DNA of 39,039 nucleotides from a virus, in IMG/VR virus record IMGVR_UViG_3300032287_001305, positions 1 to 39,039 of that record; one strand, 5' to 3'. The position numbers were made by a program, and so were the translations under genes. Positions within the stretch are counted from its first letter, which is position 1. Every line of letters starts with the position of its first letter. Of the stretch, positions 1 to 39,039 are shown in pieces. A model generated the notes under the pieces. That model was not told the origin of the DNA, ran no database searches, and worked only from the letters and a program-made list of their open reading frames with translations.

Positions 1-52
1 CTTTGACACTGAAGCAGTGCTTATGCAAATTGAAATATACAAACACTTTCAT
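1..52 (-). CDS. Small hypothetical phage protein, 3' end outside the window
   Basis: Only the first 17 codons are visible, beginning MKVFVYFNLHKHCFSVK, before the gene runs off the left edge. Its ATG overlaps the stop codon of the upstream 55-aa ORF (ATGA), so translation is probably coupled. The opening resembles a small uncharacterised protein that I have seen in tailed phages (KVFVYxNLHxxxxSV), but no function is known to me. The call rests on the start overlap and this N-terminal pattern. Confidence 0.55.
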   Translation of the reverse strand, partial: MKVFVYFNLHKHCFSVK

Positions 53-216
53 AGATGAACCTCTCTTGATTGAATCCAATAGATGTATGAACGACCATGA
101 TTTTTATCATACTCTTTACAATTACGCATCAAGGTTTCTGCATCAATCTTGTTAGCAAAGATTTCCTCAATGTGAGGATTCTCACTATCACTTGACCAAA
201 GAATGTAAACAATCAT
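49..216 (-). CDS. Hypothetical protein, 55 aa
   Basis: A short acidic ORF, MIVYILWSSDSENPHIEEIF to the C-terminal YWIQSREVHL. It begins two bases after the stop of the 74-codon ORF upstream and its TGA overlaps the next ATG, so it sits in an unbroken leftward chain. I recognise no domain. Tight packing and in-frame continuity support it as real; its function is unknown. Confidence 0.6.
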   Translation of the reverse strand: MIVYILWSSDSENPHIEEIFANKIDAETLMRNCKEYDKNHGRSYIYWIQSREVHL

Positions 217-218
217 AA

Positions 219-434
219 TCAGTCCAATAAAATCATGTACTCACGGGCATAGTGCTTACGAAACCAATCAAGGCCCTTACGCACTGTCTTGTAATCACCA
301 ATCAAATTGGCTCCCATAACAACGTCATAGACAGCCACAGCTTCAGGCGTAAGCATACAGCTGTCACCAGAAAACGGGTTACGTACTTCGACAGGCTCAC
401 TGTCCATGATTGTGCAGTCAAACGGTAGTTTCAT
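219..434 (-). CDS. Hypothetical phage protein, about 71 aa
   Basis: The protein contains the run VEVRNPFSGDSCMLTPEAVA followed by VYDVVMGANLIGDYKTVRKG, a pattern I associate with small conserved proteins of unknown function in podophages and myophages. The reading frame could begin at a GTG at 443, but the ATG at 434 has an AAGGTG ribosome site about six bases upstream and is preferred. It overlaps the end of the 65-aa upstream gene by 17 bases. No catalytic motif is visible; a role in early phage takeover is only a guess from position. Confidence 0.7.
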   Translation of the reverse strand: MKLPFDCTIMDSEPVEVRNPFSGDSCMLTPEAVAVYDVVMGANLIGDYKTVRKGLDWFRKHYAREYMILLD

Positions 435-615
435 TTTGCTCACCTTTCAAAAAGTCAATCTCAAGACGTTCAAGTGACATATAAATGTGGTGCTTGAGTT
501 GTTCATAGTCCCACTCCCAAATCTCTTTGCACTCAAGATAGTCTGTGTGTTCATCATCCAGCATGTAATTCAAAACACGTTTCAATGCCTCAGCATCTAC
601 TAAAACCTTTGTCAT
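418..615 (-). CDS. Hypothetical protein, 65 aa
   Basis: An acidic, probably helical small protein (MTKVLVDAEALKRVLNYMLD, then EIWEWDYEQLKHHIYMSLER). The ATG has GGAG about eight bases upstream and lies one base from the stop of the GP88-like gene. The phrase VDAEALKRVLNYMLD resembles a small phage family of unknown function. No enzymatic motif is visible. Confidence 0.65.
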   Translation of the reverse strand: MTKVLVDAEALKRVLNYMLDDEHTDYLECKEIWEWDYEQLKHHIYMSLERLEIDFLKGEQNETTV

Positions 616-616
616 G

Positions 617-1249
617 TCAGCTCTCCACCTTCATACGAATAATTTTGCCCATCTTCTTGCTGTGTGCAACATAGGCAACGCTCTGAACATCCTTGCTCCA
701 ACAAGCCCTGCATGTGAGGCACTTACCATCTTGCAGGCTGGAAGGACATACGTGTGTCTTGTCTACATGCTTGTATGCATCAACAACAAGGGACACATAC
801 AAACCATCTATGTGCTGACCTACGTTGTCACTAGAAAACCTAACAACAACATTGTCTAGGTCATTGAGGGCATCAATCACCCTAGAAAACTTAGTGAACT
901 TGTGCATACGTGTGGGCAACCAATGCTTACACCAAGGGGTGGCTTCACAAACAGCATGGATTTTCCAAGCCAATGTCTCGTTGTACATGTCGCCTGAGTC
1001 AAACCATCTGAAGTGTGTCTGCTTACGCAAAGCCTCCACCATGTCTGACACCCATGTGTCCTCCCGCCATTCCTTGTCATTACGCTCACGAAGGGCAATG
1101 GCAGGCTTCATGTGATAGAAACCTTGGGTGGCATAACAACCCTTACAAACCTCAACAAGCTGCCCATCTGCACCAACGGATGCAGGGCATTTGTCTATGG
1201 CTTGTAAGCTCCAGCTGTAACAACCAAGCTTAGATGTACGGGACAGCAT
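617..1249 (-). CDS. GP88-like cysteine-rich phage protein (DUF7227-type)
   Basis: The 210-aa product has the layout of the phage 'gene product 88' family: LSRTSKLGCYSW near the start, then KCPAS, VCKGCYATQGFYH, a central FRWFDSGDM and KHWLPTRMHKF, and a C-terminal cysteine group (VCPSS, GKCLTCRACW). The clustered cysteines suggest a metal or iron-sulfur site, but no biochemical function is established that I know of. An in-frame TTG lies at 1306, but the ATG at 1249 is preceded by GGAG at eight bases, so 1249 is taken as the start. The stop lies one base from the next gene's start. Confidence 0.8.
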   Translation of the reverse strand: MLSRTSKLGCYSWSLQAIDKCPASVGADGQLVEVCKGCYATQGFYHMKPAIALRERNDKEWREDTWVSDMVEALRKQTHFRWFDSGDMYNETLAWKIHAVCEATPWCKHWLPTRMHKFTKFSRVIDALNDLDNVVVRFSSDNVGQHIDGLYVSLVVDAYKHVDKTHVCPSSLQDGKCLTCRACWSKDVQSVAYVAHSKKMGKIIRMKVES

Positions 1250-1329
1250 TATGCGTTCTCCAAAAATATCATTAACAAAACACCTGCCATGATGAGCAGG
1301 CAACAAATGGTAAAAGACTTATCATTCAT
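1249..1329 (-). CDS. Candidate 26-aa single-pass membrane peptide
   Basis: The ORF reads MNDKSFTICCLLIMAGVLLM followed by IFLENA. A hydrophobic stretch of about 17 residues could span the membrane. It fills the gap between two leftward genes, has GAGAAC a few bases before its ATG, and its TAA overlaps the next ATG (TAATG). It is too short to be certain; support comes from position, overlap and hydrophobicity. Confidence 0.4.
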   Translation of the reverse strand: MNDKSFTICCLLIMAGVLLMIFLENA

Positions 1330-1341
1330 TGCCGTTCTCTA

Positions 1342-1593
1342 TCAAATTGCAAGGGCATCTGGCTGCTTACGTGTAACAAGACGTTTCTTGTCACGATGTA
1401 CACGGGCAACCAATGTGGGCTTGATGTACACAATTTCTCCACACTTTGCAAGTTTGACACCTACACGGAAAAACCCAGCTGAAACAATCTTCCCATTGTG
1501 TGGGACACCAGCGGCATAGACAGTTACAAACCTACCGATGGTATTTTGTGTGTGTTTACGGGCTACAAAAAAACTCTTGACAAAATCAAACAT
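1342..1593 (-). CDS. Basic hypothetical protein, 83 aa
   Basis: A lysine/arginine-rich protein (MFDFVKSFFVARKHTQNTIG to VHRDKKRLVTRKQPDALAI). The ATG has GGAG about eight bases upstream. It is the first gene downstream of a candidate promoter at 1670-1699, and an 18-bp bipartite repeat site lies 17 bases upstream of its start. The high net positive charge would fit nucleic acid binding, but no domain is recognised. Confidence 0.6.
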   Translation of the reverse strand: MFDFVKSFFVARKHTQNTIGRFVTVYAAGVPHNGKIVSAGFFRVGVKLAKCGEIVYIKPTLVARVHRDKKRLVTRKQPDALAI

Positions 1594-1609
1594 TTTAAAA
1601 TCTCCAAAA

Positions 1610-1627
1610 AGTTACTAACAAGTTACC
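1610..1627. repeat. 18-bp bipartite motif, site 2 (RGTWACT-N4-AGTWACC)
   Basis: AGTTACTAACAAGTTACC lies directly upstream of the ribosome site of the leftward gene starting at 1593. It is one of seven related sites in the window (others at 2304, 24961, 31228, 33289, 35459, 36744). It can be read as an imperfect dyad or as a direct repeat of AGTTAC at an 11-bp period. Confidence 0.75.
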
Positions 1628-1635
1628 ACGAAGAA

Positions 1636-1655
1636 ACATGCTTGACAACATGCTT
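1636..1655. repeat. Direct repeat ACATGCTT-GACA-ACATGCTT
   Basis: Two perfect 8-bp copies of ACATGCTT are separated by four bases (12-bp period). They lie just downstream of the candidate leftward promoter at 1670-1699, in a position where a bound protein could block transcription. That role is inferred. Confidence 0.4.
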
Positions 1656-1669
1656 CCAGCTGGAAACCC

Positions 1670-1699
1670 AGTGTAGCTCAGGCTGGGAAGGGCTGTCAA
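1670..1699 (-). promoter_or_regulatory. Candidate sigma-70 promoter for leftward genes below 1593
   Basis: Read leftwards there is TTGACA, an 18-base spacer and TACACT (four of six matches to TATAAT). The -35 hexamer sits in the loop of an inverted repeat (GGGAAGGG at 1685-1692, CCCCTCCC at 1700-1707, one G-U pair). That hairpin could also end transcripts from the gene upstream, although no T-run follows it. Confidence 0.4.
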
Positions 1700-1715
1700 C
1701 CCCTCCCTTGCCCGA

Positions 1716-2285
1716 TCACTTCTCGCCCTTACCAATCGAGGCCATGGCCTGTTGGAGCAAGTCCGCCGCTTTCAAGTAGCCCGCATCGTATGCACTTTGC
1801 ATAATCAATTCTAGGGCTTCGATCATGCTGGGTTGTGACATACCGGTTTCGATTGTCACCGTTTCGGTTTCCTCCGTTTCGCTTTTCTCACTTTCGGGCT
1901 TTTCGGCTTTCGCTACCTTCCCTTCGGCATCGATCACTTTTGACCCGTTTTCCAATGCCCTCAAGTCCTTCACTAAGCTTTGGACACTTTCGTAGGTGTC
2001 TATGATATTAAACAGGGTTTGCCGTGTCTCTTGCTTGCTTGCGTGATCAATCACCTTCTTAAATTCTGATTTTCTGACCTTCGCCGTGTTCGCATTGTAA
2101 AGGCCCTTCGCTTGCTCGCCGTACCCTTCTATCATCTCGGCGTATTCTGCCACATGGTCGATTGTGTAAGCGGCCACCGCTTGTTTCAGGGTTTGCAACA
2201 GTTGCCCGTTGACGTTGGCTTGCTCACTTGCGAACGCCGCCCCTATGCTTCTGGGGGTGATCGGTTCTTTTGTCTTTTTCGTCAT
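1716..2285 (-). CDS. Unrecognised 189-aa early protein, helical and charged
   Basis: This is the first gene of the left arm after the control region. The protein starts MTKKTKEPITPRSIGAAFAS, is mainly predicted helical, and has an acidic Glu/Ser/Thr-rich linker (residues about 130-155, KPESEKSETEETETVTIE) before a helical C-terminus ending ADLLQQAMASIGKGEK. An in-frame ORF extends to 2315, but the ATG at 2285 has AAAAGGAAA upstream and is preferred. Codons are visibly richer in CpG (TCG, CGA, GCG) than neighbouring genes, which may mark separate acquisition. I recognise no family. A promoter with an extended -10 lies about 60 bases upstream. Confidence 0.65.
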   Translation of the reverse strand: MTKKTKEPITPRSIGAAFASEQANVNGQLLQTLKQAVAAYTIDHVAEYAEMIEGYGEQAKGLYNANTAKVRKSEFKKVIDHASKQETRQTLFNIIDTYESVQSLVKDLRALENGSKVIDAEGKVAKAEKPESEKSETEETETVTIETGMSQPSMIEALELIMQSAYDAGYLKAADLLQQAMASIGKGEK

Positions 2286-2303
2286 GTTTCGTTTCCTTTT
2301 CTT

Positions 2304-2321
2304 GGTAACTTGCAAGTAACC
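2304..2321. repeat. 18-bp bipartite motif, site 1
   Basis: GGTAACTTGCAAGTAACC lies between the leftward promoter at 2345-2370 and the ribosome site of the gene starting at 2285. It would be in the 5' leader of that transcript, where it could act as an operator or an RNA element. Confidence 0.75.
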
Positions 2322-2344
2322 CTATGTCGCTTGCTCTGGTGTGA

Positions 2345-2370
2345 ATTATAGCATTGTTTCGGTTTGTCAA
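2345..2370 (-). promoter_or_regulatory. Leftward early promoter with extended -10
   Basis: Read leftwards: TTGACA at 2370-2365, a 14-base gap, then TGC-TATAAT with the -10 at 2350-2345. The spacer is short for a standard sigma-70 promoter, but the TG-extended -10 can compensate. It would drive the gene starting at 2285 and probably the whole left arm. Confidence 0.6.
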
Positions 2371-2395
2371 CCTATGCACTGCTATAACCCTTCAA

Positions 2396-2420
2396 GGGAT
2401 AGGGCTTTTATTCCTATCCC
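2396..2420. repeat. Perfect 8-bp inverted repeat, 9-base loop
   Basis: GGGATAGG (2396-2403) and CCTATCCC (2413-2420) flank a nine-base loop. No T-run follows on either strand, so a regulatory stem or operator is likelier than a terminator. It lies just behind the leftward promoter. Confidence 0.5.
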
Positions 2421-2521
2421 CTCCCCTTATATATAGCAGCATCCATGCCAGCCTTGATTTTGTAGCATTTAAGGGTTACATTCTTAGTTGGCATGTAGTA
2501 CTTATAGGCTATGCTGCTGAC

Positions 2522-2544
2522 ACTAGTAATGCTTTCCTACTAGT
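2522..2544. repeat. Perfect 7-bp inverted repeat around GTAATGCTTT
   Basis: ACTAGTA (2522-2528) and TACTAGT (2538-2544) flank ATGCTTTCC. The sequence GTAATGCTTT inside it recurs as GTAATGCTTTGG at 2662-2673 and 2728-2739. These are candidate protein-binding sites in the control region. Confidence 0.45.
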
Positions 2545-2661
2545 CTGTTGTATATTAACAACGTCCATTCTGGTGCATTTGTTGGCACGTTTCTTGCCCT
2601 ATGCACAGCTTTGGTGCCAGCTTCTCGCACATTCACCATAATGGTGCAGGTTTGCTTACAT

Positions 2662-2739
2662 GTAATGCTTTGGTATGCCTCTAGGTGTTTTCCCTGAGAG
2701 CTTAGGTAGACTCTTTGGGCATGTGGTGTAATGCTTTGG
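2662..2739. repeat. Repeated GTAATGCTTTGG elements
   Basis: Two perfect 12-bp copies start 66 bp apart (2662 and 2728), about six helical turns. Similar flanks (CTCTAG and TTCTAG) follow each, so the homology is longer than 12 bp but imperfect. A third partial copy is at 2526-2535. The stretch 2400-2900 holds no convincing gene. Confidence 0.5.
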
Positions 2740-2920
2740 GGTTACTTCTAGAGGGTACTTTTCATGTACACGCATACAGTACTACGTAGGTATTACTTCC
2801 AGAAGCAAGGGTAGCTAAAAAGTACTACCGGGGGAGGGGTAAAATGCTACCAAGATATAGCGGAACCCTCTTAGATACAAAAAAGTACCAAAAAAGAAAG
2901 CAATATAAATACTCCTAGCC

Positions 2921-2961
2921 TGTGGATAACTTGTTGATAACATTAGTATTTCTGTGGATAA
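2921..2961. promoter_or_regulatory. Cluster of three phased DnaA boxes, candidate replication origin
   Basis: TGTGGATAA (complement of the DnaA consensus TTATCCACA) occurs at 2921-2929 and 2953-2961, with the near-match TGTTGATAA at 2932-2940. All three have the same orientation and start 11 and 21 bp apart, one and two helical turns. An A+T-rich stretch follows at about 3080-3110. DnaA-box clusters next to A+T-rich DNA are typical of origins; its use by this phage is inferred. Confidence 0.55.
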
Positions 2962-3004
2962 CTTAGAAACAATTGGGGACAGGTTAAATGTATGCATAAA
3001 GTAC

Positions 3005-3033
3005 TTGACAAATGCATTAAAGTATGCTATAAT
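3005..3033 (+). promoter_or_regulatory. Consensus sigma-70 promoter for the virion arm
   Basis: TTGACA (3005-3010), exactly 17 bases, then TATAAT (3028-3033) with an extended TGC before the -10. This is a full consensus promoter facing the packaging genes that start at 3254. Two other full-consensus promoters are at 10066 and 19020. Confidence 0.85.
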
Positions 3034-3056
3034 AGAAACTATGTAAGGAACTAAGG

Positions 3057-3083
3057 ATGACATACATAGACATAGATAGTTAA
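3057..3083 (+). other. Possible 8-codon leader peptide or remnant start region
   Basis: AAGGAACTAAGG precedes ATG and codes MTYIDIDS then stop. The same arrangement (AAGGAACTTAG then ATGACATAC) begins the adaptor gene at 19120, also behind a TTGACA-N17-TATAAT promoter. It may be a leader peptide, or a copied promoter/start segment cut short by a stop. The rest of the gap to 3253 holds two imperfect copies of an AGAAGCT..CCTGAAT motif (near 3160 and 3187) and no gene. Confidence 0.35.
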
Positions 3084-3253
3084 TTATTATAATAAATTAC
3101 TAAATATGTAGACTTAGAAGTAACTTAGGAAGCTGGACTGTCTGACTCGCTCAGAAGCTTGCCTGAATGTCTATGTATGTTCACATAGAAGCTGTCCTGA
3201 ATAGCTATATGTTATGTTATTGTTAATAAACATCGTCTCCACCAAGGATAAAG

Positions 3254-3637
3254 ATGACAGAAGAAATTAAACGAAGAGGCAGAGGCCGTCCCCGTAAGGG
3301 TGAGATTGTTGAGAAGAAGAAGCCGGGGACATTAGGTAGACCCAAGGGTGAAGCCTCTGTCATTGCTGAATATAGGGCAAGGATGTTAGCCTCCCCTAAG
3401 AGCAAGCTGGTGTTAGAGAAGATTTATGATGCTGCTCTGGATGATGAGCATAAGAACCAGAGTGCTGCATGGAAGCTGCTTATGGAACGGTTGTTACCAA
3501 TCAGCCATTTCGAGAAAGACAAAGATGGTGGAGGTAGACCTGCTGTCTCCATCACTATCACTGGTGTTGGTGGAGAGACCACCATCATAGGACAAGAACA
3601 AGAGGATGTAGAAGATGTCAGTTTTAGAGAACATTGA
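3254..3637 (+). CDS. AT-hook protein, possible small terminase subunit
   Basis: This 127-aa basic protein begins with two AT-hook-like cores (RRGRGRPRKGE, residues about 7-17, and LGRPKGE, about 27-33) that bind A+T-rich minor grooves. A helical segment follows (YRARMLASPKSKLVLEKIYD). It is the first gene of the packaging module, upstream of the large terminase by one gene, which fits a DNA-recognising small terminase or packaging accessory. The ATG has AAGGA upstream. The terminase role is inferred from position; a DNA-binding structural protein is the alternative. Confidence 0.6.
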   Translation: MTEEIKRRGRGRPRKGEIVEKKKPGTLGRPKGEASVIAEYRARMLASPKSKLVLEKIYDAALDDEHKNQSAAWKLLMERLLPISHFEKDKDGGGRPAVSITITGVGGETTIIGQEQEDVEDVSFREH

Positions 3638-4208
3638 AACAAAGCTGCCTTTCCGTCCCGGTGACTATCTGAACACTTTGAGTGAATTGGAGAGCAGGGG
3701 TAAGGGAGACTATGCTGCTGTTAATAAGCTTGGCTATCTTGGTCGTTATCAAATGGGAGCGAAGGCTCTAGCTGACATTGGCTGGGTGAAGCCCGGAACA
3801 ACTAACAAGGGTTTGAAGAACACTAACAACTGGTTGATTGGTGATTATAATTCCTTCATCAAAGACCCTTCTCTACAAGATGTAGCTGCTGTTAGAATGT
3901 TAGAGACCAATTATGACAGAGCCTTGAAGACAGGTGTTATCAATCCAGAGATGCAGCCACATGAGGTGGCAGGACACTTAGCTGGTATGCACCTAGTAGG
4001 ACTGAAGGGCTATAAGAAGAGCTTGGCTGGTGAGCCAATCATGGACGCTAACAAGGTGGTTCCATCACGTTATTACAACTACATCAGTGAACGTTTAGCC
4101 CCTGTTAAACAAGAACAAGCACAGCCTGTACAAGCAGCCCCTGAGCAGCCTTGGTGGTCAAACCCATTACAGAGTGGTAGAAACTTCTTAAGGAATGTCT
4201 TTGAGTGA
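3615..4208 (+). CDS. Lysozyme/transglycosylase-like virion muramidase
   Basis: The 197-aa protein contains LNTLSELESRGKGDYAAVNK followed by LGYLGRYQMGAKALADIGW. This matches the lysozyme-like fold used by phage transglycosylases, with a catalytic Glu (in ELESRG) and a GYLGRYQMG core. It has no signal peptide and lies among packaging and virion genes, overlapping both neighbours (23 and 14 bases). A virion-associated enzyme that opens peptidoglycan during DNA entry is therefore more likely than the main endolysin. The C-terminus is Gln/Pro-rich. Confidence 0.7.
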   Translation: MSVLENIETKLPFRPGDYLNTLSELESRGKGDYAAVNKLGYLGRYQMGAKALADIGWVKPGTTNKGLKNTNNWLIGDYNSFIKDPSLQDVAAVRMLETNYDRALKTGVINPEMQPHEVAGHLAGMHLVGLKGYKKSLAGEPIMDANKVVPSRYYNYISERLAPVKQEQAQPVQAAPEQPWWSNPLQSGRNFLRNVFE

Positions 4209-5454
4209 ACTAAAGATTGAACTATTGCCTTGGCAGCAAGAAGTATGGAATGACAAGACACGTTTCAAAGTTGTTGCAGCTGGACGAAGAACAGGGAAGA
4301 GCCGTCTTGCCGCCTACTTGCTCATCTTCAATGCGTTGCAGGCAAATAAGGGACATGTGTTTTATGTTGCTCCAACACAAGGACAAGCAAGAGACATTAT
4401 GTGGCAGACACTGCTGGAAGTTGGACACACTGTCATCAGTGGTAGTCACATCAACAACCTCCAGATAAAGCTTGTTAACGGGGCTACAATCAGTCTTAAG
4501 GGTGCTGATAGACCAGAGACTATGCGTGGTGTGTCGTTAAAGTATTTGGTGATGGATGAATATGCAGACATGAAGCCAGAGGTGTGGGAACAAATCTTAC
4601 GTCCTGCTTTGGCTGACCAGAAGGGCTGTGCCTTGTTCATTGGAACACCTATGGGACGTAACCATTTCTATGACCTCTATCAACAGGCTTGCAAGGGAGA
4701 AGACCCAACCTTCAAGGGATGGCACTTCACCTCGTATGACAACCCCATTCTAGACCCTAATGAAATTGAAGCAGCCAAGAAGAGCATGTCTAGCTTTGCG
4801 TTTAGACAAGAATTCATGGCCTCCTTTGAAGCACAGGGTGGTAACTTGTTTAAGGATGAATGGATTAAGTTTGATGAGGAAGAGCCAAAGGATGGAGATT
4901 ATTACATCGCTTGTGACTTGGCTGGCTTTGCAGACGAGAGCAAGAGCAGCAAGAGTAAGAAGCTTGATGATAGCTCCTTTGCCATTGTTAAAACAAACGA
5001 ACAGGGTTGGTGGGTGAAAGACATCATTCACGGCAGATGGACAGTAGAAGAGACAGCACGTAAGCTGTTCCAAGCTGTTAAGAAGTATGAGCCTATGGCT
5101 GTAGGCATTGAGCGTGGTATTGCTAAGCAAGCTGTCATGCCCTACCTAACAGACATCATGCGTAAGAATCAAACCTTCTTTAGAATTGAAGAGCTTACAC
5201 ACGGAAACAAGAAGAAGAGTGATCGTATTGTTTGGGCCTTACAAGGACGTTTTGAACATGGACAGATTGTCCTTAACAAAGGGGAATGGAATGCTACCTT
5301 CTTGGATCAGCTATTTCAGTTTCCCAATGCAATGGTGCATGATGATTTGATTGACTCTCTCTCCTACATTGAACAGCTTTCTAAGCAGGCCTATGTGTCT
5401 GAATGGGAAGAACAAGATGAATATGAACCAATTGACAGCTGGGCTGGCTACTAA
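4195..5454 (+). CDS. terL: Terminase large subunit (packaging ATPase/nuclease)
   Basis: The 419-aa protein has Walker A GRRTGKS (residues 30-36), Walker B YLVMDE (117-122), a coupling motif near FIGTPMGRNHFYDLY, and a C-terminal RNase H-like nuclease with acidic residues in YYIACDLAGFADES and HDDLIDSLSYIEQ. These are the hallmarks of the motor that packages concatemeric DNA through the portal and cuts it. The size is usual for podophages. It overlaps the muramidase gene by 14 bases and precedes the portal by 9. Confidence 0.95.
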   Translation: MSLSELKIELLPWQQEVWNDKTRFKVVAAGRRTGKSRLAAYLLIFNALQANKGHVFYVAPTQGQARDIMWQTLLEVGHTVISGSHINNLQIKLVNGATISLKGADRPETMRGVSLKYLVMDEYADMKPEVWEQILRPALADQKGCALFIGTPMGRNHFYDLYQQACKGEDPTFKGWHFTSYDNPILDPNEIEAAKKSMSSFAFRQEFMASFEAQGGNLFKDEWIKFDEEEPKDGDYYIACDLAGFADESKSSKSKKLDDSSFAIVKTNEQGWWVKDIIHGRWTVEETARKLFQAVKKYEPMAVGIERGIAKQAVMPYLTDIMRKNQTFFRIEELTHGNKKKSDRIVWALQGRFEHGQIVLNKGEWNATFLDQLFQFPNAMVHDDLIDSLSYIEQLSKQAYVSEWEEQDEYEPIDSWAGY

Positions 5455-5463
5455 AGGAAAAGC

Positions 5464-7476
5464 ATGGAAGAAAACACACAACAACATAACAAACTTGCTA
5501 GTTGGGTTATTGAGAAAGCCGATAAGTGGCGTGATCATTACATTAGCAACTATGCACCTAAGCATGAGGAATACTATCGTCTATGGCGTGGTCAATGGGA
5601 CTCGCAGGATAAGACACGTGACAGTGAGCGTAGTAAGCTCATTGCTCCTGCCTTGCAGCAAGCTGTTGAGAGCAGCGTTGCAGAAGTAGAAGAAGCTACG
5701 TTTGGTCGTGGCAAGTGGTTTGATATTAAGGATGACCACAGAGACAAGGACAACAGTGATGTTGCCTACATGCGTCAATGCTTAGAAGAAGAGTTTAAGT
5801 TTAACAAGGGACGTAGACAAATTGCTGAAGCCTTGTTAAACGCTGCCGTGTATGGTACAGGTTGTATGGAGCTGGTGTTGGATGAAGTGACAGAGCTTGT
5901 CCCTGCTACACAACCAGTGCTGGATGGCGCTATGCAGGCTGTTGGTGTTATGCAGAAGCAACGCACAGTGGTTAAGTGGAGGCCAGTGCTGCCACAGAAC
6001 TTCCTCATTGACCCCGCATCCTCCACCATTGAAGAGGCATTAGGTGTAGCTGTTGATGAGTTTGTTCCTAAGCATCAAGTGGAACAGAACATTGAGAAGG
6101 GCATCTATCTTGACGTTGACATTGAACAAGCAGCTCCTGATCAAGACTTAGAGCCTGACCAAGACCTCACCCTGTACACAGAAGACAAGGTGAGACTCAC
6201 CAAGTATTATGGCTTGGTTCCCACTGATTTGTTTAAAGAAGCTATGTCTGGTGAAGACTATGAAGAACCAGCCGATGACAAAGCAGAAGATGAGAAAGAG
6301 CCTGAGTATACAGAAGCCATTGTCATTGTGGCTAACGGTGGTGTGTTGTTAAAGGTTGAAGCCAACCCTTATATGATGCAAGACCGTCCTCTGGTTGCCT
6401 TCCCTTGGGATGTAGTTCCCGGACGCTTCTGGGGCCGTGGCATCTGTGAGAAGGGCTATAACAGCCAGAAGGCCCTTGATGCAGAGCTTCGTGCTCGTAT
6501 TGATGCCTTGGCTATGACTGTCCATCCAATGATGGCTATGGACGCTACACGTATGCCTAGAGGCGCTAAGCTGGAGGTGAGACCCGGTAAGAACATTCTA
6601 ACCAATGGCAACCCTAATGAAGTGTTGATGCCCTTTAAGTTTGGTAGCATTGATCAGATTACATTTGTTCAGGCTGAGCAGCTCCAGAAGATGGTACAGA
6701 TGGCTACAGGTGCTGTAGATGCTGGTGGTATGTCTGGTGTTATCAATGGTGAAGCTGCTGCTGGCGCTGTTAGCATGTCTCTTGGAGCCATCATCAAGCG
6801 TCACAAGCGCACATTGATTAATTTCCAAGACTGTTTCCTCATTCCTCTCATTGAGAAGAGTGCCTACCGCTACATGCAATATGATCCAGACAATTTCCCT
6901 GCTCAAGACTTCAAGTTTGTAGCAAGCAGCTCTCTTGGTGTCATTGCACGTGAGTATGAAGTGACACAATTGGTGCAGCTGTTGCAGACATTGGGTCAAG
7001 ATAGCCCCATGTATCCCATGTTGGTGGAAGCAGTTGTGGATAATATGTCTTTGTCTAATAGAGAAGACCTCATTGCTCAGCTTAAACAGCTCAGCCAGCC
7101 CAATCCACAAGCTCAACAAGCTCAGCAACAGCAGATGGAACAGCAAATGGCTACAGTGCAGGCTCAAGTGCAGCTGTTACAGGCTCAGGCAGCTGAGAGC
7201 CAAGGCCGTGCCATCAAATATCAGACAGAAGCACAGGCTATTCCTACACAACTTGAGACAGATCGTATCAAAGCTGTGTCAGGCAGCTTGCCAAAGGACG
7301 ATATGGGTGACAAAGAGTTTGAAAAGAGAGCCAGACTTGCTGAACTGGTGCTGAAAGAACGTGAAATTACTAGCAAAGAAGCCATTGTAGAGAAGCAAAT
7401 GCGTGAAAGCACTAAGAATTCTACAAGTGATGCAGCTTTGATGGAAGCTTTGAACAAAGGAAAAGCTAATGCGTGA
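5464..7476 (+). CDS. Portal protein
   Basis: The 670-aa protein follows the large terminase and begins with a portal-type N-terminal region (EKADKWRDHYISNYAPKHEE, then LWRGQWDSQD). A central VPGRFWGRGICEKGYNSQKA segment fits the wing/stem region of podophage portals, and a long Gln/Ala-rich helical C-terminus (residues about 540-600, repeated QAQQQ) could form a barrel. It would form the dodecameric ring through which DNA is pumped and ejected. Its last eight bases overlap the next gene in another frame. Confidence 0.9.
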   Translation: MEENTQQHNKLASWVIEKADKWRDHYISNYAPKHEEYYRLWRGQWDSQDKTRDSERSKLIAPALQQAVESSVAEVEEATFGRGKWFDIKDDHRDKDNSDVAYMRQCLEEEFKFNKGRRQIAEALLNAAVYGTGCMELVLDEVTELVPATQPVLDGAMQAVGVMQKQRTVVKWRPVLPQNFLIDPASSTIEEALGVAVDEFVPKHQVEQNIEKGIYLDVDIEQAAPDQDLEPDQDLTLYTEDKVRLTKYYGLVPTDLFKEAMSGEDYEEPADDKAEDEKEPEYTEAIVIVANGGVLLKVEANPYMMQDRPLVAFPWDVVPGRFWGRGICEKGYNSQKALDAELRARIDALAMTVHPMMAMDATRMPRGAKLEVRPGKNILTNGNPNEVLMPFKFGSIDQITFVQAEQLQKMVQMATGAVDAGGMSGVINGEAAAGAVSMSLGAIIKRHKRTLINFQDCFLIPLIEKSAYRYMQYDPDNFPAQDFKFVASSSLGVIAREYEVTQLVQLLQTLGQDSPMYPMLVEAVVDNMSLSNREDLIAQLKQLSQPNPQAQQAQQQQMEQQMATVQAQVQLLQAQAAESQGRAIKYQTEAQAIPTQLETDRIKAVSGSLPKDDMGDKEFEKRARLAELVLKEREITSKEAIVEKQMRESTKNSTSDAALMEALNKGKANA

Positions 7477-9826
7477 TGAAGTAGCCCGTCTTGCTGCTGC
7501 TAAAGCTTTAGAACTAGCTCAAGCTGTCACCACTCTTGTTGGCCCTAGTGGAGAAAAGGGAGACAAGGGAGAGAAAGGCGACAAGGGAGACAAAGGCGAA
7601 GCTGGTGTAGATGGTCGTAATGGCAAAGATGGCATAGACGGCAAGGATGGAAACAATGGTGTAGATGGTGTTTCCATTACAAGTGTAAAGATTGACCTCG
7701 ATGACCATTTAGTTGTACAGCTTTCCACTGGAGAAGAGATTGATGCAGGAAGCTTGGCTGCTGCCAAGGCTTCTTCAGTGTATGCAATGCTGAAACAGAC
7801 AGCTGATACAGCTCCTCTGGTTTCTTCTATTGAAGACTTGCAAGCTCAGATCAATACTTTGACAGGTATTGATGGAACTCTTGGAAGCATGGCTCAACAA
7901 GAGGCAAACGCTGTATCCATCACTGGTGGAACCATTACAGGTATTACCGACTTAGCAGTGGCTGATGGTGGTACAGGAGCTTCTACGGCCTCCGGTGCTC
8001 GTACTAACTTAGGGCTGGTAATTGGTGCTGATGTGTTGGCTCCTAACGGAAGTGCTGCTTCTCTAACAAACTTTCCTACGTTAAATCAAAACACTACAGG
8101 GACAGCTAGTAACGTAACTGGCACAGTAGCTATCGTTAACGGTGGCACTGGTGCTACGACAGCAGGAGCAGCTTTGACTGCTTTAGGTGCTTACGCAGCG
8201 TCTAACCCGTCAGGATACACATCGAATACTGGTACTGTTACTTCCGTAGCGTTAACTACACCTACTGGATTGACGGTTACAGGTTCTCCTGTGACTACAT
8301 CAGGCACTCTAGCGTTGTCAATGACTTCAGGGTATGCTATCCCTACAACAGCTAGTCAGACTAATTGGGATACAGCTTACGGATGGGGTAATCATGCTTC
8401 TGCTGGTTATTTAAGTACATCCACAGCCGCATCTACATATGCTCCTTTGACGGGTACAGGTACATCAGGTACTTGGGGCATATCAATTACAGGTAATGCA
8501 GCTACGGCAACTAACGTGGCTTACAGTGGTTTAACAGGCACTATACCAACTTGGAACCAGAACACTACTGGCACAGCTTCTAATGTTACTGGAACTGTGG
8601 CTATCGCTAATGGCGGTACTGGGCAAACAACCGCTGTTGCTGCTTTTGATGCCCTATCACCTGCAACAACAAAAGGTGATTTGATTGTAAGCAACGGTAC
8701 AGATAATGTACGTCTTCCTGTAGGCACTAATGATTACGTTTTAACTGCTGACAGCACTCAAGCCAGTGGCGTTAAATGGGCCGCTGCAACGGGTGGTGGT
8801 AGTCCATTGACAGTTAAAGACGAAGGTACAACACTATCGTCTGCTGTTACTAGCATTGACTTTACAGGCTCTGGTGTTACAGCAACAGCCGTAGGAAATG
8901 CTATTTCTGTTGCTATTGCTGGCGGTGGCGGCGGCAGTAGTGTTGATATTCAAGAATTTAAAACGGCTGGCACATCTACATGGACAAAACCTTCGGGCGC
9001 TAAATTAGTCTATGTTGTTTGCATTGGCGGTGGTGGCGGTGGAGGTTCAGGTTATCGTCAATCCGTTTCAGATACAAACCCTGCCGTTGGTGGTTGCGGG
9101 GCGGGTGGTGGCGGTCGCATTGAAATGTGGCTTCCGGGAGTTTCTTTAGGAGGCACTGAAACTATTACTATTGGTTCTGGTGGAACTGGTAATGCAGCCC
9201 GCACTTCAGATGGAGTAACTGGCTCTACAGGTGGAGCAGGAACAAGAAGTAGTTTTGGTAGTTGGGTAAACGCTTATGGCGGTAACGGAGGGTCTAGCGG
9301 AACAACTAACTCACAAGGTGGTGGAGTTGCAGGCGGTGCTGGAGCGGCAAATAATGCGGTAATGGCACAAGGTTCAACTACTCCTTCATGGTTTACTAGT
9401 ATCGGCGGCAATAATAGTGGTGGCGCGGCAGGGGGTGCTGGTAACGCTGGAGCCATTGGCCCCGGTGGTGGCGGTGGAGGTGGTGGTTTAGTTTTATCGC
9501 CCGTTTCTTCTTTAAATGGAGGCAGTGGAGGTCGAGGGGCTGCTTTAAGTAATACAACTCTTGCTACAGGAGGTGGCGGGGGAACTGCTGGAACATCAGG
9601 AGGTGGAACAGGTGGTACAGGCGCAAACCAAACAGCAGCCTTTTTAGGGGGTGCTGGCGGTGGAGGTGGTGGTAGCAACCATAACAACGCAACAGGCGGC
9701 ACAGGCGGCGCTGGAGGTTATCCCGGAGGCGGTGGCGGTGGTGGCGGCGCATCTAAACCGGGTTTTAATTCAGGTGCTGGCGGCAATGGTGGTAATGGTT
9801 ATGTTGCTGTTATTACGTTCTTCTAA
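7469..9826 (+). CDS. Tail fibre: collagen-like, repeat and glycine-rich adhesin
   Basis: The 785-aa protein has three zones. Residues about 24-68 are Gly-X-Y triplets (EKGDKGEKGDKGDKGEAG), which form collagen-like trimers in phage fibres. Residues about 150-430 carry beta-type repeats, including two copies of NQNTTGTASNVTGTVAI followed by an NGGTG motif. Residues about 495-785 are extremely glycine-rich (runs such as GGGGGGG), like the glycine-rich tip domains of phage adhesins. It probably contacts the host receptor. It lies between portal and scaffold genes, an unusual place for a fibre, and overlaps the portal by eight bases. Confidence 0.85.
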   Translation: MRDEVARLAAAKALELAQAVTTLVGPSGEKGDKGEKGDKGDKGEAGVDGRNGKDGIDGKDGNNGVDGVSITSVKIDLDDHLVVQLSTGEEIDAGSLAAAKASSVYAMLKQTADTAPLVSSIEDLQAQINTLTGIDGTLGSMAQQEANAVSITGGTITGITDLAVADGGTGASTASGARTNLGLVIGADVLAPNGSAASLTNFPTLNQNTTGTASNVTGTVAIVNGGTGATTAGAALTALGAYAASNPSGYTSNTGTVTSVALTTPTGLTVTGSPVTTSGTLALSMTSGYAIPTTASQTNWDTAYGWGNHASAGYLSTSTAASTYAPLTGTGTSGTWGISITGNAATATNVAYSGLTGTIPTWNQNTTGTASNVTGTVAIANGGTGQTTAVAAFDALSPATTKGDLIVSNGTDNVRLPVGTNDYVLTADSTQASGVKWAAATGGGSPLTVKDEGTTLSSAVTSIDFTGSGVTATAVGNAISVAIAGGGGGSSVDIQEFKTAGTSTWTKPSGAKLVYVVCIGGGGGGGSGYRQSVSDTNPAVGGCGAGGGGRIEMWLPGVSLGGTETITIGSGGTGNAARTSDGVTGSTGGAGTRSSFGSWVNAYGGNGGSSGTTNSQGGGVAGGAGAANNAVMAQGSTTPSWFTSIGGNNSGGAAGGAGNAGAIGPGGGGGGGGLVLSPVSSLNGGSGGRGAALSNTTLATGGGGGTAGTSGGGTGGTGANQTAAFLGGAGGGGGGSNHNNATGGTGGAGGYPGGGGGGGGASKPGFNSGAGGNGGNGYVAVITFF

Positions 9827-9835
9827 GGAGACACT

Positions 9836-10048
9836 ATGCCAAAACAATTCCTACTAAACGCAGATGGTTCTATTCCAGCCAACGTAAATGTTGAAGCATT
9901 ACAAGCCGCTGGTATTCCTTTAGTGTTGCCTACGCCTATGCCAAGAGAAAGCGGTATGGTTGCTGTTGAGCAAGAGCCGCAAATTATTGATGGTGTATGG
10001 AAGCAAGTATGGACACTTGAGCCAGCACCTGAGCTTGAAGAGAATTAA
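9836..10048 (+). CDS. Small fibre-associated protein, possible assembly chaperone
   Basis: The 70-aa acidic protein (MPKQFLLNADGSIPANVNVE to VWTLEPAPELEEN) begins nine bases after the glycine-rich fibre and has GGAGACACT before its ATG. Small acidic ORFs directly after fibre genes often encode tail-fibre assembly chaperones, and the IIDGVWKQVW pattern with a Pro/Glu-rich end fits that type. No direct evidence of function is visible. Confidence 0.6.
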   Translation: MPKQFLLNADGSIPANVNVEALQAAGIPLVLPTPMPRESGMVAVEQEPQIIDGVWKQVWTLEPAPELEEN

Positions 10049-10065
10049 AAAGTAATACAAAAGAC

Positions 10066-10094
10066 TTGACATTTCAAGTTTTTTGTGGTATAAT
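10066..10094 (+). promoter_or_regulatory. Consensus sigma-70 promoter before scaffold/capsid genes
   Basis: TTGACA (10066-10071), 17 bases and TATAAT (10089-10094). It begins 18 bases after the preceding stop codon and about 35 bases ahead of the 10129 start. It would raise transcription of the scaffold and capsid genes, needed in the largest amounts. Confidence 0.85.
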
Positions 10095-10128
10095 AACCAC
10101 ATAACATCCACATATAAGGAGAAATGTT

Positions 10129-10365
10129 ATGTCAGACAGAGAATATTACGACAATCTTATCAGTTTGTTTGCATCAGATGGATGGAAACTATATCAAGAA
10201 GACTTAGAGGATAACCTCAAAGGTTTACATGATGTAAGTTCTATTAAAGATGCAGAACAATTCTGGAAAAGAAAGGGACAGGTCGAGCTTCTCACTCGTC
10301 TTATCGGCTACCAAGCTCTTATTGAAGAACACTACGAGTTTACGTATGGCGATCAGAACGTTTGA
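10129..10365 (+). CDS. Conserved small podophage protein, 78 aa
   Basis: The sequence MSDREYYDNLISLFASDGWK, followed by a helical DAEQFWKRKGQVELLTRLIGY segment, resembles a small protein often found before the scaffold gene in podophages. Its function is unknown. GGAG precedes the ATG, and it is the first gene after the promoter at 10066. Its end overlaps the zinc-ribbon gene by 20 bases. Confidence 0.75.
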   Translation: MSDREYYDNLISLFASDGWKLYQEDLEDNLKGLHDVSSIKDAEQFWKRKGQVELLTRLIGYQALIEEHYEFTYGDQNV

Positions 10366-10579
10366 TTATGCATGTCCCAAGGGTCACATCACAGAACATT
10401 TTACCTCAAGCATGGAAGAGGAAATAACTTGTCCTGAATGTGGCCTTCTATCAACTAGACAACTTTCAACTCCCTCTGTAAAGCTGGAAGGCTGCACAGG
10501 CGATTTCCCCGGGGCGCACAGAAAATGGGAACTCGTAAGAAGAGAAAAGATGGCGATAGAAAAGAAGCGGAACGCTTAA
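10346..10579 (+). CDS. FmdB-like zinc-ribbon protein
   Basis: The 77-aa protein MAIRTFDYACPKGHITEHF has two knuckles, CPKGH and CPECG, about 20 residues apart, as in the small FmdB-type zinc ribbons common in phages. A Lys/Arg-rich C-terminus (KWELVRREKMAIEKKRNA) follows. An in-frame upstream start at 10250 lies deep inside the previous gene, so the ATG at 10346 is chosen. A role in nucleic acid or protein contact is inferred only. Confidence 0.75.
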   Translation: MAIRTFDYACPKGHITEHFTSSMEEEITCPECGLLSTRQLSTPSVKLEGCTGDFPGAHRKWELVRREKMAIEKKRNA

Positions 10580-10600
10580 CTATGTTAAGCCTTCTTTAGA
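10574..10600 (+). terminator. Weak hairpin with short T-rich tail
   Basis: GCTTAAC (10574-10580) and GTTAAGC (10584-10590) form a perfect 7-bp stem with a 3-base loop, followed by CTTCTTT. It includes the zinc-ribbon stop codon and lies before the scaffold gene. It could attenuate transcription or stabilise the mRNA. Confidence 0.35.
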
Positions 10601-10634
10601 ATTTTTCCATAATGCTATTAAGCACGGAGACTAT

Positions 10635-11414
10635 ATGGCACAATTTATTGACGAAAGTTTAGACAACTCGACTGAGGAAGTTTCTAACATTGTAGAAGAC
10701 CAACAAGCAGCTGATGAAGCTGTAGTTGACAACCAACCACAAGAGGAAGAAATTCCTGAACGATATAAGGGTAAGACCCCTGCTGAGATTATTAGGATGC
10801 ACCAAGAAGCTGAGAAGCTGATGGGCAGACATAGTAAGGAAGTAGGAGAACTTAGACGTATCGTAGACGATTTTGTTAAAACTCAATCCGTCACAAAACA
10901 AGCCCCGCAGGACGAAGAGATTGATTTTTTCTCTGACCCTCAACGAGCAATTGAACAAGCTGTTGCTAAGCATCCAAAGATAAAGGAAGCTGAAACACTT
11001 AACGCACAACTCGCAAGGCAAGCAGCTTTGCAGCAGTTGCAAGCAGCACACCCAGACTATCAAGCGGTCTTGAATGATGAAGGATTTTCTGAGTGGGTTG
11101 CAAAGAGCAAAGTGAGAAGCGAACTATTATCACGTGCTGATCAGCGTTATGACTTTGATGCTGCTGATGAACTCCTTTCTACATGGAAGGAACGTAAGCA
11201 GATGGTGAGTCGTGAAGCTGTGATGCAAAAAGAAGAGAGAGCTAGACAAGTGAAGCAAGGCTCAACTGGTTCTGCAAGAGGAACTGGTGAGGCATCGAGT
11301 AAAAAGAAGTATCGACGTGCTGACATTATGGCACTCATGCAAAATGATCCAGAGCGTTACATGGCACTCCAGCCTGAAATCATGTTGGCGTACCAAGAGA
11401 AACGTGTAATCTAA
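10635..11414 (+). CDS. Capsid assembly scaffolding protein
   Basis: The 259-aa protein is acidic at the N-terminus (DESLDNSTEEVSNIVEDQQ), has a helical middle including IPERYKGKTPAEIIRMHQEA, and ends in a charged basic-to-helical tail (KKKYRRADIMALMQNDPERY). This layout, and its place directly before the major capsid gene, match podophage scaffold proteins that guide procapsid assembly and then leave. CGGAG precedes the ATG. Confidence 0.85.
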   Translation: MAQFIDESLDNSTEEVSNIVEDQQAADEAVVDNQPQEEEIPERYKGKTPAEIIRMHQEAEKLMGRHSKEVGELRRIVDDFVKTQSVTKQAPQDEEIDFFSDPQRAIEQAVAKHPKIKEAETLNAQLARQAALQQLQAAHPDYQAVLNDEGFSEWVAKSKVRSELLSRADQRYDFDAADELLSTWKERKQMVSREAVMQKEERARQVKQGSTGSARGTGEASSKKKYRRADIMALMQNDPERYMALQPEIMLAYQEKRVI

Positions 11415-11437
11415 TAACTTTATGAAAGACTTTTAAA

Positions 11438-12385
11438 ATGGCAACCTCTATTTATCCCGCACAAGGCGGCGCAGTCGGTCTAACCGAAGGCACAAACTTT
11501 ACCCCCGAACTCTGGTCTGATGAGATCATCGCTGCTTACAAAAAGAATATGGTGTTGAGCCAGTTCGTTCGCAAGATGAGCTTCAAAGGTAAGAAGGGTG
11601 ACTCTCTGCACATTCCAGCTCCTAGCCGTGGCCTCGCTGCTGTGGCTAAAGCTGAGAACACAGCTGTCACTTTGCAAAACCTGAGCCAATCAGAAATCGT
11701 TGTGTTGTTGAACCAGCACAAAGAAGTGTCCTACCTTATCGAAGACATCGTTGAGACCCAAGCTTTGCCAACCCTGCGCCGTCACTACACTGACGATGCT
11801 GGCTACGCTATGGCTTTGGATGTTGACAATGCTTTGTGGGACTTGACCAAGAGCTTGGGCAACGGCGGTGGTTCTAACTATGTCCACAACCGTTCATTCC
11901 AATTCAACACCTCTACAGGTGCATTGGAAGCCTATGACGCTGACGGCACTGGTGACATCGGTGCATTCAATGACATCGGTTTCCGCCGTGCTATCCAGTA
12001 TTTGGATGACACTGACAACCCAATGGACGGTCGTGTGTTCGTTGTTCCTCCTTCATTGCGTAACCAGTTGAACGGTCAAGCCCGTTACACTGAGCAAGCA
12101 TTCGTTGGTGAGATCGGTGGTCAAAACACTATCCGTAATGGCGAAGTGGGTAACTTGTATGGTATCCCTGTCGTTGTGTCTAGCAACTGCCCCACACTGG
12201 AAACAGGCGTGAAGGGTGCTTTGTTGGCTCACAAGGATTGGGCTGTGATGGTCGAGCAAATGTCTGTCCGTTCACAAACTCAATACAAGCAAGAGTTCTT
12301 GGCAACTCTGTTCACTTCTGACATGTTGTACGGCACTAAGGTGCTCCGTTCTGACGCAGGTGTGTTGATGGCTGTAGCAGCCTAA
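11438..12385 (+). CDS. Major capsid protein
   Basis: The 315-aa protein follows the scaffold gene. It begins MATSIYPAQGGAVGLTEGTN and contains SFKGKKGDSLHIPAPSRG and SYLIEDIVETQALPTLRRHY, patterns of HK97-fold capsid proteins in podophages. Codon choice differs from its neighbours, with many C-ending codons (AAC, GAC, ATC, TTC), as expected for the most abundant virion protein. An intrinsic terminator follows the stop within ten bases, which isolates the scaffold-capsid transcript. Confidence 0.92.
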   Translation: MATSIYPAQGGAVGLTEGTNFTPELWSDEIIAAYKKNMVLSQFVRKMSFKGKKGDSLHIPAPSRGLAAVAKAENTAVTLQNLSQSEIVVLLNQHKEVSYLIEDIVETQALPTLRRHYTDDAGYAMALDVDNALWDLTKSLGNGGGSNYVHNRSFQFNTSTGALEAYDADGTGDIGAFNDIGFRRAIQYLDDTDNPMDGRVFVVPPSLRNQLNGQARYTEQAFVGEIGGQNTIRNGEVGNLYGIPVVVSSNCPTLETGVKGALLAHKDWAVMVEQMSVRSQTQYKQEFLATLFTSDMLYGTKVLRSDAGVLMAVAA

Positions 12386-12391
12386 TAGCAT

Positions 12392-12424
12392 AGAGAGGCC
12401 CTCACAAGGGGCTTCTCTTGTTTT
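12392..12424 (+). terminator. Intrinsic terminator after the capsid gene
   Basis: AGAGAGGCCC and GGGGCTTCTCT form a strong stem around CTCACAA, followed by TGTTTT. It should end or reduce the capsid transcript before the fibre genes. Confidence 0.8.
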
Positions 12425-12429
12425 GCAAG

Positions 12430-12458
12430 GGGCTTGTTCGCTATTCGCAAACAGGCTC
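12430..12458 (+). other. Second hairpin between capsid and fibre genes
   Basis: GGGCTTGTTCGC (12430-12441) can pair with GCAAACAGGCTC (12447-12458) with two wobbles and one mismatch. It is followed by TTTCC, too short a T-run to be a clear terminator. It may be a back-up terminator or a processing site. Confidence 0.4.
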
Positions 12459-12479
12459 TTTCCATAACAAGGAGACATA

Positions 12480-13439
12480 ATGGCAATATGGCGTGGAACG
12501 GGTGGCTCAGGTGAGAGCACCAGTGACAGTACAATTAACATCACCACTCAACTAGCTACACAGGCTGCTAACAGTGCTGCTGCTGCTTTAGTCTCTGAAA
12601 ATAACGCAGAGACAGCAGAGACAAACGCTGAGACAGCTGCAACGGCTTCTTCTGCTTCTGCTACAGCAGCGGCAACCAGTGCCACCAATGCTGCTTCTAG
12701 TCAGACAGCTGCTGCTTCCTCTGCTACAGGAGCTGCTACTAGCGCCACTGCTGCTGCTTCTAGTGCTTCTGCTGCCAGCACCTCTGCAACTAATGCAGCA
12801 AGTTCTGCTTCAGCTGCATCTACCAGTGCAAGCACAGCTTCTACACAAGCTAGTAATGCTGCTACGTCTGCTACCAATGCAGCTGCTTCAGCAACTACAG
12901 CAGCCACACAAGCAACTAATGCAAGCAACAGTGCATCAGCTGCTGCAACGTCTGCCACTAATGCTGCTAGTTCAGCCAGTGCAGCAAGTACGTCAGCAAC
13001 GAATGCTAGTACCTCTGCTTCAGCCGCTTCTACAAGTGCCACTAATGCTTCTAATAGCGCCTCAGCTGCTGCTACTAGTGCCACCAATGCTGCTAACAGT
13101 GCTACATTAGCTGCTAGTTATACACCATCACAGACAGGTAATGCTGGTAAGTTTCTTACTACTAACGGTACAGCTACATCTTGGGGAACTGTTGATGCTC
13201 TGCCTAGCCAAACAGGAAACAGTGGTAAATATTTAACTACTAACGGTACAGCAGCTTCGTGGGCAACACTCAACGTAGACCCTAACGTAACTACTAAAGG
13301 CTTGTATGAAATGGCTAACACTATTAGTGCCAACTATTCTATGACAGCTGGTAACAATGCTATGTCTGCTGGCCCTATTACAGTGAATAGCGGTATAACA
13401 GTGACAGTGCCTAGTGGCAGTGTCTGGACTATTGTTTAA
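12480..13439 (+). CDS. Ala/Ser/Thr repeat tail-fibre protein
   Basis: The 319-aa protein begins MAIWRGTGGSGESTSD, an N-terminus typical of podophage fibres that dock to the tail. Residues about 40-215 are a low-complexity array of heptads such as SATNAAS and SASAAST, likely a long trimeric coiled stalk. Two copies of an SQTGNxGKxLTTNGTAxSW module follow (about 222-265), then a beta-type end. GGAG precedes the ATG. It has no globular receptor-binding domain, so later fibre genes may supply the tip. Confidence 0.8.
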   Translation: MAIWRGTGGSGESTSDSTINITTQLATQAANSAAAALVSENNAETAETNAETAATASSASATAAATSATNAASSQTAAASSATGAATSATAAASSASAASTSATNAASSASAASTSASTASTQASNAATSATNAAASATTAATQATNASNSASAAATSATNAASSASAASTSATNASTSASAASTSATNASNSASAAATSATNAANSATLAASYTPSQTGNAGKFLTTNGTATSWGTVDALPSQTGNSGKYLTTNGTAASWATLNVDPNVTTKGLYEMANTISANYSMTAGNNAMSAGPITVNSGITVTVPSGSVWTIV

Positions 13440-13447
13440 GGAATATT

Positions 13448-13963
13448 ATGCCAATTACAATTAATGGCTCTGGTACAGTTACAGGCATCACTGCTGGTGG
13501 TTTGCCTGATGGTTCAATTACACCTGCTGATATTGCTGCAACAGGTACACCAAGCTCAACTACTTACCTTCGTGGTGATGGTGTTTGGTCTACTGTTTCT
13601 GGCGGTGTAACTTCTGCTACAGCAGGTAACGGTATTGCTGTCTCTGCCTCTACAGGCGCTGTGACGTTTAGCGCTGCTGCACCTTCGTTTAATACTGTTG
13701 GGAGTTACGCGCTTGTAAAAATGAATCAGGGGTCGTATCCATACTCAAATATGTCATGGACATCTGGAAGCGACTATGCGGCTGGTAATGGTAAAAACCA
13801 ACTTAACAGTGGTTCTTTATTTCCTGTTGGTCAGTATACGTCACAGTCAGCTTCTAACAATCTGTCTGGCACTTGGCGCTGGCTAGGCAATAGTGCAACT
13901 CTTGGTAACGTTGGGTGTTGCCAATACTGGACTCCGTTTGCTATTGCCGTTCGTGTCGCTTAA
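13448..13963 (+). CDS. Tail fibre tip protein, 171 aa
   Basis: The N-terminus MPITINGSGTVTGITAGGLP is the common start of phage fibre/tip proteins, followed by ATGTPSSTTYLRGDGVWSTV, a repeat-type linker seen in many fibres. The C-terminal half (from about residue 75) is unlike the other fibre genes here and ends NVGCCQYWTPFAIAVRVA, possibly a receptor-binding domain. It starts eight bases after the stalk gene, with AAGGAATATT before the ATG. Confidence 0.7.
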   Translation: MPITINGSGTVTGITAGGLPDGSITPADIAATGTPSSTTYLRGDGVWSTVSGGVTSATAGNGIAVSASTGAVTFSAAAPSFNTVGSYALVKMNQGSYPYSNMSWTSGSDYAAGNGKNQLNSGSLFPVGQYTSQSASNNLSGTWRWLGNSATLGNVGCCQYWTPFAIAVRVA

Positions 13964-13975
13964 AAGGAGAAAAAC

Positions 13976-14227
13976 ATGTTAACCGTTGACTATGCAAAAG
14001 ACCCGTTTTGGAACAGCGATGACGGGCAACAGATTTGCTTGACCGTAAAGTTTAATGAGTTTCAAGGAGAAATTCCGTTCACAGCCACATCGTTCGACTC
14101 AATGTCCTATGGCGTTGACCTTTACAACCGTGCCAAAGCTGGTGAGTTCGGTGATATTGCGCCTTATGTTGCGCCTTTTACACCCGCCGAAGACCAGCCA
14201 ACAACCCAAGGCGCTCAAACTTTATGA
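13976..14227 (+). CDS. Small fibre-associated protein, possible chaperone
   Basis: The 83-aa protein (MLTVDYAKDPFWNSDDGQQI to PAEDQPTTQGAQTL) follows the tip gene by 12 bases, with AAGGAG upstream. YNRAKAGEFGDIAPYVAP resembles the C-terminal part of small tail-fibre assembly proteins. Its acidic nature and place after a fibre gene support a chaperone or fibre-attachment role, which is inferred. Confidence 0.65.
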   Translation: MLTVDYAKDPFWNSDDGQQICLTVKFNEFQGEIPFTATSFDSMSYGVDLYNRAKAGEFGDIAPYVAPFTPAEDQPTTQGAQTL

Positions 14228-14367
14228 TTTACCCCGGCTCTGTCCCAGAGTTTCGTGTGCTTATAAAAGCAGACGGCGCACAAGTTTTGCAAGTGCGTTA
14301 CATCAACACGCCTATGGGGTACACGGGCAAGTGGCAAGACATTCCAGTGGTGCAAGACAATGGTTAA
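14224..14367 (+). CDS. Hypothetical 47-aa protein in the fibre module
   Basis: The ORF reads MIYPGSVPEFRVLIKADGAQ, VLQVRYINTPMGYTGKWQDI, PVVQDNG. Its ATG overlaps the previous stop (ATGA) and its end overlaps the next start, so it is embedded in a coupled series. The short beta-rich pattern with a conserved-looking GKWQDIPVV ending resembles small phage proteins encoded beside fibres. Function unknown. Confidence 0.6.
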   Translation: MIYPGSVPEFRVLIKADGAQVLQVRYINTPMGYTGKWQDIPVVQDNG

Positions 14368-14641
14368 TCCAGTAGTTCCTAGACACATGGTCACTTATGA
14401 CGGTGCAACAGTTAATGTATATCACGCAAACAAAGGTCAGGGATTGCCACGCCATGAACACGCTTATGCTCATTTAACAATGTGCCATGCTGGTTCTTGT
14501 TTGATTACTAAAGAAGGAAAGTCACTCATCATGACAAAAGACACACAACCTGTTGATTTACTAGCTGACGGTTGGCATGAGATTGAAGCATTAGAAGACG
14601 GCACAGTTTTTGTTAACGTCTTTTCAGAAGGAAAATATTAA
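14360..14641 (+). CDS. Cupin-like small protein in the fibre module
   Basis: The 93-aa protein has a cupin-type pattern: GLPRHEHAYAHLTMCHAGSC (His-x-His with a following Gly turn), then LITKEGKSLIMT and a late GWHEIEALEDGTVFVNVF strand. Cupins are small beta-barrels that often bind a metal or sugar through such histidines. It overlaps the previous gene by eight bases and abuts the next. A role in modifying or assembling fibres, or as a small virion protein, is possible; no catalysis can be assigned. Confidence 0.65.
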   Translation: MVNPVVPRHMVTYDGATVNVYHANKGQGLPRHEHAYAHLTMCHAGSCLITKEGKSLIMTKDTQPVDLLADGWHEIEALEDGTVFVNVFSEGKY

Positions 14642-15148
14642 ATGGGAATTAAACTCGCAGCGGCAAGTGGCGGAAGCGTTGAACTTGTCCCAACAAACAC
14701 AGCTAGTAACTTCATGGCTACGATGCCAGCTCGTACAGGTAACGTAGCGGTTGATGGCCCTGCGTTTGACGCAACAGCGGACGGCACTCAAGTTGTTGGC
14801 AGCGGAACATACACAAAAATTTTGTTTACGTCAGAGACATTTGACACAAACAATAATTTTGCATCAAGCCGATTTACGCCGACAGTTGCTGGCTATTATC
14901 AAATAAATACGTGTTGGTCGGCTTCTACAACTGGTGAAACAGTTGTGGCAATTTATAAAAATGGTTCGCTATTTCGGTATCTATTTGATCTTACTATGAC
15001 TAACCTTTATACACAGTCCAGTAGTTTGCTAATGTATTTAAACGGTTCTACTGACTACATTGAGGTTTATGCTTACCAATCGTCTGGTTCAAACAAAAAC
15101 CCAAATAGTGGTAGTTATTTTTCTGGCTCATTTGTGAGGGCGGCATGA
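14642..15148 (+). CDS. C1q/TNF-like fibre head protein
   Basis: The 168-aa protein shows a C1q-like beta-jelly-roll pattern. GPAFDATADGTQVV is followed by TYTKILFTSETFDTNNNF, then SRFTPTVAGYYQINTCWS (the AGYY strand is a hallmark), IYKNGSLFR, and a C-terminal YIEVYAYQSSGSN with SYFSGSFVRAA. C1q folds form trimers and bind sugars or proteins, and are used at the tips of phage fibres. It starts directly after the cupin-like gene and overlaps the next ORF (ATGATG). Confidence 0.8.
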   Translation: MGIKLAAASGGSVELVPTNTASNFMATMPARTGNVAVDGPAFDATADGTQVVGSGTYTKILFTSETFDTNNNFASSRFTPTVAGYYQINTCWSASTTGETVVAIYKNGSLFRYLFDLTMTNLYTQSSSLLMYLNGSTDYIEVYAYQSSGSNKNPNSGSYFSGSFVRAA

Positions 15149-15309
15149 TGACACTTGTTGAAAAAATTAAAACGCTGTACCCAGCCCTGCAAGATTCAGA
15201 TTTTAAATACACCATCATTGTGCAAAACGACAGCGATGGTCGTGGAGACTACATCGCCGCATGGAATCATCCAACACTTGCACGCCCTACTGAGGAGCAA
15301 TTAGCATGA
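15145..15309 (+). CDS. Small XkdW-like fibre-associated protein, 54 aa
   Basis: The ORF reads MMTLVEKIKTLYPALQDSDF, KYTIIVQNDSDGRGDYIAAW, NHPTLARPTEEQLA. The ending, with Trp then ARPTEEQL, matches small XkdW-type proteins that follow phage fibre genes. It overlaps the C1q-like gene and its stop overlaps the next start. The GAGGAG in its last codons serves as the ribosome site for the following fibre gene. Confidence 0.65.
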   Translation: MMTLVEKIKTLYPALQDSDFKYTIIVQNDSDGRGDYIAAWNHPTLARPTEEQLA

Positions 15310-16313
15310 GCGTTTCAATCAACGGCACAAGCGGCTTAGTTTTTAACGATGCCTCTACGCAGAACACTGCGGCTACTGGCTTTGGCTTCAAGAACCGCAT
15401 CATCAATGGTGCGATGATGATTGACCAGCGTAATGCGGGGGCTAGTGTTACTATAACATCAGGCGCCTACACGCTAGATAGATGGCTTTGCGGAGCTTCT
15501 CAATCATCCAAATACGCAGTCCAACAAAACGCTGGCTCAGTCACACCACCTGCTGGTTTTAAAAACTATTTAGGTGTAACTTCATCTTCTGCGTATTCAA
15601 TCACATCTACTGATTATTTTGGCATTATTCAGCCTATTGAAGGTTTAAACATAGGTGATTTGGCTTGGGGTACAGCGAGTGCTGCAACAGTAACTTTATC
15701 GTTCTGGGTTCGTAGCTCATTGACAGGCACATTTGGCGGGTCATTGCAAAACAGCGCTCAAAATAGGAGTTATCCATTTTCTTACACAATTTCTAGTGCA
15801 AATACTTGGGAACAAAAAACCATAACAATTGCTGGCGATACATCTGGCACATGGTTAACGACAAATGGTGTTGGTATCTACTTAACTATTGGGCTTGGCT
15901 ATGGCTCAACATATAGCGGTACTGCTGGTTCTTGGTCTTCAAACAACTATATATCAGCCACAGGCGCAACAAGCGTAGTCGGCACAAACGGAGCCACCTT
16001 CTACATCACAGGCGTTCAACTAGAAAAAGGCAGCACAGCCACATCGTTTGACTACCGCCCGTATGGTACTGAGTTGGCTTTGTGTCAGCGGTACTACGGA
16101 AAAGGCCGTGCTTATGGTATCCCTCGATCAAACGACAATGTGTTTTTGAGTTACACAACTTTTAAAGTAGCTATGAGAGCCGCGCCTACCATTACAACGT
16201 CAGACAGCTCTCCAGTTCAATTCACAGAAGTTGATGCGTGGGCTGGATATCAGTCGCCGGGGGTTGCTGGAGGCGCTCAAATATTTTACTGGACTGCAAC
16301 AGCGGAGCTATAA
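15306..16313 (+). CDS. Tail fibre/adhesin, 335 aa
   Basis: After an N-terminal MSVSINGTSGLVFNDASTQN docking segment, the protein has the conserved FKNRIINGAMMIDQRNAGAS and YTLDRWLCG patterns of a widespread phage fibre family. A beta-sandwich region with carbohydrate-binding-like strands (residues about 115-240) follows, then YITGVQLEKGSTATSFDYRP, a shared hinge before a variable end. It probably binds a surface sugar. GAGGAG lies eight bases before the ATG. Confidence 0.8.
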   Translation: MSVSINGTSGLVFNDASTQNTAATGFGFKNRIINGAMMIDQRNAGASVTITSGAYTLDRWLCGASQSSKYAVQQNAGSVTPPAGFKNYLGVTSSSAYSITSTDYFGIIQPIEGLNIGDLAWGTASAATVTLSFWVRSSLTGTFGGSLQNSAQNRSYPFSYTISSANTWEQKTITIAGDTSGTWLTTNGVGIYLTIGLGYGSTYSGTAGSWSSNNYISATGATSVVGTNGATFYITGVQLEKGSTATSFDYRPYGTELALCQRYYGKGRAYGIPRSNDNVFLSYTTFKVAMRAAPTITTSDSSPVQFTEVDAWAGYQSPGVAGGAQIFYWTATAEL

Positions 16314-16463
16314 ATGGAAAATTACAAACTCACAAATTCTGAGAATGTGAAGCGCTTGTCTGATAACGCCTTCATCCCATTCGACCCCGCCAACACAGAC
16401 TACCAAGCCTATTTGAAATGGCTGTCCGAGGGCAACACGCCTGAACCTGCTGAGGAGCAATGA
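16314..16463 (+). CDS. Small tail-fibre assembly-like protein, 49 aa
   Basis: The ORF reads [49 protein letters not shown]. The pattern FIPxDPANxDYQxYLxWLxxGNTPxP is characteristic of small proteins encoded just after phage fibre genes, often annotated as fibre assembly proteins. It follows the fibre stop directly. Its GAGGAG serves the next start, as in the 15145 gene. Confidence 0.75.
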
Positions 16464-16639
16464 TGCCAACAGTTGATGCAACAGATGCACGTTTGTCTTC
16501 TCATGAAGAAGTGTGTGCCTTAAGGTATGAAATTATTAATGCTCGTCTTAAACGTCTAGAAAGTATATTGGTAACAGCATGTGGCATATTATTAACCAGT
16601 ATGGGAGGTGTTGTTTTCACTTTGATAACACACAAGTGA
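16463..16639 (+). CDS. XhlA-like membrane protein, lysis accessory
   Basis: The 58-aa protein has an N-terminal amphipathic, charged helix (SSHEEVCALRYEIINARLKR) and one C-terminal transmembrane segment (ILVTACGILLTSMGGVVFTL). This is the layout of XhlA-type proteins that assist holins in cell lysis. Of two adjacent ATGs, the second (16463) has better spacing from GAGGAG. It opens a run of membrane and lysis genes. Confidence 0.65.
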   Translation: MPTVDATDARLSSHEEVCALRYEIINARLKRLESILVTACGILLTSMGGVVFTLITHK

Positions 16640-16640
16640 T

Positions 16641-17351
16641 ATGCCATTAGCCATACTAGCTGCTGCAAATGCTGCTGTTAAGGCTATACAACAGGGATGT
16701 GAGCTTTATCAGGAATACAAAGGAACCGTCCTAGAAGCTAAGAAAACCTTGGACACTGCCGTAGGTATTGCCAAGGAAGTTTCAGGGGCTTCTAGGGGCT
16801 TCTGGGGCTTTCTAAAGGGCAAGTTCTTTGGGGAGGAAAAGTCTGTTATACAGGTTGAAGCTAAACCTCCTGAAAAGAAGGCTAAGAAAGTTCCAATAGA
16901 CAGGGATGAATTGTCCATAACATTGGACATCATTGCTCAGCTTAAGGTGTTCTTCTCATGTATGACACAGCTTAAACAGAAGCTGGCAGATGCAGAGCTA
17001 CATAGCCTAGATGCTAAGAGTGATGCTGACCTTCTAAGCAGCTCAGTGGATATTGAATATGCTATGACAGAAGTGGCTAAGCTTCAGAAGCAGATAAGAG
17101 AAACAATGGTGTATCAAATAGGCGGAGACTTAGGAGACCTATACACCAAGGTGGTTAAGAGAGTAGGGATAATACAAGAACAACAAGAAGCAGCTAGGCT
17201 GGTGGCTCTGAGAAAGAAGAAAGAAGAAGAGGCTATTAAAGCCCAACAAGCAGCCAAGCGTCATAAGCGTTTAGCTATAGCAGCAATAGTAATACTTATA
17301 ACGGCGGAAACATGGGGACTAATGGCAGCGATAGTGATAGCAAATACATAA
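16641..17351 (+). CDS. Coiled-coil protein with C-terminal membrane anchor
   Basis: The 236-aa protein has an Ala-rich amphipathic N-terminus, a Lys-rich hinge (EAKPPEKKAKKVPIDRDELS, about 73-93), long helices, and a C-terminal hydrophobic span (LAIAAIVILITAETWGLMAA). No family is recognised. Its place between an XhlA-like protein and holins suggests a membrane or lysis role, though an internal virion protein is possible. The next small ORF starts inside its last 40 bases in another frame. Confidence 0.65.
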   Translation: MPLAILAAANAAVKAIQQGCELYQEYKGTVLEAKKTLDTAVGIAKEVSGASRGFWGFLKGKFFGEEKSVIQVEAKPPEKKAKKVPIDRDELSITLDIIAQLKVFFSCMTQLKQKLADAELHSLDAKSDADLLSSSVDIEYAMTEVAKLQKQIRETMVYQIGGDLGDLYTKVVKRVGIIQEQQEAARLVALRKKKEEEAIKAQQAAKRHKRLAIAAIVILITAETWGLMAAIVIANT

Positions 17352-17464
17352 GCTTTCTTGTTCTTATGACTCTTTTATGGTTCATCATCCTACCATTTGA
17401 ATTGTTTATGTACATCAAGGTGAATAAGGCAGTGGCTATGTGTGAAAGGAAAGCAAATGAATGA
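17312..17464 (+). CDS. Small membrane protein, 50 aa
   Basis: The ORF reads MGTNGSDSDSKYISFLVLMT, LLWFIILPFELFMYIKVNKA, VAMCERKANE. It has one strong hydrophobic span and a charged C-terminus, with GGCGGA six bases before the ATG. It overlaps both neighbours, typical of lysis genes, and could be a spanin-like or holin-control peptide. This is supported by frame, ribosome site and hydrophobicity only. Confidence 0.55.
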   Translation: MGTNGSDSDSKYISFLVLMTLLWFIILPFELFMYIKVNKAVAMCERKANE

Positions 17465-17906
17465 TTTATTAAACCTGCTCAAAGGAGCAGCCCCTGCGTT
17501 GGCAACAGCAGTGGCTGGCCCTATGGGTGGTATGGCTATTAAGGCTATAGCAGACAAGCTTGGTGTTCCTCCTTCTGTAAGCGAGGTGACTAAGGCTTTG
17601 GAGGCAGACCCAGAGCTGGCCTTGAAGCTTAAAGAAATTGATATACGTGCCTTTGAAGCAGAAACAAAAGCAGTGTCAGAGCGTTGGCAAGCAGACATGG
17701 CCTCTGATAGCTGGCTGTCTAAGAACATTAGACCTATGACTCTCATTGCCATCTTTGTTGCCTACTTCTTGTTTGCTGCATTAAGTGCTGGTGGTATTAA
17801 TGTCAATGAGTCTTATGTTAAATTGTTAGGTGAATGGGGTCAGCTTATTATGCTGGCTTATTTTGGTGGCAGAACAGCCGAGAAAATTATGGAGAAACGT
17901 AAATGA
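17457..17906 (+). CDS. Holin, three-TM GTA-type family
   Basis: The 149-aa protein resembles the 3TM holin family (GTA holin type). A hydrophobic N-terminal Ala/Gly-rich segment leads to KEIDIRAFEAETKAVSERWQ, then ADMASDSWLSKNIRPMTLIA, a hallmark before two further spans (IFVAYFLFAAL and LGEWGQLIMLAYFGG). It would make lesions in the inner membrane so the endolysin can act. An in-frame GTG lies at 17442, but the ATG at 17457 with AAGGAAA upstream is preferred. Confidence 0.8.
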   Translation: MNDLLNLLKGAAPALATAVAGPMGGMAIKAIADKLGVPPSVSEVTKALEADPELALKLKEIDIRAFEAETKAVSERWQADMASDSWLSKNIRPMTLIAIFVAYFLFAALSAGGINVNESYVKLLGEWGQLIMLAYFGGRTAEKIMEKRK

Positions 17907-18151
17907 CTGAGTTCCAAAGAGAAATTATTTTCATTGCCAGAATGATGGCAACTACATTAAGCTTTGTTATATTAACAATGACAATCTCCCTATTGGGTGG
18001 TTTGTTTATGCCTAATAGTGTGATTGATAATAAAGACATCTTTCCAATTATAGCTCCTGCTTTCTCTACCATCATTGGTGGTTTCATTGGCTGGTTGGCT
18101 GCTATTAAATTAAACAATGCATCGGAGAATAAAGATGACGCAACTGAGTAA
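17903..18151 (+). CDS. Two-span membrane protein, second holin or antiholin candidate
   Basis: The 82-aa protein has two hydrophobic spans (TTLSFVILTMTISLLGGLF and FSTIIGGFIGWLAAI) and an acidic tail ending SENKDDATE. Its ATG overlaps the holin stop and its end overlaps the endolysin start, so it is coupled within the lysis cassette. A second small membrane protein between holin and endolysin is often a holin partner or antiholin; that is inferred. Confidence 0.65.
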   Translation: MTEFQREIIFIARMMATTLSFVILTMTISLLGGLFMPNSVIDNKDIFPIIAPAFSTIIGGFIGWLAAIKLNNASENKDDATE

Positions 18152-18602
18152 GAATTTTTCATTGGCTGAATTCACCAAGAGTGAGACAGCTACACGTAAG
18201 GGCCTTGATAACACCCCTACACCAGAGGTGATTCAAAACCTACAGAAGCTTGTGGATAACATCATCCAGCCAATCAGAGAAGCTATTGGTAAACCCATCA
18301 AGATTAACTCAGGCTATAGAGCACCAGAGGTTAATGCTTCTGTTGGTGGCTCCAAGACTTCTGATCATTGCAAGGGCCAAGCAGCTGACATTGAAATCAA
18401 TGGCATGGCTAATGGTGATTTGGCTCAATACATTGTGGACAACTACAAGTTTACACAGGTGATACTGGAGTTTTATACAGCTGGTATTCCAGACAGTGGT
18501 TGGGTGCATGTCTCTTATGACCCTAACAACCTGAAGTGTGAAGCTTTGACAGCTGTTAAGCAAGATGGTAAGACAGTTTATCTCAAGGGTCTGCACAAAT
18601 GA
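18135..18602 (+). CDS. Endolysin, M15-family D,D-/L,D-peptidase
   Basis: The 155-aa protein shows Peptidase M15 zinc motifs: SGYRAPEVNASVGGSKTSDH with KGQAADIEI (His and Asp ligands in SxHxxGxAxD) and WVHVSYD near the C-terminus (second His). It would cut peptide stems of peptidoglycan at lysis. A longer frame begins at 18117, but the ATG at 18135 has GGAG at eight bases. It has no signal peptide, so release depends on the holin. Confidence 0.85.
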   Translation: MTQLSKNFSLAEFTKSETATRKGLDNTPTPEVIQNLQKLVDNIIQPIREAIGKPIKINSGYRAPEVNASVGGSKTSDHCKGQAADIEINGMANGDLAQYIVDNYKFTQVILEFYTAGIPDSGWVHVSYDPNNLKCEALTAVKQDGKTVYLKGLHK

Positions 18603-18856
18603 AAGACAGCAGACTAGAAAGAGCAGGAGTGTCTGGTTATAACAAACCAAAGAAGACACCAAGTCATCCAACAAAGAGCCATGTTGTTGTAGCCAAGAGT
18701 GGTGATCAAGTTAAGACCATCCGCTTTGGACAACAAGGTGTGTCAGGTAGTCCTGATGGTTCTAAAAGAAACCAAGCGTTTAAGGCTAGACATGCCTCTA
18801 ACATATCCAAAGGTAAAATGAGCGCCGCATATTGGGCAGATAAGGTGAAATGGTAA
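18599..18856 (+). CDS. Conserved hypothetical basic protein, 85 aa
   Basis: The sequence MKDSRLERAGVSGYNKPKKT, with PSHPTKSHVVVAKSGDQVKT and a C-terminal HASNISKGKMSAAYWADKVK W, matches a small basic phage protein family of unknown function (DUF6321-like, from memory). It overlaps the endolysin stop (ATGA). Its basic character and link to the DUF6496-like gene suggest a virion or DNA-contact role. Confidence 0.75.
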   Translation: MKDSRLERAGVSGYNKPKKTPSHPTKSHVVVAKSGDQVKTIRFGQQGVSGSPDGSKRNQAFKARHASNISKGKMSAAYWADKVKW

Positions 18857-19023
18857 TGAAACAAACTAAGAAACAATCAGCCAAGATTGGCAAGGTGATG
18901 CATGAGTACAAGACAGGAACTCTGCATTCAGGCAAGGGTGGCAAGGTTGTCACCAATCCAAAGCAAGCCATTGCCATCAGCATGTCTGAAGCAGGCATGA
19001 AAAAAAGTAAGAAAAAGACTTGA
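18856..19023 (+). CDS. DUF6496-like small basic protein, 55 aa
   Basis: The ORF reads MKQTKKQSAKIGKVMHEYKT, GTLHSGKGGKVVTNPKQAIA, ISMSEAGMKKSKKKT. The IGKVMHEYKxGxLHSGxGGKVVTNxKQAIAIxxSEA pattern is that of the DUF6496 family, present in many phages and bacteria, function unknown. An alternative ATG two codons upstream (18850) is possible. Its TGA lies inside the -35 box of the next promoter. Confidence 0.75.
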   Translation: MKQTKKQSAKIGKVMHEYKTGTLHSGKGGKVVTNPKQAIAISMSEAGMKKSKKKT

Positions 19024-19048
19024 CAAAATAAGCAATAGCTGTTATAAT
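19020..19048 (+). promoter_or_regulatory. Consensus sigma-70 promoter before the tail genes
   Basis: TTGACA (19020-19025), 17 bases, TATAAT (19043-19048). The -35 box overlaps the stop of the DUF6496-like gene. An A+T-rich leader of about 65 bases leads to the adaptor gene at 19120. It matches the promoters at 3005 and 10066. Confidence 0.85.
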
Positions 19049-19119
19049 AGTACTTAGTAGTACATAACAAGAGTAATAGTTATTAACATTATTATGTATA
19101 ATACATATAAGGAACTTAG

Positions 19120-19770
19120 ATGACATACTTAGAAGCTGTCAATAGTGTACTTAGAAGACTAAGAGAGCGTGAAGTAACGTCTGTCTCTGAGACTTCTTAT
19201 AGTAGACTCATTGGTGATTTTATTAACGATGCCAGAGCAGAAGTAGAGAATGCTTGGAACTGGAGCAGCCTACGTACAACTCTTACACTGAACACCACAG
19301 CTGATGTGTTTAACTATGAGCTGAATGGTAGCCAGAATAATTTCAATGTTATTGATGTTCTTAACGACACCACTAACACATTCATGAAATACAAAGCTGG
19401 ACAAGAGTTCGATAAACTGTTCTTGACACAAGAGCCTACTTCTAAAGGTGCTCCAATCTATTACAACTGGAACGGGGTTAGCCCTGATGGTGACACACAG
19501 GTTGACATCTATCCTATTCCTGATGGTGTGTATAACATTCGATTTAACGTGTTGTTAAGAAACACTGACCTAACCTCTGACAGTAATGTCATTCAAGTAC
19601 CACATCGTCCTGTTGTGTTGTTAGCTTTTGCTAGAGCAGTGGAAGAACGTGGTGAAGACGGTGGCAACAGCAGTCAATATGCTTATGGTACAGGCATGAG
19701 AGCCTTGGCAGATGAGATTGCTTATGATGCTGCACGTAGGCCAGAAGACACTATTTGGTATCCAGTATGA
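19120..19770 (+). CDS. Head-tail adaptor / tail tubular protein A-like
   Basis: The 216-aa protein starts MTYLEAVNSVLRRLREREVT and has FINDARAEVENAWNWSSLRT. This is the N-terminal helical pattern of podophage adaptors (T7 gp11 / P22 gp4 type) that form a ring under the portal. A beta-rich middle and ILLxFARAVEERGEDGG-type helix follow. Position directly before the nozzle-like protein supports this. AAGGAACTTAG precedes the ATG and a strong promoter lies upstream. Confidence 0.8.
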   Translation: MTYLEAVNSVLRRLREREVTSVSETSYSRLIGDFINDARAEVENAWNWSSLRTTLTLNTTADVFNYELNGSQNNFNVIDVLNDTTNTFMKYKAGQEFDKLFLTQEPTSKGAPIYYNWNGVSPDGDTQVDIYPIPDGVYNIRFNVLLRNTDLTSDSNVIQVPHRPVVLLAFARAVEERGEDGGNSSQYAYGTGMRALADEIAYDAARRPEDTIWYPV

Positions 19771-21371
19771 AAGAACTTAAGTCTGCTTCAGTAGGTGCTC
19801 CGGGTTTCTTTGGGCTTAACACTCAAAGCTCTGGGGCTTTGTTGTCTGACGGATTTGCCCTTGTTGCTAACAACTGTATCATTGATAAGTATGGACGTTT
19901 AGGCGCACGTAAGGGATGGTCTATGCGTACAACTGGTGGTAGTACACCACTGGCTGGCAACCCAATCAAGAGCATCTTTGAATATGTTAATGCTGATGGA
20001 ACCATTGACTACATCAGTGCTGGCAATAACAAGCTATTTAGAGCTGGTGTTGCTGGTGCATTAACAGACATTACACCTGCTAGTTATACAGTGACAGCTA
20101 ACAACTGGCAGATGGTTTCTCTTAATGACCATGCTCTCATTGTACAAAAGAGCCATGAGCCTATTGTGTTTACAAGAGAATCAGCAAGCCTTGTTGTTAC
20201 TAAGCTTGTTGATCACGGGTCTGCTCACGGTGGTGCTTCCTTTTCTAGTCCAGTGTTTGGTACAGGAACAGGCAATGGCCCTAATGCAGCGTTGGCTGCT
20301 TATGGACGTTTCTGGGTGATTGGTACAAACAATAATAAGACCACTCTCTATTGGTCAACAGACATTGCTGACTCACACTTTCCTACTTTTAACACAGGCG
20401 CAGGTAGAACATCTGGTAGCATGAACATGTCTGCCAAACTTCCTAATAACGTAGACGAGGCTGTCGGTCTTGCTGCACATAACGGCTACATCATTGTGTT
20501 CTTTAAACAGAACATTGTCATGCTGCGTGGTAATGATGATAACTTCTCCAATCCCTCCACCATGTATGTGCAAGATGTGTTGCCCGGTGTAGGCTGCATT
20601 GCTAGAGACTCCATTCAAAAGACAGGCAACGATGTGTTGTTCTTGTCTGCTTCTGGTGTAAGAAGTCTTGGTCGTACTGTTCAAGAGAAGAGTATGCCAA
20701 TGAGAGACCTCACAGCTAACGTGCGTGATGACATCTTCTCTTACATTGAAGCAACCAACATGGATGATGTAAGAAGCTGCTACTCAGAAAAGTATGCCTT
20801 CTACTTGTTAAGCTTCCCTTCCATTGCTTCTCCTGCTGTCTATTGCATTGACATGAGAAAGCCATTAGAAGATGGCTCAGCACGTATAACATCATGGCTT
20901 GGATATACAGCTTATGCTTTGTGCTCCTGCAGAAGTGGTGTGTTATACATCGGTAAGCCTAATGGTATTGGTGAATATTTTGGTTATCAAGACAATGGTG
21001 TCAAATATCAATTCACATATTATACCAACCATTTCAACTTTGAACAACCAACAACTAACAAGATTGCTAAGAACTTAGGCATTGTGTTAATTGGTGGTGG
21101 TGGTCAACGTCTTGTTGCTAAGCTTGGCTTTGACTTCTCTACTATTTACAGCTCCTACCCCATCTCTGTAACACAGGGAGACTATGCTGAATATAACGTA
21201 GCTGAATATAACATTGCTGAATATAGCTCTGGTGTGTTCATCGAGAATGCTAAGACCCCTGTTGGTGGTCAAGGCAAGACAATACAAATTGGATTTGAAG
21301 CAGAGGTTAATGGTGCTCCGTTGAGCATTCAGAAACTAGATGTGTTTGTTAAAACAGGAAAGAGTTATTAA
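19767..21371 (+). CDS. Tail nozzle / tail tubular protein B-like
   Basis: The 534-aa protein begins MKELKSASVGAPGFFGLNTQ and shows SDGFALVANNCIIDKYGRLG with ARKGW. This opening is typical of podophage tail stabilisation or nozzle proteins (T7 gp12-like), which form a beta-propeller tube below the adaptor. Central blades include AAYGRFWVIGTNNNKTTLYW and LAAHNGYIIVFFKQNIVMLR. The ATG at 19767 overlaps the adaptor stop (ATGA); an in-frame TTG lies four codons upstream. Confidence 0.85.
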   Translation: MKELKSASVGAPGFFGLNTQSSGALLSDGFALVANNCIIDKYGRLGARKGWSMRTTGGSTPLAGNPIKSIFEYVNADGTIDYISAGNNKLFRAGVAGALTDITPASYTVTANNWQMVSLNDHALIVQKSHEPIVFTRESASLVVTKLVDHGSAHGGASFSSPVFGTGTGNGPNAALAAYGRFWVIGTNNNKTTLYWSTDIADSHFPTFNTGAGRTSGSMNMSAKLPNNVDEAVGLAAHNGYIIVFFKQNIVMLRGNDDNFSNPSTMYVQDVLPGVGCIARDSIQKTGNDVLFLSASGVRSLGRTVQEKSMPMRDLTANVRDDIFSYIEATNMDDVRSCYSEKYAFYLLSFPSIASPAVYCIDMRKPLEDGSARITSWLGYTAYALCSCRSGVLYIGKPNGIGEYFGYQDNGVKYQFTYYTNHFNFEQPTTNKIAKNLGIVLIGGGGQRLVAKLGFDFSTIYSSYPISVTQGDYAEYNVAEYNIAEYSSGVFIENAKTPVGGQGKTIQIGFEAEVNGAPLSIQKLDVFVKTGKSY

Positions 21372-21373
21372 CT

Positions 21374-22039
21374 ATGAGTAACTATACAAAGCTTACGTCT
21401 TATGATACGAAGGACAGCTTAACAACAGGCGACCCTTTAAAGCGTGTTAAAGGTACAGAGCTAGATGATGAGTTTGATGCCATTGCTACAGCCATTGCTA
21501 CTAAGGCTGACAGTGTATCTCCTAGCTTCTCAGGAACACCTACAGCTCCTACAGCTTCGTTTGGTACTAACACCACACAAGTAGCAACAACGGGTTTTGT
21601 TCAAGCTGCTCTAGCTGCTATGTATCCGGTTGGTAGTGTTTATACAAACATCTCTGATGCTACAAACCCTGCAACATTGCTTGGCTTTGGTACATGGGTA
21701 GCTATTACAGGCCGTGTTGTTGTTGGTCTTGATGCTGCTGATGCTGCTTTTGATACAGCAGGTGAGACAGGTGGTAGCAAGGATGCTGTTGTTGTAAGTC
21801 ACACTCACACAGCAACATCAACAGATTCAGGCCACACTCACGATGCAAACACCTATAACTCAGGCACAGATAGTGGCCCTGATGAAACATTGCATCGTGC
21901 TAGAGGGTCATATGATCCAATTGGAACTACAACTGGCTATGCAAATATTACAACTACAGTTGCTTCTGCTGGTGTCTCAGCTACCAACGCCAACCTTCAA
22001 CCATACGTAGTTGCATACGTGTGGAAGAGAACAGCTTAA
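21374..22039 (+). CDS. Collar-type tail fibre protein
   Basis: The 221-aa protein has KRVKGTELDDEFDAIATAIA near the start, a docking pattern found in podophage tail proteins, then YPVGSVYTNISDATNPATLL with GFGTWVAITGRVVVGLD. This is the phage tail-collar-like motif. HTHTATSTDSGHTH histidines could bind metal, as in fibre tips built on HxH motifs. It follows the nozzle gene by two bases. It likely forms a short fibre or central tip. Confidence 0.8.
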   Translation: MSNYTKLTSYDTKDSLTTGDPLKRVKGTELDDEFDAIATAIATKADSVSPSFSGTPTAPTASFGTNTTQVATTGFVQAALAAMYPVGSVYTNISDATNPATLLGFGTWVAITGRVVVGLDAADAAFDTAGETGGSKDAVVVSHTHTATSTDSGHTHDANTYNSGTDSGPDETLHRARGSYDPIGTTTGYANITTTVASAGVSATNANLQPYVVAYVWKRTA

Positions 22040-22051
22040 TAAGGAAACGAT

Positions 22052-22897
22052 ATGGGATTTCTAACAGACGTTATTGATAAGTTTACTGGCGTAAGTGCAG
22101 CTAAAGAAGCAGGTCAGGCCAACATCGAAGCTGCACGTATAGCAGCAGAGAGTGCTAAGTTTAAACCATACAGCCTGACAACAGGCTTTGGTAAGGGCTT
22201 CTTTGATACAGAGAAAGGCACAGCTGGTTATGAAATTGATCCAAGGCTTGCTGCCTTTAGAGATCAGCTTTATGGGCAGGCAGAACAAACACTAGCACAG
22301 CTAGGCAGTACCAACCCACAGGCTGAAGCTGCTAAGTATGTTGAACAACAGATGGGACTTTTGCAGCCTACAAGAGCAGCAGAAGATGTTACGAATAGAC
22401 TGAACGCTTTAGGTTCTGGTCGTATTGGTCTTGGTGTTTCAGGTGGCTATGTTGGTGGTGGAGAAGGCTTGCTCAATCCAGATCAGTTTGCTACACAGCT
22501 TGCACGTGAAAGAGCCAATGCTCAAATTGCAGCAGCAGGTACTGAGTATGGACAGAACATCTATGACAAGATGTTGTCTAGAGGAACAGGTATGCTTCAG
22601 ACAGGTTTGGGTATTGAAGAGCAAGGAATGAAGCCATTGACGCTTGGTGCTGACATTGGTAACAGAGCTGCAATCTCTGGTGCTCAGGCTGGTAACATGT
22701 TGCTGCAAGGTGGACAAGCAGCTGCCAATGCCAACTTAGCTGGTGGTATTTCACAGGCTAGATTCTTGCAGAATGCTGTTGGTGGTGCTGCCAATCTAGA
22801 CTATACAAAGTTTAAGAATCCGTTCAGTGGCATGTTCACTTCTGGTGGTGATTATGGCATGGGTTCTGACACTGCTAAACTAATTGGTCTTAGTTAA
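22052..22897 (+). CDS. Internal virion protein candidate, 281 aa
   Basis: An Ala/Gly-rich helical protein (MGFLTDVIDKFTGVSAAKEA; later QANIEAARIAAESAKFKPYS). It is the first of four consecutive large genes after the tail genes, the usual place of podophage ejection proteins. The glycine-rich stretch at about residues 125-145 (GSGRIGLGVSGGYVGGGEG) may be flexible. No catalytic motif is visible. TAAGGAAACGAT precedes the ATG. Confidence 0.7.
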   Translation: MGFLTDVIDKFTGVSAAKEAGQANIEAARIAAESAKFKPYSLTTGFGKGFFDTEKGTAGYEIDPRLAAFRDQLYGQAEQTLAQLGSTNPQAEAAKYVEQQMGLLQPTRAAEDVTNRLNALGSGRIGLGVSGGYVGGGEGLLNPDQFATQLARERANAQIAAAGTEYGQNIYDKMLSRGTGMLQTGLGIEEQGMKPLTLGADIGNRAAISGAQAGNMLLQGGQAAANANLAGGISQARFLQNAVGGAANLDYTKFKNPFSGMFTSGGDYGMGSDTAKLIGLS

Positions 22898-22906
22898 GGA
22901 AATAAT

Positions 22907-23770
22907 ATGGCAAGCGATGTAATGACACTATTTAATATGCCCACTCAACAGCAGTTGGGTCAACGCTACCTTGAGAGTCAGATGACTAGCCCTGCACAGA
23001 TGGGTAATCAAGGGCTGCTGCAACAAGTTGCTTCCTTGGGTGGCAATGCTGGTGCTGTAGCAGGCTATGCTGGTGGACGTTTGTTTGGTGGTGCTACACC
23101 AGAGCAAATCAGGGCCAAAGGCATTGAAGAAGCTATGATGAAGGTGCAAGGCTTAGGACTCAAAAGCGATGCTGATATGTATTCAGCCTTGTCTAAAGAG
23201 CTGGCTGCACGTGGCTTAACACAAGATGCTTTCTTGGCTAACAAAGAAGCACGTACAGCTATGCGTGAAGAGCAAGTGCTTAAGAAGGGCGGTGTTGATA
23301 TTGAATTAGCTAACACTCAACTTATTAAAGCTAAACAAGACATGCTTACTCTTGAACAACGTATTGCACAGAGTACAGACCCTGAAGAGAAGAAGGGACT
23401 CATGCGTGATCTGGAGGCTAAAGGATTGGAAGTTAAGAAGACTCAATCTTATATTGACTACCATGAGAAGATGGCTAAGGCTGCTCTGATGAATGCTGAA
23501 GCAAACAAGAACAGAGCTGGTGCTGCTGCTGAAGGTGAGAAGTTCACCATCCCAGTGTACGCTCCCGGCATTGTCCCCGGTACACGTGGTGACATCATTG
23601 GTAGACAGAACAAGCTTGGTCAAGTGATGGGTAACGATGGTGCTATTTATAACAGCGTCAATGAACTCAATGCAGCTAGAGGAGCAGGAACAGGTAGTCC
23701 TATACCAGATAGTGTTATTGTTAAACCGCCTAAAACACCAACTAAACCACTCTCTGCATTCGGAGGTTAA
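22907..23770 (+). CDS. Internal virion protein candidate, 287 aa
   Basis: The protein begins MASDVMTLFNMPTQQQLGQR, has an Ala/Gly-rich zone (AGAVAGYAGGRLFGG, about 45-62), long charged helices in the middle (KAKQDMLTLEQRIAQSTDPE) and an extended Pro-rich tail. This resembles the middle-sized ejection proteins of podophages that travel with the DNA. It is nine bases after the previous gene and abuts the next one. Confidence 0.65.
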   Translation: MASDVMTLFNMPTQQQLGQRYLESQMTSPAQMGNQGLLQQVASLGGNAGAVAGYAGGRLFGGATPEQIRAKGIEEAMMKVQGLGLKSDADMYSALSKELAARGLTQDAFLANKEARTAMREEQVLKKGGVDIELANTQLIKAKQDMLTLEQRIAQSTDPEEKKGLMRDLEAKGLEVKKTQSYIDYHEKMAKAALMNAEANKNRAGAAAEGEKFTIPVYAPGIVPGTRGDIIGRQNKLGQVMGNDGAIYNSVNELNAARGAGTGSPIPDSVIVKPPKTPTKPLSAFGG

Positions 23771-25828
23771 ATGGCTGAACTCATGCTCAGCCCAGAAGAG
23801 CAAGTGATGTCATCAGTGGGGTCTAGAGGAGTAGAACCTACTGGTGGCTTTGATCTTACTGGAGCTTTACAAGAAGGCTATTCTCCTGCACAAATTGCTG
23901 ACTACTTAGCCAGCAAGAAAAGCTTTGATGTTGCAGGAGCTAGAGCTGAAGGATATACAGACCAACAAATCTTAGCACACCTTACAGGCAACACTGCCTT
24001 CTCTGCTGGTGTTAAACGTTTTGTTGAGAGTGCTGGTAGCAGCATCAAGGGCATTGCTCAAATGGCTGGCGCTGCTGATACAGAACGTCTACGTGCTGAA
24101 AGACAAGCAGCAGAGATTGCTTCTGCTAACAACCCATACATTGGTGGCACAGCTGAGTTTGCTGGAGCCATTGCTGACCCTATTAACCTGCCTGCTATGG
24201 CTCTTGCTCCATTACGTGGGGCTACACTCGTTGGTACTATGGCTAGACAGGGCGCTGCACAAGGCGCTCTTGGTGGCTTCCTAGAGCCTGTTCTCAAGGA
24301 AGGTGCTAACACTGGCTTCTTCTCTGCTGATCGTGCTAAGGGAGCTGCCGTAGGCACAGCTGCTGGCTTTGCTCTGGGTGGTGTGCTTGGTAAGGGAGCT
24401 GAGTCTCTTGTTAATTATTTAACCAAGAAGGCTGAGGTTCCTCTGTCTGACATTCCCCAAGGAAAGCAGGCTACAGATGCTGCCTTGTCAGATGTTGCTA
24501 AAGCAATTGATGAGCCAGTGACTAACGAGCGTGTGTTCAGAGATGCACAGTATGATTATAAACCTCTGTCTGTCTTAGAGAAAACTCTGATTGATCAACG
24601 CATTGCTGCTCTTGAGGGAGACATTGTAAAGCTATCAGAAGAAAGAACAAGGGTTGACACTACAGAGACAGCAGAGAAACAAGTTGCTTCTTTGTTGCAA
24701 GGAGAGACCAAAGCTCCAGTGCAGACAGCTGATAACTTGCCATCAAAGATGACAGGCTTGGTGTCTCCCACTAAAGCTCAACCAACTAAACAAACACCAG
24801 CCTTGTTCCAAGGAAAGAAGGTTGTTGATGTTAAGGAAGCACCACAGGTTGCTTCTTTGTTCAAGGGATATTCACTAGACACTGATCTCAAGGCTAAGCA
24901 AGCAGAGGTTGATGCTCTCAAGGCTAAGCTTGTTCAAGACCAAGAGATAAAGCTGAGACAAGTTACTGGCAAGTTACCTGAGCCTCTGGTGCAGGTGGAA
25001 ACAAAGACAGCTCCTCGCTTTGCTGAGCAACCAGTGATTACCAGAGAGGGAGAAGTTCCTCCTGCTGCATTGTCTCCTCCTCCTAGAGCCAGTGTTGTTT
25101 CTACACAACAAGTGACACCAGAGGTGCAGGCTGTCTTAGAGCGTAATGGCTTTAGGACAATGGAAGAAGCTAATGCTGCCTTGGGAAAGAGTCCATTAGA
25201 TAGGGCAGGCATGGCTGGCTCAGTGGGTTCTATGCGTACTGACCCCTACTTGAAGCTGGCTGGTGATGTTCCCTTTGAGACCAACCCAGAGAAGGTGTTC
25301 AATCCTGCCTATCGTGGACGTATTGACGCAGACCCTGTGTCTGTTGATGCTGCCATCAATGACATGCACATGAAGGCTGTGGCTGCTACAGGCAGAGCAG
25401 GCAGAGACCTACGTGGCAGAGGACGTATGGGTGGTAGCCTTGAAGCTACAGCTACATTGGGCGAGAAGCAAGCAGCACGTATGACAGCAGAAGAAGGTGG
25501 AGTTCTTGATTGGGCCTTGCTGAATGCTGACAAGAGCTGGAACAGAGAAGAGCTGGCAGCGTTTATGCCTCAATATAAAGAAGCTCAGGCTTTCCTTGGT
25601 GCTCAGATTGATGAGTATAACAGACTGAGAAGCCTTGGTCAACTGACACCAGAAGCTGAGCAAACAATCATGCATCGTTCACAGGTTCCTCTGGGTGTTA
25701 TGTCCATCTTCCAAGGACAAAGAACTAAAGCAGCTGATCAATTGAATGCTTTTAAACTAGCGTATAATAGTATTAGTCAAGGGAAAGAAGTAAAAGGATT
25801 TGCTACTCCCGGACGTACTTGTTTATAA
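23771..25828 (+). CDS. Large internal virion (ejection) protein, 685 aa
   Basis: A repeat pattern in the N-terminus (GALQEGYSPAQIADYLASKK and GARAEGYTDQQILAHLTGN, about 30-70) resembles short helical modules seen in phage ejection and polyvalent proteins. An Ala/Gly-rich hydrophobic zone follows (about 120-215: IADPINLPAMALAPLRGATL and GTAAGFALGGVLG) that could enter a membrane, then Lys/Gln-rich helices. It ends GFATPGRTCL. The next large gene follows by eight bases, and the pair may act together in DNA entry. An 18-bp repeat motif lies inside at 24961. Confidence 0.7.
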   Translation: MAELMLSPEEQVMSSVGSRGVEPTGGFDLTGALQEGYSPAQIADYLASKKSFDVAGARAEGYTDQQILAHLTGNTAFSAGVKRFVESAGSSIKGIAQMAGAADTERLRAERQAAEIASANNPYIGGTAEFAGAIADPINLPAMALAPLRGATLVGTMARQGAAQGALGGFLEPVLKEGANTGFFSADRAKGAAVGTAAGFALGGVLGKGAESLVNYLTKKAEVPLSDIPQGKQATDAALSDVAKAIDEPVTNERVFRDAQYDYKPLSVLEKTLIDQRIAALEGDIVKLSEERTRVDTTETAEKQVASLLQGETKAPVQTADNLPSKMTGLVSPTKAQPTKQTPALFQGKKVVDVKEAPQVASLFKGYSLDTDLKAKQAEVDALKAKLVQDQEIKLRQVTGKLPEPLVQVETKTAPRFAEQPVITREGEVPPAALSPPPRASVVSTQQVTPEVQAVLERNGFRTMEEANAALGKSPLDRAGMAGSVGSMRTDPYLKLAGDVPFETNPEKVFNPAYRGRIDADPVSVDAAINDMHMKAVAATGRAGRDLRGRGRMGGSLEATATLGEKQAARMTAEEGGVLDWALLNADKSWNREELAAFMPQYKEAQAFLGAQIDEYNRLRSLGQLTPEAEQTIMHRSQVPLGVMSIFQGQRTKAADQLNAFKLAYNSISQGKEVKGFATPGRTCL
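24961..24978. repeat. 18-bp bipartite motif, site 3 (in coding sequence)
   Basis: AGTTACTGGCAAGTTACC lies inside the 685-aa ejection protein gene, encoding part of RQVTGKLP. It is the only copy in the rightward arm, so it may be chance or a roadblock or packaging-type site. Confidence 0.55.
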
Positions 25829-25836
25829 GGAAAGAC

Positions 25837-27795
25837 ATGGCATACACAGAAGCATGTGCTGTCTGGTTCAGAGAACTAGCAGACAAGAAAGCACTCATTG
25901 ATAAGTTTGAAGACCTCACACCACAACAGAAGGCCAATCTATTAGCTGAGATACAAACAAAGATGGCAAAGGAACCACACATTGCTGGTCGTATTGCCTC
26001 TGAATATGTAGTGAATAGCTATGTATCAGGCCCCGGAACTATTTCTGTTAACGTATTATCTGCTGGTACAAACATGTTCTTGCAGCCGTTGCTTAGAGAA
26101 ATCGAAGCAGCACTACCTAGAAGCCTCAGCAAGAGCGATAAAATCACTGGTGAAGGGGTAGCTATGTTGAGGGGCATTATGCAGGGCTTTAGCGAGGCTA
26201 TGGCCTTTGCTAAGCAGGGCTTTGTTAATGGTAGACCCCTTGATATTAACATGTCTGCTCAGGCTATGGGCATGACAGATGCTAAGTTCCAGAAGTTCAT
26301 CAATGAAAACTTCATCTCAGCAGAAAGAGCAGAGATGCTTAAGGCTGATCTGTATGATATTAACAATAAGGCTATTGGTGGAACCCTTGGTGAAGTTGTT
26401 CGTATGCCTACACGTGTGGGTATCTTCATTGATGAGTTTAACAAGGCTGTCTTTAGACGCATGGAATTTAATGCAATTGCCTATAGAGAAGCTGCACGTA
26501 TGGCTAAGCAGACAGGCGGTGATGCTGGTGAGATTTATACAAAGCTTACCAAAGACAGGCTCACTGTGGACAACTGGCAACAACAGCTGACAGAGAAGCT
26601 TGGCGGTAACAACCTATGGAACGTACAAAACTTCGCTAAAGAAGCTGTGTTCCAAGAGAAGCTGACAGGTGTAGCACAAGCAGCTGCTCAGTTCAGAGCC
26701 AAACATCCATTGTCTGCTCTCATTGTACCCTTTATTAAAACCCCATACAACATCCTTAAAGAAGGTGTGTCTTATATTCCCGGCATTGGCTTGGCAGGTA
26801 AGAAAGAGATTGGTAATACAGGCAAGTTTGACTTCGCTATGAACATGCCTGAGCAGCGAGGTAAGCTCATTGCTAAGCAGGCCCTTGGTATTGGTGCTGC
26901 CATTGCATTGGATGCTGCTGTTAATCAAGGACTGATTACAGGCTCTGACCCCAAGGATGGCAGACCTAAGTTCTCTATGAAGGTGGGCGATCAGTGGGTG
27001 AATTATCAACGTGTTGAGCCATTAGCTACAGTGTTTGGTATGGCTGTTGATGCTTCGTCTATTCTCAAGGAATACAGCGAGAACAAAAACCCAGATAAGA
27101 ATGCACAAGACTTCTTGTTGGCCTATGCTTCTGCTGTTAAGAATAACATTCTTGAGAAGAGTTTTATGGAAGGCTTGAGCAAGGCTTTGTTTGCTATGTA
27201 TGACCCAGAGAGACACGGCGGTGGCTTCTTTGCTCAGTATGCTAATGCTCTTGTACCAGCCATTGCAGCCACAACAGCTAAGGTGTTAGACCCAACAGAG
27301 CGTGAAGCTATGACGTTCATGGAGAAGGCACAGAGCCGTATTCCCGGTATGCGTGAAGAGCTGCCTGTTAAATATACAAAGACAGGTGAGCCAGAGCAGA
27401 CAAGCTTGTCTAATGCTTTGATTGGTATTAAGGTGACTACACCTACAGCCATTGAGAAGAAGCTTGAAGAGATTGGTGTAGAGATTAACGGAGCCAACAA
27501 GAAGATTGGTGGTGTTGAACTAGATAGCACACAATATTCTAGATATAAACAACTGTCAGGTGGCATACTAGCTAACAGCTTGAGTCAGGTGTTTAACAAT
27601 CCACAGTTTGAGAAGATGGATAAATATCAAAAGGAAGTTACAGTGCAGAAGATTGTCAGTATGTCACGCAGTGCAGCTACTAAGCAGCTCACTATGGAAC
27701 TATACAAAGACAATCCAGACTTTGCAAGGCAATGGTACAACGCCTACCTTGAGAAGTATGGAGCACAAGAAGCTGTCGGATATAGACAGAAATAA
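25837..27795 (+). CDS. Large internal virion protein, 652 aa
   Basis: The last gene of the rightward arm. It begins MAYTEACAVWFRELADKKAL and is mainly helical, with SEYVVNSYVSGPGTISVNVL, RMPTRVGIFIDEFNKAVFRR and a hydrophobic GKLIAKQALGIGAAIALDAA segment (about 340-365). These patterns resemble large ejection or polyvalent proteins of podophages. An in-frame TTG at 25819 is ignored because AAGGAAAGAC directly precedes the ATG. A strong terminator follows within two bases. Confidence 0.75.
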   Translation: MAYTEACAVWFRELADKKALIDKFEDLTPQQKANLLAEIQTKMAKEPHIAGRIASEYVVNSYVSGPGTISVNVLSAGTNMFLQPLLREIEAALPRSLSKSDKITGEGVAMLRGIMQGFSEAMAFAKQGFVNGRPLDINMSAQAMGMTDAKFQKFINENFISAERAEMLKADLYDINNKAIGGTLGEVVRMPTRVGIFIDEFNKAVFRRMEFNAIAYREAARMAKQTGGDAGEIYTKLTKDRLTVDNWQQQLTEKLGGNNLWNVQNFAKEAVFQEKLTGVAQAAAQFRAKHPLSALIVPFIKTPYNILKEGVSYIPGIGLAGKKEIGNTGKFDFAMNMPEQRGKLIAKQALGIGAAIALDAAVNQGLITGSDPKDGRPKFSMKVGDQWVNYQRVEPLATVFGMAVDASSILKEYSENKNPDKNAQDFLLAYASAVKNNILEKSFMEGLSKALFAMYDPERHGGGFFAQYANALVPAIAATTAKVLDPTEREAMTFMEKAQSRIPGMREELPVKYTKTGEPEQTSLSNALIGIKVTTPTAIEKKLEEIGVEINGANKKIGGVELDSTQYSRYKQLSGGILANSLSQVFNNPQFEKMDKYQKEVTVQKIVSMSRSAATKQLTMELYKDNPDFARQWYNAYLEKYGAQEAVGYRQK

Positions 27796-27796
27796 A

Positions 27797-27825
27797 AAAG
27801 GGGACTTTAATAGTCCCCTTTCTTT
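27797..27825. terminator. Bidirectional intrinsic terminator between the two arms
   Basis: AAAGGGGACT (27797-27806) and AGTCCCCTTT (27812-27821) form a perfect 10-bp stem with a 5-base loop. It has an A-run on the left and CTTTTT on the right, so it works for both strands. It lies between convergent gene arms. Confidence 0.92.
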
Positions 27826-28002
27826 TTACTCTAGATCAAAGAAGTCTCCGATATAGATCACTAGGAATGGTAGCTTGATAAGTACACCAGCGAAGGCAAC
27901 AAAGTCTTCATCATCTTCCTTCTCTCCTTGAACAATGTGGCATATGTCCTCATTGTATTCAATATCAAAACCAATTCCCTGTCGCAGTTTAATTACTAGC
28001 AT
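27826..28002 (-). CDS. Hypothetical 58-aa protein
   Basis: The ORF reads MLVIKLRQGIGFDIEYNEDI, CHIVQGEKEDDEDFVAFAGV, LIKLPFLVIYIGDFFDLE. A TTG start at 28017 is possible, but the ATG at 28002 has GGAGG eight bases upstream. It is the last gene of the leftward arm, ending next to the shared terminator. No family is recognised. The 75 bases between it and the ribonucleotide reductase gene show no gene. Confidence 0.6.
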   Translation of the reverse strand: MLVIKLRQGIGFDIEYNEDICHIVQGEKEDDEDFVAFAGVLIKLPFLVIYIGDFFDLE

Positions 28003-28077
28003 TACCAATGCCTCCAAGCGTTAGCTATTATGTGTAAGCAGGTGATCATCTCGACCACCCGCATAAGCACGTTGACG

Positions 28078-29979
28078 TTAAATTTCACACACACCCGCTG
28101 TACAAGCCAGCATCTGAGTTCCTTCAACATTATCATCCACCTCAATCAAACTATCCCAATCAATAGTGGCTGGTGTTGTAGCCAACAGAGCTTCATATTG
28201 TTCCTTAGTGCAGTCTTCATAGGGAGCTTGACGATAGCTGCCACCATCATAAGGCAAGAAGGATACACCAGACATCTCGTCAAAGTATTTCCATACGAAA
28301 GCACCAACTTCAGGCCACTCATGTTCAGAGACAGAGATGGTGACAGAAGGCTTATGCTCACACCAGTGACGCTGATAGGCCAGCCATAGCTTCAAATGCT
28401 GCAAGGCTGTCAGGTCTTTACGAAGCATAGCACCAGCAGGCGCTCTCTTGGGGAATGTAAACACAACAGTTTGATCAGGCTTCATAACACATGGCTCAGC
28501 TGTTACCCCTGAATCAATCAGATGTTGTGTCAACGGGTCTTTCTTGTCTCCACGAACTCGTCTAAAGTAATACTCAGCGTGACGAGCATGTATCCCAGAT
28601 GCGCTATCTGTAAGTTGAGAAACTGTACCACTAGGTTTAACGCAAGTAATAGCGGCACTAGCAGGAATACCAAGGTGCTCAGCAACAATTGCATTAGTTG
28701 CAACACAAACATTCTTAAGTTCATTTAACAAGTGCTCCAAGCGTGAGTCATCAGGGTTGTTCAACAACGGGTTGTCGAGAATGCCTGTCATTGATACACC
28801 AAGCAAACGCTCTTCTTCTGTGTTCTTCTGCCACACCTTACGTAGATAAGGGAAGTGAGTTAGTGTACTCTGGAATGTACCCAGAATGGTAGCCAAACGT
28901 GCCTTACGTTTCAGGCTGTCAGCTGTGTCATCAGCACGTACAATGATTTCGGAAAGATTACAGAATTGATATGGTCGAAGAATGATTTCAGAACAGGGAT
29001 TAGTCCCGAAATCAAAGTCACTATTGCGTCTTCCATTTTGTTTCACCACCTTCTTAGCTGCTTCACGATTGAAGATACCACGTTCACCACTCTTGCTTTC
29101 ATACAAAGCATTCCATTCCTGCATGAAGATGCCAACATCAGGACGCTCTGTATAGCAGGCACTGTTGTTAGCCAAGGCACGTTGACCATTCTTCTCCCAC
29201 CATGCACCACTCTTAGCATGACGCATACGATCATCAGATAGGTTGGACAAGCTAATCATAGCACTGCGGCGTACACCACCTACGACTACCACCTCACCAA
29301 TCTTACACATAATGTCATGGCACTCAAGGCTGTTGAGCTTACGTCCCTTAGCACCCTTGAATACATTGGATACAAACTGGAACAATTCAACCAATGGCTC
29401 TGGCCCTGAAGCACGACCACCGAAGGTCTTCAGACGAGCACCTTTAGGGCGCACCTTTGATACGTCCCATTTTGGGACTTCGCCTGCATACAACAAGGCA
29501 ATCACCTGACGCAGAGCCTTGGCCCATCCCTCTTTGCTGTCTGACACTACAACAACTGTGTTGCTTTCAAACAACTCTTCTGGAATATCTGGCAACTTCT
29601 GAATGCTTTGACGCTCAACAGAGAAGCCAACACCAGTACCACACAAGAGGATGTACATGGCCTCGTCAAAGGCTTTGGCATCATCAATAGGCAGGTAGCT
29701 ACAGTTGTAACCAGCTGTGTTGTCACGCTCTAAAGCCTTGCCTGCTGTCATCAAGCTACGCATAGAGGGCATCACCTCCATGTTAACAACAGCACTCTCC
29801 AGTTCCTTACGCATTGTGTCACTAAGCGTGTAGTCTTGGTTCTTCTTCAGCTGTGCTGTCATGAAGTCGAAGTAACGACTCACTGTCTCTTCCCACCCCT
29901 CACGGCGTTGCTCACTATCCATGTAACGTGCATATCGACTCTTTGCAATATACTGCTCATAACTTCCCATGTATTTCAT
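28078..29979 (-). CDS. nrdJ: Class II (adenosylcobalamin) ribonucleoside-triphosphate reductase, monomeric type
   Basis: The 633-aa protein has the cysteines of the Lactobacillus-type monomeric reductase: NCSYLPIDD (Cys93), a CGTGVGFSVER region, GTNPCSEI (Cys329), YQFCNLSE (Cys340, eleven residues later as in the known enzyme) and a C-terminal CTAGVC pair (Cys626 and Cys631) that re-reduces the active site. It makes deoxynucleotides for phage DNA and would need cobalamin from the host. It is about 100 residues shorter than the Lactobacillus enzyme. The ATG at 29979 has AAGGAAC upstream and overlaps the 51-aa ORF stop. Confidence 0.92.
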   Translation of the reverse strand: MKYMGSYEQYIAKSRYARYMDSEQRREGWEETVSRYFDFMTAQLKKNQDYTLSDTMRKELESAVVNMEVMPSMRSLMTAGKALERDNTAGYNCSYLPIDDAKAFDEAMYILLCGTGVGFSVERQSIQKLPDIPEELFESNTVVVVSDSKEGWAKALRQVIALLYAGEVPKWDVSKVRPKGARLKTFGGRASGPEPLVELFQFVSNVFKGAKGRKLNSLECHDIMCKIGEVVVVGGVRRSAMISLSNLSDDRMRHAKSGAWWEKNGQRALANNSACYTERPDVGIFMQEWNALYESKSGERGIFNREAAKKVVKQNGRRNSDFDFGTNPCSEIILRPYQFCNLSEIIVRADDTADSLKRKARLATILGTFQSTLTHFPYLRKVWQKNTEEERLLGVSMTGILDNPLLNNPDDSRLEHLLNELKNVCVATNAIVAEHLGIPASAAITCVKPSGTVSQLTDSASGIHARHAEYYFRRVRGDKKDPLTQHLIDSGVTAEPCVMKPDQTVVFTFPKRAPAGAMLRKDLTALQHLKLWLAYQRHWCEHKPSVTISVSEHEWPEVGAFVWKYFDEMSGVSFLPYDGGSYRQAPYEDCTKEQYEALLATTPATIDWDSLIEVDDNVEGTQMLACTAGVCEI

Positions 29980-30131
29980 TCTAGTTCCTTTTCTATTCTA
30001 TCTGCTCTGTCTTCTAATACATCCATAAATCTGTTGACTAGCTCCTCGCTATCAATGTCCAACAGTTCTAATATTGTAACACAATCTTCACGTTTTAGCA
30101 AGTCGGCAATGTCATGAATGGTTAGGCTCAT
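29976..30131 (-). CDS. Small acidic protein coupled to the reductase, 51 aa
   Basis: The ORF reads MSLTIHDIADLLKREDCVTI, LELLDIDSEELVNRFMDVLE, DRADRIEKELE. It fills exactly the gap between the phosphoesterase and reductase genes, overlapping the first by 20 bases and the second by four (ATGA). The pattern LLxxxDxVTxLELLDIxSEELVxRF recalls small proteins encoded beside phage reductases. Function unknown; possibly a helical partner. Confidence 0.75.
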   Translation of the reverse strand: MSLTIHDIADLLKREDCVTILELLDIDSEELVNRFMDVLEDRADRIEKELE

Positions 30132-30885
30132 AGCGTTCCTTCAAGTAGCTGAGGCTAACAGGAAGTTCATCGAATGCTCCATCCTCCACCTCATTAAACA
30201 TCCAGATGCCTGACCAGCTACCATTGGTTTGAGGGGTTAGATAGCCTTCGTCATGGGTGTAGCAGATGCCACCAAACAGCCCTGTCATACGCTTACCATC
30301 AGCCCTACGTGCATAGGCAATGCCTCTGTCCTGTACGTGTCCCATCACACAGCTCATGTGCTTCTTGGACAGCATGAGAGCAGGGCTAGACACTGGCCTA
30401 CCCATTACACCACTAGTAAAGTAATGACAATAGGCAACACCATCAATAACAACTGGCTGCAAGAAAGGATAACATTCAAAGCCATACTCATCCAGCTTGA
30501 AGTCGTGATAGCCAATGAGTCCATCCAACTTCCTGTCTGATTCAATAGCTCTTTGTATACGTTCTTCATGATTGCCCAGCAAGAACACCATACGTGGATT
30601 CCATTGCTTCTCCTTGTTACGTTTAAGACGGGCCTGCTCCTCTTTAATAGGGGCTAGAAGGGCCTGCATACCAGCATGACCAGCCTCTATGTCAGCATGG
30701 TAGGTGCGCCCCTCAAAGCTCTTCTTACCCACATCATAGATGGACAGGCTAGGCATATCCCAATGATCACCAAGGTGGATGATGACATCAGGCTTCTTGT
30801 CTGCTGCATACTTACCAACCCATGTCAGATGATTGAAACTATTGCCGGGCTTACATTGCGTGTCGGGAATAACTAGGTGTCTCAT
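30112..30885 (-). CDS. Calcineurin-like metallophosphoesterase
   Basis: The 257-aa protein has the metal-binding series of this superfamily: IPDTQ near the N-terminus, DVIIHLGDHWD, FLLGNHEERI, and later His residues (YCHYFTSG and MGHVQDRG). Members hydrolyse phosphoesters in nucleic acids, nucleotides or proteins; the phage substrate cannot be told. The gene is coupled to neighbours on both sides by overlaps, within the nucleotide metabolism block. Confidence 0.85.
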   Translation of the reverse strand: MRHLVIPDTQCKPGNSFNHLTWVGKYAADKKPDVIIHLGDHWDMPSLSIYDVGKKSFEGRTYHADIEAGHAGMQALLAPIKEEQARLKRNKEKQWNPRMVFLLGNHEERIQRAIESDRKLDGLIGYHDFKLDEYGFECYPFLQPVVIDGVAYCHYFTSGVMGRPVSSPALMLSKKHMSCVMGHVQDRGIAYARRADGKRMTGLFGGICYTHDEGYLTPQTNGSWSGIWMFNEVEDGAFDELPVSLSYLKERYEPNHS

Positions 30886-31133
30886 TCTGTTTCCATTTTA
30901 TCAAAGAAGTCTGCATGATATGTTTTCCACTCGTACACATCACCACCAAGTAACTTAGTCATTCTATCAACAACACCAATGTAACCAGCACCTTCCAAGA
31001 AGTGCAAGAAATAAGGCAGCATCTTATCCCATGATACATCATCAGACAGATGAACTGTCACCTCTGTATCTTGAACTGGATTAAAACCATCACTCATCTC
31101 TGACATACGCAATGTCAATACTTTCTTTCCCAT
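30882..31133 (-). CDS. Hypothetical protein, 83 aa
   Basis: The protein begins MGKKVLTLRMSEMSDGFNPV and has a conserved-looking core LPYFLHFLEGAGYIGVVDRM. GGAAAG lies close before the ATG and its stop overlaps the phosphoesterase start (ATGA). It is the first coding gene after the tRNA. No family with known function is recognised, though phage proteins with a similar 'FLxFLEGxGYxxV' segment occur. Confidence 0.7.
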   Translation of the reverse strand: MGKKVLTLRMSEMSDGFNPVQDTEVTVHLSDDVSWDKMLPYFLHFLEGAGYIGVVDRMTKLLGGDVYEWKTYHADFFDKMETE

Positions 31134-31148
31134 GTTCTTTCCTTTGTT

Positions 31149-31225
31149 TGGTCTGCCCTAGTGGAATCGAACCACTAACCTACAGCTTAGAAGGCTGTTG
31201 CTCTATCCAGTTGAGCTAAGGGCAG
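31149..31225 (-). tRNA. tRNA-Arg (anticodon TCT)
   Basis: Read leftwards, a complete cloverleaf folds: acceptor CTGCCCT/AGGGCAG, D-stem GCTC/GAGC, anticodon stem ACAGC/GCTGT with loop CTTCTAA (anticodon TCT), variable AGGTT, and T-arm AGTGG-TTCGATT-CCACT. Discriminator A and an encoded CCA follow. It reads AGA, a codon used freely in phage genes here. It lies four bases after the thyX stop codon and next to an 18-bp repeat motif. Confidence 0.95.
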
Positions 31226-31227
31226 GA

Positions 31228-31245
31228 GGTTACTCGCTAGTTACC
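31228..31245. repeat. 18-bp bipartite motif, site 4 (thyX end / tRNA start)
   Basis: GGTTACTCGCTAGTTACC covers the last codons and stop of thyX and ends two bases before the 5' end of the tRNA. It could mark a processing or regulatory point at the tRNA. Confidence 0.75.
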
Positions 31246-31853
31246 AGTGATGGAAACTGTTCAATCATTATACCACGAACCTGCTCTGCAACTTCACGAT
31301 GTTCCTTCTGTGTTGCTTTGTCACAACGAATGTCAACATAGTGCATCCAGCTACGCAAAGTTCCATTCATATACATCTTGCTCTCTGTCATCCCCTCTGG
31401 CAGAAGCTTACGTGCCTGCTCTTTAGCAATGCCTTTAGCCAATGCACTCTCGTACATAAACTGAGCCTCTTGCAATACACGCCTCTGTGCTCCCTCCCAC
31501 CAGTAGGCAAGGTAACGATCTTCTGTCTCCAAGCTGTTCTGCCTGTTCTTCACATCCTGTAAACGTGCCTCACTCATTGTGAAGTGTTCAGCCACAGCAT
31601 AGCGTTGACTAAACTCTTGGAAGGAGAAGCTACGATGACGTAGGATTTGACGAGCAATGTCACGTGTTGTTGTTATTTCAACACACATGTTTACCATTTC
31701 AAAAGGAGACCAATGCTTGTTATCAATAAGGTACTTGAGTAGTTTCGGCGCAGATGCAGGGTTGTTCTGGTTTGCCGGATTTGACACACGGGCCATACGA
31801 GCAACTAGCTCCTCCGCTTGTGGTGTCACCCACACCAGACTCACTTGGGACAT
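31230..31853 (-). CDS. thyX: Flavin-dependent thymidylate synthase ThyX
   Basis: The 207-aa protein carries RHRSFSFQEFSQRY (residues 72-85), the ThyX signature that binds FAD and dUMP, and a C-terminal LRSWMHYVDIRCDKATQKEH segment of the active site. It makes dTMP using methylenetetrahydrofolate and NADPH, completing dNTP supply with the reductase. A start at 31877 is possible, but the ATG at 31853 has AAGGAAA upstream. Its first 131 bases overlap the upstream small ORF in another frame. Confidence 0.93.
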   Translation of the reverse strand: MSQVSLVWVTPQAEELVARMARVSNPANQNNPASAPKLLKYLIDNKHWSPFEMVNMCVEITTTRDIARQILRHRSFSFQEFSQRYAVAEHFTMSEARLQDVKNRQNSLETEDRYLAYWWEGAQRRVLQEAQFMYESALAKGIAKEQARKLLPEGMTESKMYMNGTLRSWMHYVDIRCDKATQKEHREVAEQVRGIMIEQFPSLVTSE

Positions 31854-31992
31854 ATTGTTTTCCTTCCTTAATTCCACGCTTCAGCATCTCAATAAAAGCA
31901 AAGAGAATGAGTTGTTCTTTCTCTTCGTTAGTTAGACTAATTGAATAGTCAGCACTGCCATCATCATTCTCTTTAAGCAATTCTAAGTTCAT
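31723..31992 (-). CDS. Small protein with long overlap into thyX, 89 aa
   Basis: The first 45 residues (MNLELLKENDDGSADYSISL, then TNEEKEQLILFAFIEMLKRG) look like a small acidic phage protein that normally ends near residue 50. Here no stop follows, and the frame continues 43 codons inside thyX, adding a Gly/Ser/Cys-rich tail (GGASCSYGPCVKSGKPEQPC). GGAG lies ten bases before the ATG, which overlaps the previous stop. The N-terminal part is likely real; the tail may be a consequence of a lost stop. Confidence 0.65.
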   Translation of the reverse strand: MNLELLKENDDGSADYSISLTNEEKEQLILFAFIEMLKRGIKEGKQYVPSESGVGDTTSGGASCSYGPCVKSGKPEQPCICAETTQVPY

Positions 31993-32297
31993 GTTATAAA
32001 ACTCCTGACAACTTCTGGTAGGTAGCCACCAACAAGTTGGAACCTAGAAGCTTTCTTAACACGTGCTCTGATAAGTTCTTCTGCATTCTTCTGGCGGTCA
32101 AACTCCCAAACATCAGCTTCAACAATGAGCTTGTAACATTCCTCATCATCCTTAGCTACCACTGCTTGCATCCCACCATACTCACTAGATGGGAATGGAA
32201 CCCAGTAGTTAACGAGGTAGAGGGTATAGCCTTCACTTGGCTCTAGCTGTACGCTTTCTGGCTGCTCTTGGTTCTTGCTGCCCTTTGGTCTTCCCAT
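31989..32297 (-). CDS. Hypothetical protein with AT-hook-like start, 102 aa
   Basis: The protein begins MGRPKGSKNQEQPESVQLEP, an AT-hook-like GRPKGSKN tip, followed by a beta-alpha domain (YTLYLVNYWVPFPSSEYGGM and AVVAKDDEECYKLIVEADVW). The ORF is open to 32435, but the ATG at 32297 has AAAGGAAAG upstream and is preferred; the extension overlaps the HNH gene. No function is known. Confidence 0.65.
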   Translation of the reverse strand: MGRPKGSKNQEQPESVQLEPSEGYTLYLVNYWVPFPSSEYGGMQAVVAKDDEECYKLIVEADVWEFDRQKNAEELIRARVKKASRFQLVGGYLPEVVRSFIT

Positions 32298-32706
32298 ATT
32301 CTTTCCTTTCGTCTTTCTCTTCTTGTGTCTTGATTGAATGACATGGCTTACACAACACCTGTAAGTTTTCTTTCTCACAGAACATGTTGTTAATATATTC
32401 TTCCCACGTTGTAAAGCCTGTCTTTGTGTTAACAACAGGAAGGATGTGGTCTACCTGTACATCAGCTGCTACAAACTCTTTCTTGCAACATGCACACTTG
32501 TAGTGCATAGCCAGCTTATTTGTTTTCTTATTGGTACGTCTACCAACATACGCTTCCTTCAAGGCTTTGTATTTAGGGGGCCACCTACGTGTTGCTGTAC
32601 GTAGAGCAGAGACAACAAAGCTTCTAAACCTTGCTGGTGTCCACTCTCCACAGTTGTACAAACGTTTGATGGAGGAGGTTTCCGAAGGCTTCGACTTCTC
32701 GTTCAT
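32233..32706 (-). CDS. HNH endonuclease
   Basis: The 157-aa protein has a zinc-supported HNH core: YKCACCKKEF, VQVDHILPVVNTKTGF, then ENLQVLCKPCHSIKTQ. Free-standing HNH enzymes in phages act in packaging, recombination or as homing endonucleases. Here it lies among replication genes and overlaps both neighbours (64 and 83 bases), which argues against a recent homing insertion. The N- and C-termini are strongly basic. Confidence 0.88.
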   Translation of the reverse strand: MNEKSKPSETSSIKRLYNCGEWTPARFRSFVVSALRTATRRWPPKYKALKEAYVGRRTNKKTNKLAMHYKCACCKKEFVAADVQVDHILPVVNTKTGFTTWEEYINNMFCEKENLQVLCKPCHSIKTQEEKDERKEYGKTKGQQEPRAARKRTARAK

Positions 32707-32929
32707 CGTGATTGGTTTCTCCCATTGTAAATTTTATTGCGTGTACCAACTCATGAAAGAAGGTTGCTTCTGCTGCTTGAGGTGTCATGTTGTCCTTGAT
32801 AATAATTTCATACGTCAATGGGTTGCATGTCCCCATCTCTGTAATGTCCTTATTAAAACAGACAGTCCACTTACACCCTGCTAGGTAGAAGGAGGTTGCC
32901 ACATCTGGTTTGGTGTTCTTCGTAGCCAT
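32624..32929 (-). CDS. Small zinc metalloprotease-like protein (HELVH)
   Basis: The 101-aa protein contains AAEATFFHELVHAIKFTMGE, an HExxH zinc site, with later acidic residues (NHDEREVEAFGNLLHQTF) that could give the third ligand. This is the pattern of small ImmA/IrrE-like or minigluzincin-type peptidases. Its start overlaps the exonuclease end by 49 bases. A role in cleaving a host regulator is possible but inferred; it could also be a non-catalytic relative. Confidence 0.75.
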   Translation of the reverse strand: MATKNTKPDVATSFYLAGCKWTVCFNKDITEMGTCNPLTYEIIIKDNMTPQAAEATFFHELVHAIKFTMGETNHDEREVEAFGNLLHQTFVQLWRVDTSKV

Positions 32930-33555
32930 AGTAGTTGTCCATTCTCAAGTGTTCGTTCTGCGCCCAGAGCCTCCAAGCAAATAGCATACAGCTCGTTTTC
33001 TGTTGTAGCTTTTGCAAGCATCTTGTCTGCCTTTACAGGCCCCACTCCCTTGATACCCACAATGTTGTCTGCCTTGTCGCCCATCAACATTTGCTTGTAG
33101 AAGAAACGCTGTCCTTCCTCTGCGGATACATAATACTTTTTCTGTTTCACAAAATTGTAATGCCATCCTTGCACCTGATCAAAGTCTTTATCTAAAGAGA
33201 TGATGATGCTGTCATCACCGAGGGTTGTTGCACGAATAGCAATGAGGTCATCAGCCTCTTCACCTTCACTGATAGTAGCAGCCCATGCGGTTACTAGATA
33301 GTTACGTAAGATTTCTAGGTGAGGTGGTTTCTCAACATCTTTCCTATTACCCTTGTAAGGAGCAGTCACAGCTACATCAAATCGAAAGTTTGTCTTCCCT
33401 GTTAGGAACACTTCCCATTCGTTAAGGTCTAGCTGTGTCATTAAGACTTCTTCCAAGAAGGTAGCCATCGTTTTGATAGCCACCTTCTCTGTCTCATCCT
33501 TGCAGGCAAAGGCGATGCGATAGCACATCATGTCTCCGTCTACAAGGCCAATCAT
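32881..33555 (-). CDS. 5'-3' exonuclease (FEN/PIN-like)
   Basis: The 224-aa protein has acidic metal-site motifs EGEEADDLIAI and ISLDKDFDQV, then KQMLMGDKADNIVGIKGVGP, the helix-hairpin-helix region of phage flap/5' nucleases (T7 gp6 type). An early GLVDGDMMCYRIAF supplies the first Asp. It removes RNA primers and degrades DNA for recombination and nucleotide supply. Its ATG overlaps the SSB-like stop (TAATG). A bipartite repeat copy lies inside at 33289. Confidence 0.9.
   Translation of the reverse strand: MIGLVDGDMMCYRIAFACKDETEKVAIKTMATFLEEVLMTQLDLNEWEVFLTGKTNFRFDVAVTAPYKGNRKDVEKPPHLEILRNYLVTAWAATISEGEEADDLIAIRATTLGDDSIIISLDKDFDQVQGWHYNFVKQKKYYVSAEEGQRFFYKQMLMGDKADNIVGIKGVGPVKADKMLAKATTENELYAICLEALGAERTLENGQLLWLRRTPNQMWQPPST
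33289..33306. repeat. 18-bp bipartite motif, site 5 (one mismatch)
   Basis: GGTTACTAGATAGTTACG differs from the consensus only in its last base. It lies inside the exonuclease gene (coding for NYLVTA on the other strand), in a different reading frame from the other coding copies. Confidence 0.55.
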
Positions 33556-34001
33556 TACAAGACCACTTCGTCTTCTTCTGCCACCTCAGAGGCCACAGGA
33601 GGGGCTACAAGCTCCTTAATCTTGATGGCTGGATACTTATCACTATGCATCAACGAAGGGGCATTGCCATGCATTGCTGTCATCTTGTGTGAGTAGCTGC
33701 TAATGCTCAGCTCAGCAACAGTGCCATTGCCAATGTCAGCAGGAGCCACCTCTTTACCATTCTCATCCACTGCCTTGATGACATACTTAGTCTTGATGAT
33801 GATGTATTTACCACGACCATACTTGTCATCAGCTTTCTCTTTCACCTTCACATTAAGCTCGTCCTTCAAACGTGCAGCCAGTGTGTCTGACAGACCACCG
33901 ATACAGATTTCGTTACGAGTCTCAGCAGGGTTGAACTCTGTGTTAGGGGTGTCCATGTGCTTAGCCCAGAAGAGTTTGCCAACCAGTTTTACTTGTGTCA
34001 T
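33555..34001 (-). CDS. Single-stranded DNA-binding protein-like (T7 gp2.5 type)
   Basis: The 148-aa protein has an OB-fold-like pattern: VKLVGKLFWAKHMDTPNTEF, then YIIIKTKYVIKAVDENGKEV and a highly acidic C-terminus (ASEVAEEDEVVL). The acidic tail and its place between polymerase and exonuclease genes fit phage SSB proteins that coat template and recruit the replisome. It has no invariant motif, so the call rests on fold-like pattern, tail and context. AAAGGAAAAC precedes the ATG. Confidence 0.7.
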   Translation of the reverse strand: MTQVKLVGKLFWAKHMDTPNTEFNPAETRNEICIGGLSDTLAARLKDELNVKVKEKADDKYGRGKYIIIKTKYVIKAVDENGKEVAPADIGNGTVAELSISSYSHKMTAMHGNAPSLMHSDKYPAIKIKELVAPPVASEVAEEDEVVL

Positions 34002-34024
34002 TTGTTTTCCTTTGTTTAGTTAAG

Positions 34025-34145
34025 TTCCTGCTTACCATATTACAGGGACACTGCCGCCCTTACCACACCGCCTGCTACGCAGTTAGTGCCGGTATTACCG
34101 AGGGCCTTCTCCACGAAAAGACGTAGAGGTGTCGGATCAAGCTAA
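34025..34145 (-). ncRNA. Candidate structured RNA or long mRNA leader
   Basis: This gap between two leftward genes has no ORF and is visibly richer in G+C than its surroundings. A strong promoter lies directly upstream. Leftwards, it can fold into CTCTACG/CGTGGAG (34128-34122 with 34115-34109, loop TCTTTT), CGGT/ACCG (34100-34097 with 34093-34090), CTGC/GCAG (34082-34079 with 34075-34072) and an outer pairing near 34086-34090 with 34046-34051. It is followed by the SSB-like gene's ribosome site, with no T-run, so it may be a 5' leader rather than a free RNA. It matches no riboswitch or RNA family I know. Confidence 0.5.
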
Positions 34146-34149
34146 GCTT

Positions 34150-34350
34150 CTATTGTAACGTATTTCCACTAGCCTTGTCAAGTGCTCCACGCATAACCAT
34201 GTTAGCAGCAGCACTATTAAGAATGTTTAACACATCTTCCTCTGTGTCGAAAGGACTATGCACCAATACAAGTTGGTTGTCCTTAACAAACAAGTGAACA
34301 GAGGTGTCACATTCCCTTGCAAGCTTTTCAATTTGTTCTTCGTATGTCAA
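34150..34350 (-). CDS. Hypothetical small protein with TTG start, 66 aa
   Basis: The product is read as MTYEEQIEKLARECDTSVHL and then FVKDNQLVLVHSPFDTEEDV. The TTG at 34350 has AAGGAA close upstream and overlaps the polymerase stop (TTGA), so it is preferred to the TTG at 34365. Its end overlaps the -10 box of the leader promoter. A similar opening (TYEEQIxxLAxECD) occurs in small phage proteins after DNA polymerase; function unknown. Confidence 0.7.
   Translation of the reverse strand: MTYEEQIEKLARECDTSVHLFVKDNQLVLVHSPFDTEEDVLNILNSAAANMVMRGALDKASGNTLQ
34152..34181 (-). promoter_or_regulatory. Leftward sigma-70 promoter inside the replication arm
   Basis: Leftwards: TTGACA (34181-34176), 18 bases, TACAAT (34157-34152). 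It lies within the 3' end of the 66-aa gene and would start transcription near 34145, at the structured region. It would boost SSB-like, exonuclease and later genes. Confidence 0.75.
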
Positions 34351-36137
34351 TGTGTTTCCTTCCAATTAGCTCCGATGTTATATTCGCCGGAAACAGGACA
34401 GAAAAGCTTTAGCTCTACCCCTGCCTCTTCGATAGATTGTACAGCAAGTTTGCCAACAACATCAGCATACTGTTTCTTTGTTTCAATCTGCCATTCATCA
34501 TGCACGTTAGCACAGAAGCCATGAGGAATCTTATGCTTATGTAGGTGGTTACTAAGAAGTACTAACGCTTTCTTCATTACGATTGCGCCAGCGCCCTGTA
34601 ACAAGCTGTTAAGAGCTGCGTGTTCTGAACGTACCCAAATCTTTCTACCATCAAGGCCCGGTACATAGCCCTTGGACGAGACCAAGGATACCTTATCACG
34701 TAAACGCTTGAGTGCGGGAGTCCCTTCAAGAAAGGAATTGATGAGCTTCTGTCCAGCCGTAGCACTACCACCGACAATCGAGCCAATCTTCGCAGCCCCT
34801 GCCCCATAGAGGAAGGCATAGATGAATGTCTTTGCTTGGTCACGTGTTTGTAACGAGGCTGCTTTTTGGTTAATCGTGTGGACATCCGTGCCATCCTTAG
34901 ACGATCCTTCGCACACTGTTTTAACATACGCACTGTCCTTCATGTAATGTGCCAGCATACGCAGCTCAAGGCCACTAGCATCAGCACCAACTAACACATT
35001 GTCTTTGTCCACTGTCCAAAGCTCACGACACTCAGGGCCATACACACTGCCACTGTTAGGAACTTGAGCCATGTTAGGAGAGCTGTGTGTCATGCGTCCA
35101 GTGACAGCACCATTGGTGATCACCTTGCCATGCACACGACCATCTTCTCTCACTTCCTCAAGCCAGCTAGACACCTGAGCTACACGCTTCTGCAACATCA
35201 GATATTCCAACAAGGCCTTGGCTTCTGGAAGATCAATCTTCTCTAACACCTTCTCGTCCACAATGATAGAGCCTTTGTCTGTGGTCTTTGAAAACTTAAC
35301 ACCTAGTCCCTGCAACCTCTCAGCAATCTGTTGTCGAGAGCCGGGGTTGAAGGGGATGCTCTTTGTTTTCATAGGGCCAGCAACAGCTTCATCAGCAAGA
35401 GAAGGCTTGAGACCTGCATCCTTGAGCACTTGCTTCAGCTCTGTCTTTGTCTCTGCTTGGTAACTACCTAGTAACCAGTAGGCAGGCTTCTTCATTTCCT
35501 CAATGATGGGTGGGAAGATAGTTTGTAATTGGTTTTCAATATCCACCATCTTACCAGATAGAGTCGCCAGTAAGCCCTGAGCTTTCTGAATGTCAAGTTT
35601 AAATCCATGTTCATGTTGCTTCTGAATGATGATGGCTACGTCATGCTCAAGCTTACGACACTCGTCAGAGAACTTTGCTTCGTCTAACATCTTGTCAATG
35701 AGTTGCTCTGCCTTAACCAACACAGCTACGTCTTGTTTGCAATATTCAAACATGAGTGGAAGGTCTGGGTTGTCATAGCAGTTACCTTCTAAGCCAAGCT
35801 CTTTCCATCGTTGTTCGTAATCAATCTTGCTCTCTCCAATCCTTTCGCCCCATGCTTTCAGACTGTGGCCTCCGTCTAAATTTGGATTGTATAGACGAGA
35901 CAAGATCAAGGTATCTTTCGCTTTCTTCGCTGGTATCGTCACTCCCCAACACCTCTTTAGAACTGGCCCATCGAAGCCTATCAAGTTGTGTGCGATCACT
36001 GTTTCTGAGTTTGCGATTAAGGGTGTGAGTGTATCCGGCTTTGTGTGACATACATATCCATTGGTTTCATCGTAAGTGAAACAACACCAAATCTTTTTGT
36101 GGTTGGTTGTTGTCTCAATGTCTAGATAGAGTTTCAC
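34347..36137 (-). CDS. DNA polymerase I family (T7-like) with 3'-5' exonuclease
   Basis: The 596-aa protein has exonuclease motifs LDIETT (Asp6, Glu8), IAHNLIGFDGPVL and YCKQDVAVL. Polymerase motif A is VGADASGLELRMLAHYM, motif B is RDQAKTFIYAFLYGAG and motif C is NVHDEWQIE. The residue matching E. coli Pol I Phe762 is Tyr (in TFIY), as in T7, linked to lytic viruses. It replicates the phage genome with the helicase-primase. The start is GTG with GGAG six bases upstream, overlapping the previous stop (GTGA). A bipartite motif copy lies inside at 35459. Confidence 0.95.
   Translation of the reverse strand: MKLYLDIETTTNHKKIWCCFTYDETNGYVCHTKPDTLTPLIANSETVIAHNLIGFDGPVLKRCWGVTIPAKKAKDTLILSRLYNPNLDGGHSLKAWGERIGESKIDYEQRWKELGLEGNCYDNPDLPLMFEYCKQDVAVLVKAEQLIDKMLDEAKFSDECRKLEHDVAIIIQKQHEHGFKLDIQKAQGLLATLSGKMVDIENQLQTIFPPIIEEMKKPAYWLLGSYQAETKTELKQVLKDAGLKPSLADEAVAGPMKTKSIPFNPGSRQQIAERLQGLGVKFSKTTDKGSIIVDEKVLEKIDLPEAKALLEYLMLQKRVAQVSSWLEEVREDGRVHGKVITNGAVTGRMTHSSPNMAQVPNSGSVYGPECRELWTVDKDNVLVGADASGLELRMLAHYMKDSAYVKTVCEGSSKDGTDVHTINQKAASLQTRDQAKTFIYAFLYGAGAAKIGSIVGGSATAGQKLINSFLEGTPALKRLRDKVSLVSSKGYVPGLDGRKIWVRSEHAALNSLLQGAGAIVMKKALVLLSNHLHKHKIPHGFCANVHDEWQIETKKQYADVVGKLAVQSIEEAGVELKLFCPVSGEYNIGANWKETH
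35459..35476. repeat. 18-bp bipartite motif, site 6 (in polymerase gene)
   Basis: GGTAACTACCTAGTAACC encodes WLLGSYQ of the polymerase on the leftward strand. It matches the consensus fully though it lies in coding sequence. Confidence 0.6.
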
Positions 36138-36571
36138 TTTTTCTCCAGTTGTTTCTCCACAAGTGTAGCATACCCTGCAATGTCGTGCCAGCTGTCATCG
36201 TAATAGGGATTGCCATTAACAATACGTGCCATCTTGTTACAAATCATGTCAAGGCTTTCTTGCATGTATGGTTCCATGTTGTGCCAGCTCTTTGAATAAC
36301 GCAGGGTTTTCTTCAGCTCTTGTGCAGCATACGCTACATCACGATAGTCGCCATAGTTATTGCCACGTTGCTCAAGGGTTTCATCAATTGTTTTATTCAT
36401 CTCTGTCTTTCTGGTAATCATTACTGGTTGTTTCTTATGTAGCTCGTCAGTGGTACAACGAATAGGAATTATACCAGAGTCTAGACGTTCACGCAACAGC
36501 TTACCAAGTGTGTTGTTTGTGGTGTCAATGGCATCACCCCAATCATCTGTGTGGAAATCTTTCATCTTCAT
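36134..36571 (-). CDS. DUF6378-like protein, 145 aa
   Basis: After an N-terminal extension (MKMKDFHTDDWGDAIDTTNN), residues from about 58 show MNKTIDETLEQRGNNYGDYR, then MEPYMQESLDMICNKMARIV with YYDDSWHDIAGYATLVEKQL. This matches the DUF6378 family, which recalls nucleotide pyrophosphohydrolase-like helical bundles. The acidic residues of the last helix could bind metal, so nucleotide clean-up is a possibility, not a finding. It overlaps the polymerase start. Confidence 0.75.
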   Translation of the reverse strand: MKMKDFHTDDWGDAIDTTNNTLGKLLRERLDSGIIPIRCTTDELHKKQPVMITRKTEMNKTIDETLEQRGNNYGDYRDVAYAAQELKKTLRYSKSWHNMEPYMQESLDMICNKMARIVNGNPYYDDSWHDIAGYATLVEKQLEKK

Positions 36572-36572
36572 A

Positions 36573-36722
36573 TCAAACTTTCAAGTTAAGAAACAAACCA
36601 ATCTGTGCGAAGGCATAGCCACACCAGATCATTCCATTACTAGCCTCTCCCTTATACCATTGTAACACACCTACGATGGCATAACCAATACCTGTTGCAG
36701 CAACAATGAGTTGTTCAATCAT
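36573..36722 (-). CDS. Small membrane protein, 49 aa
   Basis: The ORF reads MIEQLIVAATGIGYAIVGVL, QWYKGEASNGMIWCGYAFAQ, IGLFLNLKV. It has two short hydrophobic spans joined by a charged loop, suggesting a hairpin in the membrane. Its ATG overlaps the previous stop (ATGA), and a bipartite motif site lies 22 bases upstream. Not assigned to a family. Confidence 0.65.
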   Translation of the reverse strand: MIEQLIVAATGIGYAIVGVLQWYKGEASNGMIWCGYAFAQIGLFLNLKV

Positions 36723-36874
36723 GTCTTCTTCTTTCTAAGTACAAGTAACTTGGTAGTTACCTTGACATATTTGTTTCCATGTTTGTCCTGTCTCTCCACC
36801 CCATGCATTGTCTTAGCTGGCAAGTTAGAAGGAAAGGGCCATGTTGTGTCTTCCTTAAATGGTTTCTTCGTCAC
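36719..36874 (-). CDS. Small basic protein with GTG start, 51 aa
   Basis: The ORF reads MTKKPFKEDTTWPFPSNLPA, KTMHGVERQDKHGNKYVKVT, TKLLVLRKKKT. It starts with GTG inside the end of the helicase gene (20-base overlap) and its TGA overlaps the next ATG. A later ATG (MHGVERQDKH) is an alternative start. Composition is coding-like and very basic, but no family is recognised. Confidence 0.6.
   Translation of the reverse strand: MTKKPFKEDTTWPFPSNLPAKTMHGVERQDKHGNKYVKVTTKLLVLRKKKT
36744..36761. repeat. 18-bp bipartite motif, site 7 (upstream of 36722)
   Basis: AGTAACTTGGTAGTTACC lies 22 bases before the start of the 49-aa membrane protein. It is the only copy where the two variable W positions differ, making an almost perfect dyad. 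Confidence 0.7.
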
Positions 36875-38462
36875 GTTCTGTCATCCTTCCTGTATATTTA
36901 TTATACAACAACTTACATGCTGGCCCAGTGATGCCGCTAAAGCGGTTCTTCAACACCCTCACCTTGGTGGTGTTACGTTCTGTCTCATCCTCTGCCTGAC
37001 CATTACGTTCCAAACCAATCACCATGTCTGACAGCTGAGCAATGGAGCCTGAGCCACGAAGCTGAGCCAATGATGTGGCTGCTCCCTCTTCGTGTCCCTT
37101 GTCAGAAGGACGCTTGAGGTGGGACACAATGATGAGGCTGATGCCTGTCTTCTGCACCAATGTACGAAGCTCTGTCATCACCATGTCCAATGCTTTACGT
37201 TCATCACCATTCTCTTGACTGCTCACAACAATGGATACATGGTCAAGAAATACATAGCCACAGCCAAATGCAACTGAGAATTCCTCAACACGTTTGATGA
37301 TGTTCTCAATGTTTGTACTACCAAAATGGTCGAACATATAAAGGCGATCACTGCCAAGAGTTGCGTCAAAAGCATCACGTTTTTCCTGTTCAGTTGCATC
37401 ACAGTCTGGTAGATGCAGGGGTTTATTAGCAGCAAGGCTCATCAATGACAAGCCTGTCTTACGCACACTCTCTTCCAAGAACATCAAGCCTACGTTGTCT
37501 TGTGTCTTGTTCAGGATGTGCCATATCACCTCACGTAAAAATTGACTCTTGCCTAAGCCTGAGCCTGCTGTGACAGTGACTAGCTCACCCTTACGAATGC
37601 CATACGTCAGCTTGTTCAGCCCATCGTAGGGGTAGGACACCTCTGCCTTATCCAAGGGCTTAGACACGCTCTCCCACAGAGTAGAGGCAGGGACAATACC
37701 ATCAGGCATGACACGCTCAGCTGCCCACCAACGATCAATGAATTCTTTTTCCTTGCCTGCTAACAGAAAGTCACAGCCATCCTTATATCCCTCGACAGGC
37801 TTGAATGTCTTGGCCTTGCCAGCAAACAAAGAAGCAACCTGCTTAGCTGCCTGCTGTCCAGCATCATCACCATCAAAACAAATGACGATGTTCTCAAAGG
37901 AGGAGAGCCACTCGTATTGCTCTTTGCAATCCTTGGCTGCACCACCTGCACCATTACGAATGGAAACAACAGGCCACTTGCTACCAAGCATTTGATAGAC
38001 AGCCAATGCATCATACTCACCCTCAACGATGGTTAAATATTTACCACCCTTGGTGAACAGCTGCTGACCAAACAAGCCAGTGCCTTTCCATTCACCAACA
38101 GTTTGAAAGTCTTTGCCTGCAATGGTACGTTTCTTTGCAGCAAATAGTTTCTCTTCCTTGTAATAGGGAAACAAGATGTGTGTTGTGTCAGCCACCACCC
38201 CATAGCGTTCCACTGTTGCTTTGCTAATGCGTCTGCTACCAATGGCAGGGGTAGGCAAGCTATGAAAGGTGGCACGAAGGGCATTTACAGCCTCTTGGTT
38301 GATCTCTTTCAACGGGGTGTATGGCATGGGTGCCTCAATCATTTTGTTAGCCTTAGTGTGTGTGTTACAGACAAAGCAATAGGTGCTTCCGTCTTCGTTA
38401 ATTGATAAGCCGTCACTGCTTTCGCAGCTCGGGCATGGTTGGTGTGTCTTCACGAACGCCAT
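36855..38462 (-). CDS. Primase-helicase (T7 gp4-like)
   Basis: The 535-aa protein has a zinc ribbon (Cys10, Cys13, Cys29, Cys32), a TOPRIM-type primase (LTIVEGEYDALA and VICFDGDDAGQQA) and a RecA-like helicase. The helicase carries Walker A TAGSGLGKSQFLRE, YVFLDHVSIVV, LIIVSHLKRP and QLRGSGSIAQLSDM motifs. It makes primers and unwinds DNA at the fork with the family A polymerase. Its length is near that of T7 gp4. Its first codons overlap the 60-aa upstream gene by 50 bases. Confidence 0.95.
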   Translation of the reverse strand: MAFVKTHQPCPSCESSDGLSINEDGSTYCFVCNTHTKANKMIEAPMPYTPLKEINQEAVNALRATFHSLPTPAIGSRRISKATVERYGVVADTTHILFPYYKEEKLFAAKKRTIAGKDFQTVGEWKGTGLFGQQLFTKGGKYLTIVEGEYDALAVYQMLGSKWPVVSIRNGAGGAAKDCKEQYEWLSSFENIVICFDGDDAGQQAAKQVASLFAGKAKTFKPVEGYKDGCDFLLAGKEKEFIDRWWAAERVMPDGIVPASTLWESVSKPLDKAEVSYPYDGLNKLTYGIRKGELVTVTAGSGLGKSQFLREVIWHILNKTQDNVGLMFLEESVRKTGLSLMSLAANKPLHLPDCDATEQEKRDAFDATLGSDRLYMFDHFGSTNIENIIKRVEEFSVAFGCGYVFLDHVSIVVSSQENGDERKALDMVMTELRTLVQKTGISLIIVSHLKRPSDKGHEEGAATSLAQLRGSGSIAQLSDMVIGLERNGQAEDETERNTTKVRVLKNRFSGITGPACKLLYNKYTGRMTERDEETI

Positions 38463-38595
38463 GTTCTTCCTCTGTTTGTTGTGGCTCTATTGTAGCAGGC
38501 TTCTTACCAAAAATCAAATCCCAATTGTTAAGAATGGCTTGTGCATTTTCATTACGTCTTGCACTGCCCTTACCTCCATCACCATGTGTACTCAT
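38413..38595 (-). CDS. Small conserved phage protein, 60 aa
   Basis: The ORF reads MSTHGDGGKGSARRNENAQA, ILNNWDLIFGKKPATIEPQQ, TEEEHGVREDTPTMPELRKQ. The opening GxGKGSxxR followed by NNWDxIFGKK resembles a small protein of unknown function commonly encoded by phages. AAGGAG lies before the ATG, which overlaps the previous stop (ATGA). The last 50 bases overlap the helicase gene in another frame. Confidence 0.75.
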   Translation of the reverse strand: MSTHGDGGKGSARRNENAQAILNNWDLIFGKKPATIEPQQTEEEHGVREDTPTMPELRKQ

Positions 38596-39039
38596 GTGTT
38601 CTTCTCCTTGAGTTTGGCTTCTACGGCTTCAATAAACGGCCCCCAACCTTTGTCTTCGTCCCAATCGGTAAACAATTTAGTTTGCTCATCATCCGTCAGC
38701 GAGACCCACGGTCTCTCCCATGTGCGTTGTTGTGGTGCTGGCGCAATAGCAAGATGACAACGCAATTCGTTAGCCAAGCGGTAGGCTTTGCTTAGATATT
38801 CTTCTTGCTTTGGCTCACCCTGCTCTTGCTTTGGTTGTGGTGTGGTGTAGAGCTTTGTGCCAACTTCGGGATATGACTTATTCCAACGAATAACGCCTTT
38901 AACAATACATTCGCCAACAGGCTCACCCTGCTCTTGCTTGGGAGCAGACAAGTCTGCGACAAGTGCTTCTTCGCCAAGCCGCAAAGCCTCATGAAAATCA
39001 TCTCCATCAAACGGAACTATGTCTAAGTTAATACAGCAC
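38592..39039 (-). CDS. Ea22-like repeat protein, 5' end outside the window
   Basis: The frame is open to the right edge, so the start is missing; at least 148 residues are visible. It has two copies of the module PKQEQGEP (separated by about 40 residues, with VGTKLYTTPQ between) and a C-terminal PWVSLTDDEQTKLFTDWDED. This architecture matches the variable repeat proteins (Ea22/Eaa-like) of phages, many from betaproteobacterial hosts as I recall. The function is unknown. The repeat is also visible as DNA (GGCTCACCCTGCTCTTGCTT at about 38813 and 38921). Confidence 0.75.
   Translation of the reverse strand, partial: CCINLDIVPFDGDDFHEALRLGEEALVADLSAPKQEQGEPVGECIVKGVIRWNKSYPEVGTKLYTTPQPKQEQGEPKQEEYLSKAYRLANELRCHLAIAPAPQQRTWERPWVSLTDDEQTKLFTDWDEDKGWGPFIEAVEAKLKEKNT

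Follow-up and report, generated by a model that had tools for sequence, protein, structure and literature searches.

Between its capsid and lysis genes, the 39,039-nt viral DNA analysed here (the window) carries fibre genes of different design that alternate with very small ORFs, two of which end in the same short word. The locus raises the question of what the small ORFs do for the fibres they follow, and whether the word they share is a point at which receptor-binding modules are exchanged, as an earlier note on this DNA proposed. The overall reading favoured here, held to be probable though well short of assured, is that of a cassette array in which fibre heads are accompanied by cognate small chaperones or caps, these being translated from Shine-Dalgarno sites placed in frame within coding ends, and in which cassettes are shuffled between phages.

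Organization of the array

A check of the ORF coordinates recovered all nine ORFs that the earlier note had described, each in its place on the + strand. The placement of the array between capsid and lysis genes is borne out by PHROG matches of the flanking genes, which encode the major head protein on one flank (phrog_267, E 1.9e-46) and a holin (phrog_3427, 1.6e-15) and an endolysin (phrog_894, 1.7e-46) on the lysis side. The genes of the region and its right border are as follows:

12480-13439, + strand: stalk gene, 319 aa, tail fiber (phrog_3279, phrog_38058); made up of MAIWRGTGGSGES, a short N-terminal anchor, then Ala/Ser-rich repeats
13448-13963, + strand: small fibre/tip gene, 171 aa
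13976-14227, + strand: 83-aa ORF, N-terminal-type domain of phrog_1795/1141 (tail fiber)
14224-14367, + strand: 47-aa ORF, with a 4-nt overlap
14360-14641, + strand: 93-aa cupin-like ORF (weak match, E 0.066)
14642-15148, + strand: C1q-type fibre head, 168 aa, with GAGG in its coding end ahead of the next ATG
15145-15309, + strand: XkdW-family ORF, 54 aa, partner of C1q-type heads
15306-16313, + strand: 335-aa fibre
16314-16463, + strand: 49-aa ORF (s49 family), partner of 335-type heads
16463-16639, + strand: small ORF, probably membrane-bound, with its start at 16460 or 16463
16641-17351, + strand: 236-aa gene; in relatives the variable region has a sharp right border at its start codon

The description of this region as a fibre-cassette array holds, while two of its labels are less firm: C1q falls just under the cut-off (21.0 bits for the 168-aa head against Pfam PF00386, gathering cut-off 23.7, E 4e-4), and cupin-like rests on the weak match listed above, homologues of the 93-aa ORF being found in the arrays of some relatives. 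The 54-aa ORF passes the gathering score of Pfam XkdW (PF09636; 33.7 vs 24.6 bits). The 83-aa ORF is probably the partner of the tip gene just upstream; the s83 profile search returned 2 matches only, too few relatives to judge its pairing. Pfam and PHROG searches found no family for the 47-aa ORF. Among the matches listed, the small ORF at 16463 is swapped for a different 64-aa ORF in the related loci L005, L007 and L010.

Pairing of fibre heads and small ORFs

In a survey of 413 sequences, each of two small-ORF families was found to follow its own type of head. Next to 335-type heads stands a relative of s49 in 243 of 284 cases and XkdW in 0, and next to C1q-type heads stands XkdW in 74 of 94 and s49 in 0; 41/284 and 20/94 heads, respectively, have no recognised partner. 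These counts are of distinct 3' ends, with identical ones collapsed and close relatives kept, and are not independent events. Like the counts of similarity borders and HNH genes given below, they refer to the + strand of each sequence; loci with <200 nt downstream were left out, as was, throughout, L184, which is a piece of the window itself.

Fibres of the S74 type, labelled on the basis of a Peptidase_S74 match (E 1.3e-7) in MEP401 gp54, carry their own intramolecular chaperone. They occur in the same arrays, some of them with the same anchors, but differ in that a small ORF of the three partner families lies downstream in 0 of 61, a pattern that may stem from the ancestry of each head type and not from self-sufficiency. 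The S74 test and the Glu-codon test described below were repeated on pooled sets, so that their datasets overlap. Judging from codon changes, which in both s49 and XkdW are more often synonymous than non-synonymous, the small ORFs are real genes.

Probable Shine-Dalgarno signals within coding ends

The earlier note was right that two of the small ORFs share a 3'-end word, CTGAGGAGCAAT, and that this supplies the ribosome site of the next gene; the two are the 54- and 49-aa ORFs, GAGGAG lying 6-8 nt ahead of the ATG at 15306 and at 16463. Three putative signals of this kind are relevant here:

15290-15301, + strand: CTGAGGAGCAAT, copy 1, which probably serves the gene at 15306 as in-frame Shine-Dalgarno
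16302-16307, + strand: GCGGAG, candidate in-frame Shine-Dalgarno with GGAG 6 nt ahead of the ATG at 16314
16450-16461, + strand: CTGAGGAGCAAT, copy 2, which probably serves the small ORF at 16463 as in-frame Shine-Dalgarno

No further exact copy of the word occurs anywhere in the window. Chance alone would hardly give a 12-mer two exact copies (~0.005 expected by base counting); the expectation of 4.8 given by the search program refers to matches with up to 2 mismatches. In 2.96 Mb of sequence there are 5 copies, every one at the end of an ORF of the s49 or XkdW family, and the 49-aa family ends otherwise in PADE (43/262) or in other words.

The word is most likely an in-frame Shine-Dalgarno within the coding end, serving the next gene, and this reading is strongly supported by codon choice across 243 fibre-partner pairs. 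Glu-Leu forms the C-terminus of 234 of the 243 fibres with an s49 partner. Of the 176 cases with a partner start 0-3 nt past the stop, 159 contain GGAG, the preceding codon being GCG in 125/129 if it encodes Ala (background 13.5%) and TCG in 39/40 if it encodes Ser (background 7%); with a partner start >3 nt away, the Glu codon is GAG in 3/14. At small-ORF ends GAG lies ahead of the next ATG in 84/115 vs 180/627 for s49 and in 26/45 vs 49/185 for XkdW. In the mechanism proposed, the partner would be translated from a Shine-Dalgarno in the last fibre codons (Ala/Ser-Glu-Leu-stop, written as GCG or TCG then GAG), which would tie its synthesis to that of the fibre, and CTGAGGAGCAAT would be the same kind of signal at a small-ORF end, serving the next cassette.

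Anatomy of the 335-aa fibre and covariation with its partner

The 335-aa fibre is divided into three parts:

15306-15383, + strand: N-terminal anchor, ~26 aa, poorly conserved (column identity 0.16-0.31)
15384-16097, + strand: conserved core, aa 27-264, predicted CBM4-like jelly roll by fold
16098-16310, + strand: C-terminal tip, hypervariable, aa 265-335, with the near-universal Glu-Leu at its end

The modelled fold of the core matches CBM4 1k42 (Foldseek E 4.6e-7, TMt 0.68), which suggests a CBM4-like carbohydrate-binding module with putative sugar binding. The tip and the N-half of s49 move together in nearest-neighbour tests on 94 pairs (p 0.0002) and on 116 independent pairs (p 0.002); the link fails in 35 divergent pairs (p 0.23, power ~0.62), as does the reverse direction of the test in the 116-pair set (p 0.12). 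Mantel tests were uninformative both for tip vs s49 N-half (r 0.045, p 0.14) and for tip vs core (r -0.01), and the s49 N-half also tracks the core in a 129-pair pool (p 0.0002). The link between tip and s49 N-half is a modest one.

Cassette exchange and its borders

Module exchange among relatives is real: their arrays differ in how many cassettes they have, of which kinds and in what order. One and the same short N-terminal anchor is found on different head types, and the 30-50 aa anchor of the tip gene at 13448 is joined to a C1q head in relatives. The earlier note had suggested exchange at the small-ORF junctions; alignment among relatives puts the dominant border instead between core and tip of the 335-type fibres, where 258 of 514 ends of DNA similarity fall (18-fold per nt, pooled pairwise), and leaves the s49 3' end as a lesser but genuine border, with 56/514 similarity ends (5.2-fold) and 44/551 similarity starts (3.8-fold, both pooled pairwise). 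The borders specific to the window are found within the stalk gene on the left, where stalk repeats blur them, and, on the right, at the start codon of the gene that begins at 16641. Most of the breaks by which cassettes are shuffled between phages would lie between core and tip, in the stalks or where genes end.

The s49 3' end is also a recurrent location of HNH genes in relatives, and the junction may therefore still be an exchange point, for a reason other than its word. HNH genes that home into s49, in its conserved 3' part, might cut the cassettes of partner phages, tip and chaperone being co-converted, an account that is possible but tentative. An s49 directly precedes 8 of 17 distinct HNH-family ORFs, which amount to 7 elements, not 8, because two of the HNH ORFs are copies of one related element, and an s49-like tail ends 6 of the 7 (background 34 of 2874 ORFs). 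The tail DNA of L298, L332, L399 and L110 matches the s49 of other loci over 18-33 nt at 97-100%, and segments of the HNH bodies are devoid of such matches except for 5 short ones to one segment (best 13 nt, E 0.048). Weighing against homing, HNH genes are absent from the window and from most arrays, L232 has no s49 tail and L166 none at the DNA level, and the best DNA match of the L007 tail comes from the same phage group. That tail also matches the s49 of the window, at 84% over ~50 nt. The L007 ORF belongs to the HNH family (phrog_655, E 1.5e-40; Pfam HNH, 1.7e-6) and its cutting is putative. Homing of HNH genes would be an added driver of exchange, compatible with the cassette array and its cognate chaperones.

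Small ORFs as probable chaperones or caps

Head-specific pairing, the partnerless S74 fibres and the fusion of s49 to an assembly domain lead to the small ORFs being read, most likely, as single-domain, head-specific intermolecular fibre chaperones or transient caps; the earlier note's term chaperone-like has the support of indirect evidence. The fusion is found in an isolate-phage protein, PpuP-Kaagvere 42 (123 aa), in which an s49 domain (phrog_34019, E 5.1e-9) is joined to a C-terminus that has matches in three tail-fiber-assembly PHROGs (best E 1.5e-4), and S-2L gp51, annotated as tail fiber assembly-like, contains an s49 domain as well. As Tfa proteins do, s49 and XkdW lie directly downstream of, and are specific to, one fibre type.

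In solved-structure searches, neither s49 nor XkdW matched a solved fibre chaperone in sequence, and nothing credible was returned for the queries P0002, P0006, P0007, P0008 and P0009 or for the s49 profile; matches of P0003 to plant receptors were dismissed as chance repeats. The Pfam search gave no Caudo_TAP or Phage_tail_APC match for the 49- and 54-aa ORFs, and these are devoid of the C-terminal helical trimerisation domain that is seen only in longer relatives, e.g., PpuP-Kaagvere 42. A match of XkdW to a tail-fiber-assembly PHROG is weak and not significant (E 0.027). PBSX XkdW (PDB 2HG7), of the same sequence family as the 54-aa ORF, also heads its fold matches (prob 0.99, TMq 0.62), though at a Foldseek E of only 0.056. 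Tip confidence is only ~60 in a read-through fusion model of fibre and partner, so that docking is not readable from it.

In the cassette mechanism, an interchangeable short N-terminal anchor and a head domain would form each unit of an operon-like array of receptor-binding fibres, and heads without a built-in chaperone would receive a cognate small ORF, of the 49-aa family for 335-type and XkdW for C1q-type heads. The small ORFs would be similar to the N-terminal domain with which tail-fibre-assembly proteins bind the fibre, minus the C-terminal trimerising helices; they may assist trimer assembly, and several heads may be carried per particle.

The same ORFs might instead be tip adhesins that contribute to receptor binding, like gp38 of T-even phages, a tip adhesin that stays on the virion. 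Such a role would suit the strict head pairing, the variable N-half and conserved C-half of s49 and the tracking of the fibre tip by this N-half in two of three sets, and Mu Tfa remains bound to the tip according to PMC10579305. It is nevertheless considered unlikely: the most variable element is the fibre tip (column identity ~0.12, vs 0.19-0.35 for the small ORF), partners are missing from S74 fibres, and the s49 domain occurs fused to a fibre-assembly C-terminus.

Very improbable is the proposal of the earlier note that the shared junction is itself a recombination site, a short word at small-ORF 3' ends directing cassette exchange. Similarity ends are enriched at s49 stops, s49 3' ends hold HNH genes, and the similarity of the window to L005, L007 and L043 stops inside both CTGAGGAGCAAT copies; against this, the word is rare, its GAG codons are explained by selection for an in-frame Shine-Dalgarno, other members of the 49-aa family end differently and the dominant border lies elsewhere. 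Word count and similarity borders led to the rejection of CTGAGGAGCAAT as an exchange site, the junction being kept as a secondary border.

That the small ORFs are translational spacers or relics giving no functional protein would accord with their very short length (~50 aa), but is scarcely credible in view of the excess of synonymous changes, the pairing retained in 243/284 heads and the ribosome sites under selection.

Relation to known systems

The preferred reading, that of small fibre chaperones or caps, resembles tail-fibre-assembly chaperones such as Mu Tfa and Pam3 gp25 in having a gene directly 3' of the fibre and a variable fibre-binding N-terminal part. According to PMC9608196, Pam3 gp25 comprises an N-terminal domain (residues 1-55) and a trimerising C-terminal domain, and is absent from purified virions by mass spectrometry. 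Unlike these proteins, the partners in the window, at 49 and 54 aa, consist of one domain without a Caudo_TAP match. Alteromonas phage A5/V22 illustrates a fibre and chaperone module common to distant phages of different morphology; its chaperones, of 195-240 aa and likened to intramolecular caps, are described as one fibre-chaperone pair per phage (PMC10579305, in the part available), whereas the array in the window brings together several types of head whose partners differ.

Metaviromic islands of marine phages are likewise hypervariable host-recognition islands with similar kinds of genes, the commonest including carbohydrate-binding (14), tail fibre (12), C1q (10), XkdW (4) and tail fibre assembly (4) genes (PMC3909814). 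That article gives XkdW as of unknown function, and the word chaperone is absent from its main text; in the loci surveyed here XkdW comes after C1q-type heads and never after 335-type or S74 heads.

Implications for host recognition in aquatic phages

A wider and doubtful reading is that aquatic phages of several morphotypes use a combinatorial code, in which anchors swap heads, chaperones have one domain and a homing pad lies at the chaperone 3' end. Each head that is not self-chaperoned would have its own chaperone, with the ribosome site in the fibre C-terminus, and the landing pad for homing endonucleases would drive the joint exchange of hypervariable tips and chaperones.

For XkdW and s49 (phrog_20370/34019), two common families of small ORFs that adjoin host-recognition genes of aquatic phages and had no assigned role, the analysis provides a function that can be put to the test. 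It also points to the places where receptor-binding parts may be exchanged, namely the core/tip border and the s49 3' end with its HNH insertions, and offers a simple genomic rule for the pairing of fibres with their partners, which matters for making soluble fibres.

Composition of the fibre array

The array of fibre heads and small ORFs lies in a viral record of 39,039 bases whose gene content appears, in our reading, podovirus-like. All ORFs described in the earlier note were found in place, between the major head protein on one side and holin/endolysin genes on the other, and exactly two exact copies of the 12-nt word CTGAGGAGCAAT occur in the window, one in the 3' end of the 54-aa ORF (15290) and one in that of the 49-aa ORF (16450). 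That observation is confirmed, and its interpretation, exchange of modules at these junctions, is partly supported.

Genes of the array (plus strand)
12480-13439, stalk gene
14360-14641, 93-aa ORF; the proposed cupin-like label rests on a weak match
14642-15148, 168-aa C1q-type head, scoring slightly under the Pfam cut-off
15145-15309, 54-aa ORF, XkdW by family search
15306-16313, 335-aa fibre, matching a tail fibre PHROG (E 5.1e-58)
16314-16463, 49-aa ORF, assigned to two PHROGs, both of unknown function

The predicted XkdW fold (mean pLDDT 92.5) has XkdW 2HG7 as its top solved match. For the fibre read through into its 49-aa partner, predicted confidence exceeds 90 in most of the core (aa 27-264) and is about 60 in the tip (aa 265-335); the partner, modelled as three strands and a helix, reaches about 80. 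The predicted core resembles CBM4 modules, CBA120 tailspike 4 and many phage tail fibres. Elsewhere in the window, a 785-aa collagen-like, glycine-rich fibre and a 70-aa ORF (phrog_4998, E 4.5e-5) form a further fibre/small-ORF pair upstream of the capsid (7469-10048), and another fibre-like gene, after the tail tube genes (21374-22039), encodes 221 aa that include a Gp10_C baseplate domain (Pfam PF21939, E 4.6e-25).

Heads and their small partners in relatives

A capsid search yielded 34 loci, among which the arrays from the capsid to the 236-aa gene (16641-17351 in the window) vary in cassette number, kind and order.

Array layouts by profile in the window and in related loci (L numbers). 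C, C1q head; x, XkdW; F, 335-type head; n, 49-aa family; S, S74 fibre; u, cupin
Window: uCxFn
L005: CxFnFn
L092: FnFnFnFn
L099: SCxFnFn
L146: FnSFnS

Cx and Fn units were also found in the Methylophilales podovirus isolate MEP401 and in one metagenomic myovirus record. In L005 (15205-15399), L007 (12762-12956) and L010 (4045-4239) an unlike ORF of 64 aa takes the place of the small ORF that separates the window's last cassette from its 236-aa gene (16463-16639), while the 236-aa gene itself stays alike.

After more loci were fetched, pairing was counted by profile labels in 413 sequences, window included. Each distinct 3' end followed by 200 nt or more was counted once, and these counts are not phylogenetically independent. 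The gene after a 335-type head belongs to the 49-aa family in 243/284 cases and is never XkdW; after a C1q-type head it is XkdW in 74/94 and never a member of the 49-aa family. S74 fibres, identified through MEP401 gp54, which bears Pfam Peptidase_S74 ('Chaperone of endosialidase'), have none of the three partner families next (61/61). In a listing of 37 S74 fibres the next gene is a large ORF in 21 (12 labelled heads), a small ORF of another family in 13 and nothing judgeable in three, so that 'no partner' means only none of the three families. Short ORFs (46-49 aa) of another shared family, of the MNEVKLSTNLVNAILQYLG type, follow an S74 fibre in L097 (8135), L109 (3739) and L111 (9215). Divergent small ORFs (MNITSAQY or similar) missed by the profile follow 335-type heads in L138, L216, L234 and L245, and look like distant members of the 49-aa family.

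Probable ribosome sites within coding ends

The fibre C-terminus is Glu-Leu in 234/243 head-partner pairs. Where the partner starts 0-3 nt past the fibre stop, an in-frame GGAG lies 6-9 nt before the ATG in 159/176, and the codon preceding Glu is GCG in 125/129 cases of Ala (background 13.5%, p 1e-100) and TCG in 39/40 cases of Ser (background 7%, p 9e-44). Glu is encoded by GAG in 3/14 when the partner starts more than 3 nt past the stop and in 21/44 when the genes overlap. GAG is likewise the favoured Glu codon ahead of the following start in the coding ends of 49-aa-family genes (p 5e-19) and of XkdW genes (p 1.4e-4). CTGAGGAGCAAT codes Glu-Glu-Gln at the coding end of these two unrelated families and occurs five times in 2.96 Mb, always at that position. 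Because of this codon choice at Glu, Ala and Ser, the GAG bias and the restriction of all five copies to coding ends, CTGAGGAGCAAT is best read as an in-frame Shine-Dalgarno sequence. Short spacing and overlaps are described as favouring coupled translation, and as enriched among subunits of one complex (the part consulted of PMC10666635).

Borders of exchange

In comparison with 23 relatives, the left limit of similarity to the window falls within the stalk (12514, 12520, 12602 or in repeats). The right limit, in most relatives that cover both sides, is the 16641 start codon or a point up to 6 nt away.

Blocks conserved between these borders
About 15383-16097, fibre core
About residue 12-20 of the 49-aa ORF to 16456-16460
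XkdW up to 15295-15300
Cupin ORF

Column identity of the 335-type fibre, 0.67-0.85 where the core ends, falls to about 0.12 through most of the tip, and tip and core distances do not correlate (95 pairs). In 325 non-redundant loci, 258/514 similarity ends lie no more than 20 nt from the core/tip border vs 56/514 no more than 15 nt from the stop of the 49-aa family, pooled pairwise counts that give rough magnitudes. Near-identical anchors, the short N-terminal parts, occur on different head types (25-aa identity of 68% or more in 53 cross-type pairs, e.g., L083 and L099). The module exchange that the earlier note proposed is borne out in relatives by the varying cassettes and shared anchors, but CTGAGGAGCAAT itself is most likely a ribosome site and the core/tip border collects more ends than the 49-aa-family stop.

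Nearest-neighbour comparisons lend modest support to tip and partner moving together. The partner N-half tracked the tip in 94 pairs (percentile 0.645, p 0.0002) and in 116 independent pairs (0.595, p 0.002), and the C-half tracked the core (p 0.005 and 0.0003, respectively). The N-half test lacked significance among 35 divergent pairs (p 0.23), as did its reverse direction among the 116 pairs (p 0.12). In those 116 the C-half was also linked to the tip (p 0.016), and the tip to the core (p 0.014); in a 129-pair pool the N-half tracked the core as well (p 0.0002).

HNH homing endonucleases in the partner gene

The L007 locus has an HNH homing endonuclease ORF after its 49-aa-family ORF, and the end of the HNH ORF is a piece of that family. 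The loci hold 17 distinct HNH-family ORFs, one after XkdW, eight with no labelled gene directly upstream and eight directly after a 49-aa-family ORF; the last amount to seven elements, L251 and L232 holding related copies.

HNH-family ORFs starting where a 49-aa-family ORF ends
L007, 12184-12765
L298, 3737-4264
L332, 3636-4307
L399, 3676-4272
L110, 2716-3291
L166, 8427-8897
L232, 4305-5153

With a search seed that left out the tail, a 49-aa-like tail ends 6/7 elements vs 34/2874 ORFs in general. Tail DNA matches 49-aa genes of other phages in L298, L332, L399 and L110; such a match is absent for L166 and L232. By position, tails and DNA matches, HNH elements have landed repeatedly in the 3' end of the 49-aa-family gene, and these elements may drive cassette exchange.

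Nature of the small partners

Chaperone models gave no match to the 49-aa or 54-aa ORF alone. In Pseudomonas phage PpuP-Kaagvere, a 123-aa protein beside a fibre has the 49-aa-family domain as its N-terminus, and its C-terminus matches three tail fibre assembly PHROGs (E 1.5e-4 to 5e-4); cyanophage S-2L gp51, whose annotation is tail fiber assembly-like, also has this domain at its start. Codon changes are mostly synonymous in both the 49-aa family and XkdW. The Pam3 chaperone gp25, according to the part consulted of PMC9608196, binds its fibre via residues 1-55, trimerises via a C-terminal domain and was not detected in virions.

Host-recognition islands listing such gene types (PMC3909814) and fibre-chaperone modules common to different phages (PMC10579305) appear in the consulted parts of these papers. 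No account of head-specific partners this small, of HNH genes inside such partners or of a ribosome site built into the coding end was found in the consulted parts of a literature with limited coverage of subscription journals, which is not proof of absence. Fibre and chaperone modules are a known kind, of which the window array is a variant, and its small ORFs would represent the client-binding part of a fibre chaperone alone.
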